NCBI GenBank assembly: GCA_016199935.1 | Contig: JACQFS010000111.1 | Span: 1-41,007 of the forward strand | Direction: 5' to 3' | From: Verrucomicrobiota bacterium | GTDB taxonomy: Bacteria; Verrucomicrobiota; Verrucomicrobiia; Limisphaerales; JACQFS01 | DNA length: 41,007 nt | In this document: positions 1 through 41,007 of the stretch, one piece after another | How the letters are laid out: every line of letters starts with the position of its first letter | Position numbering within the stretch: the stretch's first letter is position 1 | Program-made: the position numbers and the translations under genes | Notes under the pieces: generated by a model | What the model saw: the letters and a program-made list of their open reading frames with translations, nothing else | Database searches by the model: none | What the model was told of the DNA's origin: nothing

Positions 1-67
1 ATTGAGTGAAGGTGGTTTTGCCCGCGCCATTCGGTCCGGCAAACAGCCAGAGTTGAGGGATCGGCAT
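1..67 (-). CDS. Zeta-toxin-like P-loop kinase, 5' end only
   Basis: Only the first 22 codons are inside the window; the gene runs off the left edge. They read MPIPQLWLFAGPNGAGKTTF. GPNGAGKT is a Walker A loop right after a hydrophobic beta strand, which is how zeta-toxin/UNG-kinase-like and related AAA proteins begin. In that family the P-loop binds the nucleotide used to phosphorylate UDP-sugars or other targets. The ATG is 8 nt after the stop of the small gene at 76-291, so the two are probably co-transcribed, as in a toxin-antitoxin pair. The rest of the fold is not visible, so an ABC-type or other P-loop ATPase cannot be excluded. Confidence 0.6.
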   Translation of the reverse strand, partial: MPIPQLWLFAGPNGAGKTTFTQ

Positions 68-75
68 TGGCGAGA

Positions 76-291
76 TTACTTCGACGACGTGAGCGCCGCG
101 CGCTTGGCGTCGAAGAAAATGCCGGTCATCTGGTTAACAAACTCGGAACTCGCCAAGCGGGCATGAAGCTGCCGCACTGCCTGGGCTTGAGCGGCCGAAT
201 CGTTCTGGCCGTTGCCAGTGTCGGTTATGGCAAAAATCCCGCCCAACAACGAAGGTTTGGAATTTGTGCCGTAGTTATCTTCTCGTTCCAT
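76..291 (-). CDS. Small hypothetical protein upstream of the zeta-like gene
   Basis: A 71-residue soluble protein starting MEREDNYGTNSKPSLLGGIF, mixed polar composition, no signal peptide or membrane segment. The middle is Gln/Ala rich (QNDSAAQAQAVRQLHARLA) and likely helical. It ends 8 nt before the ATG of the P-loop gene, so the pair looks like an operon. Size and position fit a cognate antitoxin or accessory protein, but I recognise no epsilon-antitoxin or DNA-binding motif, so the role is inference only. An N-terminal 'YGTNS.PSL' stretch followed by a helical region suggests a real protein rather than a chance frame. Confidence 0.5.
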   Translation of the reverse strand: MEREDNYGTNSKPSLLGGIFAITDTGNGQNDSAAQAQAVRQLHARLASSEFVNQMTGIFFDAKRAALTSSK

Positions 292-342
292 GCCTATATG
301 TTGTCATTGCCAGCAGAGTTCGTCAATCGCGTCGTTTCCAAG

Positions 343-405
343 TTATTTCGCCGTAACGACAACGTAATTCTTTTTGCCTTTGCGAAGCAGAAGGTGTTTT
401 CCGAA
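343..405 (-). pseudogene. Relic of the 3' end of a second tyrS
   Basis: On the minus strand this stretch reads FGKHLLLRKGKKNYVVVTAK then TAA. The intact tyrS at 3625-4908 ends with the same 20 residues plus Ser. At the DNA level the two differ at 8 third-codon positions in 20 codons and at no amino acid. No other part of TyrRS is seen upstream: the frame reads back only five more codons to an ATG at 420. It is therefore an isolated 3' fragment, probably left from a divergent tyrS copy or from recombination with a relative's tyrS. It sits in a region with no convincing intact gene (about 292-707). Confidence 0.8.
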
Positions 406-422
406 AACCGAAATGTCCATTC

Positions 423-557
423 ATTCCGCCGCGCGAGATGGCGAAAAAACTTTGGGGCACCGACGCCAACCCGTTGATGCACAAAGGCGAGTGGGAAAAA
501 CAACTCGCCAAGGCAAGCCGGCGTTCATGTTTTCCGAGCGGGCGTGGAGACGGATAA
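423..557 (+). pseudogene. Possible C-terminal gene fragment
   Basis: The plus frame reads IPPREMAKKLWGTDANPLMH followed by KGEWEKQLAKA, and closes with TAA at 555-557. The composition (Trp, balanced charge, helical tail) looks like the end of a real protein rather than random high-GC sequence, but I cannot assign a family. The frame does not extend to a plausible gene start on the left, where the tyrS relic lies on the other strand. Best read as gene debris at a rearrangement point. Chance coding-like sequence is possible. Confidence 0.3.
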
Positions 558-558
558 T

Positions 559-631
559 CGTAGCAGCCAACCACACGAGGCTCATTATTTACCGGGAAGG
601 GAATCAGAGCCAGCTTACGCAGGCTGCTGCG
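559..631. repeat. Degenerate TAGC-family inverted repeat
   Basis: The left arm contains CGTAGCAGCC and GAGGCTCA; the right arm contains GAGCC and GGCTGCTGCG. Arms and order match the much better preserved inverted repeat at 26757-26882 (TAGCAGCCGACGTAAGGAGG type), so this seems a decayed copy. It separates the gene debris on its left from the first promoter-like block on its right. Just after it, AAAAAAGA-GGGA-TCTTTTTT (about 636-655) could form a small A/T stem. Confidence 0.5.
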
Positions 632-649
632 GCTCAAAAAAGAGGGATC

Positions 650-685
650 TTTTTTGAATCCAAATCCGCACCCCGCTGCATCTCA
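650..685 (+). promoter_or_regulatory. Two-block ECF-like promoter candidate, copy 1
   Basis: TTTTTTGAATCCAAATCCG, 7 variable bases, then CTGCATCTCA. The same two blocks with the same 7-base spacing recur at 911-946. TCTCA resembles an ECF-type -10 element and TGAATCC could be the -35. The end of the motif is 22 nt before the ATG at 708. Because an ECF sigma gene closes this locus, autoregulation is a natural guess. No TATAAT-like box is present. The start site is inferred, not seen. Confidence 0.5.
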
Positions 686-707
686 CCATCGAATTTGACT
701 CAACAAC

Positions 708-905
708 ATGAAAACGACCTCGAACAATATGAAAAACGTGATGATCCTGCCAACGCTGCCGGCGCTCCCGCCACCCGAAACCAAAACCCGCCCCGCGCGA
801 CACGCATCCTTCGCCAAGCTTCACGCGGAGGACTGGGTGTTCCTGACGCTGATGGCGGCTTCCTTCGCCGGCATCGTGACCTCTGCGATCTGGGGTTGGC
901 GCTGA
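708..905 (+). CDS. Small single-pass membrane protein, ECF locus
   Basis: A 65-residue protein: a polar, Pro-rich N-terminal half (LPALPPPETKTRPARHA) then one C-terminal membrane segment, WVFLTLMAASFAGIVTSAIW, ending in Gly-Trp-Arg. The ATG follows the promoter-like block at 650-685 by 22 nt. Family not recognised. It shares its upstream motif with the next small membrane gene, and both lie before a DUF6249-like gene and an ECF sigma factor, so a role in envelope sensing or as a regulon member is likely but unproven. The Met-Lys-Thr-Thr start recalls the N-terminus of the DUF6249-like protein downstream. Confidence 0.6.
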   Translation: MKTTSNNMKNVMILPTLPALPPPETKTRPARHASFAKLHAEDWVFLTLMAASFAGIVTSAIWGWR

Positions 906-910
906 AAAAC

Positions 911-946
911 TTTTTTGAATCCAAATCCGAGAGTGACTGCATCTCA
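911..946 (+). promoter_or_regulatory. Two-block ECF-like promoter candidate, copy 2
   Basis: Same blocks as at 650-685: TTTTTTGAATCCAAATCCG, 7 bases (AGAGTGA), CTGCATCTCA. The 29 block positions are identical and only the spacer differs. It begins 5 nt after the stop of the 65-residue gene and precedes the ATG at 982 by 35 nt. It probably drives the operon 982-2806, which includes the ECF sigma gene. Confidence 0.5.
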
Positions 947-981
947 TATTCAACACAGACAAAATCAAAGCAAACAACAAT

Positions 982-1248
982 ATGACCAATACAACGCTTG
1001 AATTGACCGAAGCCGCCGTAGACCTCCCGGATACACCGGAAATCCCTTGCTCGCTCTCGCCGGAGGCTGAGGCTCAAATCCAAACCACCGCTGCGCTTGC
1101 GAGTCGGAAAAGTTGGAAATCCCGCCTGGCCGCCTGGTTTTTACCGCCGCTTTGCGTTGGTGCGATTTTCATGGTCGGCAAAGTGGTGATGTTGGTTCGC
1201 GATTTGTTCGCGATCCTGAATGCACTTTACGTGAGCCTGTCGACCTGA
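982..1248 (+). CDS. Small membrane protein, ECF locus
   Basis: An 88-residue protein. About 50 acidic/polar residues come first, then a basic patch (SRKSWKSR) and a membrane segment (LAAWFLPPLCVGAIFMVGKV) followed by an amphipathic tail. No known domain recognised. Probably the first gene of an operon running through the DUF6249-like gene (ATG 32 nt after this stop) and the ECF sigma gene. The duplicated upstream motif suggests it is controlled together with the 65-residue protein. It may be a stress-regulon membrane peptide, which is inference from position. Confidence 0.6.
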   Translation: MTNTTLELTEAAVDLPDTPEIPCSLSPEAEAQIQTTAALASRKSWKSRLAAWFLPPLCVGAIFMVGKVVMLVRDLFAILNALYVSLST

Positions 1249-1280
1249 TACCGAAAACAAACCATCAAACGAAAACCACC

Positions 1281-1925
1281 ATGAAAACTACTCCTTTCTT
1301 TGCGCGTGTTCTTCTCAAGGGCGCGCTGGCCGGTGGAGTCGCGCTGGCCGTCATCGCCTCCAGCCCTGCGTTCGCCGAGGACGCTGCCAACACCGCCACC
1401 GCCACTTCAACCAACGAAACGCCCGGGGTTGCGACCGCCAATTTACCGAAGTCCGAACCCAACACGTTCGGCCTGCCGAAGGAGGCGTTCGACCGCCTTT
1501 CGTCCCAGCAGATTGTTGAACTCACCAAATCTCGCAATACTGAGTCACGCGCTGAAGATGTCATCGTTCCGTTGGCTGGGATAGCGGTTCCGATCGTGAT
1601 GTTTGTCGCTTTCGTGGGAGTGGTGGCAATCGTCGTCAGCCATCGGCTCAAGAAAGCGAAATTGCTGCACGAAACCATCCGTGCGATGATTGACAAGGGA
1701 CAACCCATCCCTCCAGAATTCCTCCAGCCACCCACGCCGAAGCGTCGCCCCAAGAGCGATCTGCGTCGTGGCCTCGTGATGGCGGGCATCGGCATCGGTT
1801 TGATCGTGTGGCTGGCGATGGACGGCGGCAACAAGTGGGCTTTGGGGTTGATTCCGCTGTTGATGGGCGCGGCGTTTTTGGTTACTTGGAAAGTCGAACA
1901 GAACAAAAACGGCGACTCCAAGTAA
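1281..1925 (+). CDS. DUF6249-like membrane protein
   Basis: 214 residues. An N-terminal signal sequence (MKTTPFFARVLLKGALAGGV, with cleavage expected after SPAFA) is followed by a low-complexity Thr/Asn/Ala linker. A membrane segment (about 95-120, LAGIAVPIVMFVAFVGVVAI) leads to the cytoplasmic-type motif LHETIRAMIDKGQPIPPEFL, then two further hydrophobic segments ending in a short charged tail. The 'xETIRAMIxKGQPIPPE' block plus two C-terminal membrane helices is typical of DUF6249 proteins, often encoded next to ECF sigma and anti-sigma genes. The ATG at 1281 was chosen because it begins the signal peptide; the upstream in-frame sequence is the other frame of the preceding gene. The gene ends 6 nt before the sigma factor's GTG. 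Confidence 0.75.
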   Translation: MKTTPFFARVLLKGALAGGVALAVIASSPAFAEDAANTATATSTNETPGVATANLPKSEPNTFGLPKEAFDRLSSQQIVELTKSRNTESRAEDVIVPLAGIAVPIVMFVAFVGVVAIVVSHRLKKAKLLHETIRAMIDKGQPIPPEFLQPPTPKRRPKSDLRRGLVMAGIGIGLIVWLAMDGGNKWALGLIPLLMGAAFLVTWKVEQNKNGDSK

Positions 1926-1931
1926 TCAACC

Positions 1932-2462
1932 GTGTCGTTCACCGATGCCGACCTCATCGCGCGCGTCCTGCTGCATGAAGACCAAAACGCGTTCGGCGAA
2001 CTTGTGCACCGTCATCAATCGCCCGTGCGCGGTTTCCTGATCAAAATGACCAAAGGCGACACCCATCTGGCCGATGACCTCGCGCAGGAGGCGTTCGTGA
2101 AGGCGTGGAAAAAGCTCGGCTCGTTCCGCGGCGAGGGGAAATTTTCCACCTGGCTCTTTGGCATCGCGCACAACGAGTGGCGCATGAACGCGCGCGCGCG
2201 CAAGGAAATCGCGCTGGAGGAACTCGACGACCAGCCGCCCGAGCCAGAACAAGCCGATGCCGCAGCCAGCAGCCATCTGCGATTGGACCTCGCCGAAGCG
2301 ATGAAGGCATTGACGCCGGCGGAGCGGGCGGCGATTGTCTTGTGTTGTCAGAACGGACTTTCGCACGACGAGGCGGCGCGAGCGCTGGATTCCCCGCTCG
2401 GCACTGTGAAGACGAACGTTCTGCGCGGCAAAGAAAAATTGCGACGCAAACTGGCTCCATGA
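1932..2462 (+). CDS. RNA polymerase sigma factor, ECF (sigma-70 family)
   Basis: 176 residues with the usual ECF layout. Region 2 (about 10-85) carries LADDLAQEAFVKAWKKLGSF and STWLFGIAHN; a variable linker rich in Glu/Pro/Ala follows; region 4 (about 120-172) has LTPAERAAIVLCCQNGLSHD and a helix-turn-helix ending LGTVKTNVLRGKEKLRRKL. It recruits RNA polymerase to a dedicated promoter class, usually when a membrane anti-sigma releases it. The start is GTG, 6 nt after the DUF6249-like gene. Its stop overlaps the ATG of the next gene (ATGA), so the two are translationally coupled. The duplicated block at 650-685 and 911-946 is a candidate target. Confidence 0.95.
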   Translation: MSFTDADLIARVLLHEDQNAFGELVHRHQSPVRGFLIKMTKGDTHLADDLAQEAFVKAWKKLGSFRGEGKFSTWLFGIAHNEWRMNARARKEIALEELDDQPPEPEQADAAASSHLRLDLAEAMKALTPAERAAIVLCCQNGLSHDEAARALDSPLGTVKTNVLRGKEKLRRKLAP

Positions 2463-2806
2463 AGAACGAGATAAATCAAACGCCAGAAAGGAACGACCCG
2501 CTCGACACGCTGTTGCGCGAGGCGGATGGTTACATTCCGGACAATGGCTTCACCGCGCGCGTGGTCGCAGCGCTGCCGCAGCGACGGCGGCATTCGTGGA
2601 TTCGATTGATGGTGCTTTCGTGCGGGACGCTTGCGAGCGCCGCCCTGGCCGCGTGGCTTTTGCCATCCGGAAGCGCGCTGCTCGCCGCGATTCCGCGCAA
2701 CCTCACAGCGTTACAATGGCAGACGGCCGCCATGCTGCTGCCCATACTCGCCGCGCTGGGTGCGTTGTGCTGGGGCGTGTTCGCGATGATGAATGAGGAG
2801 GAGTGA
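2459..2806 (+). CDS. Probable membrane anti-sigma factor
   Basis: 115 residues. A soluble N-terminal part of about 45 residues (PLDTLLREADGYIPDNGFTA, then VVAALPQRRR) is followed by two membrane segments, roughly 47-72 and 82-110, ending NEEE. Its ATG overlaps the sigma factor's stop by 4 nt, the usual coupling of an ECF sigma and its anti-sigma. No zinc-binding HxxxCxxC is present, so it is not a ZAS-type factor. The short 'D..L.....YIPDNGFT.RV..ALP' start resembles N-termini of small proteins encoded after ECF sigma genes in this phylum. Assignment rests on position and topology. Confidence 0.65.
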   Translation: MKNEINQTPERNDPLDTLLREADGYIPDNGFTARVVAALPQRRRHSWIRLMVLSCGTLASAALAAWLLPSGSALLAAIPRNLTALQWQTAAMLLPILAALGALCWGVFAMMNEEE

Positions 2807-2859
2807 AACATGGCAGCGTTCGGCACAATGCCTCCGAAGTCTTTTCGCGCCTAGCCTTG

Positions 2860-3517
2860 TCAGCGAGACTTGGAATGCAACACCAGAATCTGGTTCCAAC
2901 CCTGCACGAATTCGAAGTTGCTGCGGATGACTTCGCTCTCGATCCCGTCCTGTTTGAGTTCCCGCCGCAATTGTTCCAGTTGTGGATACGGTTTCCGGTT
3001 CATGCCGGCCGGTGGAAAAAGTCGCACCTCCCCTGCACTCACTCGCGCCAGTTCCCGCGCTGCCGCCAGATGGAAGGCGTAATCAAACCGATCATCGTAG
3101 ATGAATAAAAAGTGCCCGGACAGCACGAGATCAAACTGCTTGTCGGCAAACGGCAGATTCGGCAGCAGCGCAGGAACATATCCGCCGCCGCGCAGCACGC
3201 ATCTCCTCCATTGATTGATAATATCTCGACAGGTAAGCGTGCCGGACTTTTTCCACTTCGTCCATGACGTGAGCGATGTCGGTCTCGCCAATGCCGCGCA
3301 GTTTTTCCACGGGGTTTTCGAACAACGGATCAACGGCGGTGACGTTGATGCCGAGCAGGGCGGCCTCTGCCGTGAACGACGCCGCGCCGGATGGACAATC
3401 CAGAACTGTTTTCCCTTTGAGCGCGGGAAGGTCGAGGTTGAAAAACAATTTATACTCAGCCAGTGAGCGCCCGTAAAAAACGACGCGCTCAAGGTGCAGT
3501 TGATCAGTCTCTTGCAT
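2860..3517 (-). pseudogene. Class I SAM-dependent methyltransferase, frameshifted
   Basis: The first part (ATG at 3517) reads in one frame: after about 30 residues comes the SAM-binding motif TVLDCPSGAASFTAEAALLG, then TAVDPLF, and it continues to YYQSMEEMRAA. The rest is in another frame: GGYVPALLPNLPFADKQFDL then VLSGHFLFIYDD, ending at a TGA at 2860-2862. The switch lies about 3190-3205. Between 'MEEM' and 'GGYVPALLP' little linker remains, so some sequence may be lost as well as shifted. Together the halves cover a complete Rossmann-fold methyltransferase of unknown substrate. As written, no single frame makes an active protein: either a true pseudogene or a sequence error. Confidence 0.75.
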
Positions 3518-3611
3518 ACATTTCTTAATTTGTAAACTTAAGGCCGCCAATGTTCCTGAAAACCGGAGCCAAGTCCAGCCTCCCGCCTCCGCAACATTTA
3601 TCCTGAGTCAA

Positions 3612-3628
3612 CATGCGTCGGCTGCTAC
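3612..3628. repeat. TAGC-family half-repeat at the tyrS end
   Basis: On the minus strand this reads TAGCAGCCGACGCATG, starting exactly at the TAG stop codon of tyrS (3625-3627). The first 12 bases equal the arm of the inverted repeat at 26757-26882. No matching second arm lies within about 100 bp. tyrS therefore seems to take its stop codon from this repeat. Confidence 0.5.
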
Positions 3629-4908
3629 GATTTGGCGGTCACGACGACGTAATTCTTTTTCCCTTTGCGGAGCAGGAGATGTTTTCCGAAAAGCAAATCG
3701 TTCGCAGTCACGGCATGGGTGGCGCTTGTTTCGCGGACGTTGTTGACGTTCACGCCTCCGCCTTCGATGTCTTTTCGCGCCTGACCTTTTGAGGGACATA
3801 GGCCGGAGTGAACGAGAACTTCAACGAGCGGTAAACCTGCGCCGCCGAGTTTTGATTTTTCAACCTCCTTCGTGGGAACTTCGCCAATGATTTCGTTGAA
3901 GGTCGTCTCGGAAATTCCTTTCAAGTCGCCACCGAAAAGGATTTCGCTGGCTCGCATGGCTTCGGCTGTTGCGTTCTCGCCGTGGATCAAATCGGTCGCG
4001 GCTTTCGCCAATGTTTTGTGCGCGACGCGAGCGCCGGGGTTTTCTTTGTGCTGCGCTTCGATGGCTTCGATTTCTTCTTTGGACAGGAATGTGAAGAATT
4101 TCAGGTAGCGAATGACGTCGCGGTCGTCGGTGTTGATCCAGAACTGGTATAAGCGATAGACGCTCGTGCGTTTCGCATCGAGCCACACGGTGCCGGACTC
4201 GGTCTTGCCGAACTTGGTGCCGTCGGCCTTGGTGATGAGCGGGAGCGTGAGGCCGAAGGCGGGGCTGTTGAGTTTCTTGCGGATCAAATCCATGCCGGCG
4301 GTGATGTTACCCCACTGGTCGCTGCCGCCGATTTGCAGTTCGCAGTTCAAATTCTTGCAGAGGTGAAAGAAGTCGAAAGCCTGGAGCAGCATGTAGCTGA
4401 ACTCGGTGTAGCTGATGCCCACCTCGCGGTCCTCCATGCGCGCGCGCACGCTCTCCTTCGCGACCATTTGATTCACGGTGAAGTGCTTGCCGATGTCGCG
4501 GAGGAAATCGAGGAACGAGACGCCGGCGGTCCAGTCGGCGTTGTCCACGAGGCGCGCGGGATTTTGTTTCGTGTCGAAGTCGAGCAGACGGGCGAGCTGC
4601 GGCTTCACGGCGGCGATGTTGGCGGCGAGCTGGTCGCGCGTGAGGAGTTGGCGCTCGGCGGATTTGCCGCTCGGATCGCCGATGCTGCCGGTCGCGCCGC
4701 CGGCGACGGCGATGGGGTGATGGCCGGCGAGTTGGAAGCGGCGCAGCGCAAGGAGCGGCACGAGGCTGCCGACGTGGAGGGAATCGGCGGTGGGGTCGAA
4801 ACCGCAATAGAGCGTGACCGGCGACGTGCCGAGCCGCTGGAGCAGGCCGGGCGTGTCGGTGCAATCGGCGATGAGGCCGCGCCAGTGCAGGTCTTCGTGG
4901 ATGTTCAT
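3625..4908 (-). CDS. tyrS: Tyrosine--tRNA ligase
   Basis: 427 residues, the normal length for bacterial class I TyrRS. It charges tRNA-Tyr with tyrosine in the cytoplasm. Visible marks: the tyrosine-pocket start YCGFDPTADSLHVGS (residues 34-48, HVGS being the HIGH motif), GGATGSIGDPSGKSAER, GGSDQWGNI, the KMSKS-type loop KADGTKFGKT (about 228-237), and a C-terminal S4 RNA-binding domain ending LLFGKHLLLRKGKKNYVVVT. It starts at ATG (4906-4908) with the expected MNIHEDLHWRGL. The stop TAG belongs to a repeat half-site. It reads in the same direction as rpsA upstream, but a terminator hairpin (5074-5108) lies between, so it likely has its own promoter in 4909-5070. A relic of a second tyrS 3' end lies at 343-405. 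Confidence 0.97.
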   Translation of the reverse strand: MNIHEDLHWRGLIADCTDTPGLLQRLGTSPVTLYCGFDPTADSLHVGSLVPLLALRRFQLAGHHPIAVAGGATGSIGDPSGKSAERQLLTRDQLAANIAAVKPQLARLLDFDTKQNPARLVDNADWTAGVSFLDFLRDIGKHFTVNQMVAKESVRARMEDREVGISYTEFSYMLLQAFDFFHLCKNLNCELQIGGSDQWGNITAGMDLIRKKLNSPAFGLTLPLITKADGTKFGKTESGTVWLDAKRTSVYRLYQFWINTDDRDVIRYLKFFTFLSKEEIEAIEAQHKENPGARVAHKTLAKAATDLIHGENATAEAMRASEILFGGDLKGISETTFNEIIGEVPTKEVEKSKLGGAGLPLVEVLVHSGLCPSKGQARKDIEGGGVNVNNVRETSATHAVTANDLLFGKHLLLRKGKKNYVVVTAKS

Positions 4909-5073
4909 TGCGCGGGAGGTTTATCGCGGCGCGGGGCGGCAGGGACAAGGGTGAATTTTTGGGATATGGAGCGCGCCGGCAGAGCGCAGCGGCGACGGCG
5001 CTTTGCGTGAGGTGCGACTCAACACAAACGAAGCGCCGAAAGCGGCGTCGCGCTTCGCTTGCCGCCGCAGTCC

Positions 5074-5108
5074 AAAAAGAAAACGGGCGGACTGTGGCCA
5101 GTCCGCCC
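5074..5108 (-). terminator. Rho-independent terminator of rpsA
   Basis: GGGCGGACT (5085-5093) pairs perfectly with AGTCCGCCC (5100-5108) around a 6-nt loop. On the minus strand the stem is followed by GTTTTCTTTTTGG (5072-5084). It begins 20 nt after the rpsA stop, giving a convincing intrinsic terminator. Confidence 0.8.
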
Positions 5109-5127
5109 TCGGTGAAGTGGGAGAAGT

Positions 5128-6779
5128 TTATTCCTTCTCTTTGCGTTCCAGATCCGCAGCGTCGAACGCGTGCGAGAGGGCGACCATGTCTTCGCCCGGC
5201 CGGAGCGAGTCGAGGATCTTCTGCTCGGCGGCGAGCTGCTCGGGGTTGTAGTTCGCGGCCTTGATCGAGAGGCCGATGCGGCGTTCGGCGCGGTCGATCT
5301 TGATCACGCGCGCGGTGACGGTGTCGCCGGGCTTGAGCACGTTCTTGATCTTGTCCACGTGCTCCTCGGCGATCTGCGAGATGTGCACGAGGCCGTCAAT
5401 GTCATGCTGCATGCCGATGAACGCGCCGAAGCTGGCGAGCTTGCTGACCTGGCCGGTGACGAGGTCGCCGACCTTGTAGAACTTGTCGATGCCGTCCCAC
5501 GGATCGGTGCCGAGCTGTTTGATGCCGAGCGAAATGCGCTGGTTGGCCTTGTCGATCTCGAGCACCTGCGCCTCGACCTCGTCGCCCTTCTTGAGCACTT
5601 CGGACGGGTGGTTGATCTTGCGCGTCCACGAAACGTCGGACACGTGCACCATGCCGTCGAGGCCCTCTTCGAGTTCGATGAAGGCGCCGTAGCTGGTGAG
5701 GTTGCGGACCTTGCCCTTGACCTTGGTGCCGGGCGGATACTTCTGGCTGGCCTGGTCCCACGGGTTGGTCTCGAGCTGGCGGATGCCGAGGGAGATTTTC
5801 TGCTCCTCGCGGTTGATGCCGAGGACGACGGCCTCGATCTCCTGGCCCTGCTTGAGCACGTCGCTGGGCTTGGCGATGCGCTTGGTCCAGGAAAGTTCGG
5901 TGACGTGCACGAGGCCCTCGACGCCGGGTTCGAGTTCCACAAACGCGCCGTAGGGGACGAGGTTGACGACCTTGCCCTTGACCTTGGCGCCGACGGGGAA
6001 CTTGGCCTCGATGCTGTCCCACGGATTGGTCATCTTCTGCTTGAGGCCGAGGGAGACGCGCTCCTTTTCCTTGTTGATGTCGAGGACGACGACGTCGAGT
6101 TCCTGCCCGACCTTGAGAACTTCGGACGGATGACCGATGCGGCCCCAGGACATGTCAGTGATGTGGAGCAAGCCGTCGATGCCGTCGAGGTCGATGAAGG
6201 CGCCGAAGTCGTGCCCTTGCGGATGTCGCCGGGCATCATTTCGCCGAGCAACTTGGCGCGGCGCTCGTTGCGCTCGGCCTCGATCAACTCGCGGCGGGAG
6301 AGGACGACGTTCTGGCGGTCCTGGTTGATCTTCACGACCTTGAAGTCGTAAGTGTTGCCCATGAACTGCTGGAGATTCTTCGGCGGGATGATGTCAATCT
6401 GCGACGCGGGCAGGAACGCCTCGACGCCGATGTTGACGATGAGCCCGCCCTTGACGACGCCGGTGACCTTGCCCTTGACGGTGATGCCCTCGTTGGAGTG
6501 CTTGATGATGTGGTCCCAGTTCTTTTTGAACTCGGCCTTCTCCTTGGAGAGGACGACCATGCCGTCCTTGTCCTCGAGGCGCTCGATGAGGACTTCGACC
6601 TTGTCGCCGACCTTGACGACCTTGATGTCCTCGAATTCGTTGCCGTTGACGGACCCCTCGGACTTGTAGCCGATGTCCACGAGGACTTCCTTGGGCCGGA
6701 CTTCGATGATGGTGCCGATGACGATTTCGCCGGCAGCAAAGCGGGGGCTGTGCTTCAGCGCTTCTTCCATGGTGAGCAT
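5128..6779 (-). CDS. rpsA: 30S ribosomal protein S1, frameshifted in this sequence
   Basis: Six S1 RNA-binding domains in tandem, as in classic bacterial S1, which helps mRNA bind the 30S subunit. Domain 1 starts at GEIVIGTIIEVRPKEVLVDI; domains 4-6 start VGAKVKGKVVNLVPYGAFVE, PGTKVKGKVRNLTSYGAFIE and VGDLVTGQVSKLASFGAF. Domain 3 is broken. Reading from the start, the frame runs to GEMMPGDIRKGT (about 6210) and then turns into Ser/Thr-rich nonsense, while another frame takes over at DFGAFIDLDGIDGLLHITDM. The usual link 'GT-VKNIT-DFGAF' is missing, consistent with a deletion of about 16 nt at 6209/6210. Because S1 is normally essential, an assembly or sequencing error is likely unless another rpsA exists. 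I prefer the ATG at 6777-6779 (MLTMEEALKHSP); an in-frame ATG at 6845 would add 22 unlikely residues. Confidence 0.9.
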
Positions 6780-7029
6780 AACGGTGTTTCTTTTTTCGGA
6801 CGGGGGAGGCTTGCGGACGGGAAGGATTCCCGACGGAAGCTCCATTGCCTAACTGGGCCGGCGTTGCGGTGACAACGGAGGTTAAAGGTCAGGTTGTTTG
6901 TTTACGGACATTTCTCAGCCTCGGTGAACATCCGCACACGCGGCGTTCAGGCGGGGCGGACACTAGGGGGAAACGTCCGCGAAGCAAGCGGGATTTTCCG
7001 CCCAAAATGCCGGCGGACGCATCGGGCAA

Positions 7030-7150
7030 CCGCCCCGGACCGCGAGCCGTCCCGGCTCGCAGCGGCCACGGTGACGGAACGAGCTATCAACTTTCCAAGC
7101 CATGTTACATTCGTAACCGCTGCGGGCCGGGACGGCCCGCGGTCCGGCGG
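7030..7150. repeat. Long inverted repeat made of two hairpins
   Basis: Arm 1 (7030-7065) contains the hairpin GCGAGCCG-TCC-CGGCTCGC. Arm 2 (7117-7150) contains GCGGGCCG-GGA-CGGCCCGC. Arm 2 is almost the reverse complement of arm 1 (for example CCGGACCGCG, CCGTCCCGGC, CGCAGCGG), with a spacer of about 51 bp. This twin-hairpin layout is typical of REP/BIME-like intergenic repeats. It lies upstream of rpsA and downstream of the Ig-domain gene, both on the minus strand. Nothing else is seen in 6780-7185. Confidence 0.75.
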
Positions 7151-7185
7151 CGCAGTGCTCGAATGCGCCCTTTGCCGGATTGCAG

Positions 7186-7215
7186 AAAAAAGGGCGCCGG
7201 TTTGCACCGGCGCCC
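7186..7215 (-). terminator. Rho-independent terminator of the Ig-domain gene
   Basis: GGGCGCCGG (7192-7200) pairs with CCGGCGCCC (7207-7215) over a 6-nt loop. On the minus strand the stem runs into six T residues (7186-7191). It lies 33 nt after the stop of the Ig-domain gene. Confidence 0.85.
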
Positions 7216-7248
7216 CCGTTGGTGGTTTGGGTTGGCAGTCGCCTGCTT

Positions 7249-8562
7249 TCAGGGAATCGAAACCTTCATCAGATAAAACCGCGCGCCGTTGGTGAGGCCG
7301 TCGGTGACCGTCGTGCGCGTCGGCGCGCCGACGGCCGGGACGTTGGAGAGCGTGAGCCAGGGTGGCTGGCCGAGTTGCCCCTCCTGTTGGAGCGCGTAAG
7401 TCGCCCCGGGATACTGGTCGAAGTCCATCCAGATCGCGACGTTGGACAACCACGGAATGAGGACGGGCTGGTAAACGACACTCAACGTCGCGGGCGGCGC
7501 GCTGGTGGTGCCGCCGGCCAGATTCGTCACCACCACGGTGTAACCGCCGGTGTCGTTGCTGGTGACGTTGTTGAGCGTCAGGTTCGTGGCGGTCTGGTTG
7601 GAGAGCGCGGACCCATCTTTGCGCCACTGGTAGCCCAGCGGTTGAGTTCCGGCCGCGACGACCGCGAACGCGGCGGTGCCGCTGGCGAACACGGCCAGAT
7701 TCGTCGGTGGCGAGGTGACGGAAGGCGGAATCAGGACCGTGAGCGTGGCGTTCGAACTGTTCGTGCTCCCCACGCTGTTGCTCACGATCACGGAGTAAGG
7801 GCCGGCCAGGTTTGTCGTCAGGTTCGAGAGCGTGAGCAACTGGTTGGTCTGGTTGGCCAGCGCCGTGGTGTTGGACCGCCACTGGTAAAACAGCGGCAAC
7901 GCATTCGTCGCCGTGACGCCGAAGGTCACGCTCCCGCCCGCGACGCCCGTCTGGTTCGTCGGCTGCGCGGTGATGGTGGGCGGCGAGCCGGTGCCGACGA
8001 TGGTGATGGTGACCTTGTTGCTGACGAAACAAGTCGGGTCGGTCGAGGGTCCGCAGGCGGTGTTGCCGGCAAAAAGTGTCACTGGATACACGCCGGGGAT
8101 GAGCGCCCCGCCGGGCGTGGCGTTGGTGATGAAACCCTTTTGACCGAGGTTCGTGTTGATCATCAGACCTGGTGGCAGCGGGACGCAGTTCCAATAATCG
8201 CTGGCGGTATCGGAACCTGGATTGGCCACCTTGATGCGCCAGAGAAACTGCGAGCCGTTCGTGCCGAGGACGTTCGTGGTCAGCGTGCCGGCGACCACGC
8301 GAGGCGTGCCAGTGATGTCGTTGGTGTAGCGCTCCATGCCCGTGATGGTGGCCGACGCGCCGGAGACCGCGTGGCAGGCACCGAGAATCGCGGCGGCGCC
8401 CACGGCCCACTGCATCACGATCGCGAGCGGCGAATGCGCGAGCAGCGGATTGGACTGGACGTATTTCGCGAGCGGCGCGAATTGCAACAGCACCGCTACC
8501 ACCAGCGGCTGGGTCTTGAGCAGTGTTCGAAGCACCGCCCGCGGAATTCTACAACGGTTCAT
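7249..8562 (-). CDS. Secreted protein with two Ig-like domains
   Basis: 437 residues. The N-terminus has hydrophobic stretches (LVVAVLLQFAPLA and AIVMQWAVGAAAILGACHAV) that could be a membrane anchor or an unusual signal. Residues about 65-205 form an extracellular domain with four Cys, seen around DYWNCVPLPPG and GNTACGPSTDPTCF. Two Ig-like domains follow, about 207-290 and 291-380, each with the pattern 'P.......G....F.V.A.G...L.YQWR......NQT...L.L.NV...D.G.Y.V.V.N..G'. The tail ends NGARFYLMKVSIP. Such modules serve adhesion or scaffolding at the cell surface. It follows the DUF4266 gene by 54 nt on the same strand and is closed by its own terminator, so it may be the last gene of the ApbE-linked operon. 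Function unknown. Confidence 0.75.
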   Translation of the reverse strand: MNRCRIPRAVLRTLLKTQPLVVAVLLQFAPLAKYVQSNPLLAHSPLAIVMQWAVGAAAILGACHAVSGASATITGMERYTNDITGTPRVVAGTLTTNVLGTNGSQFLWRIKVANPGSDTASDYWNCVPLPPGLMINTNLGQKGFITNATPGGALIPGVYPVTLFAGNTACGPSTDPTCFVSNKVTITIVGTGSPPTITAQPTNQTGVAGGSVTFGVTATNALPLFYQWRSNTTALANQTNQLLTLSNLTTNLAGPYSVIVSNSVGSTNSSNATLTVLIPPSVTSPPTNLAVFASGTAAFAVVAAGTQPLGYQWRKDGSALSNQTATNLTLNNVTSNDTGGYTVVVTNLAGGTTSAPPATLSVVYQPVLIPWLSNVAIWMDFDQYPGATYALQQEGQLGQPPWLTLSNVPAVGAPTRTTVTDGLTNGARFYLMKVSIP

Positions 8563-8616
8563 GGTTTGGTTCTGGAGGTTGGTTTCTGAGTCTGAGTCTG
8601 AAATGTTTCCGGACGG

Positions 8617-8835
8617 TCAGTTGCAACCACAGCCACCACCGCCCACGCCGCGGCCACCCGAGGCGGCCTCGCGCGAGAACCACATGTGTTCAGCCAGTGC
8701 CACGGACAACAGGTCGCGGTCGGTGCGCATCGAGTAGTCGGCCAGCGTGCTGCGCTGCCACGGTTTCACGTTCGCGCAGCCGCTGCCGAGCAGCAGCACG
8801 CCGAACGAGGCGAGGAGGATGAGTTTGGTTTTCAT
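8617..8835 (-). CDS. DUF4266 lipoprotein
   Basis: 72 residues: a lipoprotein signal (MKTKLILLASFGVLLLGSGC, lipobox GSGC at Cys20), then ANVKPWQRSTLADYSM, a conserved helix with LLSVALAEHMWFSREAASGG, and a Cys-containing tail RGVGGGGCGCN. This matches DUF4266 in length and tail. The family is typically encoded with a TlpA-like thioredoxin, ApbE and DUF3570, exactly the neighbours here, 7 nt after the thioredoxin stop. The role is unknown. As ApbE attaches FMN to Ser/Thr in short motifs, the Ser/Gly-rich 'EAASGG' and GCGC tail make this peptide a candidate substrate for flavinylation or thiol chemistry (inference). Confidence 0.85.
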   Translation of the reverse strand: MKTKLILLASFGVLLLGSGCANVKPWQRSTLADYSMRTDRDLLSVALAEHMWFSREAASGGRGVGGGGCGCN

Positions 8836-8842
8836 GGTTGGA

Positions 8843-9370
8843 TCATTTCTTCTGGGCGAGGAGCGTCTGGATCTGCTCCTCGTATTGTTTTCTGGTTTCA
8901 TCGCCCCGGTAGCCGCGATGCACGAACCGCACCCGGCCCTCGGCATCAATGAGGAACGAGCTGGGCATCGTCTCGACATTCACGGCGGCGACCAGCTTCT
9001 GGCGCGCGTCGCGCACCACGGGGAACAGCACCGGCGTCTTCTTGAGGAACGCCTCCATCGCGGGCGCCTTTTCGTCCACGCTCACGGCGAGGACGGTGAA
9101 GCCTTTCGCGCCGAAGCGTTCCTGCAACTGGTTGAGCGCGGGGAAGGACTGCTTGCACGGCCCGCACCACGACGCCCAAAAATCCACCAGCACCACCTTG
9201 CCCTTGAGATCGGATGGCAGGCCTTCCAGTTGAAAACCGGCGAGCAGCGGAAAGGCGTCGCCGGCTTTGAGCCGGGTGGCGGCGGCCGGCGCACGCGGGG
9301 CGAGGGCAAGCAAGGCCAATGCGATGGCGGCGGCGAAGAGGAGTCGGTTATTGCGGGATGACTTGTTCAT
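8843..9370 (-). CDS. TlpA/ResA-like periplasmic thioredoxin
   Basis: 175 residues. Signal peptide at 1-30 (ALALLALAPRAPAAA), then a thioredoxin fold of the AhpC/TSA-TlpA type: VVLVDFWASWCGPCKQSFPA holds the WCGPC active site at about residues 69-73, and the cis-Pro loop is VETMPSSFLID. It probably reduces or oxidises disulfides outside the cytoplasm. The gene overlaps the end of apbE by 23 nt and is followed 7 nt later by the DUF4266 lipoprotein, whose tail has two Cys (GCGC) that could be a client. Translational coupling and the conserved neighbourhood point to one maturation pathway. Confidence 0.9.
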   Translation of the reverse strand: MNKSSRNNRLLFAAAIALALLALAPRAPAAATRLKAGDAFPLLAGFQLEGLPSDLKGKVVLVDFWASWCGPCKQSFPALNQLQERFGAKGFTVLAVSVDEKAPAMEAFLKKTPVLFPVVRDARQKLVAAVNVETMPSSFLIDAEGRVRFVHRGYRGDETRKQYEEQIQTLLAQKK

Positions 9371-10337
9371 AGAATTTGCGACTGGCGTGTTTTCCGGTTT
9401 CCGTCACGAGGCAGCCTTCCGCCTGGTAAAATCCATCGAGCATCTGGAGCCCCTCGACCGGCCCGAGCACGAACGCGGCGGTGGACAAAATTCCCGCGAT
9501 GGTGCAGCTCGGCGCGATGACGCTCACGGCGCGCACGCCGTTGTTCACCGGCTGGCCGGTGCGCACGTCGAGGATGTGGCCGTAGCGGCGGCCGTTGACT
9601 TCAAAGCGCCGGACGTAATCGCCCGACGTGGCGACCGCCTGGTTCATCACCGCCAAGCCCGCCCAGCACTGGCCGGGAGCGTTCGGATCTTCGAGGCCGA
9701 TCTTCCACGCGGGCCGGCCGTCGGCGGGCTTGCCGAGCGCGACCACGTCGGCGCCGAAATCCACGAGCACAGACTGGATGCCGTGCGCGAGCGCGAGCTT
9801 CGCGACCTGGTCCACGGCGTATTCCTTGCCGATGCCGCCGAGGTCGAGGCTCATGCCCGGCTCGGGCAGGAAAATTCTTCCCGGCGCGCGCTGCACTTTG
9901 CGCCAGCCGGTTTTCTTCAGCGCGGCGGCGATGGCGTCGTCGGAGGGAATCACCGGCGGCGTGGCCTTCCAATTCCAAAGCTGGATGAGCGGCAGCGCCG
10001 TCGGATCGAAAATGCCGCGCGTGAGGAAGTGTGCCTCGTGGCACAGCGCAAGCAGGCGGTCGGTCTCGGGATCGGTGGGCACCCACGCCCGGCCGGCCTG
10101 GCGGTTGATCTCGCTCACGAGGCTCTCCGGAATGAACCGCGAGTAGCGCGCCTCGAAGTCAGCGACCCAGTTCACCGCCGCGCGCGTGAACGCCTTCGCC
10201 GTGGCCGGGTCCGCGGCGAAGATGACCTGGCAGCGCGTCGCCATCGCCTGGAAGGCGACGGTGAACACGCCGCTGCGGAACGTCTCCTGCACGGAGGCGC
10301 GGATGCGGTCATGCACGGTGGCGTTCATCAGAACCAT
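9348..10337 (-). CDS. apbE: FAD:protein FMN transferase
   Basis: 329 residues. ApbE moves FMN from FAD onto Ser/Thr of extracytoplasmic proteins. Visible family marks: FQAMATRCQVIF near the N-terminus, ARYSRFIPESLVSEINRQAG, the region FDPTALPLIQLWNW, SLDLGGIGKEYAVDQVAKLA (flavin/Mg binding, about 170-190), VDFGADVVALG and SGDYVRRFEVNGRRYGHILD with the D-R-T-G-Q-P-V stretch. No Sec/Tat signal or lipobox is visible at the ATG used or at the internal Met 10 nt later, which is unusual for ApbE because export is normally needed. The gene overlaps the end of the DUF3570 gene by 10 nt and the start of the TlpA gene by 23 nt, so the cluster is tightly coupled. Confidence 0.93.
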   Translation of the reverse strand: MVLMNATVHDRIRASVQETFRSGVFTVAFQAMATRCQVIFAADPATAKAFTRAAVNWVADFEARYSRFIPESLVSEINRQAGRAWVPTDPETDRLLALCHEAHFLTRGIFDPTALPLIQLWNWKATPPVIPSDDAIAAALKKTGWRKVQRAPGRIFLPEPGMSLDLGGIGKEYAVDQVAKLALAHGIQSVLVDFGADVVALGKPADGRPAWKIGLEDPNAPGQCWAGLAVMNQAVATSGDYVRRFEVNGRRYGHILDVRTGQPVNNGVRAVSVIAPSCTIAGILSTAAFVLGPVEGLQMLDGFYQAEGCLVTETGKHASRKFYEQVIPQ

Positions 10338-11488
10338 AGTGTCGCACCAATCGTGTAAACGTGCGCCTTCGGATACGCGCTGGCGGAGGTCACGCCATCG
10401 AGGCCGAACATCGCATAGTATTTGTAGCCGAGGTCGAAGGAAAAATGTTCATCCACCTTGAAATGCGCGGTGACGCCCGCGGTCCAGGATTCCAGTTGGG
10501 ACAGCCGGAAATCGGCGGAGTAAAACTGCGGAAAATTTTCCGGGGGATCGAGCGTCGGGTCGCCCGGGAAGCTGACGAAATAAAAGTCCGCCGCCGACTG
10601 CCGGTAGTAACGCACCGAGGGCGAGACAATCAGATGGCCGCCGATTTTTTGGAACCACGCCACCCCGGCCGTGTGCGCCGTGATGCCGAAGCTGTCGTGA
10701 TGGAACCGGTAGCTCGTCTCGACGCTCGCGTTGGCCGCCGTGATGAACTGTGTGAGCGAGACGTAGCCCACCTCGCGGATCTTGTGGCCGGGACGCTTCT
10801 CCGGAAACACCGCGTCGGGATCGTAGCCGGAAAAATTGAAACCCTTGTAGGGATCGTTGAGGAAACCGTGCGAGGAGCCGATGGTCAAATTCACGGTCAG
10901 CACCGTTTTGGGGCTGAGCAGTTGCGTCACGCCGATCAGGACATCCGTGGTGTCCTTGTCCGCGTAGACCCGCCGTTTCCGGCGGCCGGAGGTCAGCACC
11001 GTGTCGAAGTCATGCGAGACGCCGGCGGTGAGGGTGGTGTTCTTGTCGTTGAACTCGAAGGATTGGTTGAGCGCGATGCCCCACGATTCGTAATCGCTCT
11101 CGACGCTGTGGGAAACCTGCGGGGTCACCGTGTAGCGGCCGAGCTTGGTGGTCAGTTCGAGGTTCACCGCGCGGCGCGTATCCGTTAGTTGCGCCAGCGG
11201 CACCTGCGTGCTGCCCGCCGGTGGCGGTCCGCCCGTGGGCGTCGCGCCCGAGATCGCGTCGTAAACCATCGAGGCGCGCAGCGTGAGAAACGAGCTGAAG
11301 GTTTTCTCCAGCGACCCGGAAATCGTGGACACCGCGATGCGCCCGCCCTCCTCGCCGTAATGCTCGTATTTGATCGCCGCGCTGTCATCGGCCTGGGCAC
11401 GCCCCGGTGCCAGCCAGCGCAGGAGCAGGCCGACGACCGCCGTGCGCAACGCGCGGCTTCCGCGGACGAGTTTGAAATGATTGATCAT
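10328..11488 (-). CDS. DUF3570 outer-membrane beta-barrel-like protein
   Basis: 386 residues from ATG 11488 (MINHFKLVRGSRALRTAVVG), with a signal peptide cleaved near GRAQA. The mature protein opens AIKYEHYGEEGGRIAV and continues with alternating beta strands, many aromatic ends, and a C-terminal strand AHVYTIGATLWF ending in Phe, the hallmark of outer-membrane barrels. The start EHY.EE...V and the strand-rich body fit DUF3570. It is the first gene of the DUF3570-apbE-tlpA-DUF4266 run. A possible role is an outer-membrane partner for the flavin- or thiol-modified lipoprotein (inference). In-frame sequence upstream of 11488 has no signal peptide, so this start was chosen. Confidence 0.85.
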   Translation of the reverse strand: MINHFKLVRGSRALRTAVVGLLLRWLAPGRAQADDSAAIKYEHYGEEGGRIAVSTISGSLEKTFSSFLTLRASMVYDAISGATPTGGPPPAGSTQVPLAQLTDTRRAVNLELTTKLGRYTVTPQVSHSVESDYESWGIALNQSFEFNDKNTTLTAGVSHDFDTVLTSGRRKRRVYADKDTTDVLIGVTQLLSPKTVLTVNLTIGSSHGFLNDPYKGFNFSGYDPDAVFPEKRPGHKIREVGYVSLTQFITAANASVETSYRFHHDSFGITAHTAGVAWFQKIGGHLIVSPSVRYYRQSAADFYFVSFPGDPTLDPPENFPQFYSADFRLSQLESWTAGVTAHFKVDEHFSFDLGYKYYAMFGLDGVTSASAYPKAHVYTIGATLWF

Positions 11489-11663
11489 GTTGTTTTTCTG
11501 TCTGGCGCAATCCGACGGTGACTGAATCTGAATGAGACAAGCGGCGGCGGCGAGTAGTGTGGCCTGAACTTCAAGCGCCCTCGGAGGCGCAGCCGGCGAC
11601 CTGGGTGAAAGGCTTCCGCCACAGGGCACGAAAACATGCCGGCTGGCAAAAGCGGTGGACGAC

Positions 11664-12176
11664 TCAAATCGTCAAGCAGACCGATTGAAGAAAGACGTGA
11701 AGAAACGACGAGGGTGGCGGGTGCTCAGGGGCGATCTGTGCCATGCCGCAAAGAACTCCACTCCGCGTCGCCAACGTGGGCGGATGCCAGAGGATCGCCG
11801 CCGCCAGCGCACGCTCCCTGAGCAGGCTTTCGCGGCCCAAGCGGTCGGTGGCCATCCCGTTGGCGAGTTGAATCTGATGATCCGGCTCCATTGGATTTGG
11901 CTTCGCCAGCAGGCACATCACGCGCGCCAGCGGGCCATGGTGATGGCATTGCGCCGGGTTCGCGGCCGTGCCCGCCGCCGGCCCATGTGTCAGCCTGAGT
12001 TCGAACTGCCCGGCCGTGCAGCAAACGCGAACGCCGTGGGAACCATCCACATAAGCCGCCGTGGTGAGAACCAGCGGAAGAATTCCCATGCTCTGGAGAA
12101 GAAACACGGCCAGACATCCCGCCGCGGCCAATCGCCGCGTCAGTGAAAGGGCACTCGGAGTGGGTGCTGCGTTCAT
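11664..12176 (-). CDS. Membrane-anchored protein with His/Cys-rich domain
   Basis: 170 residues from ATG 12176. A signal or anchor helix (LAAAGCLAVFLLQSMGILPL) is followed by an extracytoplasmic region with CCTAGQFELRLTHG and NPAQCHHHGPLARVMC, suggestive of metal or haem binding. The C-terminal third includes HPPTLATRSGVLCGM. No family recognised; it resembles small DUF2946-type copper-region proteins only in layout. It lies 175 nt upstream of the DUF3570 gene on the same strand, so it may belong to the redox cluster. A TTG 24 nt further upstream is an alternative start. Confidence 0.5.
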   Translation of the reverse strand: MNAAPTPSALSLTRRLAAAGCLAVFLLQSMGILPLVLTTAAYVDGSHGVRVCCTAGQFELRLTHGPAAGTAANPAQCHHHGPLARVMCLLAKPNPMEPDHQIQLANGMATDRLGRESLLRERALAAAILWHPPTLATRSGVLCGMAQIAPEHPPPSSFLHVFLQSVCLTI

Positions 12177-12224
12177 TCGCTGAGCAAAACTTGCGCGCAA
12201 GGTAGTCAGTAGCCGCCGCCTGTC

Positions 12225-12241
12225 AAGCGACTATGTCGCTT
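12225..12241. promoter_or_regulatory. Perfect 17-bp palindrome between divergent genes
   Basis: AAGCGAC-TAT-GTCGCTT: 7-bp arms, 3-nt centre. It sits in the 204-bp gap between the His/Cys membrane protein gene (minus) and the ThuA lipoprotein gene (plus). The position suits an operator for a dimeric repressor, but a small hairpin in a transcript is equally possible. Confidence 0.35.
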
Positions 12242-12380
12242 AAAGCAGCCGAGGTTGTTGAAACGACAAAAAATGTTTCTCCGTGGCTCGCCGCCACCAC
12301 CTGCCGCGCATCTCGCTGTGGGATTCCTTTTGCTTGGCTCGCCCGCGTTCGCCCGCTACAGTCCGCCCGATTTCCAAACT

Positions 12381-13280
12381 ATGAAACGCTCCACTTTTTT
12401 CCGCCTCCTCGCCGCCCTCGTCGCCCTGCCCTTCCTCACGAGTTGCTCCAACGCCGCCGACAGCGCCGCCAAAATCCCAGTGCTCATCGTGGACGGCCAG
12501 AATAATCACGACTGGAAAACCACCACGCCCGTGCTCAAGCAGATCCTCGAGCAGTCCGGCCGCTTCACCGTCGAGGTTGCGACCACGCCGCCGGCCAAGA
12601 GCGACATGACGCCGTTCAAGCCCAAGTTCTCCGACTACAAGGCGGTCATCCTGAATTACAACGGCGACCCGTGGTCGCCGGAAACGATGGACGCGTTCGT
12701 CGCCTACGTGAAAGGCGGCGGCGGTTTCGTGTCCTATCACGCCGCGGACAATTCCTTTCCCGCGTGGAAGGAATACAACGAGATGATCGGCATCGGCGGA
12801 TGGAACAAGCGCAGCGAAAAGGACGGCCCCTACATCCGCTACTGGGAGGGCAAGATCATCCGCGACGAGTCGCCCGGTCCCGGTGGTCATCACGGCGCGC
12901 AGCATCCCTTCGCGATTGATGTCCGTGAGCCGAGCCACCCCATCATGGCCGGACTGCCCCCGAAGATGATGCACGGCCAGGACGAACTCTACGACCTCCT
13001 CCGCGGCCCCGCCGAGAACCTCACCGTGCTCGCCACGGCCTACGCCGATCCCGCGGCACACGGTTCCGGCATGCACGAACCGATGCTGATGACGATCGCC
13101 TACGGGAAGGGCCGCGTGTTCCACACCACGCTCGGCCACGCTCTGCCGGCGATGAAATGCGCGACCTTCGCCATCACCACCCAGCGCGGCGTCGAGTGGG
13201 CCGCGACCGGCAAGGTGACGATCCCCGCGCCGAAGGATCTGTCGGCGGACAGTGTCGTAGTGCCGGAGTATTTGAAATAG
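12381..13280 (+). CDS. ThuA-like domain lipoprotein
   Basis: 299 residues: a lipoprotein signal (RLLAALVALPFLTSCSNAAD, lipobox LTSC), then a ThuA/glutamine-amidotransferase-like fold. Typical blocks are VLIVDGQNNHDWKTTTPVLK, a long 'VILNYNGDPW' strand, FVAYVKGGGGFVSYHAADNS, RDESPGPGGHHGAQHPFAID, PIMAGLPPKMMHGQDELYD and KGRVFHTTLGHALPAMKC near the end. ThuA proteins are widespread in secreted carbohydrate loci of Verrucomicrobiota and Planctomycetota; their reaction is mostly unproven, with a link to sugar oxidation or trehalose use. The ATG at 12381 gives a proper lipobox. The upstream in-frame ATG at 12255 would add about 42 residues containing a second hydrophobic stretch and is less likely. 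Confidence 0.9.
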   Translation: MKRSTFFRLLAALVALPFLTSCSNAADSAAKIPVLIVDGQNNHDWKTTTPVLKQILEQSGRFTVEVATTPPAKSDMTPFKPKFSDYKAVILNYNGDPWSPETMDAFVAYVKGGGGFVSYHAADNSFPAWKEYNEMIGIGGWNKRSEKDGPYIRYWEGKIIRDESPGPGGHHGAQHPFAIDVREPSHPIMAGLPPKMMHGQDELYDLLRGPAENLTVLATAYADPAAHGSGMHEPMLMTIAYGKGRVFHTTLGHALPAMKCATFAITTQRGVEWAATGKVTIPAPKDLSADSVVVPEYLK

Positions 13281-13353
13281 GCCCGCCAAATTTCCCGCAA
13301 AGTCTCAGGCGGTCCGCCGTGCTTGAGGCTTTTTCATTTCGACTCGCCGCTCC

Positions 13354-13377
13354 ATTCAAGCTTTGAGCTTTGAACTT
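13354..13377. repeat. Orphan fragment of the leader repeat
   Basis: The core AAGCTTTGAGCTTTGAACTT closely matches the outer end of the leader repeat C at 32447-32593 (TTGAGCTTTGAACTT). It is non-coding here, in the 161-bp gap between the ThuA gene and the debranching enzyme gene. Only one arm is present. Confidence 0.5.
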
Positions 13378-13441
13378 GTCGCTTCTTTCGCGTAATCCTC
13401 GCCCCGAAGTTTGCGCCGCCTGCGGCCTGACTTACTGAAAG

Positions 13442-16400
13442 ATGGCCACCTTTTCAATGACCCCGGCGGCGGGGGAGAAATGCCTCCGCTTCGTCGGCGA
13501 CCGGCTGCGGTTCACGCTGCGCACGGATGCGCCGCTGCCCGCCGGCTGGACCGCGCGCCTGCGCACCGATCTCGGCCGCGCCGCCACGCTCCGTTCGCAG
13601 ATCATCCACTCCCATTTCCGCAAACTCCCGCTCGCCGGCGCGCAGTGGCACGACGTGCCGATGCAGCCCGATGGCGACGGCGGGTGGTTCATCGAGCTGA
13701 CGCTCGCCGAGGTCGGCTACTTCCGCGCGAAAGCCTACGCGATTGACGAGCACGGCAAGCAGCACTGGCCCGATGGCAAAGACGTGGGCGTCACGGTGCA
13801 TCCCGACCGCTACCGCACGGCGAACACAATCTACTGCGCGTTCGTCCGGCAGTTCGGCGAGAACCGCACGCTGCCCAGCACCGACTGGCCCGGCTTCGAG
13901 GCGCGGCTGAATCACCTCGACCGCCTCAACTACAATGTCATCCCGCCCTCCGGAAAACTGCGCGACCTGATCAGGCAGTTGCCGCACATCGTGGACACGC
14001 TCGGCTGCCGCATCCTCCACCTGCTGCCGATCAATCCCACGCCCACGGTCAAGGCGCGCTTCGGCCGCTTCGGCAGCCCGTATGCCTCGCAGGATTTGCT
14101 GGCGATTGATCCCGCGCTCGTCGAGCACGAGAACGCGACCACCGGCCTCGACCAGTTCCGCGAACTCGCCTACGCCACGCACGCCCTCGGCGCGCGGCTC
14201 TTCATTGACCTCGCGATCAATCACACCGGCTGGGGCAGCACGTTGCAGGAGGAACATCCCGAGTGGTTTCTGCACGACGAGAAGACCGGCGAGTTCGTCA
14301 GCCCCGGCGCGTGGGGCGTGACGTGGGGCGACCTCGTCGAGCTGGAGCAGACGCACGTCGCGCTTTGGGAACATCTCGCCGGCGTTTTTCTCGAATGGTG
14401 CCGCCGCGGCGTGGACGGCTTCCGTTGTGACGCCGGCTACAAGGTGCCGATGCCCGCGTGGCAATACATCACCGCGCGCGTGCGCGAGGAATTTCCCGAC
14501 GCGCTCTTTCTCCTCGAAGGCCTTGGCGGCGCGTGGGACCTCACGGAAAACCTTCTCGGCGACGGCGGCATGCAGTGGGCCTACAGCGAACTCTTCCAGG
14601 AATTCAGCGGCTCGCAGGTGCAGGGCTACCTCGACCACGCGCACAAACAGAGCGCGCGCATCGGCCCGCTCGTCCACTACAGCGAGACGCACGACAACCT
14701 CCGCCTCGCCGCCGCCAAACCCGACGGCCGCGCGTGGTCGCTCCTGCGCAATCGCCTCAGCGCATTGACGAGCGTGTGCGGCGGCTTCGCGTTCACAAAC
14801 GGCGTCGAGTGGCTCGCGAAGGAAAAGGTCATCGTCCACCAGGCCAGCGGCCTCAACTGGGGCGCGGAGGAAAACATCATCCCCGAACTCACGCGGCTGA
14901 ATCAGTTGCTCGCCGAGCATCCGTGCTTCTTCGATGGCGCCAAGCTCACCCGCCTCAGCCCGCCCGGCTCGCCAGTCTATGCGCTCCGGCGCGATTCGGC
15001 GGACGGGAAGGATTCCGTGCTCGTCCTCGTCAATCTCGATGAGAAGGAGGGCCAGTCGCTCGCGCTCGATGCGCAGACCGCCGCGGAAGTTGCCCGGTTC
15101 AAATTCGATTTGCTGAAACAGCACGCCGTCACGGGCGTGAAGATTTCCAAAGAGAAAGGTGCCGCTGGAGAAACCACGTTCGAGCTTCCCCCCGCCGCCG
15201 TGTTCTGTTGGTCAGTGGATGAACAACTCGCCGGCTACACCGGCGAACTCTACCGCCTCCGCCGCGCGCAGGCCGCGTGGGCCGTGCAGCAACTCTGCGC
15301 GTCGGTGCCGTCCGAGTGCATCGGCGCCTTCGATTGGCTCAAGCTGGCCGAGTGGGCGAGCGAGAATCCCGAGCGTTTTCTCGCCGCGGTTTCCGCGCCG
15401 GGCGGGAAGGAATCGCAGTCCGACTTGCTTGCCGAACTGAGCGCCATCGCCGCCTCCGGCTCATATCGGCCGGTCGTGAGCTGGACCATCGCCGACCGCA
15501 CCCGCGTTTTCCTCGCGCCGCCGCGACACTGGCTCCTCGTCCGCGACCCCGCCCCATTCCGCGTCATGCTCCGGCATCCCGACGGCAAACTGCGCCACGC
15601 CGAATCGCTGCAGATGGGCGACGAACACGTCGCCAGTTTCGCGCCACAGGATTTCACGGGCGACGCCGAGTTGGCGATGGAACGCTACGACACCGCGCCC
15701 AAAGAAGTGCGCGGCACGATTCGTTTTCTGGCGGCGGAACTCGACGTATCGGCGCTCGACGCCCGATCTCCCGGCGCGGTCAGCGCGCTGGAAGACTCCG
15801 TCGCCCTGCTCACCAACGGCCTCGGCGGCATGGCGCGGCTCGGCGTGGACTTCGGGGCCATCCGCAGCAAATACGACTGCGCGCTCGGGGCCAATCTCCA
15901 CGACTCGGTGCCCGTGGACCGGCACGTGTTTGTGAAACGGGTGCGCGTCTGGTGCGGCGCAGATGGATTTGTCGCGCCGCTCAACGCGAACAACCTGGTC
16001 GCCTTCGCGCCCGGCCCGCCCGCGCGCTGGAGCTTCGTCGCCAATGCTGGCGATGGCCGCAGCGTGCTGATTGAAATCACCGCCGACATGCTCGCGGGGC
16101 ACAACACGACGGTCTTTCATCTCTCCCGCCCCGCCGCCCCGCCGCCCACCGGCCGCGAGCTTCCGCCCGCGTGCGACGTGCGGCTGATCGTCCGCGTGGA
16201 CCTCGAGGACCGTGGTTTCCACAGCGAGACGCAGCGCAACGGCGGCTCCGAGCAACACTTCCGCACACACAGCCACCGTCATTCACACGGCATCGGCTTC
16301 GCGTTCACGCCCGCGGCCGACCGCCAACTCCACGTCATCGCCGATGCAGGTCACTACCACCACGAGGAGGAATGGTCGCACTGCGCGCATCCGGTCGAAG

Positions 16401-17803
16401 TCACGCGCGGCCAGACGGGTGAAGGCGATGCCTTCAGCCCCGGCTGGTTTGAACTGCCGATGAAGCGCGGCACCACCATCGCGCTCACGCTGACGGCCCA
16501 TCCTCATTCGGCCTCAGCGCAAACCGTCTCCGCGGCCACCGGCCAGCGCGCGGCTGCGAATCAGTCCGCCATCGAACGCGCCGGCTTCACCGACGGTTTC
16601 GGCAAACAACTTGCGCTCGCCGCGCAGTCCTTCGTCGTGCGCCGCGACGACGGAAAGACGGTCATCGCCGGCTACCCGTGGTTTCTCGACTGGGGCCGCG
16701 ACTCGCTCATTTGCGCCCGCGGCCTGCTCGCGGCGGGGATGCGTGAGGAGGTTCTCCAGTTGCTGAAAGTCTTCGGCCGTTTCGAAGCGGACGGCACTTT
16801 GCCCAACACCATCCATGGCGAGAATGCGTCCAACCGCGACACGACCGACGCGCCGCTTTGGTATGGCGTCGTGTGCGAGGACGCGGCGGCGACAAACGAC
16901 GATGTCTATCGAGTAAGCGCGGACAAGCGCGGACGCACCATCGCCGACGTGCTGCGGTCCATCGCCGTCGGCTACTTGCGCGGCACGCCCAATGGCATTT
17001 GCGTGGATGCCGACTCCGGCCTCGTCTGGAGCCCGAGCCACTTCACCTGGATGGATACGAACTTCCCCGCCGGCACGCCGCGCGAGGGTTATCCGGTGGA
17101 GATCCAAGTGCTGTGGATCCGGCTGTTGCGGCAGTTGGAGCGTATCGGGGCAAAGCCCGAAGGAAAGCCGTGGGCCGAACTCGCGGCGCGCGCGGAGAAG
17201 TCCTTCCAGCAACTTTTCTGGCTCGCAGATAAAGGCTGGTTCGCCGATGTGCTGCTCGCCAAGCCGCGAGTCATCGCCCGCGACGCCACACCGGACGATG
17301 CGTTGCGTAGCAACATGCTTTTCGCTGTGAGCCTCGGCCTCGTGACCGGCGAGCGCGCACGGCGTTGCGTCGAGGCGGCGGCGAAGTGGCTCGTGGTGCC
17401 GGGCGCGTTGCGCTCGCTCGCGCCGCTCGAAGTTTCGGTGCCGCTGGAGATTCGCGCGAACAACGGCGGCGACATCATCAACGATCCGCCGCGGCCCTAC
17501 TGGCCGCGCTACGAGGGCGAGGAGGACACGCGCCGCAAACCCGCCTACCACAACGGCACCGCGTGGACGTGGACCTTCCCAACCTTCTGCGAGGCTCTGG
17601 CCCTGGCGCACGGCTCCACACCCGAGGCCGTCGCCGCGGCGCGCGCGTATCTCGGCAGTGCGGACAAATTGATGACGACTGGTTGCGCCGGCCAGATTCC
17701 GGAGATCCTTGATGGCGACGCCCCGCACACCCAGCGCGGCTGCGACGCGCAGGCGTGGGGCGTGACGGAGACGTTGCGCGTGTGGAAGCTTTTGAACCCG
17801 TAG
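13442..17803 (+). CDS. Bifunctional glycogen debranching enzyme (GH13 + GH133-like)
   Basis: 1453 residues. The N-terminal ~120 residues form a beta-rich starch-binding-like domain. A GH13-type barrel follows (about 135-480): nucleophile D330 in GVDGFRCDAGY, acid/base E359 in LFLLEGLGG, third acid D418 in HYSETHDN. Beta-rich linkers follow (about 480-1030), and the C-terminal ~400 residues form an (alpha/alpha)6 amylo-alpha-1,6-glucosidase: VIAGYPWFLDWGRDSLICAR, LPNTIHGENASNRDTTDAPL, DSGLVWSPSHFTWMD and a final GTAWTWTFPTF. This pairs 4-alpha-glucanotransferase with 1,6-glucosidase in one chain, as in eukaryotic debranching enzymes, to clear glycogen branch points. No signal peptide, so cytoplasmic. 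A His-rich patch (HFRTHSHRHSHGIGF, near 935) lies in the linker. The stop TAG is the first three bases of an inverted repeat. Confidence 0.88.
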   Translation: MATFSMTPAAGEKCLRFVGDRLRFTLRTDAPLPAGWTARLRTDLGRAATLRSQIIHSHFRKLPLAGAQWHDVPMQPDGDGGWFIELTLAEVGYFRAKAYAIDEHGKQHWPDGKDVGVTVHPDRYRTANTIYCAFVRQFGENRTLPSTDWPGFEARLNHLDRLNYNVIPPSGKLRDLIRQLPHIVDTLGCRILHLLPINPTPTVKARFGRFGSPYASQDLLAIDPALVEHENATTGLDQFRELAYATHALGARLFIDLAINHTGWGSTLQEEHPEWFLHDEKTGEFVSPGAWGVTWGDLVELEQTHVALWEHLAGVFLEWCRRGVDGFRCDAGYKVPMPAWQYITARVREEFPDALFLLEGLGGAWDLTENLLGDGGMQWAYSELFQEFSGSQVQGYLDHAHKQSARIGPLVHYSETHDNLRLAAAKPDGRAWSLLRNRLSALTSVCGGFAFTNGVEWLAKEKVIVHQASGLNWGAEENIIPELTRLNQLLAEHPCFFDGAKLTRLSPPGSPVYALRRDSADGKDSVLVLVNLDEKEGQSLALDAQTAAEVARFKFDLLKQHAVTGVKISKEKGAAGETTFELPPAAVFCWSVDEQLAGYTGELYRLRRAQAAWAVQQLCASVPSECIGAFDWLKLAEWASENPERFLAAVSAPGGKESQSDLLAELSAIAASGSYRPVVSWTIADRTRVFLAPPRHWLLVRDPAPFRVMLRHPDGKLRHAESLQMGDEHVASFAPQDFTGDAELAMERYDTAPKEVRGTIRFLAAELDVSALDARSPGAVSALEDSVALLTNGLGGMARLGVDFGAIRSKYDCALGANLHDSVPVDRHVFVKRVRVWCGADGFVAPLNANNLVAFAPGPPARWSFVANAGDGRSVLIEITADMLAGHNTTVFHLSRPAAPPPTGRELPPACDVRLIVRVDLEDRGFHSETQRNGGSEQHFRTHSHRHSHGIGFAFTPAADRQLHVIADAGHYHHEEEWSHCAHPVEVTRGQTGEGDAFSPGWFELPMKRGTTIALTLTAHPHSASAQTVSAATGQRAAANQSAIERAGFTDGFGKQLALAAQSFVVRRDDGKTVIAGYPWFLDWGRDSLICARGLLAAGMREEVLQLLKVFGRFEADGTLPNTIHGENASNRDTTDAPLWYGVVCEDAAATNDDVYRVSADKRGRTIADVLRSIAVGYLRGTPNGICVDADSGLVWSPSHFTWMDTNFPAGTPREGYPVEIQVLWIRLLRQLERIGAKPEGKPWAELAARAEKSFQQLFWLADKGWFADVLLAKPRVIARDATPDDALRSNMLFAVSLGLVTGERARRCVEAAAKWLVVPGALRSLAPLEVSVPLEIRANNGGDIINDPPRPYWPRYEGEEDTRRKPAYHNGTAWTWTFPTFCEALALAHGSTPEAVAAARAYLGSADKLMTTGCAGQIPEILDGDAPHTQRGCDAQAWGVTETLRVWKLLNP

Positions 17804-17868
17804 CCGCGGACGTAAGTCCGCGCCATTTCCATCCGGCCGAAGTTTGCGCCGACTTACGCCGGCGGCTA
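17801..17868. repeat. TAGC-family inverted repeat between convergent genes
   Basis: Left arm TAGCCGCGGACGTAAGTCCG (17801-17820) and right arm CGGCGTAAGTCGGCG read on the other strand (17847-17868) match at about 20 of 22 positions; the spacer is about 24 bp. The left arm begins with the debranching enzyme's stop codon and the right arm ends 5 nt before the purE stop. It could act as a shared bidirectional terminator or 3' end stabiliser. Related copies lie at 26757-26882 and, decayed, at 559-631. Confidence 0.8.
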
Positions 17869-17873
17869 CGAGG

Positions 17874-18374
17874 TTACGAGGGCTTCTGGATGTTCTTGTT
17901 CTTCGCGAGGTTTTCCTCCACGAGGCGTTTCTTGAAATCCTTCAGCTTGGCGGCGAGCGACTCGTCGCCTTGCGCGAGGATTTGCACGGCGAGGATGCCG
18001 GCGTTGCGCCCGCCGCCGATCGCGACGGTCGCCACCGGCACACCGGGCGGCATCTGCACGATGGAGAGGAGCGAATCGAGGCTCGCGGTAAATTTCGATT
18101 CGCACGGGATGCCGATGACGGGCCGGGTGGTCAGCGCCGCGGTCACGCCGGGCAGGTGCGCCGCGCCGCCGGCGCCGGCGATGAAGACGCGCGTGCCGCC
18201 GGCCTCGGCGGAGCGGACGTATTCAGCGAGCTGGTCGGGTGCGCGGTGGGCCGAGATGACGCGCGCCTCCCACGAGACGCCGAATTCATCGAGCGCCTTG
18301 CCGGCGGCCTGCATCACGGGCCAGTCGGTGTCGCTGCCCATCAGGATGGAAACGAGGGGAGATGATTTGCTCAT
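17874..18374 (-). CDS. purE: N5-carboxyaminoimidazole ribonucleotide mutase (PurE class I)
   Basis: 166 residues, normal length for class I PurE, which converts N5-CAIR to CAIR in purine synthesis. Visible motifs: PLVSILMGSDTDWPVMQAAG with the phosphate-binding GSDTD, VISAHRAPDQLAEY, the glycine-rich FIAGAGGAAHLPGVTAALTT and PVIGIPCESK, then LLSIVQMPPGVPVATVAIGG. The C-terminus is Lys-rich (ENLAKNKNIQKPS). The ATG at 18372-18374 gives the expected MSKSSPLVSILMGSD; upstream in-frame sequence is non-coding. purK is not adjacent. It faces the debranching enzyme gene across an inverted repeat. Confidence 0.97.
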   Translation of the reverse strand: MSKSSPLVSILMGSDTDWPVMQAAGKALDEFGVSWEARVISAHRAPDQLAEYVRSAEAGGTRVFIAGAGGAAHLPGVTAALTTRPVIGIPCESKFTASLDSLLSIVQMPPGVPVATVAIGGGRNAGILAVQILAQGDESLAAKLKDFKKRLVEENLAKNKNIQKPS

Positions 18375-18451
18375 ATCGGGCCGCGACTGTGCCGAAGCCG
18401 GGCGGAGCGGCCAAGAAAATGTTTCGGGCGCGGCGGACTTTTCGCGCCGGC

Positions 18452-19213
18452 TCACAACCACCGGGCGGGAACAAATGGCAGCCACGCCGCCGCGCCGGGC
18501 CGGCGGTGGCTGGCGAGGAAGCGCGGGAAGCTGAAGCGGTCGGCGTCGGCGTTGACGATCCCGGGCGCGGTGCCGCACGCGGTGCGGTAGCCGGCCTCGA
18601 TGACGAAGCCGCGGATCGTTTCGTTGAAGCCGCCGTAGGGGTAGCAGAAATGTTCGATGGCCACGCCGAACTGGTCCTCCAGCTTTTTCTTCGCGTCGAA
18701 GATTTCCGCCCGCGCCTGCGCGAGCGGAATCCGGGTGAGGTGCGGATGGGTCAATGTGTGCGCGCCGATGCTCTGGCAGGCGGCGAGCCAGTCGCGGACC
18801 TGCGCGACGTCCATCAACGGCGCGGGCGGTTCGCCGAGCGGCGCGTCCCAGTCGTTCGTTTTGCCGAGGCGGTCGGCGACGAGATAGTTGATGGCGGTGA
18901 AATTATTCTCCCGCAAAGTCCCGACCGCGCCGGTGAGGACGTTGGCGAAGCCGTCGTCGAACGTGATGACCACGCGGCTGTTTGCTTTTTCCGCATACGC
19001 GTCGGCGGGCGAAACCGCTGTGAGGCCGGCCGCGCGCAATTCCGCGAGTTGCCGGCGGAAAAGTTCCGGCGCGACGCACAGCCCGCGCAGGGGCGAATCG
19101 CGGCGCGGGCGGAGGAGCTGGTGATACATCAGCGCGAGCGCACCGTGTCCGGCAGCGCCGCGGAAGGGCGCGAAGTTGAAGTAGCGCGGCGGGAGGACGG
19201 ACGCGGCGTTCAT
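18452..19213 (-). CDS. Polysaccharide deacetylase (NodB-like, CE4)
   Basis: 253 residues, no signal peptide, so a cytoplasmic or membrane-associated enzyme. NodB marks: ALALMYHQLL near the start, the catalytic/metal Asp pair in SRVVITFDDGFANVL, the metal His pair in GAHTLTHPHLTRI, and the arginine/tyrosine block HFCYPYGGFNETIRGFV. It removes N- or O-acetyl groups from a glycan. Its ATG overlaps the stop of the glycosyltransferase gene by 4 nt (ATGA), so they form one operon, likely for an envelope polysaccharide or glycolipid. Confidence 0.92.
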   Translation of the reverse strand: MNAASVLPPRYFNFAPFRGAAGHGALALMYHQLLRPRRDSPLRGLCVAPELFRRQLAELRAAGLTAVSPADAYAEKANSRVVITFDDGFANVLTGAVGTLRENNFTAINYLVADRLGKTNDWDAPLGEPPAPLMDVAQVRDWLAACQSIGAHTLTHPHLTRIPLAQARAEIFDAKKKLEDQFGVAIEHFCYPYGGFNETIRGFVIEAGYRTACGTAPGIVNADADRFSFPRFLASHRRPGAAAWLPFVPARWL

Positions 19214-20256
19214 GCGGCCGGGGCCAGCCGGCGCGCGGACGCGCGGCGGGCGACGGCGCTCGCGAGGACGCGCAGGTAGCTGTCAATGATGCTGGCGCGG
19301 GTGAACCGGGCCAGGTGCGCCGGCGCGCCGGTCTGGAGCCGGGCGGTGAGCGCGGGTTCGGCGAGGAGTTTCTCCAGCGCGTCGGTCAGCGCAGGCACGG
19401 AGCCGATTGGAAACTTCAGCCCGCACGGACCGGCGCTCTCGACCAGCCCGCCATTGTCGGCCACGACCACGGCGCAACCGCAGGCGATGCCCTCGAGGAC
19501 GACGATGCCGAACGTTTCGTGCACGATGGAGGGGACGACGTGAACCTTGTGCGCATTGAGGAGCCGGGCGAGTTCGCGGCCGGTCTTTTTTCCCGCGAAC
19601 GTCACCAGGTCGGCCACGCCGCATTCCTGCGCGCGGCGGAGAAGATTGTGTTCCTCGGTTCCGGGGCCGATGACGGTCAGCCGCGCGGTGCGACCGCGGC
19701 GTTTCAACTCGGCGACGGCGTCCACGACCAGGTGCGCACCCTTGTCGTAGTTGAGGCGGCCGAGAAAAACGATGTCCCGCTCGCGCGGGACCTCGGGCAG
19801 GAGGCGGAAGGTGGCGTCGTCGTAGGCGTTGCCCAACACGAGGGACGGGCCGGGCAGTTCGCGCGCCATCGAGTGGCTGACGGAGAGGTTGGTGGCGAAA
19901 CGGGTGAAGAATCGCTTCGCACGGTCCTTCCAGCCGACGGTGCCGTCCACGCGGGTGATGCGCGTGTGGTGGATGACGAGCCAGGGGCGGTTGAGGGCCA
20001 GCAGCGGCCAGCCGGCGCGCAGGCTCATGTTGCTTTGCAGATACGCATCGCACCAGCGGACGGCGCGGAACAATTCCCAATGACCCGGCTGGCGGATGAT
20101 CCGGAACGGCACGTCGTCCGGTTGCGTATGCGCGGTCTGGGTCACCACCGTCACTTGGTGGCCGCGTTCGACAAAGCCGTTGGCGAGGAGCATCGCGGCA
20201 GTTTCGCTGCCGCCGATGCTCGGATGAAACAGATGCGAAAAAATAAGTATGCGCAT
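19210..20256 (-). CDS. Glycosyltransferase family 4
   Basis: 348 residues from ATG 20256. A GT-B fold enzyme: N-terminal MRILIFSHLFHPSIGGSETA with the acceptor-side glycine loop, LVLGNAYDDATF, the donor domain start DIVFLGRLNYDKGAHLVVDA, and the E-x7-E motif in HETFGIVVLEGIACGCAVVV (retaining GT4). It transfers a sugar from a nucleotide donor to a lipid or glycan on the inner face of the membrane. Coupled to the deacetylase by a 4-nt overlap. The upstream in-frame extension to 20310 lacks sense and was dropped. Confidence 0.93.
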   Translation of the reverse strand: MRILIFSHLFHPSIGGSETAAMLLANGFVERGHQVTVVTQTAHTQPDDVPFRIIRQPGHWELFRAVRWCDAYLQSNMSLRAGWPLLALNRPWLVIHHTRITRVDGTVGWKDRAKRFFTRFATNLSVSHSMARELPGPSLVLGNAYDDATFRLLPEVPRERDIVFLGRLNYDKGAHLVVDAVAELKRRGRTARLTVIGPGTEEHNLLRRAQECGVADLVTFAGKKTGRELARLLNAHKVHVVPSIVHETFGIVVLEGIACGCAVVVADNGGLVESAGPCGLKFPIGSVPALTDALEKLLAEPALTARLQTGAPAHLARFTRASIIDSYLRVLASAVARRASARRLAPAA

Positions 20257-20396
20257 GCGACGCTGACCTCTGCGCCCGTTCGTGGGCGGACCCGACAACC
20301 AGCACTCCAACTGCCAGCCCTCACGGGCCTGGAGCGACTCGCTGAGAACCCGCCTTTTGCACGGCGCTCAGCCATTTAGGGAGGAAAACCGGCCGG

Positions 20397-20523
20397 CGCG
20401 CAAGCCGCAGCTTTGCAAACCGCCCGCGCCGGGTCGCAACCGTGAGACCGGCCGGGCGGCCGGGCCGGCTCCTTCGCGGCGGAGGTTTCGCCGGAGCAGG
20501 CGTGCGTTTGCGGCTTGCGCGCA
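20397..20523. repeat. Inverted repeat with perfect 14-bp arms in a divergent gap
   Basis: GCGCGCAAGCCGCA (20397-20410) and TGCGGCTTGCGCGC (20510-20523) are perfect reverse complements; the interior is GC-rich with nested CCGGCCGGGCGG-type pairs. It fills most of the 311-bp gap (20257-20567) between the glycosyltransferase gene (minus) and the first sulfatase gene (plus). No other element is seen in that gap. It could be a mobile palindromic repeat or a large regulatory cruciform. Confidence 0.6.
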
Positions 20524-20567
20524 CGGGGAGCAGTTGCGAAAAACGGGGGCATCGTTTCCCAACCGCC

Positions 20568-22169
20568 ATGAAAAAGCTCCTCACTCTGCTTGCCCTCTTC
20601 ACCGCTGCGTCGTTCGCGACCAACGCCCACGCCGCCGCCCGGCCCAACATCATTTACATCCTCTGCGACGACCTCGGCTACGGCGACGTGAAGGCGCTGA
20701 ACCCCGACGGCAAGATCGCCACGCCGAATTTGGACAAGCTCGCCGCAGGCGGGATGATTTTCACCGACGTGCATTCGTCGTCCTCGGTCTGCACGCCCAC
20801 GCGTTACGGCATCCTGACCGGCCGCTACAACTGGCGCACCAGGCTCAAGAGCGGCGTGCTCGGCGGCCTCAGCCCGCGGCTCATCGAGGACGGGCGACTC
20901 ACCGTCGCGGACCTGTTGAAGCAAAACGGCTACGCCACCGCGTGCATCGGCAAGTGGCACCTCGGCATGGAGTGGGTGAAGAAGGGCGAGGTGTCTGAAC
21001 TCAACATCGAGACGCGCGAGCAGGCGTTCAATGTGGATTTCACCAAGCCGATCAAGAACGGCCCGCTCGCCGTCGGGTTCGATTATTATTTCGGCATCGC
21101 CGCGTCGCTCGACATGGTGCCCTACACGTTCATCGAGAACGACCGCGTGACCGTGCTGCCGACCGAGGACCGCAGGCTCGACATGATGACGGGCCGCGAG
21201 AACTGGTTCACGCGCGAAGGCCCGGCCGCGCCCGGCTTCACCGGCTACGAAGTGCTGCCGACGCTCACGAAGAAGGCCGTCGAGTATATCGCCGCACACG
21301 CAGCCGAGGCGAAAAAGGGCAAGCCGTTTTTCCTCTACCTGCCCCTCAACGCGCCGCACACGCCGATCCTGCCGACGCCCGAGTGGCTCGGCAAAAGCGG
21401 GCTGAATCCCTACGCCGATTTCGTGATGGAGACGGATCATCACATTGGCCTCGTGATGGCGGAGTTGGAAAAGCAGGGCCTCGCGAAGGACACGCTCCTC
21501 ATCGCGACAAGCGACAACGGCTGCTCGCCCTCGGCGAAGTTCGATGAACTCAAGGCCAAGGGGCACAACCCCAGCTTCGTCTTCCGCGGCCACAAGGCGG
21601 ACATCTTCGATGGCGGGCATCACATCCCGTTCATTGCGCGCTGGCCCGCGCAGGTGAAGGCCGGCTCGAAGTCCGATCAGCTTCTCTGCCTGTCCGACTT
21701 CATGGCGACGGCGGCGGAAATCATCGGCGCGAAACTTCCCGCCACCGCCGGCGAGGACAGCGTGAGTTTTCTTCCTGCGCTCCTCGGCAAGGACAAGGCA
21801 CCGCTGCGCGAGGCCATCGTGCATCATTCCATCAACGGCTCCTTTGCCATCCGCCAGGCGAACTGGAAACTCGAACTCACGCCCAGCTCCGGCGGCTGGA
21901 GCGAGCCGCGCCCGAACTCGCCCGCGGTCGCCGGCCTCCGGCCGATCCAGCTCTACGACCTCGCGACGGACATCGGCGAAACGAAAAATCTCCAGGCCGA
22001 GCATCCCGAGATCGTCTCGCGCCTGACGAAGCTGCTGGAGAAATACGTCGCCGACGGCCGCAGCACGCCCGGCGCGAAGCAGGAGAACACCACGCCCGTG
22101 GACATCTGGAAGGCCGGCAAGGAAGCGCCGGGCGCGGCGAAGAAAAAAAAGGCGAAGAAGGACGCGTGA
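20568..22169 (+). CDS. Secreted sulfatase, CTPTR active site
   Basis: 533 residues. A signal peptide (MKKLLTLLALFTAASFATNA, cut near HAAA) is followed by an alkaline-phosphatase-fold sulfatase: metal Asp pair in NIIYILCDDLGYGDV, active-site Cys in SSSVCTPTRYGILTGRYNW (Cys codon 20790-20792, converted to formylglycine), GKWHLGM, LPLNAPHTPI and ATSDNGCSP. The tail is Lys-rich (APGAAKKKKAKKDA). It removes sulfate esters from glycans or small molecules outside the cytoplasm; the formylglycine-generating enzyme is not in this window. First gene of a plus-strand operon: its stop overlaps the next gene's GTG by 4 nt. Substrate not predictable. Confidence 0.95.
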   Translation: MKKLLTLLALFTAASFATNAHAAARPNIIYILCDDLGYGDVKALNPDGKIATPNLDKLAAGGMIFTDVHSSSSVCTPTRYGILTGRYNWRTRLKSGVLGGLSPRLIEDGRLTVADLLKQNGYATACIGKWHLGMEWVKKGEVSELNIETREQAFNVDFTKPIKNGPLAVGFDYYFGIAASLDMVPYTFIENDRVTVLPTEDRRLDMMTGRENWFTREGPAAPGFTGYEVLPTLTKKAVEYIAAHAAEAKKGKPFFLYLPLNAPHTPILPTPEWLGKSGLNPYADFVMETDHHIGLVMAELEKQGLAKDTLLIATSDNGCSPSAKFDELKAKGHNPSFVFRGHKADIFDGGHHIPFIARWPAQVKAGSKSDQLLCLSDFMATAAEIIGAKLPATAGEDSVSFLPALLGKDKAPLREAIVHHSINGSFAIRQANWKLELTPSSGGWSEPRPNSPAVAGLRPIQLYDLATDIGETKNLQAEHPEIVSRLTKLLEKYVADGRSTPGAKQENTTPVDIWKAGKEAPGAAKKKKAKKDA

Positions 22170-22333
22170 AGCGGAAGGTCAAAGGCCAAAGTTCAAAGCT
22201 CAAGGGAAGCTCCAACTTCAAGGAGCGAATCTCCAGCAAGCCGGAGCGGTGGCGCGGATGGTTTGGAGTCTGGAGCTTGGCGCTTCCCATGAGCTTTGGC
22301 CTTTATGCTTTGAGCTTCACTCCCGCCATTGCA
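22166..22333 (+). repeat. Leader repeat A (inverted repeat encoding a signal peptide)
   Basis: An imperfect inverted repeat. AAAGCTCAAGGGAAGCTCCAA-type left arm (22195-22215) pairs with 22277-22297 at 19 of 21 positions. The whole segment is the 5' coding part of the next gene: n-region K-V-K-G-Q-S-S-K-L-K-G, then W-R-G-W, then h-region LALPMSFGLYALSF. DNA and protein are clearly related to copies B (30936-31082) and C (32447-32593), which sit at the start of unrelated genes. Confidence 0.8.
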
Positions 22334-23233
22334 GACAACTCCTTCGCCTACGCGCCCGGCGAGCAGGAAATTTACCGTCACATTTTCGACACCACGAACG
22401 GCTGGGAAATGGACAACGGCCTGACATTCGTCGCCAACGGCGAACTGCTCGGCGTCCCGAACACGAACTGGATGAAGGCCACGCACTGGTTCGAGGCGCC
22501 GCTCGCGTTCGACGAGGGCGAACTCAACGCCTACTGGAGCCTGCGCACCGACGCGGCGCAGGGCGAGGACGGCGCCGCGGTTTATTTCCGCCTCAATCTC
22601 ACCAACACGCCCGGACTCATCGAGCAGTTCAACTTCACGCTGAGCGTCCGCCCCGGCCAATTCGGCGGGCCGCCCCTCCACGCCGGCCACTGGTATCTCT
22701 ACGTGGACCCCGGCTATTTCATCCCGCACACCGCCGAGTCCGACCTGCAACCGGCTGTCTCCTTTCTCGCGACGAACCAGTGGGAAAATTTTCGGCTGCG
22801 CATCCGCAAGACCGACACCAACACCGTGGAGCTGACGCCGTTCTGGTGGAACCGCACCTCGTCGCTGTGGGAGCAAATCGCCGGGCAATCCGGCAGCGCT
22901 TCGCCGCTCATCGCGAACATCGCGACGCAAATGGACGGCCTTCAGTCCCTTTACGCCGTCGAGTTGCAATTCTACCAGGCCACGCCCGCCGTGGACGCCG
23001 TGGCCGTCACGCGCCGCGAGCCGGCGCCGCGCGTGACGAAAATTGGCAATGCCGGCGGCGCGCTCACCCTCGACTGGACGGGCGGCAACGCCCCGTGGCT
23101 CGTCGAACGCAGCACCAACCTCGCGTTGCCCGCCGGCGGCTGGACGGCCGTCCGAACGAACCAGACCAACACCGGGACCTTCAGCGTCGGCACGACCGAA
23201 CCACGATCGTTCTACCGAATCCGCGGGCAATGA
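22166..23233 (+). CDS. Secreted jelly-roll-type protein with repeat-derived leader
   Basis: 355 residues, start GTG overlapping the sulfatase stop (GTGA). The first ~56 residues are a repeat-encoded leader that looks like a Sec signal (Lys-rich, then LALPMSFGLYALSF, cut near TPAIA). The mature part begins APGEQEIYRHIFDTTNGWEM and is a beta-rich LamG/jelly-roll-like domain (about 60-290). The C-terminal domain has the pattern WLVERSTNLALPAGGW ... SFYRIRGQ that is frequent at C-termini of secreted proteins in this phylum. No catalytic motif recognised. Between two sulfatases it may bind the sulfated glycan. ATG codons further in would cut the leader, so GTG is preferred. Confidence 0.7.
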   Translation: MKRKVKGQSSKLKGSSNFKERISSKPERWRGWFGVWSLALPMSFGLYALSFTPAIADNSFAYAPGEQEIYRHIFDTTNGWEMDNGLTFVANGELLGVPNTNWMKATHWFEAPLAFDEGELNAYWSLRTDAAQGEDGAAVYFRLNLTNTPGLIEQFNFTLSVRPGQFGGPPLHAGHWYLYVDPGYFIPHTAESDLQPAVSFLATNQWENFRLRIRKTDTNTVELTPFWWNRTSSLWEQIAGQSGSASPLIANIATQMDGLQSLYAVELQFYQATPAVDAVAVTRREPAPRVTKIGNAGGALTLDWTGGNAPWLVERSTNLALPAGGWTAVRTNQTNTGTFSVGTTEPRSFYRIRGQ

Positions 23234-23264
23234 CGTCAAAGTGGTTGCCGAACCACCCTGAATC

Positions 23265-24728
23265 ATGAAAGCAACGCTGCGAGTTCTCCTCTGGCCACTG
23301 GCGCTGGGCGTTTGCGCACTTGCCTCGTTCGCTGCGCCGCCCAATTTCCTAATCGTCGTCGCCGATGACCTCGGCTACGGCGACCTCCGCTGCTACGGCG
23401 ACGCGAGCATTCACTCGCCCAACCTCGACCGCTTCGCCGCCGAGGGGCTGAAGCTCACGAGCTATTACGCCGCACCCAATTGCTCGCCCTCGCGCACGGG
23501 GATGATGACCGGGCGCATCCCGTCGCGCGCCGGCATCACCGACTGGATTCCGCAGCTCTCGCCGATGCACGTCCGCCGCGGCGAGACGACCGTCGCCACG
23601 CTGTTGCGCCGCGCGGGTTACGCGACGTGCCTCAGCGGCAAGTGGCATCTCAACGGCGGTTTTGAAATGCGCGACCAGCCGCAGCCAAACGACCACGGTT
23701 TCGATCACTGGTTCGCCACGCAAAACCTCGCGCTGCCCAATCACCGCAACCCGACGAATTTTTTCCGCAACGGCCAGGCCGTCGGCCCGCTGCAAGGTTA
23801 CGCCGCTGACCTCGTGGCTGACGAAGCCATCCGCTGGCTCGGCGAATTGCGCGACAAGTCGAAGCCATTCTTCCTCTACGTCGCCTTCCACGAACCGCAC
23901 GAGCCGATCGCCACCGCGAAGAATTATGTGGACCTCTATCCCGCCAAGGAGCCGAGCTACGCCGACCATCACGGCAACATCACGCAGCTCGACGCCGCGT
24001 TCGGCCGGCTCCTGCGCGCGCTCGATGCGCAGGGCCTGCGCGACACCACGCTCGTTTTCTTCACGAGCGACAACGGCCCCGCCATCACGCCGATCCACCC
24101 GCACGGCTCGGCCGGGCCGCTGCGCGAGAAGAAGGGGCACGTTTATGAAGGCGGCATCCGCGTGCCGGGCCTCGTGCGCTGGCCGGGGCGCGTCCGCGCC
24201 GGTTCCACCTCCGACACGCCCGTGAGCGGCATGGACATTCTGCCGACGCTGTGCGAACTCGCGGGCGTCACGCCGCCGCGCGAGCGCAAACTGGACGGCG
24301 TGAGTTTCGTTCCGCTCCTCGATGGGAAAAATTTTGCGCGCCCGCAGCCGCTCTTCTGGCATTTCTTCCGCGCCGTCAGCGAGCCGAAGGTCGCGATGCG
24401 CGACGGCGACTGGAAACTGCTCGCCCGCCTCGACCAGCCCAACCCTTCCAAGCCGAATCACATCACCGTCGAGGATCAGCGCGCATTGAAGACCGCCGAA
24501 CTGACCACCTTTGAACTCTACAATCTGCGCGACGACCTCGGCGAGACGCGCGACCTCGCGGCGAAGGAACCGGCGCGGCTGGCGGGGATGGTCGCGCAGA
24601 TGCAGAAGCTCTACCACGAAGTCCGCGATGAATGCCCCGAGTGGCCGGCGTGGGAGTTCGCCAACTACGACGGCCCGCGCATCGAGTGGCCGCCGTATTG
24701 GAAGCCCAGGGGCGGGGCGAAGAAATGA
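23265..24728 (+). CDS. Secreted sulfatase, CSPSR active site
   Basis: 487 residues. Signal peptide VLLWPLALGVCALASFAAPP, then sulfatase motifs: NFLIVVADDLGYGDLRCYGD, active site AAPNCSPSRTGMMTGRIPSR with canonical C-x-P-S-R for formylglycine formation, SGKWHLNGGF, VAFHEPHEPI and FFTSDNGPAI. The C-terminal subdomain ends with the usual 'W...Y.DGPRIEWPPYWKPRG' block. Third gene of the plus-strand sulfatase operon, 31 nt after the jelly-roll protein gene. Different subfamily from the first sulfatase (A-type GYGD start, shorter tail), so the two likely attack different sulfate positions of one polymer (inference). Confidence 0.96.
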   Translation: MKATLRVLLWPLALGVCALASFAAPPNFLIVVADDLGYGDLRCYGDASIHSPNLDRFAAEGLKLTSYYAAPNCSPSRTGMMTGRIPSRAGITDWIPQLSPMHVRRGETTVATLLRRAGYATCLSGKWHLNGGFEMRDQPQPNDHGFDHWFATQNLALPNHRNPTNFFRNGQAVGPLQGYAADLVADEAIRWLGELRDKSKPFFLYVAFHEPHEPIATAKNYVDLYPAKEPSYADHHGNITQLDAAFGRLLRALDAQGLRDTTLVFFTSDNGPAITPIHPHGSAGPLREKKGHVYEGGIRVPGLVRWPGRVRAGSTSDTPVSGMDILPTLCELAGVTPPRERKLDGVSFVPLLDGKNFARPQPLFWHFFRAVSEPKVAMRDGDWKLLARLDQPNPSKPNHITVEDQRALKTAELTTFELYNLRDDLGETRDLAAKEPARLAGMVAQMQKLYHEVRDECPEWPAWEFANYDGPRIEWPPYWKPRGGAKK

Positions 24729-24734
24729 TCGCGC

Positions 24735-25334
24735 CTATTTTTCTTTGCCCGTTGGGATCGTGATCGTGGAGATGGAGCCATTGCTCTCGAACTTTTTGCC
24801 AAACGAGAGCGTCACCTTCACCGCGGCGTCCTTCACGTTGGGAACTGTCACGGTCGGCGGCGTGGTGTAGCCCGCGCCGCCGCTGACGACCTCGTAGCCG
24901 ATCACCACGCCATTTTGCACGAGCGCATTGGCGACGGCGGGCGTGTGCTTCCAAAGATTCCGGCTGCCGGGCGGGTAGCGGTAGAAGTTCGAAACTTCAT
25001 CGAGCCGGTCATTCGTGATGCCATGCTTGCCGAGCGCCGCCATGAGGACGGCCTTGTTCGCGCGCGCCTCGTCGCCCGTCGGCCCGCCGCTTCCCGGCCC
25101 GGCGGGATGGACGCGGCTGAACGCCTCGCGAAAAACTTCCGACGTGACTCCAAGCGCGGAGGCGACCAGCACCACCGGCCGGCCGTGGTCGCGCGGATCG
25201 GTCTCGTGGCCGCCGGAGATGACGACGGGCACGCGCGTGACGTCCTTCGGGAGTTCCTTGTTCGCGGCGGGCGCGGAGAGAGTTGCGAAGACGATCGTCA
25301 CGGCGACGATGGCGGAGTGAAACGGGTTGGTCAT
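24735..25334 (-). CDS. Secreted conserved hypothetical protein
   Basis: 199 residues from ATG 25334, with signal peptide FHSAIVAVTIVFATLSAPAA. The mature part has PVVISGGHETDPRDHGRPVV, RANKAVLMAALGKHGITNDR, LDEVSNFYRYPPGSRNLWKH and a C-terminal beta part VSGGAGYTTPPTVTVPN. I have an impression of this 'SGGHETDPRDHGRPV...RLDEVSNFYRY' type from planctomycete/verrucomicrobial genomes but know no function. The GxGYTTPPTV block resembles short beta repeats of surface proteins. Convergent with the second sulfatase gene, only 6 nt apart. It follows the PQQ-propeller gene on the same strand by 38 nt, so the two probably share a transcript. Confidence 0.7.
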   Translation of the reverse strand: MTNPFHSAIVAVTIVFATLSAPAANKELPKDVTRVPVVISGGHETDPRDHGRPVVLVASALGVTSEVFREAFSRVHPAGPGSGGPTGDEARANKAVLMAALGKHGITNDRLDEVSNFYRYPPGSRNLWKHTPAVANALVQNGVVIGYEVVSGGAGYTTPPTVTVPNVKDAAVKVTLSFGKKFESNGSISTITIPTGKEK

Positions 25335-25372
25335 GTTGGCGAGTCGGTGAGTGAGTTTGGGAATTTGAAACC

Positions 25373-26713
25373 TCACTGCGCGCCCGAAGCGGAGATGCAA
25401 TAGAGGAATTTGTCCGAGCGCAGGAAGAGTTCGTTGCCCACGATGGCCGGCGTGCCGTTGAACTGGCTCGCGTCACCCGCGAATTTGTTCTCCGCCACGA
25501 TCTCGAACTTCGGTTTCGCCGTCACGACAAACGTCCCACTCTTCCGGCTCACCGCGTAATAATTTCCATTCGCCAGCACCGGCGAGGCGTAGAACGGCTT
25601 GCCGCCACCGCCCCGCCCGCCGCCTTTTCCACCGCCACCACCGCCGCCGCCACCGCCGCCACCGGACACGCGCTCCTTGTAAATCACCGCGCCCGTCTTC
25701 AACTCCATGCACGTCGCGAAGCCCGCGTCGTTCACCACGTAGAGCCGGCCCTCGTGCAGCACTGGCGACGGAATGTAGCTGCTGTTCGCGCTCTCCCACG
25801 CGAGGTGCGTCTTGGTCACGTCGCCCTTGCCGCCCGCGCGCACGGCCACCGAGCCGGTCTTGGGAAAACCGCCGGTGGTGAAAATCAATCCGTCCGCCGC
25901 GACGACACTCGGCGAAACGTTGCCGGGCAAACCCGTCTGCGCGAACCAGCGCAGCTTGCCGGTGTCGGGATTCAATCCCCAGATTTCCTCCGCGACGGAA
26001 ATCACGAGATCAGTGCGGCCCTCGGCCGTGATGAGTGTGGGCGTGCCGTAGCTCAACTCGAGCGAGTCCGCCTCGGCCTTCCAAAGTTCCTTGCCGGTCT
26101 TCGCGTCGAGCGCGCGGATCGAGCGGCTCTCCTCGGAGGAATTCACGATCAGCTTCTCGCCCACGAGCATGAGGCTCGAGCCGGAACCCCAGCGGCGGTT
26201 GCCGGACGACTTGCCCACATTCACTCGCCACAATTCCTTTCCGCTCAAATCAAACGCGAGCACGCCGGTCTTGCCGTAGAAAACATAAACGCGCTCGCCA
26301 TCGCACACCGGCGTGCTGCTCGCGTAACCGTGCTCGGTGAGCATCCCGCTGTAAGGATCCTCCGCCGTGGTCGCCAGCGTCGGCTGATCCCATAAAATTT
26401 TCCCGTCCTTGCGGTTGAGGCAGACGAGATGCCGCGCGAGTTTGTCCGGCGACCCGCCCGCCGCGCCGTCGCCGTAGCCGGACCAGCACGTCACGAACAC
26501 GCGCTCGCCCACCACGATGGGACTCGACGAACCGGGCCCGGGCAGCGCGATCTTCCATTTCAAATTCTCCGTGTCGCTCCACTTCACCGGCGGCTTCGCG
26601 CCGGCGGCGATGCCTGCGCCATCGGGACCGCGGAAGCGCGGCCAGTCGGCGGCGCGGGAAAAGCTGGCGGTGAGAGCGAGCAATGCGGCGAGGGCGAGTG
26701 AGGAAATTTTCAT
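25373..26713 (-). CDS. PQQ-like beta-propeller protein
   Basis: 446 residues from ATG 26713. Signal peptide SSLALAALLALTASFSRAAD, then WPRFRGPDGAGIAAGAKPPV, the usual start of 'PQQ-binding-like beta-propeller' proteins in this phylum. Repeats of the form 'LVCLNRKDGKILWDQPT', 'RALDAKTGKELWKAE', 'GLNPDTGKLRWFAQT' mark the blades. A Gly-rich loop of about 25 residues (25596-25672, nearly all Gly/Lys/Arg) is inserted between two late blades. It is not a full quinoprotein dehydrogenase; a scaffold or pseudo-enzyme role at the cell surface is likely. Its long Gly tract may be a linker or an expansion-prone site. Confidence 0.85.
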   Translation of the reverse strand: MKISSLALAALLALTASFSRAADWPRFRGPDGAGIAAGAKPPVKWSDTENLKWKIALPGPGSSSPIVVGERVFVTCWSGYGDGAAGGSPDKLARHLVCLNRKDGKILWDQPTLATTAEDPYSGMLTEHGYASSTPVCDGERVYVFYGKTGVLAFDLSGKELWRVNVGKSSGNRRWGSGSSLMLVGEKLIVNSSEESRSIRALDAKTGKELWKAEADSLELSYGTPTLITAEGRTDLVISVAEEIWGLNPDTGKLRWFAQTGLPGNVSPSVVAADGLIFTTGGFPKTGSVAVRAGGKGDVTKTHLAWESANSSYIPSPVLHEGRLYVVNDAGFATCMELKTGAVIYKERVSGGGGGGGGGGGGKGGGRGGGGKPFYASPVLANGNYYAVSRKSGTFVVTAKPKFEIVAENKFAGDASQFNGTPAIVGNELFLRSDKFLYCISASGAQ

Positions 26714-26756
26714 GGGCGTAGCTTGGTTGACGCGCGGTCGAAAGGCGAGGTTGCAA

Positions 26757-26882
26757 ACTTGTTTCGTGTAGCAGCCGACGTAAGGAGGCTCTGACTTCTC
26801 TTTCTCATTCCGCACTCCGCACTCCGCATTTCAATTTTCAAAGTGAGCCTCCTTACGTCGGCTGCTACCACACGAAACAAGT
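26757..26882. repeat. TAGC-family inverted repeat, best-preserved copy
   Basis: Arms of about 40 bp: ACTTGTTTCGTG + TAGCAGCCGACGTAAGGAGG + CTC on the left and its near-exact reverse complement on the right (26848-26882), differing mainly by 2-3 extra bases. The spacer of about 55 bp contains TCCGCACTCCGCACTCCGCA. It lies between the PQQ-propeller start and the EF-hand protein's stop. Copies or half-copies: 559-631, 3612-3628, 17801-17868. Confidence 0.9.
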
Positions 26883-26909
26883 GCGGAGCCGGCTGCCCCG
26901 GCCCCGCAC
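26881..26909 (-). terminator. Hairpin after the EF-hand gene
   Basis: GTGCGG/CCGCAC with inner GCCGG/CCGGC, 18 nt past the stop of the EF-hand gene. On the minus strand it is followed by TTGTTTCGTG, only partly T-rich, so it is a moderate terminator candidate. It overlaps the edge of the inverted repeat by two bases. Confidence 0.4.
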
Positions 26910-26927
26910 TGGCTCGCGTGGGGTTGA

Positions 26928-27611
26928 TTACTGCTCGGCCGGCGGACGTTGCTGACGGCCGGGGCGCTCGCCCGGTTGGCCGTTCGGAGCACCGTTGCCT
27001 TCGCCGCGCGGACGGCGCGGGGCATCGGCGTTGTCGCCGCCCGGAGGACGCTCGCCCTGCGGGCCACCGACGCCGGGACGGCCTTCGCCGCCGGGTCCGC
27101 CGGGTCCGCCGAAGCCACCCTGACCGCCCTGGCCACCCTGGCCACCCTGGCCACCCTGGCCACGCACGCCTTGCGGACGCGGCGGCATCAGTTCGTCCAT
27201 CGTGAGTTTGCCGTCGTTGTTTTTGTCGAGCTTCTTGAGCGCGGCGGTGGCATTCTTCATTTCGGCTTCGTCAATCACGCCGTCGCCGTTCACGTCGAGC
27301 GCGGCGATGATGGGCGGGATCATCCGGCGCTGGCCGTCGCCGCCGGGACCGCCCGGACCACCGGGGCCGCCGGGACCGCGTTCGCCCTGCTGGCCGGCTT
27401 CGCCGCGCGGTGGGCGCTGACCGTCCGTGGGCGCACCGTCGGGACGGCCGCGGAATTCACCCTGCGGCGCGCCGTCGGGACGCCCCTGGCCGGGTTGACC
27501 TTCCGCCCCGGGGCGGCGGCGCGGATTGTCGTTCGGTTGGTCTTGCGCGAGACTCGTCCAGACCGACGCGCTGAGCGCGAGGGCGGCGAGGAGTGTGGTG
27601 TGTGTCTTCAT
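26928..27611 (-). CDS. Secreted EF-hand protein with Gly/Pro-rich arms
   Basis: 227 residues. Signal peptide [20 protein letters not shown]. Then a Gly/Pro/Arg/Gln-rich arm with [13 protein letters not shown], a paired EF-hand (about 98-145) with calcium loops [12 protein letters not shown] and [12 protein letters not shown], and a second Gly-rich arm with four GQGG units (a 9-bp tandem repeat at about 27129-27166) and [10 protein letters not shown]. Both loops keep the Asp at 1, Asn at 3, Asp/Asn-Gly at 5-6 and the final Glu, so calcium binding is likely. The collagen-like arms lack strict Gly-X-Y periodicity. Possibly a calcium-dependent matrix or structural protein; no partner is evident. 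The tandem repeat may vary in copy number. Confidence 0.85.
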
Positions 27612-28164
27612 GGTGTCTGGCCTTTCGTTGGTTGTTTGATTTGAACTGTTGGTTGATCTGGCCGCCCGCTCGGGGTGGCGTCATTCGTTACACATGAGGA
27701 GACGCCCCTCACGTAAAGCTTCGATGCGCGCGGCTTGGCAAAATTGTTAAGCCGGTGTAAATGCCGCCGGCCCCGCGAAATGGCGTGCCGCGGTTTCATC
27801 AGCGGCTGCGCGACCCGACGGAAACGGGGCCGCCGGATTTCATCACCGACTTCGCCACGGACGCCACCGGCGAAACGCCGAGGCCATCGCGTTTCGATGA
27901 CGGCGCGGAAGAATTCGCGCCGGCCTCGCAAAAGCGCAGGAGGCAGAAGCTGCGGAAGAGGTTGACTCGTTGAAGGACTGGATTGCTGGCATTCATGTTT
28001 GATTTGCGGAACGGCGACCACCGCCGCTCACTGTGCCGTCATCAAACCATCCGCCCGTTAAGCCCGTGTGTGGGCCGGCGTGGGAAATTGAAAAGGGAGT
28101 GTAAAATCCTTCACCATCGGACCGGGCACGCGCAGCCGCCGCGGCGGGCGACGGCCAACCGGCC
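27612..28164. other. Intergenic region, no convincing gene
   Basis: 553 bp between the EF-hand gene start and the transporter gene stop. Short open frames exist on both strands but none has a start context, signal or recognisable motif. A small imperfect palindrome ACATGAGG...CCTCACGT (27692-27714) lies about 80 nt upstream of the EF-hand ATG and might be regulatory or another repeat remnant. The promoter of the EF-hand gene should be in 27612-27720. Confidence 0.5.
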
Positions 28165-29523
28165 TCATTCCACTTCCGCAGGAGCAAGCGGCTGGCGCAG
28201 ATTCGCGCGCAACGTCTCCGGCGTGACCTCCTTCTCCCACCGGCTGATCGCGACGGTGGCCACGCCGTTGCCGATGAAGTTGGTGAGGGCCCGGCATTCG
28301 CTCATGAAGCGATCAATGCCCACGAGCAGCGCGAGCGACTCGACCGGAATGCCGGGCACGGCCTGCAACGTCGCCGCGAGCGTCACGAAGCCCGCGCCCG
28401 TGACGCCGCTCGATCCCTTCGAGGTGATCATCGCGATCACGAGCAGGCTGATCTGCGCGCCGAGGCCGAGCGGCGTGTTGGTCGCCTGCGCGAGGAAGAC
28501 GGCGGCCATCGCCATGTAGATGTTCGTGCCGTCGAGATTGAAGCTGTAGCCGGTCGGCACCACGAGGCCCACGGTGGATTTCGCGCAGCCGAGCCGCTGC
28601 ATCTTTTCGATGAGCCCCGGCAGCGCCGTCTCGGAGGAACTGGTGCCGAGCACGAGAAACAACTCGTCCTTGATGAACGCGAGGAAGCGAAAGATCGAGA
28701 AGCCGCACCACAGCGCGATGCCGCCGAGCACGACGACAACGAACAATCCGGCCGTGAGATAAAAGCCCGCCATGAGCGCGAGGAGCCTGTTCAGCGCGCC
28801 GAGGCCGTAGCTGCCCACCGTGAAACCCATCGCGCCAAACGCGCCGATGGGCGCCGCCTTCACCAGGATGTGCATGACGCCGAAGAAAACCTGCGAGCCG
28901 TATTCGATCACGTGCAGCAGCGGCTTCCCGCGCTCGCCCATGAACGCGATGGCGAACGCGACGAGCACCGCGATGAGCAGGACCTGAAGCAGATCGCCCG
29001 ACACGAACGCGCCGAGGAAGGTGTTGGGAATGATGTTGAGGAGGAAATCGGCCGTGCTGAGCGAGTGCGCCTTTTCGCCGAAGCCGTGGCCGGTGTCCGC
29101 GTCCTTCGCCGCGACGTGAAACGTCTCGCCCGCCGGCGTGATGCCGACGCCGGGCTGAAGGACATTCACCACCACGAGCCCGATGAGGAGCGCGATGGTC
29201 GAGACGATTTCAAAATAGAGGAGCGACTTGATCCCGATGCGCCCGAGTTTTTTCAGGTCGCCCATCGAAGCAATGCCGTGGACGACGGTGCAGAAGATGA
29301 TCGGCGCGATCATCATCTTCACGAGCTTGATGAAGCCGTCGCCGAGCGGCCGGAGGGATTTTCCGAATTCAGGAAACTCGCGCCCGACCACGATCCCCAG
29401 CGCGACCGCGATGAGCACCTGAAGGTAGAGCACGCGATACCACGGCTTGCGCGCGGGTGCGGATGAGTTGACGGGTGTCACGGGGCGCGCGAAGTGAGGC
29501 ACGCGAGCCGATGACTTGTCCAC
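28165..29523 (-). CDS. DctA-type dicarboxylate/amino acid:cation symporter
   Basis: 452 residues, inner-membrane carrier of the DAACS family. Eight or more hydrophobic segments plus two re-entrant loops. Diagnostic blocks: the Ser-rich hairpin [16 protein letters not shown], the substrate/cation helix [40 protein letters not shown], and [20 protein letters not shown], which resembles DctA (C4-dicarboxylates) more than GltP because of the Asn-Phe-Ile-Gly-Asn-Gly ending. It imports organic acids with H+ or Na+. The N-terminal ~28 residues are polar and may be an over-extended start; the first helix begins at [12 protein letters not shown]. It starts 26 nt after the phosphoesterase stop, so it is probably the last gene of the YHYH/sulfatase operon. 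Confidence 0.93.
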
Positions 29524-29549
29524 GGAAAAGATGCGGACCGCACAAGGTC

Positions 29550-31082
29550 TCAGCGCGGGCGGACTGCGTAGGTGTGCGTCACGCCCCCGGTCTTGCGTTC
29601 GCCGCCCTCAACGTCGGCCGGATAAGCTCGGACGTATTCGACGAGGGCTTGTTCCGGCGCGACCGTGACGCGCAGGATGCCGGAGCTGCCCTGGAGCACG
29701 CCGCTGCGGTAGCCGTATTCCGCGGCGCTGCGGGTGTTGTCGGCGCGCGAATGGCCGGGCTGCGGAACTTCCTGATAAACGATTCCGTCGCGTTCCTGTT
29801 TCGCGTAGAGATGGTCGTGGCCGTGGAACACGATGCTCGCGCCATGCTTCACGAGCAGATCGTGGATCGGCGCGGGCCAGCCGGGGCGCTTCTGCGCGAA
29901 CGAATTCTTCCCGTCAATGTCCTTGCCGCCCCACTCGAAAAAGTGCGACGCCTCGGAGCCGCCGCGGCCTTCGCGCGTTTCGCCTCCGACAAGGTGGTGC
30001 AGGAAGATGAATTTGAATTTCGCCTTGCTGGTTTCGAGCGTGCGCTTGAGCCACTGGTATTGCTCCGCGCCGAGCGTGCGGCCCCAGTTGTCCACCGCGC
30101 CGCCGTCGCCGCGACCGCGCGGGCGTTCGGAATACCAGAACGGGTCGAGCACGATGAACAGCGCGTCGCCCCATTCCCACGCGTAGTAATTCTCCAGCAG
30201 GCCGAGTTGCGGATGCGGCGTCTGGTTGCCGGTGTAGAAGTCGTTCGGCGTCGGGTTGGGGAAATACTTTCTCCGCATCGTGTTTGACCAGAAGGCCATC
30301 TCATCCGTGCCGCCGCCGCGCGCCGCCTGTTCGCCGTCGTGGTTGCCGAGCACGAGGAACACCGGCGCACTCACGCCGACGAGTCCGAAATAGTAGCGCT
30401 GCGCCAGATACTGCGGCGCGGCCAGCTTGTAGTCGGTGTATTTGTCCGTCATGAACGTGTCGCCGAGATCAATGTGGAAATCCGTCTTCGCCGCGAGTGC
30501 GTTGGCGAGGGATTTTTTGTAAGCCTCGGTGTCCACGCCGAAATCGAGATGCGAATCCGCCTGCACGGTGAAGGTGAACGTGCTGCCCGACGGTCGCGCG
30601 GTGATGAAGGTGTATTCCGCGCTGCTGCTGACGCTCGCCGCGCCCGCCGCGCGCGAGCGGAGCTGATAGTAATAGCGCGCGTTCGGCTGGAGCGAACTGA
30701 TGAGCAACTCGACGGGCTCGCCCTTCGCGAACTTCTGCTTCGGCGTTTCGCTGGTGAACTTTCCCGGCTGCGTGCCGTAGGCGACGTAACCCTCGGTGTC
30801 GGCATACGCGAGCACGCTCAACGTCACTTCGTTCTTCGTCGGCCGGCCTAGAATCAAATCCACCGGATGCGCGGGCACTTCGGTGCGGAATGCGGGCATG
30901 GGCATTTTGATTTCGCCGCGGCCGGAGTCGCGTGGGGCGGCAAGGCTCAAAGGACAAAGGCTGAAGCTCAAGGGAAGGACCCAGACGAAAGCACCAAGCC
31001 ATCGCGAAGTCGGGCGCTTGAAGCTTAAGTTTTGGACCTTGGACCTTCCCTTGAGCTTTGACCTTTGACCTTTGACCTTCAC
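29550..31082 (-). CDS. Secreted metallophosphoesterase (purple-acid-phosphatase-like)
   Basis: 510 residues. The first 49 are a repeat-encoded leader: [11 protein letters not shown] then [15 protein letters not shown]. An Fn3-like domain follows (about 70-165, [14 protein letters not shown] ... [11 protein letters not shown]), then a calcineurin-like metallophosphatase domain with the metal ligands in [40 protein letters not shown] and [14 protein letters not shown]. It hydrolyses phosphomonoesters or diesters outside the cytoplasm; substrate unknown. Its ATG overlaps the sulfatase stop by 4 nt (ATGA). The pairing with a sulfatase suggests joint stripping of sulfate and phosphate from a polymer. 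Confidence 0.9.
30936..31082 (-). repeat. Leader repeat B (inverted repeat encoding a signal peptide)
   Basis: AAGCTCAAGGGAAGGACCCA (30964-30983) pairs with the reverse complement of 31039-31058 at 18 of 20 positions; outer arms repeat CAAAGG/CCTTTG units (TGACCTTTGACCTTTGACC). As the first 49 codons of the phosphoesterase gene it aligns without gaps to the 49-codon copy C, with 30 of 49 residues identical. Confidence 0.85.
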
Positions 31083-32593
31083 TGCTTCTTCCCCTTCTTG
31101 CCCTTGCCGCCGCGCTTCGCATCCGGCGGCACCTGGCCGGGCGGGAGGTTCGCGTTGATGGTCGGCATCTGCGCGCTGACCGCGGCGAGATTTTCGGTGA
31201 GGCGACGGTCGAGTTCGGCGACCTTGTCGGGCATCTGCTTCGCGAGGTCATTGCGCTCGGCGAGGTCTTTGGACAAATCGAAGAGACGGCGCGCGCCCGT
31301 TTCGTAGATGCGCATCAGCTTGAAATTGCCGAGCAGAATCGCCGACGCCGGACCGTCGGCATCCTTGTCGTAGTGCGGGAAGTGGATGACGAATTCTTCG
31401 CGCGGGCGTTTCACCGCGCCCTTGCCGCCGCCGGTGAGCAACGGCACGAGACTCCCGCCCTCGACGCCGCGCGGCAGTTCGCGCACGCCCGCAAGCTCGG
31501 CAATCGTCGGAAACAAATCCGTGCCGCTCACGCGCGCGCGGCTGCAAATGCCCGGTGCGACGCCCGGCCCCGCGATGAGCAACGGCACGCGGATGCCGCC
31601 GTCCCACACGCCGCCCTTGCCGCCGGTGAGCGGCACGTTCCTGCCCTGCGAGCCGTGGTCGGGCGTGTAAATGACGTAAGTGTTCTCGGCGATGCCGAGT
31701 TCCTTGAGCTTCACGAGCAGCAGGCCGACGGTCGTGTCCATGTCCTCCATCACCGCGATGTCCACGAGGCCCCTGTCGCGGCCCGCGTTGCCGCCTCGCG
31801 CGGCGGCGCGCTGCGTCACTGACGCGAGCGTTTCCTTCAACGCCCCTTCCGGCCCGCGTCCGGCGTAGTGGCAGACCTGGAGATAAAACGGTTTCCCGGC
31901 CTTGGCCTGCCGCGCCATGAAATCCATCCCGAGCCGCGTGATGGCGAACGCCTGCTTCGGATTCGGCGTCTCGACGTTCTCGGGGCCGCCGTTGTTGTTC
32001 GGACCGTCCGTCTCGTCGTAACCATGCTCCTTCGGGCTAACGCGGCCGACGTGCCACTTGCCGAAGTGCGCCGTCGCATAGCCCGCGCGCTTGAGCAGGC
32101 CGCCAATCATCACCTCGCTCGCGGGCATTTCCATCAGGGGCCGCGGCGCGTTCACCCGCGCGCCCGCCACGCTGCCGTTGTCGCCGCGGCCCTCGTTCAC
32201 GAACGTCATGTGCAACTGCGCCGGGCTTTTGCCCGTGAAGACGCTCGCGCGCGACGGCGTGCAGCGCGGCGACGGCGCGTAGGCGCTGGCGAAGCGCATC
32301 CCCTGTGCCGCGATGCGCTCCAGATTCGGTGTGCGAACGATGTCGCCCTTCGACGCCGGCGCCGTGTCATCCATCTGAATCGAAGTGCTCGCCCAACCCT
32401 GCCCCTCGCCGAAGATGAAAAGGAAGTTCGGGCGCGACGCCGCGTTCGCGGCGAAGCTCAAAGGACAAAGTTCAAAGCTCAAGGAAAGGGCCAAGGCCAA
32501 AGCTCCAAGCCAACGCGCCGCCGGCAGCTTGGAACTTGAACCTTGGAGCTTGGTGCTTCCCTTGAGCTTTGAGCATTGAGCTTTGAACTTCAT
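31079..32593 (-). CDS. Secreted sulfatase, CTPSR active site, repeat-derived leader
   Basis: 504 residues from ATG 32593, which overlaps the PEBP stop by 4 nt. Residues 1-49 are the repeat leader (K-F-K-A-Q-C-S-K-L-K-G ... ALSLSFELCPLSFAA). The sulfatase domain starts FLFIFGEGQGWASTSIQMDD, with active site SPRCTPSRASVFTGKSPAQL (C-x-P-S-R), FGKWHVGRVSPKEHG, QVCHYAGRGPEG and IYTPDHGSQGRNVPLTGGKG. This 'GEGQGWASTS' subfamily lacks the second Asp of the usual N-terminal DD pair, so its metal site may be shifted. The Lys-rich C-terminus ([10 protein letters not shown]) resembles that of the first sulfatase. Followed by the phosphoesterase in the same coupled operon. Confidence 0.93.
   Translation of the reverse strand: MKFKAQCSKLKGSTKLQGSSSKLPAARWLGALALALSLSFELCPLSFAANAASRPNFLFIFGEGQGWASTSIQMDDTAPASKGDIVRTPNLERIAAQGMRFASAYAPSPRCTPSRASVFTGKSPAQLHMTFVNEGRGDNGSVAGARVNAPRPLMEMPASEVMIGGLLKRAGYATAHFGKWHVGRVSPKEHGYDETDGPNNNGGPENVETPNPKQAFAITRLGMDFMARQAKAGKPFYLQVCHYAGRGPEGALKETLASVTQRAAARGGNAGRDRGLVDIAVMEDMDTTVGLLLVKLKELGIAENTYVIYTPDHGSQGRNVPLTGGKGGVWDGGIRVPLLIAGPGVAPGICSRARVSGTDLFPTIAELAGVRELPRGVEGGSLVPLLTGGGKGAVKRPREEFVIHFPHYDKDADGPASAILLGNFKLMRIYETGARRLFDLSKDLAERNDLAKQMPDKVAELDRRLTENLAAVSAQMPTINANLPPGQVPPDAKRGGKGKKGKKQ
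32447..32593 (-). repeat. Leader repeat C (inverted repeat encoding a signal peptide)
   Basis: TTCAAAGCTCAAGGAAAGGG (32471-32490) pairs with the reverse strand of about 32550-32573 (GCTTCCCTTGAGCTTTGA); the ends carry further CTTTGAACTT/AAAGTTCAAAG units. It forms exactly the first 49 codons of the sulfatase gene. Related to copies A and B and to the orphan fragment at 13354-13377. Confidence 0.85.
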
Positions 32594-34246
32594 TTCGGCT
32601 CTCCCTTTTTGTTTCCGCCCGCGCCGCCGGGGCGCGTGTAGGTCACCTTCAACTCGGCGCTGTCGAGAATCGAATCCTTGATGGCGGTGAGCAGCACCTC
32701 GCGCGTGACTTCGCGTTGCGGCTTGTCGAGTTGCGGCGGCGCGGAGAGCGCATAGACGTGGAGCGTGTAGGTCTTGAGGCCCGGTCCCTGCGAATGCGGC
32801 GGTTCGTAGCCGAGCGCGCCTTTGAAACCGGGGCCGAGCTTGCCGATGTCGCGCGCGTTCTTCGGCAGGCTCGTCACGCTCGCGGGGATGTCCCACATCG
32901 TCCAATAGCACTTCATCACGTTGCCCGGCGCGAGATGGTCCATGACGATGGCGAAGCTTTTCGTGCCGGCGGGCGCGCCCTCCCAGGCGAGCGGCGGAGT
33001 CACCCCCTCGCCATCGCCGGTAAACTCCGCGGGCAGCGCGGCGCCATTGGCGACGACGGGACTGGTGAGAATAAAATTGCCGCTGCGCTTCGCATTGAGA
33101 ATTGGCGGTTTTCTGACCGCCTTTTCCCTTCGGGTCGCCGCCGGGACCGCGCTGGCGCGGCGTGTAGGTTTCGGTTTTCACCTGGCCGCGGCCGTCCACG
33201 AAATCAAACTTCACGGACTTGTCGTCATTGACCACGTAGTTCACCAAGCGCGTCTCGCTGCCGACTTCGTATTTGAGACTGTAACTCTTGTCCTTCGACG
33301 TGAAGGCGGTGATGCGCGCGCCACGCAACGGTGCGCCCGCCTCGCGCACCGGCTGCGCGCGCGGTTGCGGGTCCACGCCGCCATTCGCTTCGGTGATCTC
33401 GCCGTGGAAGCCGCCATTCACGTAGGGATACTTCGTCGAGCCGTGATAGTGGTAGCCGAGCGCGGGCGTCTCGTGGCCGTTGAAACTGTCGAGCTTCGCG
33501 GGCGCGGAGCCGTCCGGCTCGGTGAGTCCGTAAATCGGATAGCCATCGAGCGCGAAAGCGATGGGCAACGACTTACCGAGCACGCTCTGCAAATGCAGCG
33601 GCGCGGCATGATAGTGGTAGTCGTCCGCGCGACCACAGTGGCCGCCCCATTGATCGAGTTCGCCAATTTCCTGCGAGACCTCGCCGCGATTGTTTTGCGG
33701 ATTGAAAATCGGAATGCCGTTCGCCGCGAGCGCGATGGCGCCGCGCAGGAAACGATTCTTGATGGACGCAGGATTTTTCGACGGCACCGGGTTGAGCGGG
33801 ATGCGCCACGCGTTGTCGCCGGTGTAAGGCTGCGGTAGCGGCACCTGCTGTTGCCACGCGGTGATGCCGACCATCATGTTGTGCGCGGGCATCCCATCGG
33901 ACTCGACGTAGAGGAACTGGGCGTCGGAGCGCGTCTTCACCTTTGGCGCGAAAGGTGCGAACGAAGCGGCAACGCGTGACGCCGGACTGGAAATTGGACC
34001 CGCCGCGCCGGTTGCTGGGCCGGCGGCAGCGAGCAAGGGTTGGCTTGGGCTGGCGGAGGCCAGAAGAATGACGCGCCGGGCGTCGTCGTGATTGCGGAGC
34101 ACGACGCCCACCGGTGGCTTCACGCTGAAATCGTAGCGACGTGCGCGGCCGTCGTGGGATTCGTCGCCGATGATGTGCGCGGAGACGAACTGTGCTGAGG
34201 CGTAGAAAACGAGCGCGCAGGCGGCGGAGAGTTCGAGCAGTTTCAT
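32590..34246 (-). CDS. YHYH-domain protein with C-terminal PEBP domain, frameshifted
   Basis: From ATG 34246: signal peptide LLELSAACALVFYASAQFVS, an N-terminal part, then the YHYH domain (about 120-290) with FLRGAIALAANGIPIFNPQN, WGGHCGRADDYHYHAAPLHL, FALDGYPIYGL and LGYHYHGSTKYPYVNGGFHG. Near 33100 the frame turns to Arg-rich nonsense, while another frame carries GNFILTSPVVANGAALPAEF then a complete PEBP/YbhB-type domain (TPPLAWEGAPAGTKSFAIVM, DHLAPGNVMKCYWTMWDIP) ending GGNKKGEPK at 32590. A hairpin GGCGGT-TTTCTG-ACCGCC (33104-33121) lies at the switch. Either a small palindrome insertion broke the gene or there is a sequence error; without it this is one secreted YHYH-PEBP protein. The stop is coupled to the sulfatase start; the ATG is 29 nt after the upstream gene. 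Confidence 0.8.
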
Positions 34247-34275
34247 GGTGAGTTTGGTTACATGGTCCGCGTCCG

Positions 34276-35037
34276 TCACTTGAACGGCGCGCCGGTGATG
34301 TCGAGATCAGGCGTGGTGTTCCAGCGCTTCTTCCAGCCGGGCTTCTCGATCTTCGTGCGAAAGATGATTGTGTTGTCGAGATCAAGGTCGCTCGTCCAGA
34401 TGAACTTCGCGCCCTTGAAGTCAGCGTCGAAATACGGCTGCTTCGGATTCACGCGCTCCTCGGTGTATTCGGTGGCGTTCGCCCATTTGCTGTCGTCGAA
34501 GTCGATCTTCCACCAGCCGTCGGGAATCGGCGTGTGCTCGACCTGGGGATTCTTCACGTCGCTGTTGAGCGGGCCTTTGAAAAAGTTTTTCGCCTTCCAC
34601 TTCGCGTCGCTCACCGTGCCGTCGCCAAACTTGATGATGAACCCGCCGTCGCCGATGTGGTCGCCGTATTCGAGGCCGGTCTTCGGATCGGCGTTGTCCT
34701 TGGCCATCACGGCGATGGTCATGGGATACTCCGGCAGGATGTCCACGCTCACGACGTTGTGCGGCGTGAACTTGATCGAGTCCACCGCGACGAGTTCGCC
34801 GTTGACGAACAGGATGAACCAGTTGTCGGCATAGACGTTCACCTTGATCGTGTCGGCCATCGTGGGCTTGATGAGGCCCTTGTTGTCGCCGCCCTTGCCG
34901 CCGCCCTTTTTCTTCCCCTCGCCTTTCTTCTGTCCGCCGGGCGGGCCTTTGGGTTGATCCTGGGCAAGCGCGGCGATGGTGAGTGAGGCGCCGAGCAAGG
35001 CGGCGAGTGCCAAGGCGAGGAGTGAATTGGTCTTCAT
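34276..35037 (-). CDS. Secreted conserved hypothetical protein of the YHYH operon
   Basis: 253 residues. Signal peptide LLALALAALLGASLTIAALA, a Lys/Gly-rich linker (GGQKKGEGKKKGGGKGG), then a beta-rich domain: VNVYADNWFILFVNGELVAV, SIKFTPHNVVSVDILPEYPM, TIAVMAKDNADPKTGLEYGD, IPDGWWKIDFDDSKWANATE and FIWTSDLDLDNTIIFRTKIE. The pattern (exposed Trp/Tyr, 'NG' beta hairpins, 'FDDSKW' and a final FRTKI strand) is like galactose-binding, jelly-roll carbohydrate-binding folds. Family name not known to me. First gene of an apparent operon with YHYH-PEBP, sulfatase, phosphoesterase and DctA-like transporter; it could bind the polymer these enzymes attack (inference). Confidence 0.75.
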   Translation of the reverse strand: MKTNSLLALALAALLGASLTIAALAQDQPKGPPGGQKKGEGKKKGGGKGGDNKGLIKPTMADTIKVNVYADNWFILFVNGELVAVDSIKFTPHNVVSVDILPEYPMTIAVMAKDNADPKTGLEYGDHIGDGGFIIKFGDGTVSDAKWKAKNFFKGPLNSDVKNPQVEHTPIPDGWWKIDFDDSKWANATEYTEERVNPKQPYFDADFKGAKFIWTSDLDLDNTIIFRTKIEKPGWKKRWNTTPDLDITGAPFK

Positions 35038-35144
35038 GATTCAACTCAAGGAGACGCCTGCCGCATGACAGCGTCCACCAACATTTGATTACAGTTTCGT
35101 CATGCGCGGAGGGCCGACATTTTGGTCGTCCTCGCAAATCCAAT

Positions 35145-35173
35145 TTGAAAACGACGGCGACAAGAACGTCGCC
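35145..35173 (-). terminator. Rho-independent terminator of the giant gene
   Basis: GGCGAC (35156-35161) pairs with GTCGCC (35168-35173) over a 6-nt loop, 6 nt after the stop of the giant gene. On the minus strand it is followed by GTCGTTTTC, moderately T-rich. It separates the giant gene from the operon starting at 35037. Confidence 0.6.
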
Positions 35174-35179
35174 GCTCCG

Positions 35180-38100
35180 TCAGGGCCCGAGCAACACGCG
35201 GTAGAAGCGGCTCGTGTAGCTGCCTGCGTTGGGATCGAGCCAGAAGAACGGCAATGTGGGCGAGTTGGTAGTGAAGAGGTTCGTCCATCCGGCGAGGTTC
35301 GAGGACGCCTGCACGGTGTAGTCGGGGCCGGCGTCGCCGGTGATCTGCAGTTGGAGTTGGTTGCCGGAGAAGTTGAGCGTCGCGACGCCGGGCGGGTTCG
35401 AGAACGGGAGGACGGTGATGTTGAAGAGTTGCGTCGCCGTCAGGACGGGCGCGCCGGAATCGGCCACGACGACGCGCACGGCGTTGGTCGTGCCGGCCTG
35501 CGCGACGGGCGCGCGCCAGTTGAAGACGCCGCTGGTGGAGTTGATCCCGGCGTTGGTCAGCGAGGTGAGCAGGCTGAACGTGAGGAAGCCGGGCGCGGCC
35601 TGCGCGTCGGTCGCGGTGTTCGTGATGAGCAACGTGACGTCGGCGTTGATGGTGCGGTTGGAAATCGCCGCGAGCAACGGCGCGGTGTTCGAGAGGCCGC
35701 CGCGGACGGCGCGCACCCAGTAGGCCGTGGGCTTGAGATCATAGCTGGTGATGCCACCGACGAACTCGTTCCACCACGCGTTGGTCGCGTGGCCGAACTG
35801 TGTGGTCGAGGACCAGTAGCGCGCGGACTTGGCGTTGGGGAAATAGTTCGTGTCGATGGACGGGCTCGCGAGCGTCTCGTCGTTGAGCGATTCGAGTTCC
35901 TTGATGTTCGGCAGGCGCCAGTCCTGGAAGCCGCCGAGCACGAGGTTCTCCGCGTAGGTGAGCGCATTGGTCCAGTCGGTCGCCGCGCCGACCTCGCCCT
36001 GCTGCCACGTGAGACCGGTGTCGGTGTCGGTGATGGTGCCGTTGGCGTTGTTGACGAAATGGTGGGTGGGACTGTTGGTCGCCGGAGCCGTCGCACCGCG
36101 CACGCAGCGGACGCGGTAGTTCAACGTGCCACCCGCGCTGATCGTTTCGCTGATGGGTTTCGGACCCACGCCGCCGCCGGCGTTCGCGCACCACTGGTTG
36201 GTGCGGTTAAGCTGCTGATCCCTCGACCACCAATAGACCTCGCCATAATTGGTCACTCCCGATGCCGTGAAAAAATTCGCGTTCAACGCCGGGTTCACCT
36301 TGTCGTGATTGAGGATGCTCATGAGTTCATGCACGGTCGCCAGGCGCCAGTCGGCGTAGCCGGCGAAATTCGCGGAGTTCAGGTTCGTCGCGGCGTAGAG
36401 CAGCGCGTTGGAGAGCGTCATCTCGCCGCCGTCGGCCTTCTGCCACATCAGGCCGGTCACGTTGTCCGTCACGGTGCCGTTGCCGTTGTCGGTGAAGGAC
36501 TGCGGGTTGATCGCGTAATCCGAGTCCTCACCGAACGTCGGCGTATAGTCGTTGGTCTGGCCGGTGTCGGGCAGCTTCAACATGCTCCAGCCATTGCTCA
36601 CGACGGCCGTCGTGACGGTGTAGGAGAAATTGCTCGCGGGCGCGCCGACGGGATTCGTCGCGCTGAGGCCGCCGCTGTTCGCCGCGGTCAGGTAGTAGCT
36701 CACCGTGGTGCCCGTGGGGAATGCTGGAATCTGCGCACCGAAAACGCCATCGCCCGCCGCGCCGTCCTGATGCGCGCCGTCATCGGCCATCGCGACGTTC
36801 GTGTAGGCCGCGCCGCCCGCCATGGCGGTGGCCACGATGATGTCGTCAATCCGCACCTTCGGCCCGGTGGGCCCGCCGACGTTGTTGCCGATGAATTGAA
36901 AACGAATCTTCAACGTGCTCACCAACTCCGACGGGAGCAGGTCGTAGTGATATTTCTGGATGCCGTGAACAGTGCCGTCGGACTCGTTGGTGCGCGTGAT
37001 GAACGTCGTGCCGTTCGTCGAGAGCTGGAACGTCCAGCCCAGCCCGTTCGTCACGTTCACGGTGCCGAGCCAGAACTCGACGTAGCCGCTCGCGCCCGTC
37101 GCGTTGATGTTGCTGGTCGTGGTGACCATCGTGTCGGAGGCGTTCGTCGAGCCTTTGCCCATTTCCACACCGCACTGGCCGCCCTGACCGACCGGCGTGT
37201 GATTCGCGTTGCTCGCCTGCTTAAGGTTTCCGGCGCCGCCCAGCGATACCACCGTCCACAAATTGTCCGCGCCGGTGCCGTCCCAGCCGTTGGTGACCGC
37301 GGTCGGAGTCATCGTCTCGGAGAAAACCGTGTTCGTCGCGCCCGCGCCGCCCGCGCCGGTGCTGTAGCTCAACAGCGCCTGCGTCACCGTCGCGCTGCTC
37401 GCGATGGTCGCGGTGACCGACACGAGGTCGTTCGACGTCGGCGCGGCGGGCGAAATCGCCACGCCCGTGATGCTGAGGAACGGCGACACGTTGGAGAGCA
37501 CGGTGACAAGGAAACTGTTCGTCGCGCTCAAGTTCGGCGTGCCGTTGTCGGTCGCGACGGTCGTGAAGGTGTTCGTCGTGTTCGCCTGACCCGCCAATGG
37601 CGTCCACGCGATGACGCCGGAGTTTGCGTTGATCGCCGCGTTCGTCGGCGCGACGGGCAGCGTGTAGGTGAGCACTTGCGGCGGAGCCTCCGCGTCGGTC
37701 GCGACATTCGTGACAAGCAGCGTGCTGCCGACACTGATCGTGCGGTTCGTAATGACCCCGAGCACCGGCGCGGTGTTGCTCCCGGCGGTGTTGACCGTGA
37801 CCACGGCCACGAGGCTCGTAACGGTGGTCGGCCAGCCGACGGCGTTGTCGGTCACCACCATGTCGTAGTTGCCCGAGTCGGCCGTCGTGACATTTGTCAG
37901 ATCGAGCCGCGGCAGATACACGCTCGTCTCCAAGGTCGTGCGATTCGTCTGGCCGACGATGTTCGTGCCGTTCTTGCGCCACTGCGTCGTCACCGTTTTC
38001 GGATACACCGTGGTCATCGCCCAAAGCGTCACGTTCGCGCCGGCAGTCACGGTCTGGTTCGTCGGATGCGCGCCGATGTAGGGCGAGTAGGCTTCCGCGG

Positions 38101-41007
38101 TGAGGTTGCTGTAGTAGGTGCTCAAGGTCGCGACGATGTTCGAGTAAGCCGGAACGTTGACGACGTCGTTGCTCTCGGATGGATCGTTGATGATGTCGAA
38201 GAGGTAGTTGCTGAAAGTATTTCCCGCGAGCTTGTCGCGGATGAGCTTGAACATCGTGAGGTTCGTGCCGCTGCTGAACACGTCGAATACGCCGCTGCCC
38301 GCGCTGCTGCCGGAGACGAGCGGCGAGCCACGATAATTCGTCGGATTGAACGCGCCGTTCGTGGCGGTGAGCAGCAGCGGCCACATGTTCACGCCGTCGA
38401 ACGGCTTCGTGTTCAGCGGCGTCACGCCCGCCGCGGTGCAGATGGTCGGGAACCAGTCGCCGGCCCAGATGAACTGCTGGCAATTCGTCACACCCGAAGG
38501 CAGCACGCCCGGCCAGCGCACCGCCGCCGGCGTATGGATGCCCGCATCGAACAAATCGCTCTTGGTGCCGCGCAGCGGAAGGTTCAGCCCGCCGCCGTTG
38601 GTGTCCGCGCCGTTGTCGCTGAAATAAACGACGAGCGTGTTGGTCGCGATGCCCTCGGCGTCGAGCGTGTTGAGCACGCTGCCGATGCCCACGTCCATCT
38701 GGTCGAGCGCGGCGACCATCGTGCGCCGCGTCACGTTCGTGATGCTCAAATATTTGTTGAGATAATTCGTGGGCGCGCTGACGCCGGGATGCACGGCATT
38801 GAACGCGAGGTAAAGAATGACGGGCTTCGACGGATCGCGATTTTGCAGCAGCGACACCGCCTTCGCCGCGAGCAGGTCGGTGGACCAGCCCGCGTCGAGA
38901 TTCGTCTGGCCGTTGAGCCACCAGTCCAACTGCCCGTTCTCCTGGCTGGTGTGCGCGAGGTAATTGATCGCGCCGGTGTATTCGCCGTAGTGCGTGTCCC
39001 AGCCGCGCACCTGCGGCTGATAATCCACGTTCTCGCGGATCACGGTGTTCGTGGCGCCGTTGATGACGGTGGTGTTCGTGTTGTTGTAAAGCCCGCCGAG
39101 ATGCCATTTGCCGCACATGAAGGTCTGATAGCCCGCCGCCTTGAACGTGACCGGCATGAGGTGCTCGCGCAGATCGAGCCCGTGCGAATTGTTGACGCCG
39201 GTGCGGACGGGGTTGCGTCCGGTCAACAACGTCGAGCGCGTCACGCTGCACACGGGCGTCGCGTAAAATCTTTCGAGCCGGATGCCCTCGCTGCCGATGC
39301 GATCCATGTTCGGCGTGGGTGCTTCCGCCCCGTGCGCGCTGATGTCGTGGTAACCCTGATCGTCCGTCACGAAGAGGATGACGTTCGGCTTCAACGAGCG
39401 GGCGAACACCGTGAAAGAATTCGTCGCACTCAGAATTGGCGAGCCGTTGTCCGTCACCACCACGCGGAACAAGTTCGACGTGCCAGAATTGTTCGTCGTC
39501 GTAATCCACGTCACGACTCCCGTGTTCGTGTTGATCGTCGCGCCGACAGGTCCGGTGAGCAGGCTGTAAGCAAGCGTCTGCGGCGGTGCTTCGGCGTCGG
39601 TGGCGAGATTGGTAATCGAGATCGTGTCGCCGCCGTTGATGACGTAGCGGTTGGTCGCCGCCGCGAAGACCGGCGCGGTGTTCGTCCCGCCGATGCCGAG
39701 CACGGTCACCGTGAAACTTTGCGACGCCGTGAGATTCGGCGAGCCGTTGTCCGCGACCACGACGGTGAAGGGATTCGTCGTGCCCGCGTTCGTCACCGAC
39801 GTGACCCACGTGAGGATGCCGGTGTTCGTCGTGATGCCCGCGCCGGGGGGAGAGTTCGTGAGGCTGAAGGTCAACAGGCCCGGCGTCTCGGCATCGCTCG
39901 CGACGTTGGTGATGACGAGCGAGTCGCCGGGGAGGAGCGTGCGATTGGAAATTGCCGTGAGCGTCGGCGGCGTGTTCGACGGCGCGCCGTTGACGGTCAG
40001 AATCGCCGAGGCGCTCAGCGTGTTGCCTACTGTGTTCGTCACCACGACTGAGTATGCGCCCGCATCGCCGGCCTGAACATTCGTCACGTTCAACGTCGTC
40101 GTGTTCACGCCGCCGATGCCGCCGCCGTTGGCGAGTTCCACGCCGTCCTTAAACCACTGATACGCCAGCGTGCCGAGGCCCGCCGCCGTGATCGAGAAGC
40201 TCGTGTTCGATCCGGCCGGCCGAGTGAGGTTCGTCGGCTGCGTGGTGACGAGCGGTTCGTTCGTCGAGGTGAACGCGGGTGCGGGTTTCCAGTTTGCGTA
40301 GTTCGTCGTGGTCGGGCCGCTGACCCCGTCATACGACGAGTAGGTGACGGTGACGGAATTCGACGCGCGGTTGAGCGTGTAGAGCCAGTAGTTCGTGGCG
40401 AAGGCTGGGGAGGAATTGGACGGCAGGCTGTAGAACATTTGGAACTGGTCCGGCCCGAGGTTCGTGAAAATCTGGATGTAAGCGCCGGCCAACGGCGTGC
40501 CCGCCGGCCGGACTCCTCCAGCCTTCGGTTGGATGCCGGCTTGGGTCGCCGAGCCGTTGGTGACGATGGTGATGACACCGTGGAAGCCGCCGTTGACGTA
40601 GGGAAAATTCGTCGAGGCGTGGTAATGGTAGCTGCCGGTGCCGTTAGTGTGGCCCGCCACATTGTCGAGCGTGTTCGTCGCGAACGCCGAGCCGTCGGGC
40701 TCGACGAGGCCATAGACCGGATAGCCATCCATCGCGAACGCGAGCGGCACGGAAACTCCGAGCGTATTGGTCAGGTGCAACGGCGCGGCGTGGTAGTGAT
40801 AATCATCACCGCGACCGCAGTGGCCGCCCCAATAATCGAGCTCGCCGATCTGCGCGGAGATTTTCCCCGTGTTGTTGTAAGGGTTGAAAATCGGAATGCC
40901 GTTCGCCGCGAGGGCGATCGCGCCCTGCGTGAATTTGTTGGTGGCCACGAGATCATTCGTCGCCGCGGCGACCGGATACAGCGGCAGCGCCCAGATGTTG
41001 GTGCCGA
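35180..41007 (-). CDS. Giant secreted YHYH / Ig / cadherin-like / sulfatase / Lcl protein, 5' end missing
   Basis: The frame is open to the right edge, so the N-terminus is outside; 1942 residues are visible. Order, by coordinates: YHYH domain (GGHCGRGDDYHYHAAPLHL; 41007-40540); beta linker; Ig (PAGSNTSFSITAAGLGTLAY; 40270-39985); two cadherin-like repeats (39980-39390); sulfatase (39385-38080) with LFVTDDQGYHDISAHG, Cys in TPVCSVTRSTLLTGRNP, CGKWHLGG, FSDNGAD; Ig (38080-37800); third cadherin-like repeat (37790-37460); a beta domain interrupted by a jelly-roll insert (37460-36600); two Lcl/DUF1566 domains (NGNGTVTDNVTGLMWQKADG; NGTITDTDTGLTWQQGE; 36590-35695); fourth cadherin-like repeat; C-terminal domain YTVQASSNLAGWTNL ... 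RFYRVLLGP. Probably a cell-surface sulfatase on a long scaffold. The formylglycine motif is C-S-V-T-R, with Val where Pro is usual. Confidence 0.88.
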   Translation of the reverse strand, partial: GTNIWALPLYPVAAATNDLVATNKFTQGAIALAANGIPIFNPYNNTGKISAQIGELDYWGGHCGRGDDYHYHAAPLHLTNTLGVSVPLAFAMDGYPVYGLVEPDGSAFATNTLDNVAGHTNGTGSYHYHASTNFPYVNGGFHGVITIVTNGSATQAGIQPKAGGVRPAGTPLAGAYIQIFTNLGPDQFQMFYSLPSNSSPAFATNYWLYTLNRASNSVTVTYSSYDGVSGPTTTNYANWKPAPAFTSTNEPLVTTQPTNLTRPAGSNTSFSITAAGLGTLAYQWFKDGVELANGGGIGGVNTTTLNVTNVQAGDAGAYSVVVTNTVGNTLSASAILTVNGAPSNTPPTLTAISNRTLLPGDSLVITNVASDAETPGLLTFSLTNSPPGAGITTNTGILTWVTSVTNAGTTNPFTVVVADNGSPNLTASQSFTVTVLGIGGTNTAPVFAAATNRYVINGGDTISITNLATDAEAPPQTLAYSLLTGPVGATINTNTGVVTWITTTNNSGTSNLFRVVVTDNGSPILSATNSFTVFARSLKPNVILFVTDDQGYHDISAHGAEAPTPNMDRIGSEGIRLERFYATPVCSVTRSTLLTGRNPVRTGVNNSHGLDLREHLMPVTFKAAGYQTFMCGKWHLGGLYNNTNTTVINGATNTVIRENVDYQPQVRGWDTHYGEYTGAINYLAHTSQENGQLDWWLNGQTNLDAGWSTDLLAAKAVSLLQNRDPSKPVILYLAFNAVHPGVSAPTNYLNKYLSITNVTRRTMVAALDQMDVGIGSVLNTLDAEGIATNTLVVYFSDNGADTNGGGLNLPLRGTKSDLFDAGIHTPAAVRWPGVLPSGVTNCQQFIWAGDWFPTICTAAGVTPLNTKPFDGVNMWPLLLTATNGAFNPTNYRGSPLVSGSSAGSGVFDVFSSGTNLTMFKLIRDKLAGNTFSNYLFDIINDPSESNDVVNVPAYSNIVATLSTYYSNLTAEAYSPYIGAHPTNQTVTAGANVTLWAMTTVYPKTVTTQWRKNGTNIVGQTNRTTLETSVYLPRLDLTNVTTADSGNYDMVVTDNAVGWPTTVTSLVAVVTVNTAGSNTAPVLGVITNRTISVGSTLLVTNVATDAEAPPQVLTYTLPVAPTNAAINANSGVIAWTPLAGQANTTNTFTTVATDNGTPNLSATNSFLVTVLSNVSPFLSITGVAISPAAPTSNDLVSVTATIASSATVTQALLSYSTGAGGAGATNTVFSETMTPTAVTNGWDGTGADNLWTVVSLGGAGNLKQASNANHTPVGQGGQCGVEMGKGSTNASDTMVTTTSNINATGASGYVEFWLGTVNVTNGLGWTFQLSTNGTTFITRTNESDGTVHGIQKYHYDLLPSELVSTLKIRFQFIGNNVGGPTGPKVRIDDIIVATAMAGGAAYTNVAMADDGAHQDGAAGDGVFGAQIPAFPTGTTVSYYLTAANSGGLSATNPVGAPASNFSYTVTTAVVSNGWSMLKLPDTGQTNDYTPTFGEDSDYAINPQSFTDNGNGTVTDNVTGLMWQKADGGEMTLSNALLYAATNLNSANFAGYADWRLATVHELMSILNHDKVNPALNANFFTASGVTNYGEVYWWSRDQQLNRTNQWCANAGGGVGPKPISETISAGGTLNYRVRCVRGATAPATNSPTHHFVNNANGTITDTDTGLTWQQGEVGAATDWTNALTYAENLVLGGFQDWRLPNIKELESLNDETLASPSIDTNYFPNAKSARYWSSTTQFGHATNAWWNEFVGGITSYDLKPTAYWVRAVRGGLSNTAPLLAAISNRTINADVTLLITNTATDAQAAPGFLTFSLLTSLTNAGINSTSGVFNWRAPVAQAGTTNAVRVVVADSGAPVLTATQLFNITVLPFSNPPGVATLNFSGNQLQLQITGDAGPDYTVQASSNLAGWTNLFTTNSPTLPFFWLDPNAGSYTSRFYRVLLGP

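Follow-up and report, generated by a model that had tools for sequence, protein, structure and literature searches.

A palindromic repeat of about 140 nt, composed of tandem 7-nt units, was found in the place of the predicted signal peptide in no fewer than 18 genes of a draft genome of the Verrucomicrobiota (5.03 Mb, 260 contigs, 97.7% complete, 4.3% estimated contamination), with a start codon (ATG or GTG) on or close to its edge and an A-x-A-type site behind it, and the same leader DNA is present on non-homologous genes. Probably, it represents a spreading signal-peptide cassette that was born from a structural repeat, refined by selection and copied from gene to gene. The window, i.e., the whole stretch of 41,007 nt that was analysed (contig C201), carries copies 1 to 3 described below.

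Copy 1 (32452..32591, minus strand) is the exact 5' end of a minus-strand sulfatase gene (31079..32593; 504 aa, PF00884 at residues 55-370), of which it encodes residues 1-47. Its inverted repeat consists of two 57-nt arms (32453-32509 and 32535-32591) with 77% complementarity and a gap of 25 nt; with a covariance model E-value of 1.1e-28 and some 49 genomic copies, chance falls far short as an explanation, and the inverted repeat of the preliminary description is real. In the coding direction, the first arm (32535..32591, minus strand) is built of AAAGNNC heptads and encodes the Lys-rich n-region MKFKAQCSKLKGSTKLQGS, and the second arm (32453..32509, minus strand) is built of GNNCTTT heptads and encodes the hydrophobic h-region ALALSLSFELCPLSF, with TGT (Cys) in place of the TGA of the plain unit. 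The sulfatase ATG at 32593-32591 (minus strand) opens MKFKAQCSKLKGSTKLQGSSSKLPAARWLGALALALSLSFELCPLSFAANAASRPNF, and translation from this codon yields MKFKAQCSKLKGSTKLQGSSSKLPAARWLGALALALSLSFELCPLSF followed by AANAASRPNFLFIF, that is, the Lys-rich arm and then the hydrophobic arm ending in SFA-ANA. A signal peptide is predicted from the ATG to A48 (32450..32593, minus strand), with predicted cleavage at the SFA / ANA sites. The K-L-K-G-S reading proposed for the first arm was recovered (AAGCTCAAGGGAAG at 32556-32569, minus strand), but the L-P-L-S-F reading proposed for the second arm is absent from copy 1, where CTTTCCTTGAGCTTT reads L-S-L-S-F, and is present in the sister copy at 30941-31080 (CTTCCCTTGAGCTTC).

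This sister copy (copy 2; 30941..31080, minus strand), likewise a covariance model match, is the leader of a calcineurin-like phosphoesterase gene (29550..31082, minus strand; 510 aa, PF00149), the GTG start of which overlaps the stop of the upstream sulfatase gene. Copy 3 (22174..22319, plus strand), also matched by the model, provides the leader KRKVKGQSSKLKGSS...LALPMSFGLYALSFTPAIA of a plausibly exported protein of 355 aa without Pfam match, whose gene (22166..23233, plus strand) has a GTG start overlapping the upstream stop as well. Other repetitive features of the window are a perfect 24-nt inverted repeat (GTAGCAGCCGACGTAAGGAGGCTC) at 26768-26868 with 53 nt between the arms, which resembles a GTAG-tagged REP pair, a GC-rich 36-nt inverted repeat (89% complementary) at 7035-7147 that is unrelated to the heptad palindrome, and a collagen-like 9-nt periodicity at 27036-27422, which probably reflects Gly-x-y coding on the minus strand.

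The arms are formed by tandem 7-nt units (AAAGCTC, AAGCTCC, AAGGACC and relatives) that are mirrored around the loop. Since 7 mod 3 equals 1, each arm gives one heptapeptide cycle in all frames: (AAAGCTC)n is translated as KAQSSKL in every frame and its complement as EL*ALSF in every frame, and the corresponding pairs are KLQAPSS/GAWSLEL for AAGCTCC, KGQRTKD/VLCPLSF for AAAGGAC, and KHQAPST/GAWCLVL for AAGCACC. NAN and NTN codons being reverse complements of each other, the mirror image of a Lys/Gln-rich arm is rich in Leu/Phe, and due to the reverse complementarity of the arms a Lys/Gln-rich part comes first and a Leu/Phe/Trp-rich part second on either strand. The "right frame" that the preliminary description had demanded is therefore dispensable, as in arms of 7-nt tandem units all frames give Lys and then Leu.

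The proposed six-frame scoring against shuffled palindromes was carried out for 46 copies, with signal-like translations defined by a simple charge and hydropathy rule. Signal-like frames amount to 12.3% in the real copies, 6.3% (sd 1.3) in shuffles that keep the palindrome, 0.9% in plain shuffles, and 1.9% in random genomic 140-mers; composition-matched palindromes thus reach about seven times the value of plain shuffles. Over the 46 copies and six frames, the charge contrast between first and second half is +3.9 for the real copies versus +1.07 (sd 0.12) for palindrome-keeping and 0 for mononucleotide shuffles, and the respective hydropathy contrasts are 1.88, 1.92 and 0 (plain shuffle). The hydropathy switch results wholly from composition and palindromy, and the charge contrast alone is specific to the real units. 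That palindrome geometry yields export-signal-like translations is borne out by these values, and this positive-then-greasy peptide is apparently the reason why the repeat forms export signals.

With a covariance model built from 13 copies, 9 of them leaders, at least 49 distinct copies were identified in the genome, a lower bound since 150 of 1569 candidates were scored. All 49 were read with their flanks: at least 18 are N-terminal leaders, 2 are short matches inside ORFs, and the remainder is intergenic or ambiguous, the leader fraction of 18 out of 49 being biased by the 9 leaders among the 13 training copies and by the scoring of only 150 of the 1569 candidates. N-terminal calls rely on hand-checked translations with start codons inferred from sequence; the automated caller was dropped as a statistic, its null having flagged 58% of random windows. 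A start codon lies at most 10 nt from the repeat edge in 16 of the 49 copies, compared to about 2% expected under an assumed 0.9 genes/kb, and in many of these 16 the start reads ATGAA or GTGAA, the G being shared. Half of the leaders (9 out of 18, two of which are cut by a contig end) belong to sulfatases. The others are found on pectate-lyase-like, BNR-repeat, phosphoesterase, DUF3999 and 3-keto-disaccharide hydrolase proteins, and a few on proteins without family; all 18 leader-bearing proteins are recognisably or plausibly exported, and their actual export and cleavage are presumed from the leader sequences. The two matches inside ORFs are short heptad stretches in frame within a histidine-kinase-like ORF (C195:686, 686-757 of locus L206) and a flavin-oxidoreductase-like ORF (C240:657, 657-721 of locus L208), both resembling Rickettsia palindromic elements (RPEs). 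One intergenic copy (L169, C126:15792) begins an open frame with ATGAAG that runs for about 48 codons up to the start of the next gene, and is perhaps a stranded leader.

The genome contains 74 PF00884 sulfatase matches in 5 Mb. In a repeat-blind count, for which all PF00884 genes were listed and the starts of 69 inspected, about 10 heptad-palindrome leaders were observed. Within 170 nt before the mature start, a strong palindrome (z > 5) occurs in 13 of the 69 own sulfatases, a few of these palindromes being situated upstream of the leader, versus none of 44 homologues elsewhere. These homologous sulfatases (mostly about 50-62% mature identity) carry ordinary signal peptides without resemblance to the repeat, which argues that the repeat takes the place of the signal peptide and is no addition to it; most orthologues of a second repeat-led sulfatase have ordinary signal peptides, too. 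Heptad-looking h-regions were also noticed in the sulfatase signal peptides at C55:71818, C55:100449, C27:43016, C138:4051 and C132:16506, either with different heptads (LLNTEHWILNTS, FTDYCLLVTP, FVIRHSSFVIF) or with the second arm alone (MKPILAILLSFELCSLSFASG), and the phenomenon may be wider than the modelled repeat family.

Leaders are shared between genes independently of the proteins they precede. Those of the pectate-lyase-like and sulfatase genes are 87% identical in DNA, with 24% identity of the mature proteins, and leaders on non-homologous genes (pectate-lyase-like, BNR and others) generally show about 80-87% DNA identity at about 21-33% mature identity. In case of the sulfatase of copy 1 (W32) and a sulfatase of G002, a genome of the same order, the mature parts are 44-45% identical and the leaders 74% (aa) or 83% (DNA), and a 74%-identical orthologue pair has leaders that are only 39% alike. 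For 14 of the 18 sense leaders the nearest relative is another sense leader (p 1e-7), and the similarity excess of leaders in the same orientation has a mean of 13.7 (permutation sd 1.7), a value reached in 0 of 5000 permutations. A symmetric palindrome would equally allow similarity in mirror orientation; the leaders are instead alike in coding orientation. The leaders of G002 match those of the window genome in orientation (p 0.008); for the leaders of G125, the orientation match is below significance (p 0.13). Three sulfatase leaders additionally share DNA outside the palindrome, TTCGC(C/G)GCGAACG, which encodes F-A-A-N-A.

The leaders differ from the silent copies in the properties of their coding strand. 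Signal-like sense strands were observed for 17 of the 18 leaders, a figure owed in part to the definition of leaders as open frames; this does not apply to the antisense strands (0 out of 18) and the intergenic strands (14 out of 56), which differ from each other (Fisher p 0.016). For 11 leaders of two other genomes, 10 sense and 2 antisense strands are signal-like. With the plain unit, a TGA recurs at intervals of 21 nt. In leaders of the AAAGCTC type, TGT-CC (or TAT) occupies the TGA site of the sense arm, and the antisense arms mostly keep TTTGAG; stop loss is one-sided in the G002 leaders as well, by other changes (TTTGGCC, TTTGCCC, TTTTGCC). A derivation of TGTCC by point mutations was considered and dropped, since the AAAGGAC unit has GTCCTTT as its complement and a swap of units is thus as likely. 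Units that are hydrophobic and free of stops are over-represented in the sense second arm compared to the antisense (p 0.002) and the intergenic strands (p 6e-5). The second-arm frame ending in S-F-A is used by 16 of the 18 leaders (p 2e-6), and an A-x-A-type site at the repeat edge, just past the repeat, occurs in 17; the positive n-region and hydrophobic h-region that belong with it in a Sec signal peptide were scored by the simple rule in 17 of 18 leaders. Loss of palindromicity in leaders compared to intergenic copies is not significant (p 0.18). Other frames and orientations are hence not equally common at gene starts, as the single frame of the 16 leaders and the strong effect of orientation indicate. 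The assumption of the preliminary description that no selection on the protein sequence is involved finds no support in view of the difference between sense and antisense strands, the stop loss in the sense arm and the A-x-A-type sites, and we infer that selection is the cause of the sense-strand tuning.

The following course of events would account for these observations. Due to the frame independence of the heptad cycle and the reverse complementarity of the arms, a copy adjoining a gene start can supply a near-ready Sec signal peptide. Some repeat copy would have been domesticated in this way, after which selection, acting on the sense strand only, may have eliminated stops and increased hydrophobicity. 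The coding version, comprising start codon, two arms and cleavage site, would then have been copied in coding orientation onto genes of other exported proteins, where it presumably replaced the signal peptides of the recipients; transposition, gene conversion and template switching are candidate routes of this copying.

Of the other explanations considered, an exchange of leaders among paralogous exported-protein genes that needs no mobile element and proceeds by ordinary homologous recombination or gene conversion is a possible but rather doubtful one. The likeness of the three sulfatase leaders beyond the palindrome (the F-A-A-N-A DNA) is in agreement with it, related sulfatases could trade leaders, and gene conversion among sulfatase paralogues is conceivable. 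However, it leaves the dispersed intergenic copies aside, and it does not fit leaders that are common to non-homologous genes, with DNA identities far above those of the mature proteins. A main role of the repeat as a start-codon RNA hairpin that controls translation or stability, with the signal-peptide reading being secondary, is unlikely. The sense-strand leader RNA does fold at -83.4 kcal/mol (z -5.7, matched by none of 200 shuffles), and the stem begins directly after the AUG; yet neither the coding-specific stop loss nor the restriction to exported proteins is predicted by such a role, and no Rfam family matches within 22000-33000. Covariation as a sign of a selected RNA was discarded, as compensatory changes were observed in only 2 of 27 base pairs.

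A purely structural repeat, from which export signals arise without protein selection as by-products of the landing site, appears improbable as well. The signal-like translations of composition-matched palindromes (6.3% compared to 0.9% in plain shuffles) and of a quarter of the intergenic strands (14 out of 56) speak in its favour, and it may describe the first step only; the sense and antisense counts, the concentration of stop loss in the sense arm, the use of one frame by 16 of the 18 leaders and their coding-oriented kinship are at odds with it. Starts were predicted from sequence, so the repeat could in principle be a 5' UTR with the true starts located downstream, but such an annotation artefact is highly improbable: in the sulfatases, about 3-10 residues lie between the repeat end and the Pfam domain (repeat end at residue 35-56, domain start at 51-60), and because of this short distance the sulfatases would, without the repeat, lack the signal peptide of their homologues. 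The cassette that is tuned by selection and copied between genes therefore is the reading we prefer.

Within the order, matches to the repeat (E <= 0.001, stricter filters) were found in 51 of 146 genomes and 36 of 93 genera; elsewhere in the phylum they are few and weak. Most of the nine copies read in G002 are leaders, mainly on sulfatases, and one is a leader on a TonB receptor. Two N-terminal copies of this genome, one with a Tat-like SRREFLK motif (L215, G002:C62) and the one at the TonB receptor, may precede another signal, and a copy in G024 (L329, G024:C6) precedes, in frame, a prepilin-type FTLVELLVV leader. A few copies are leaders in G125 and G102. In G036, 15 copies were read and not one was called a leader, even by a permissive caller; recruitment as a leader is thus not inevitable. 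The repeat termini are GAAG...CTTC, without GTAG or CGTC tag, at a length of about 140; with regard to MITEs (ERIC, RU-type), inverted repeats are present, and no target-site duplication was evident in flanks that were read by eye and unsystematically. An origin from plasmids or phages was rejected, as no DNA match to the leader repeat was obtained in plasmid or phage collections, and so was mobilisation by RAYT, with no heptad palindrome located within about 1.5 kb of four Y1 transposase genes (PF01797).

The repeat shares features with several known systems. RPEs (Ogata et al. 2000, via PMC10969869, PMC3733652) are likewise dispersed palindromes of about 100-150 bp with many copies that occur in frame in protein genes, namely in unrelated metabolic genes at tolerant positions (PMC10969869, PMC3733652). 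Compared to RPEs by description only, the present repeat differs in providing the predicted N-terminal export signal of secreted proteins and in its 7-nt tandem units; as to the in-frame insertion of RPEs within ORFs of otherwise intact genes, the observations here are leaders in frame at the N-terminus and a pair of short ORF-internal matches. Among the precedents found, RU-2 in Yersinia comes closest: it makes up a portion of one predicted signal peptide, the homologues of which have unrelated signals (Delihas 2007, PMC2759123). In contrast to RU-1/ERIC and RU-2 (PMC2759123), which concern mainly one gene and a part of the signal, here the entire predicted signal peptide of at least 18 genes is concerned, with sense-strand-specific tuning and probable transfer between genes in addition. 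PARCELs (palindromic amphipathic repeat coding sequences; PMC2996958) resemble the repeat as dyad-symmetric coding repeats in membrane and surface proteins that spread by shuffling, but they are tandem domains of lipoproteins with separate signal peptides. The REP/RAYT system with its GTAG and CGTC repeats (PMC3733652) also comprises dispersed bacterial palindromes, Verrucomicrobia included; REPs, however, are 20-40 bp long and carry GTAG/CGTC tags, whereas the repeat described here is untagged, heptad-based and about 140 nt in length. The pairing of middle-A with middle-T codons known from sense-antisense hydropathy complementarity (PMC2206014) explains the switch from Lys to Leu/Phe, with the difference that here the readings of both strands are joined in a single polypeptide by a hairpin, and the period of 7 nt renders the effect frame-independent. 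A heptad palindrome as the whole signal peptide of many genes is described in none of the open-licence papers that were found.

The origin of signal peptides, and their turnover, which is faster than that of exported proteins, is an open question that is addressed by this repeat. A 7-nt period combined with a palindrome mechanically makes the layout of n-region and h-region, and does so in many natural replicates within one genome; with these replicates and the silent intergenic copies as controls, the steps from a structural repeat to a selected export signal become measurable. Protein targeting also joins the functions that short repeats can seed. With about even chances of being right, one may speculate that a selfish or structural palindrome has become a transferable cassette, each insertion of which is pre-adapted by the heptad-palindrome geometry as an export signal in any frame and orientation, and for which bacteria of this order repeatedly swap the signal peptides of their exported enzymes, even between bacterial families.
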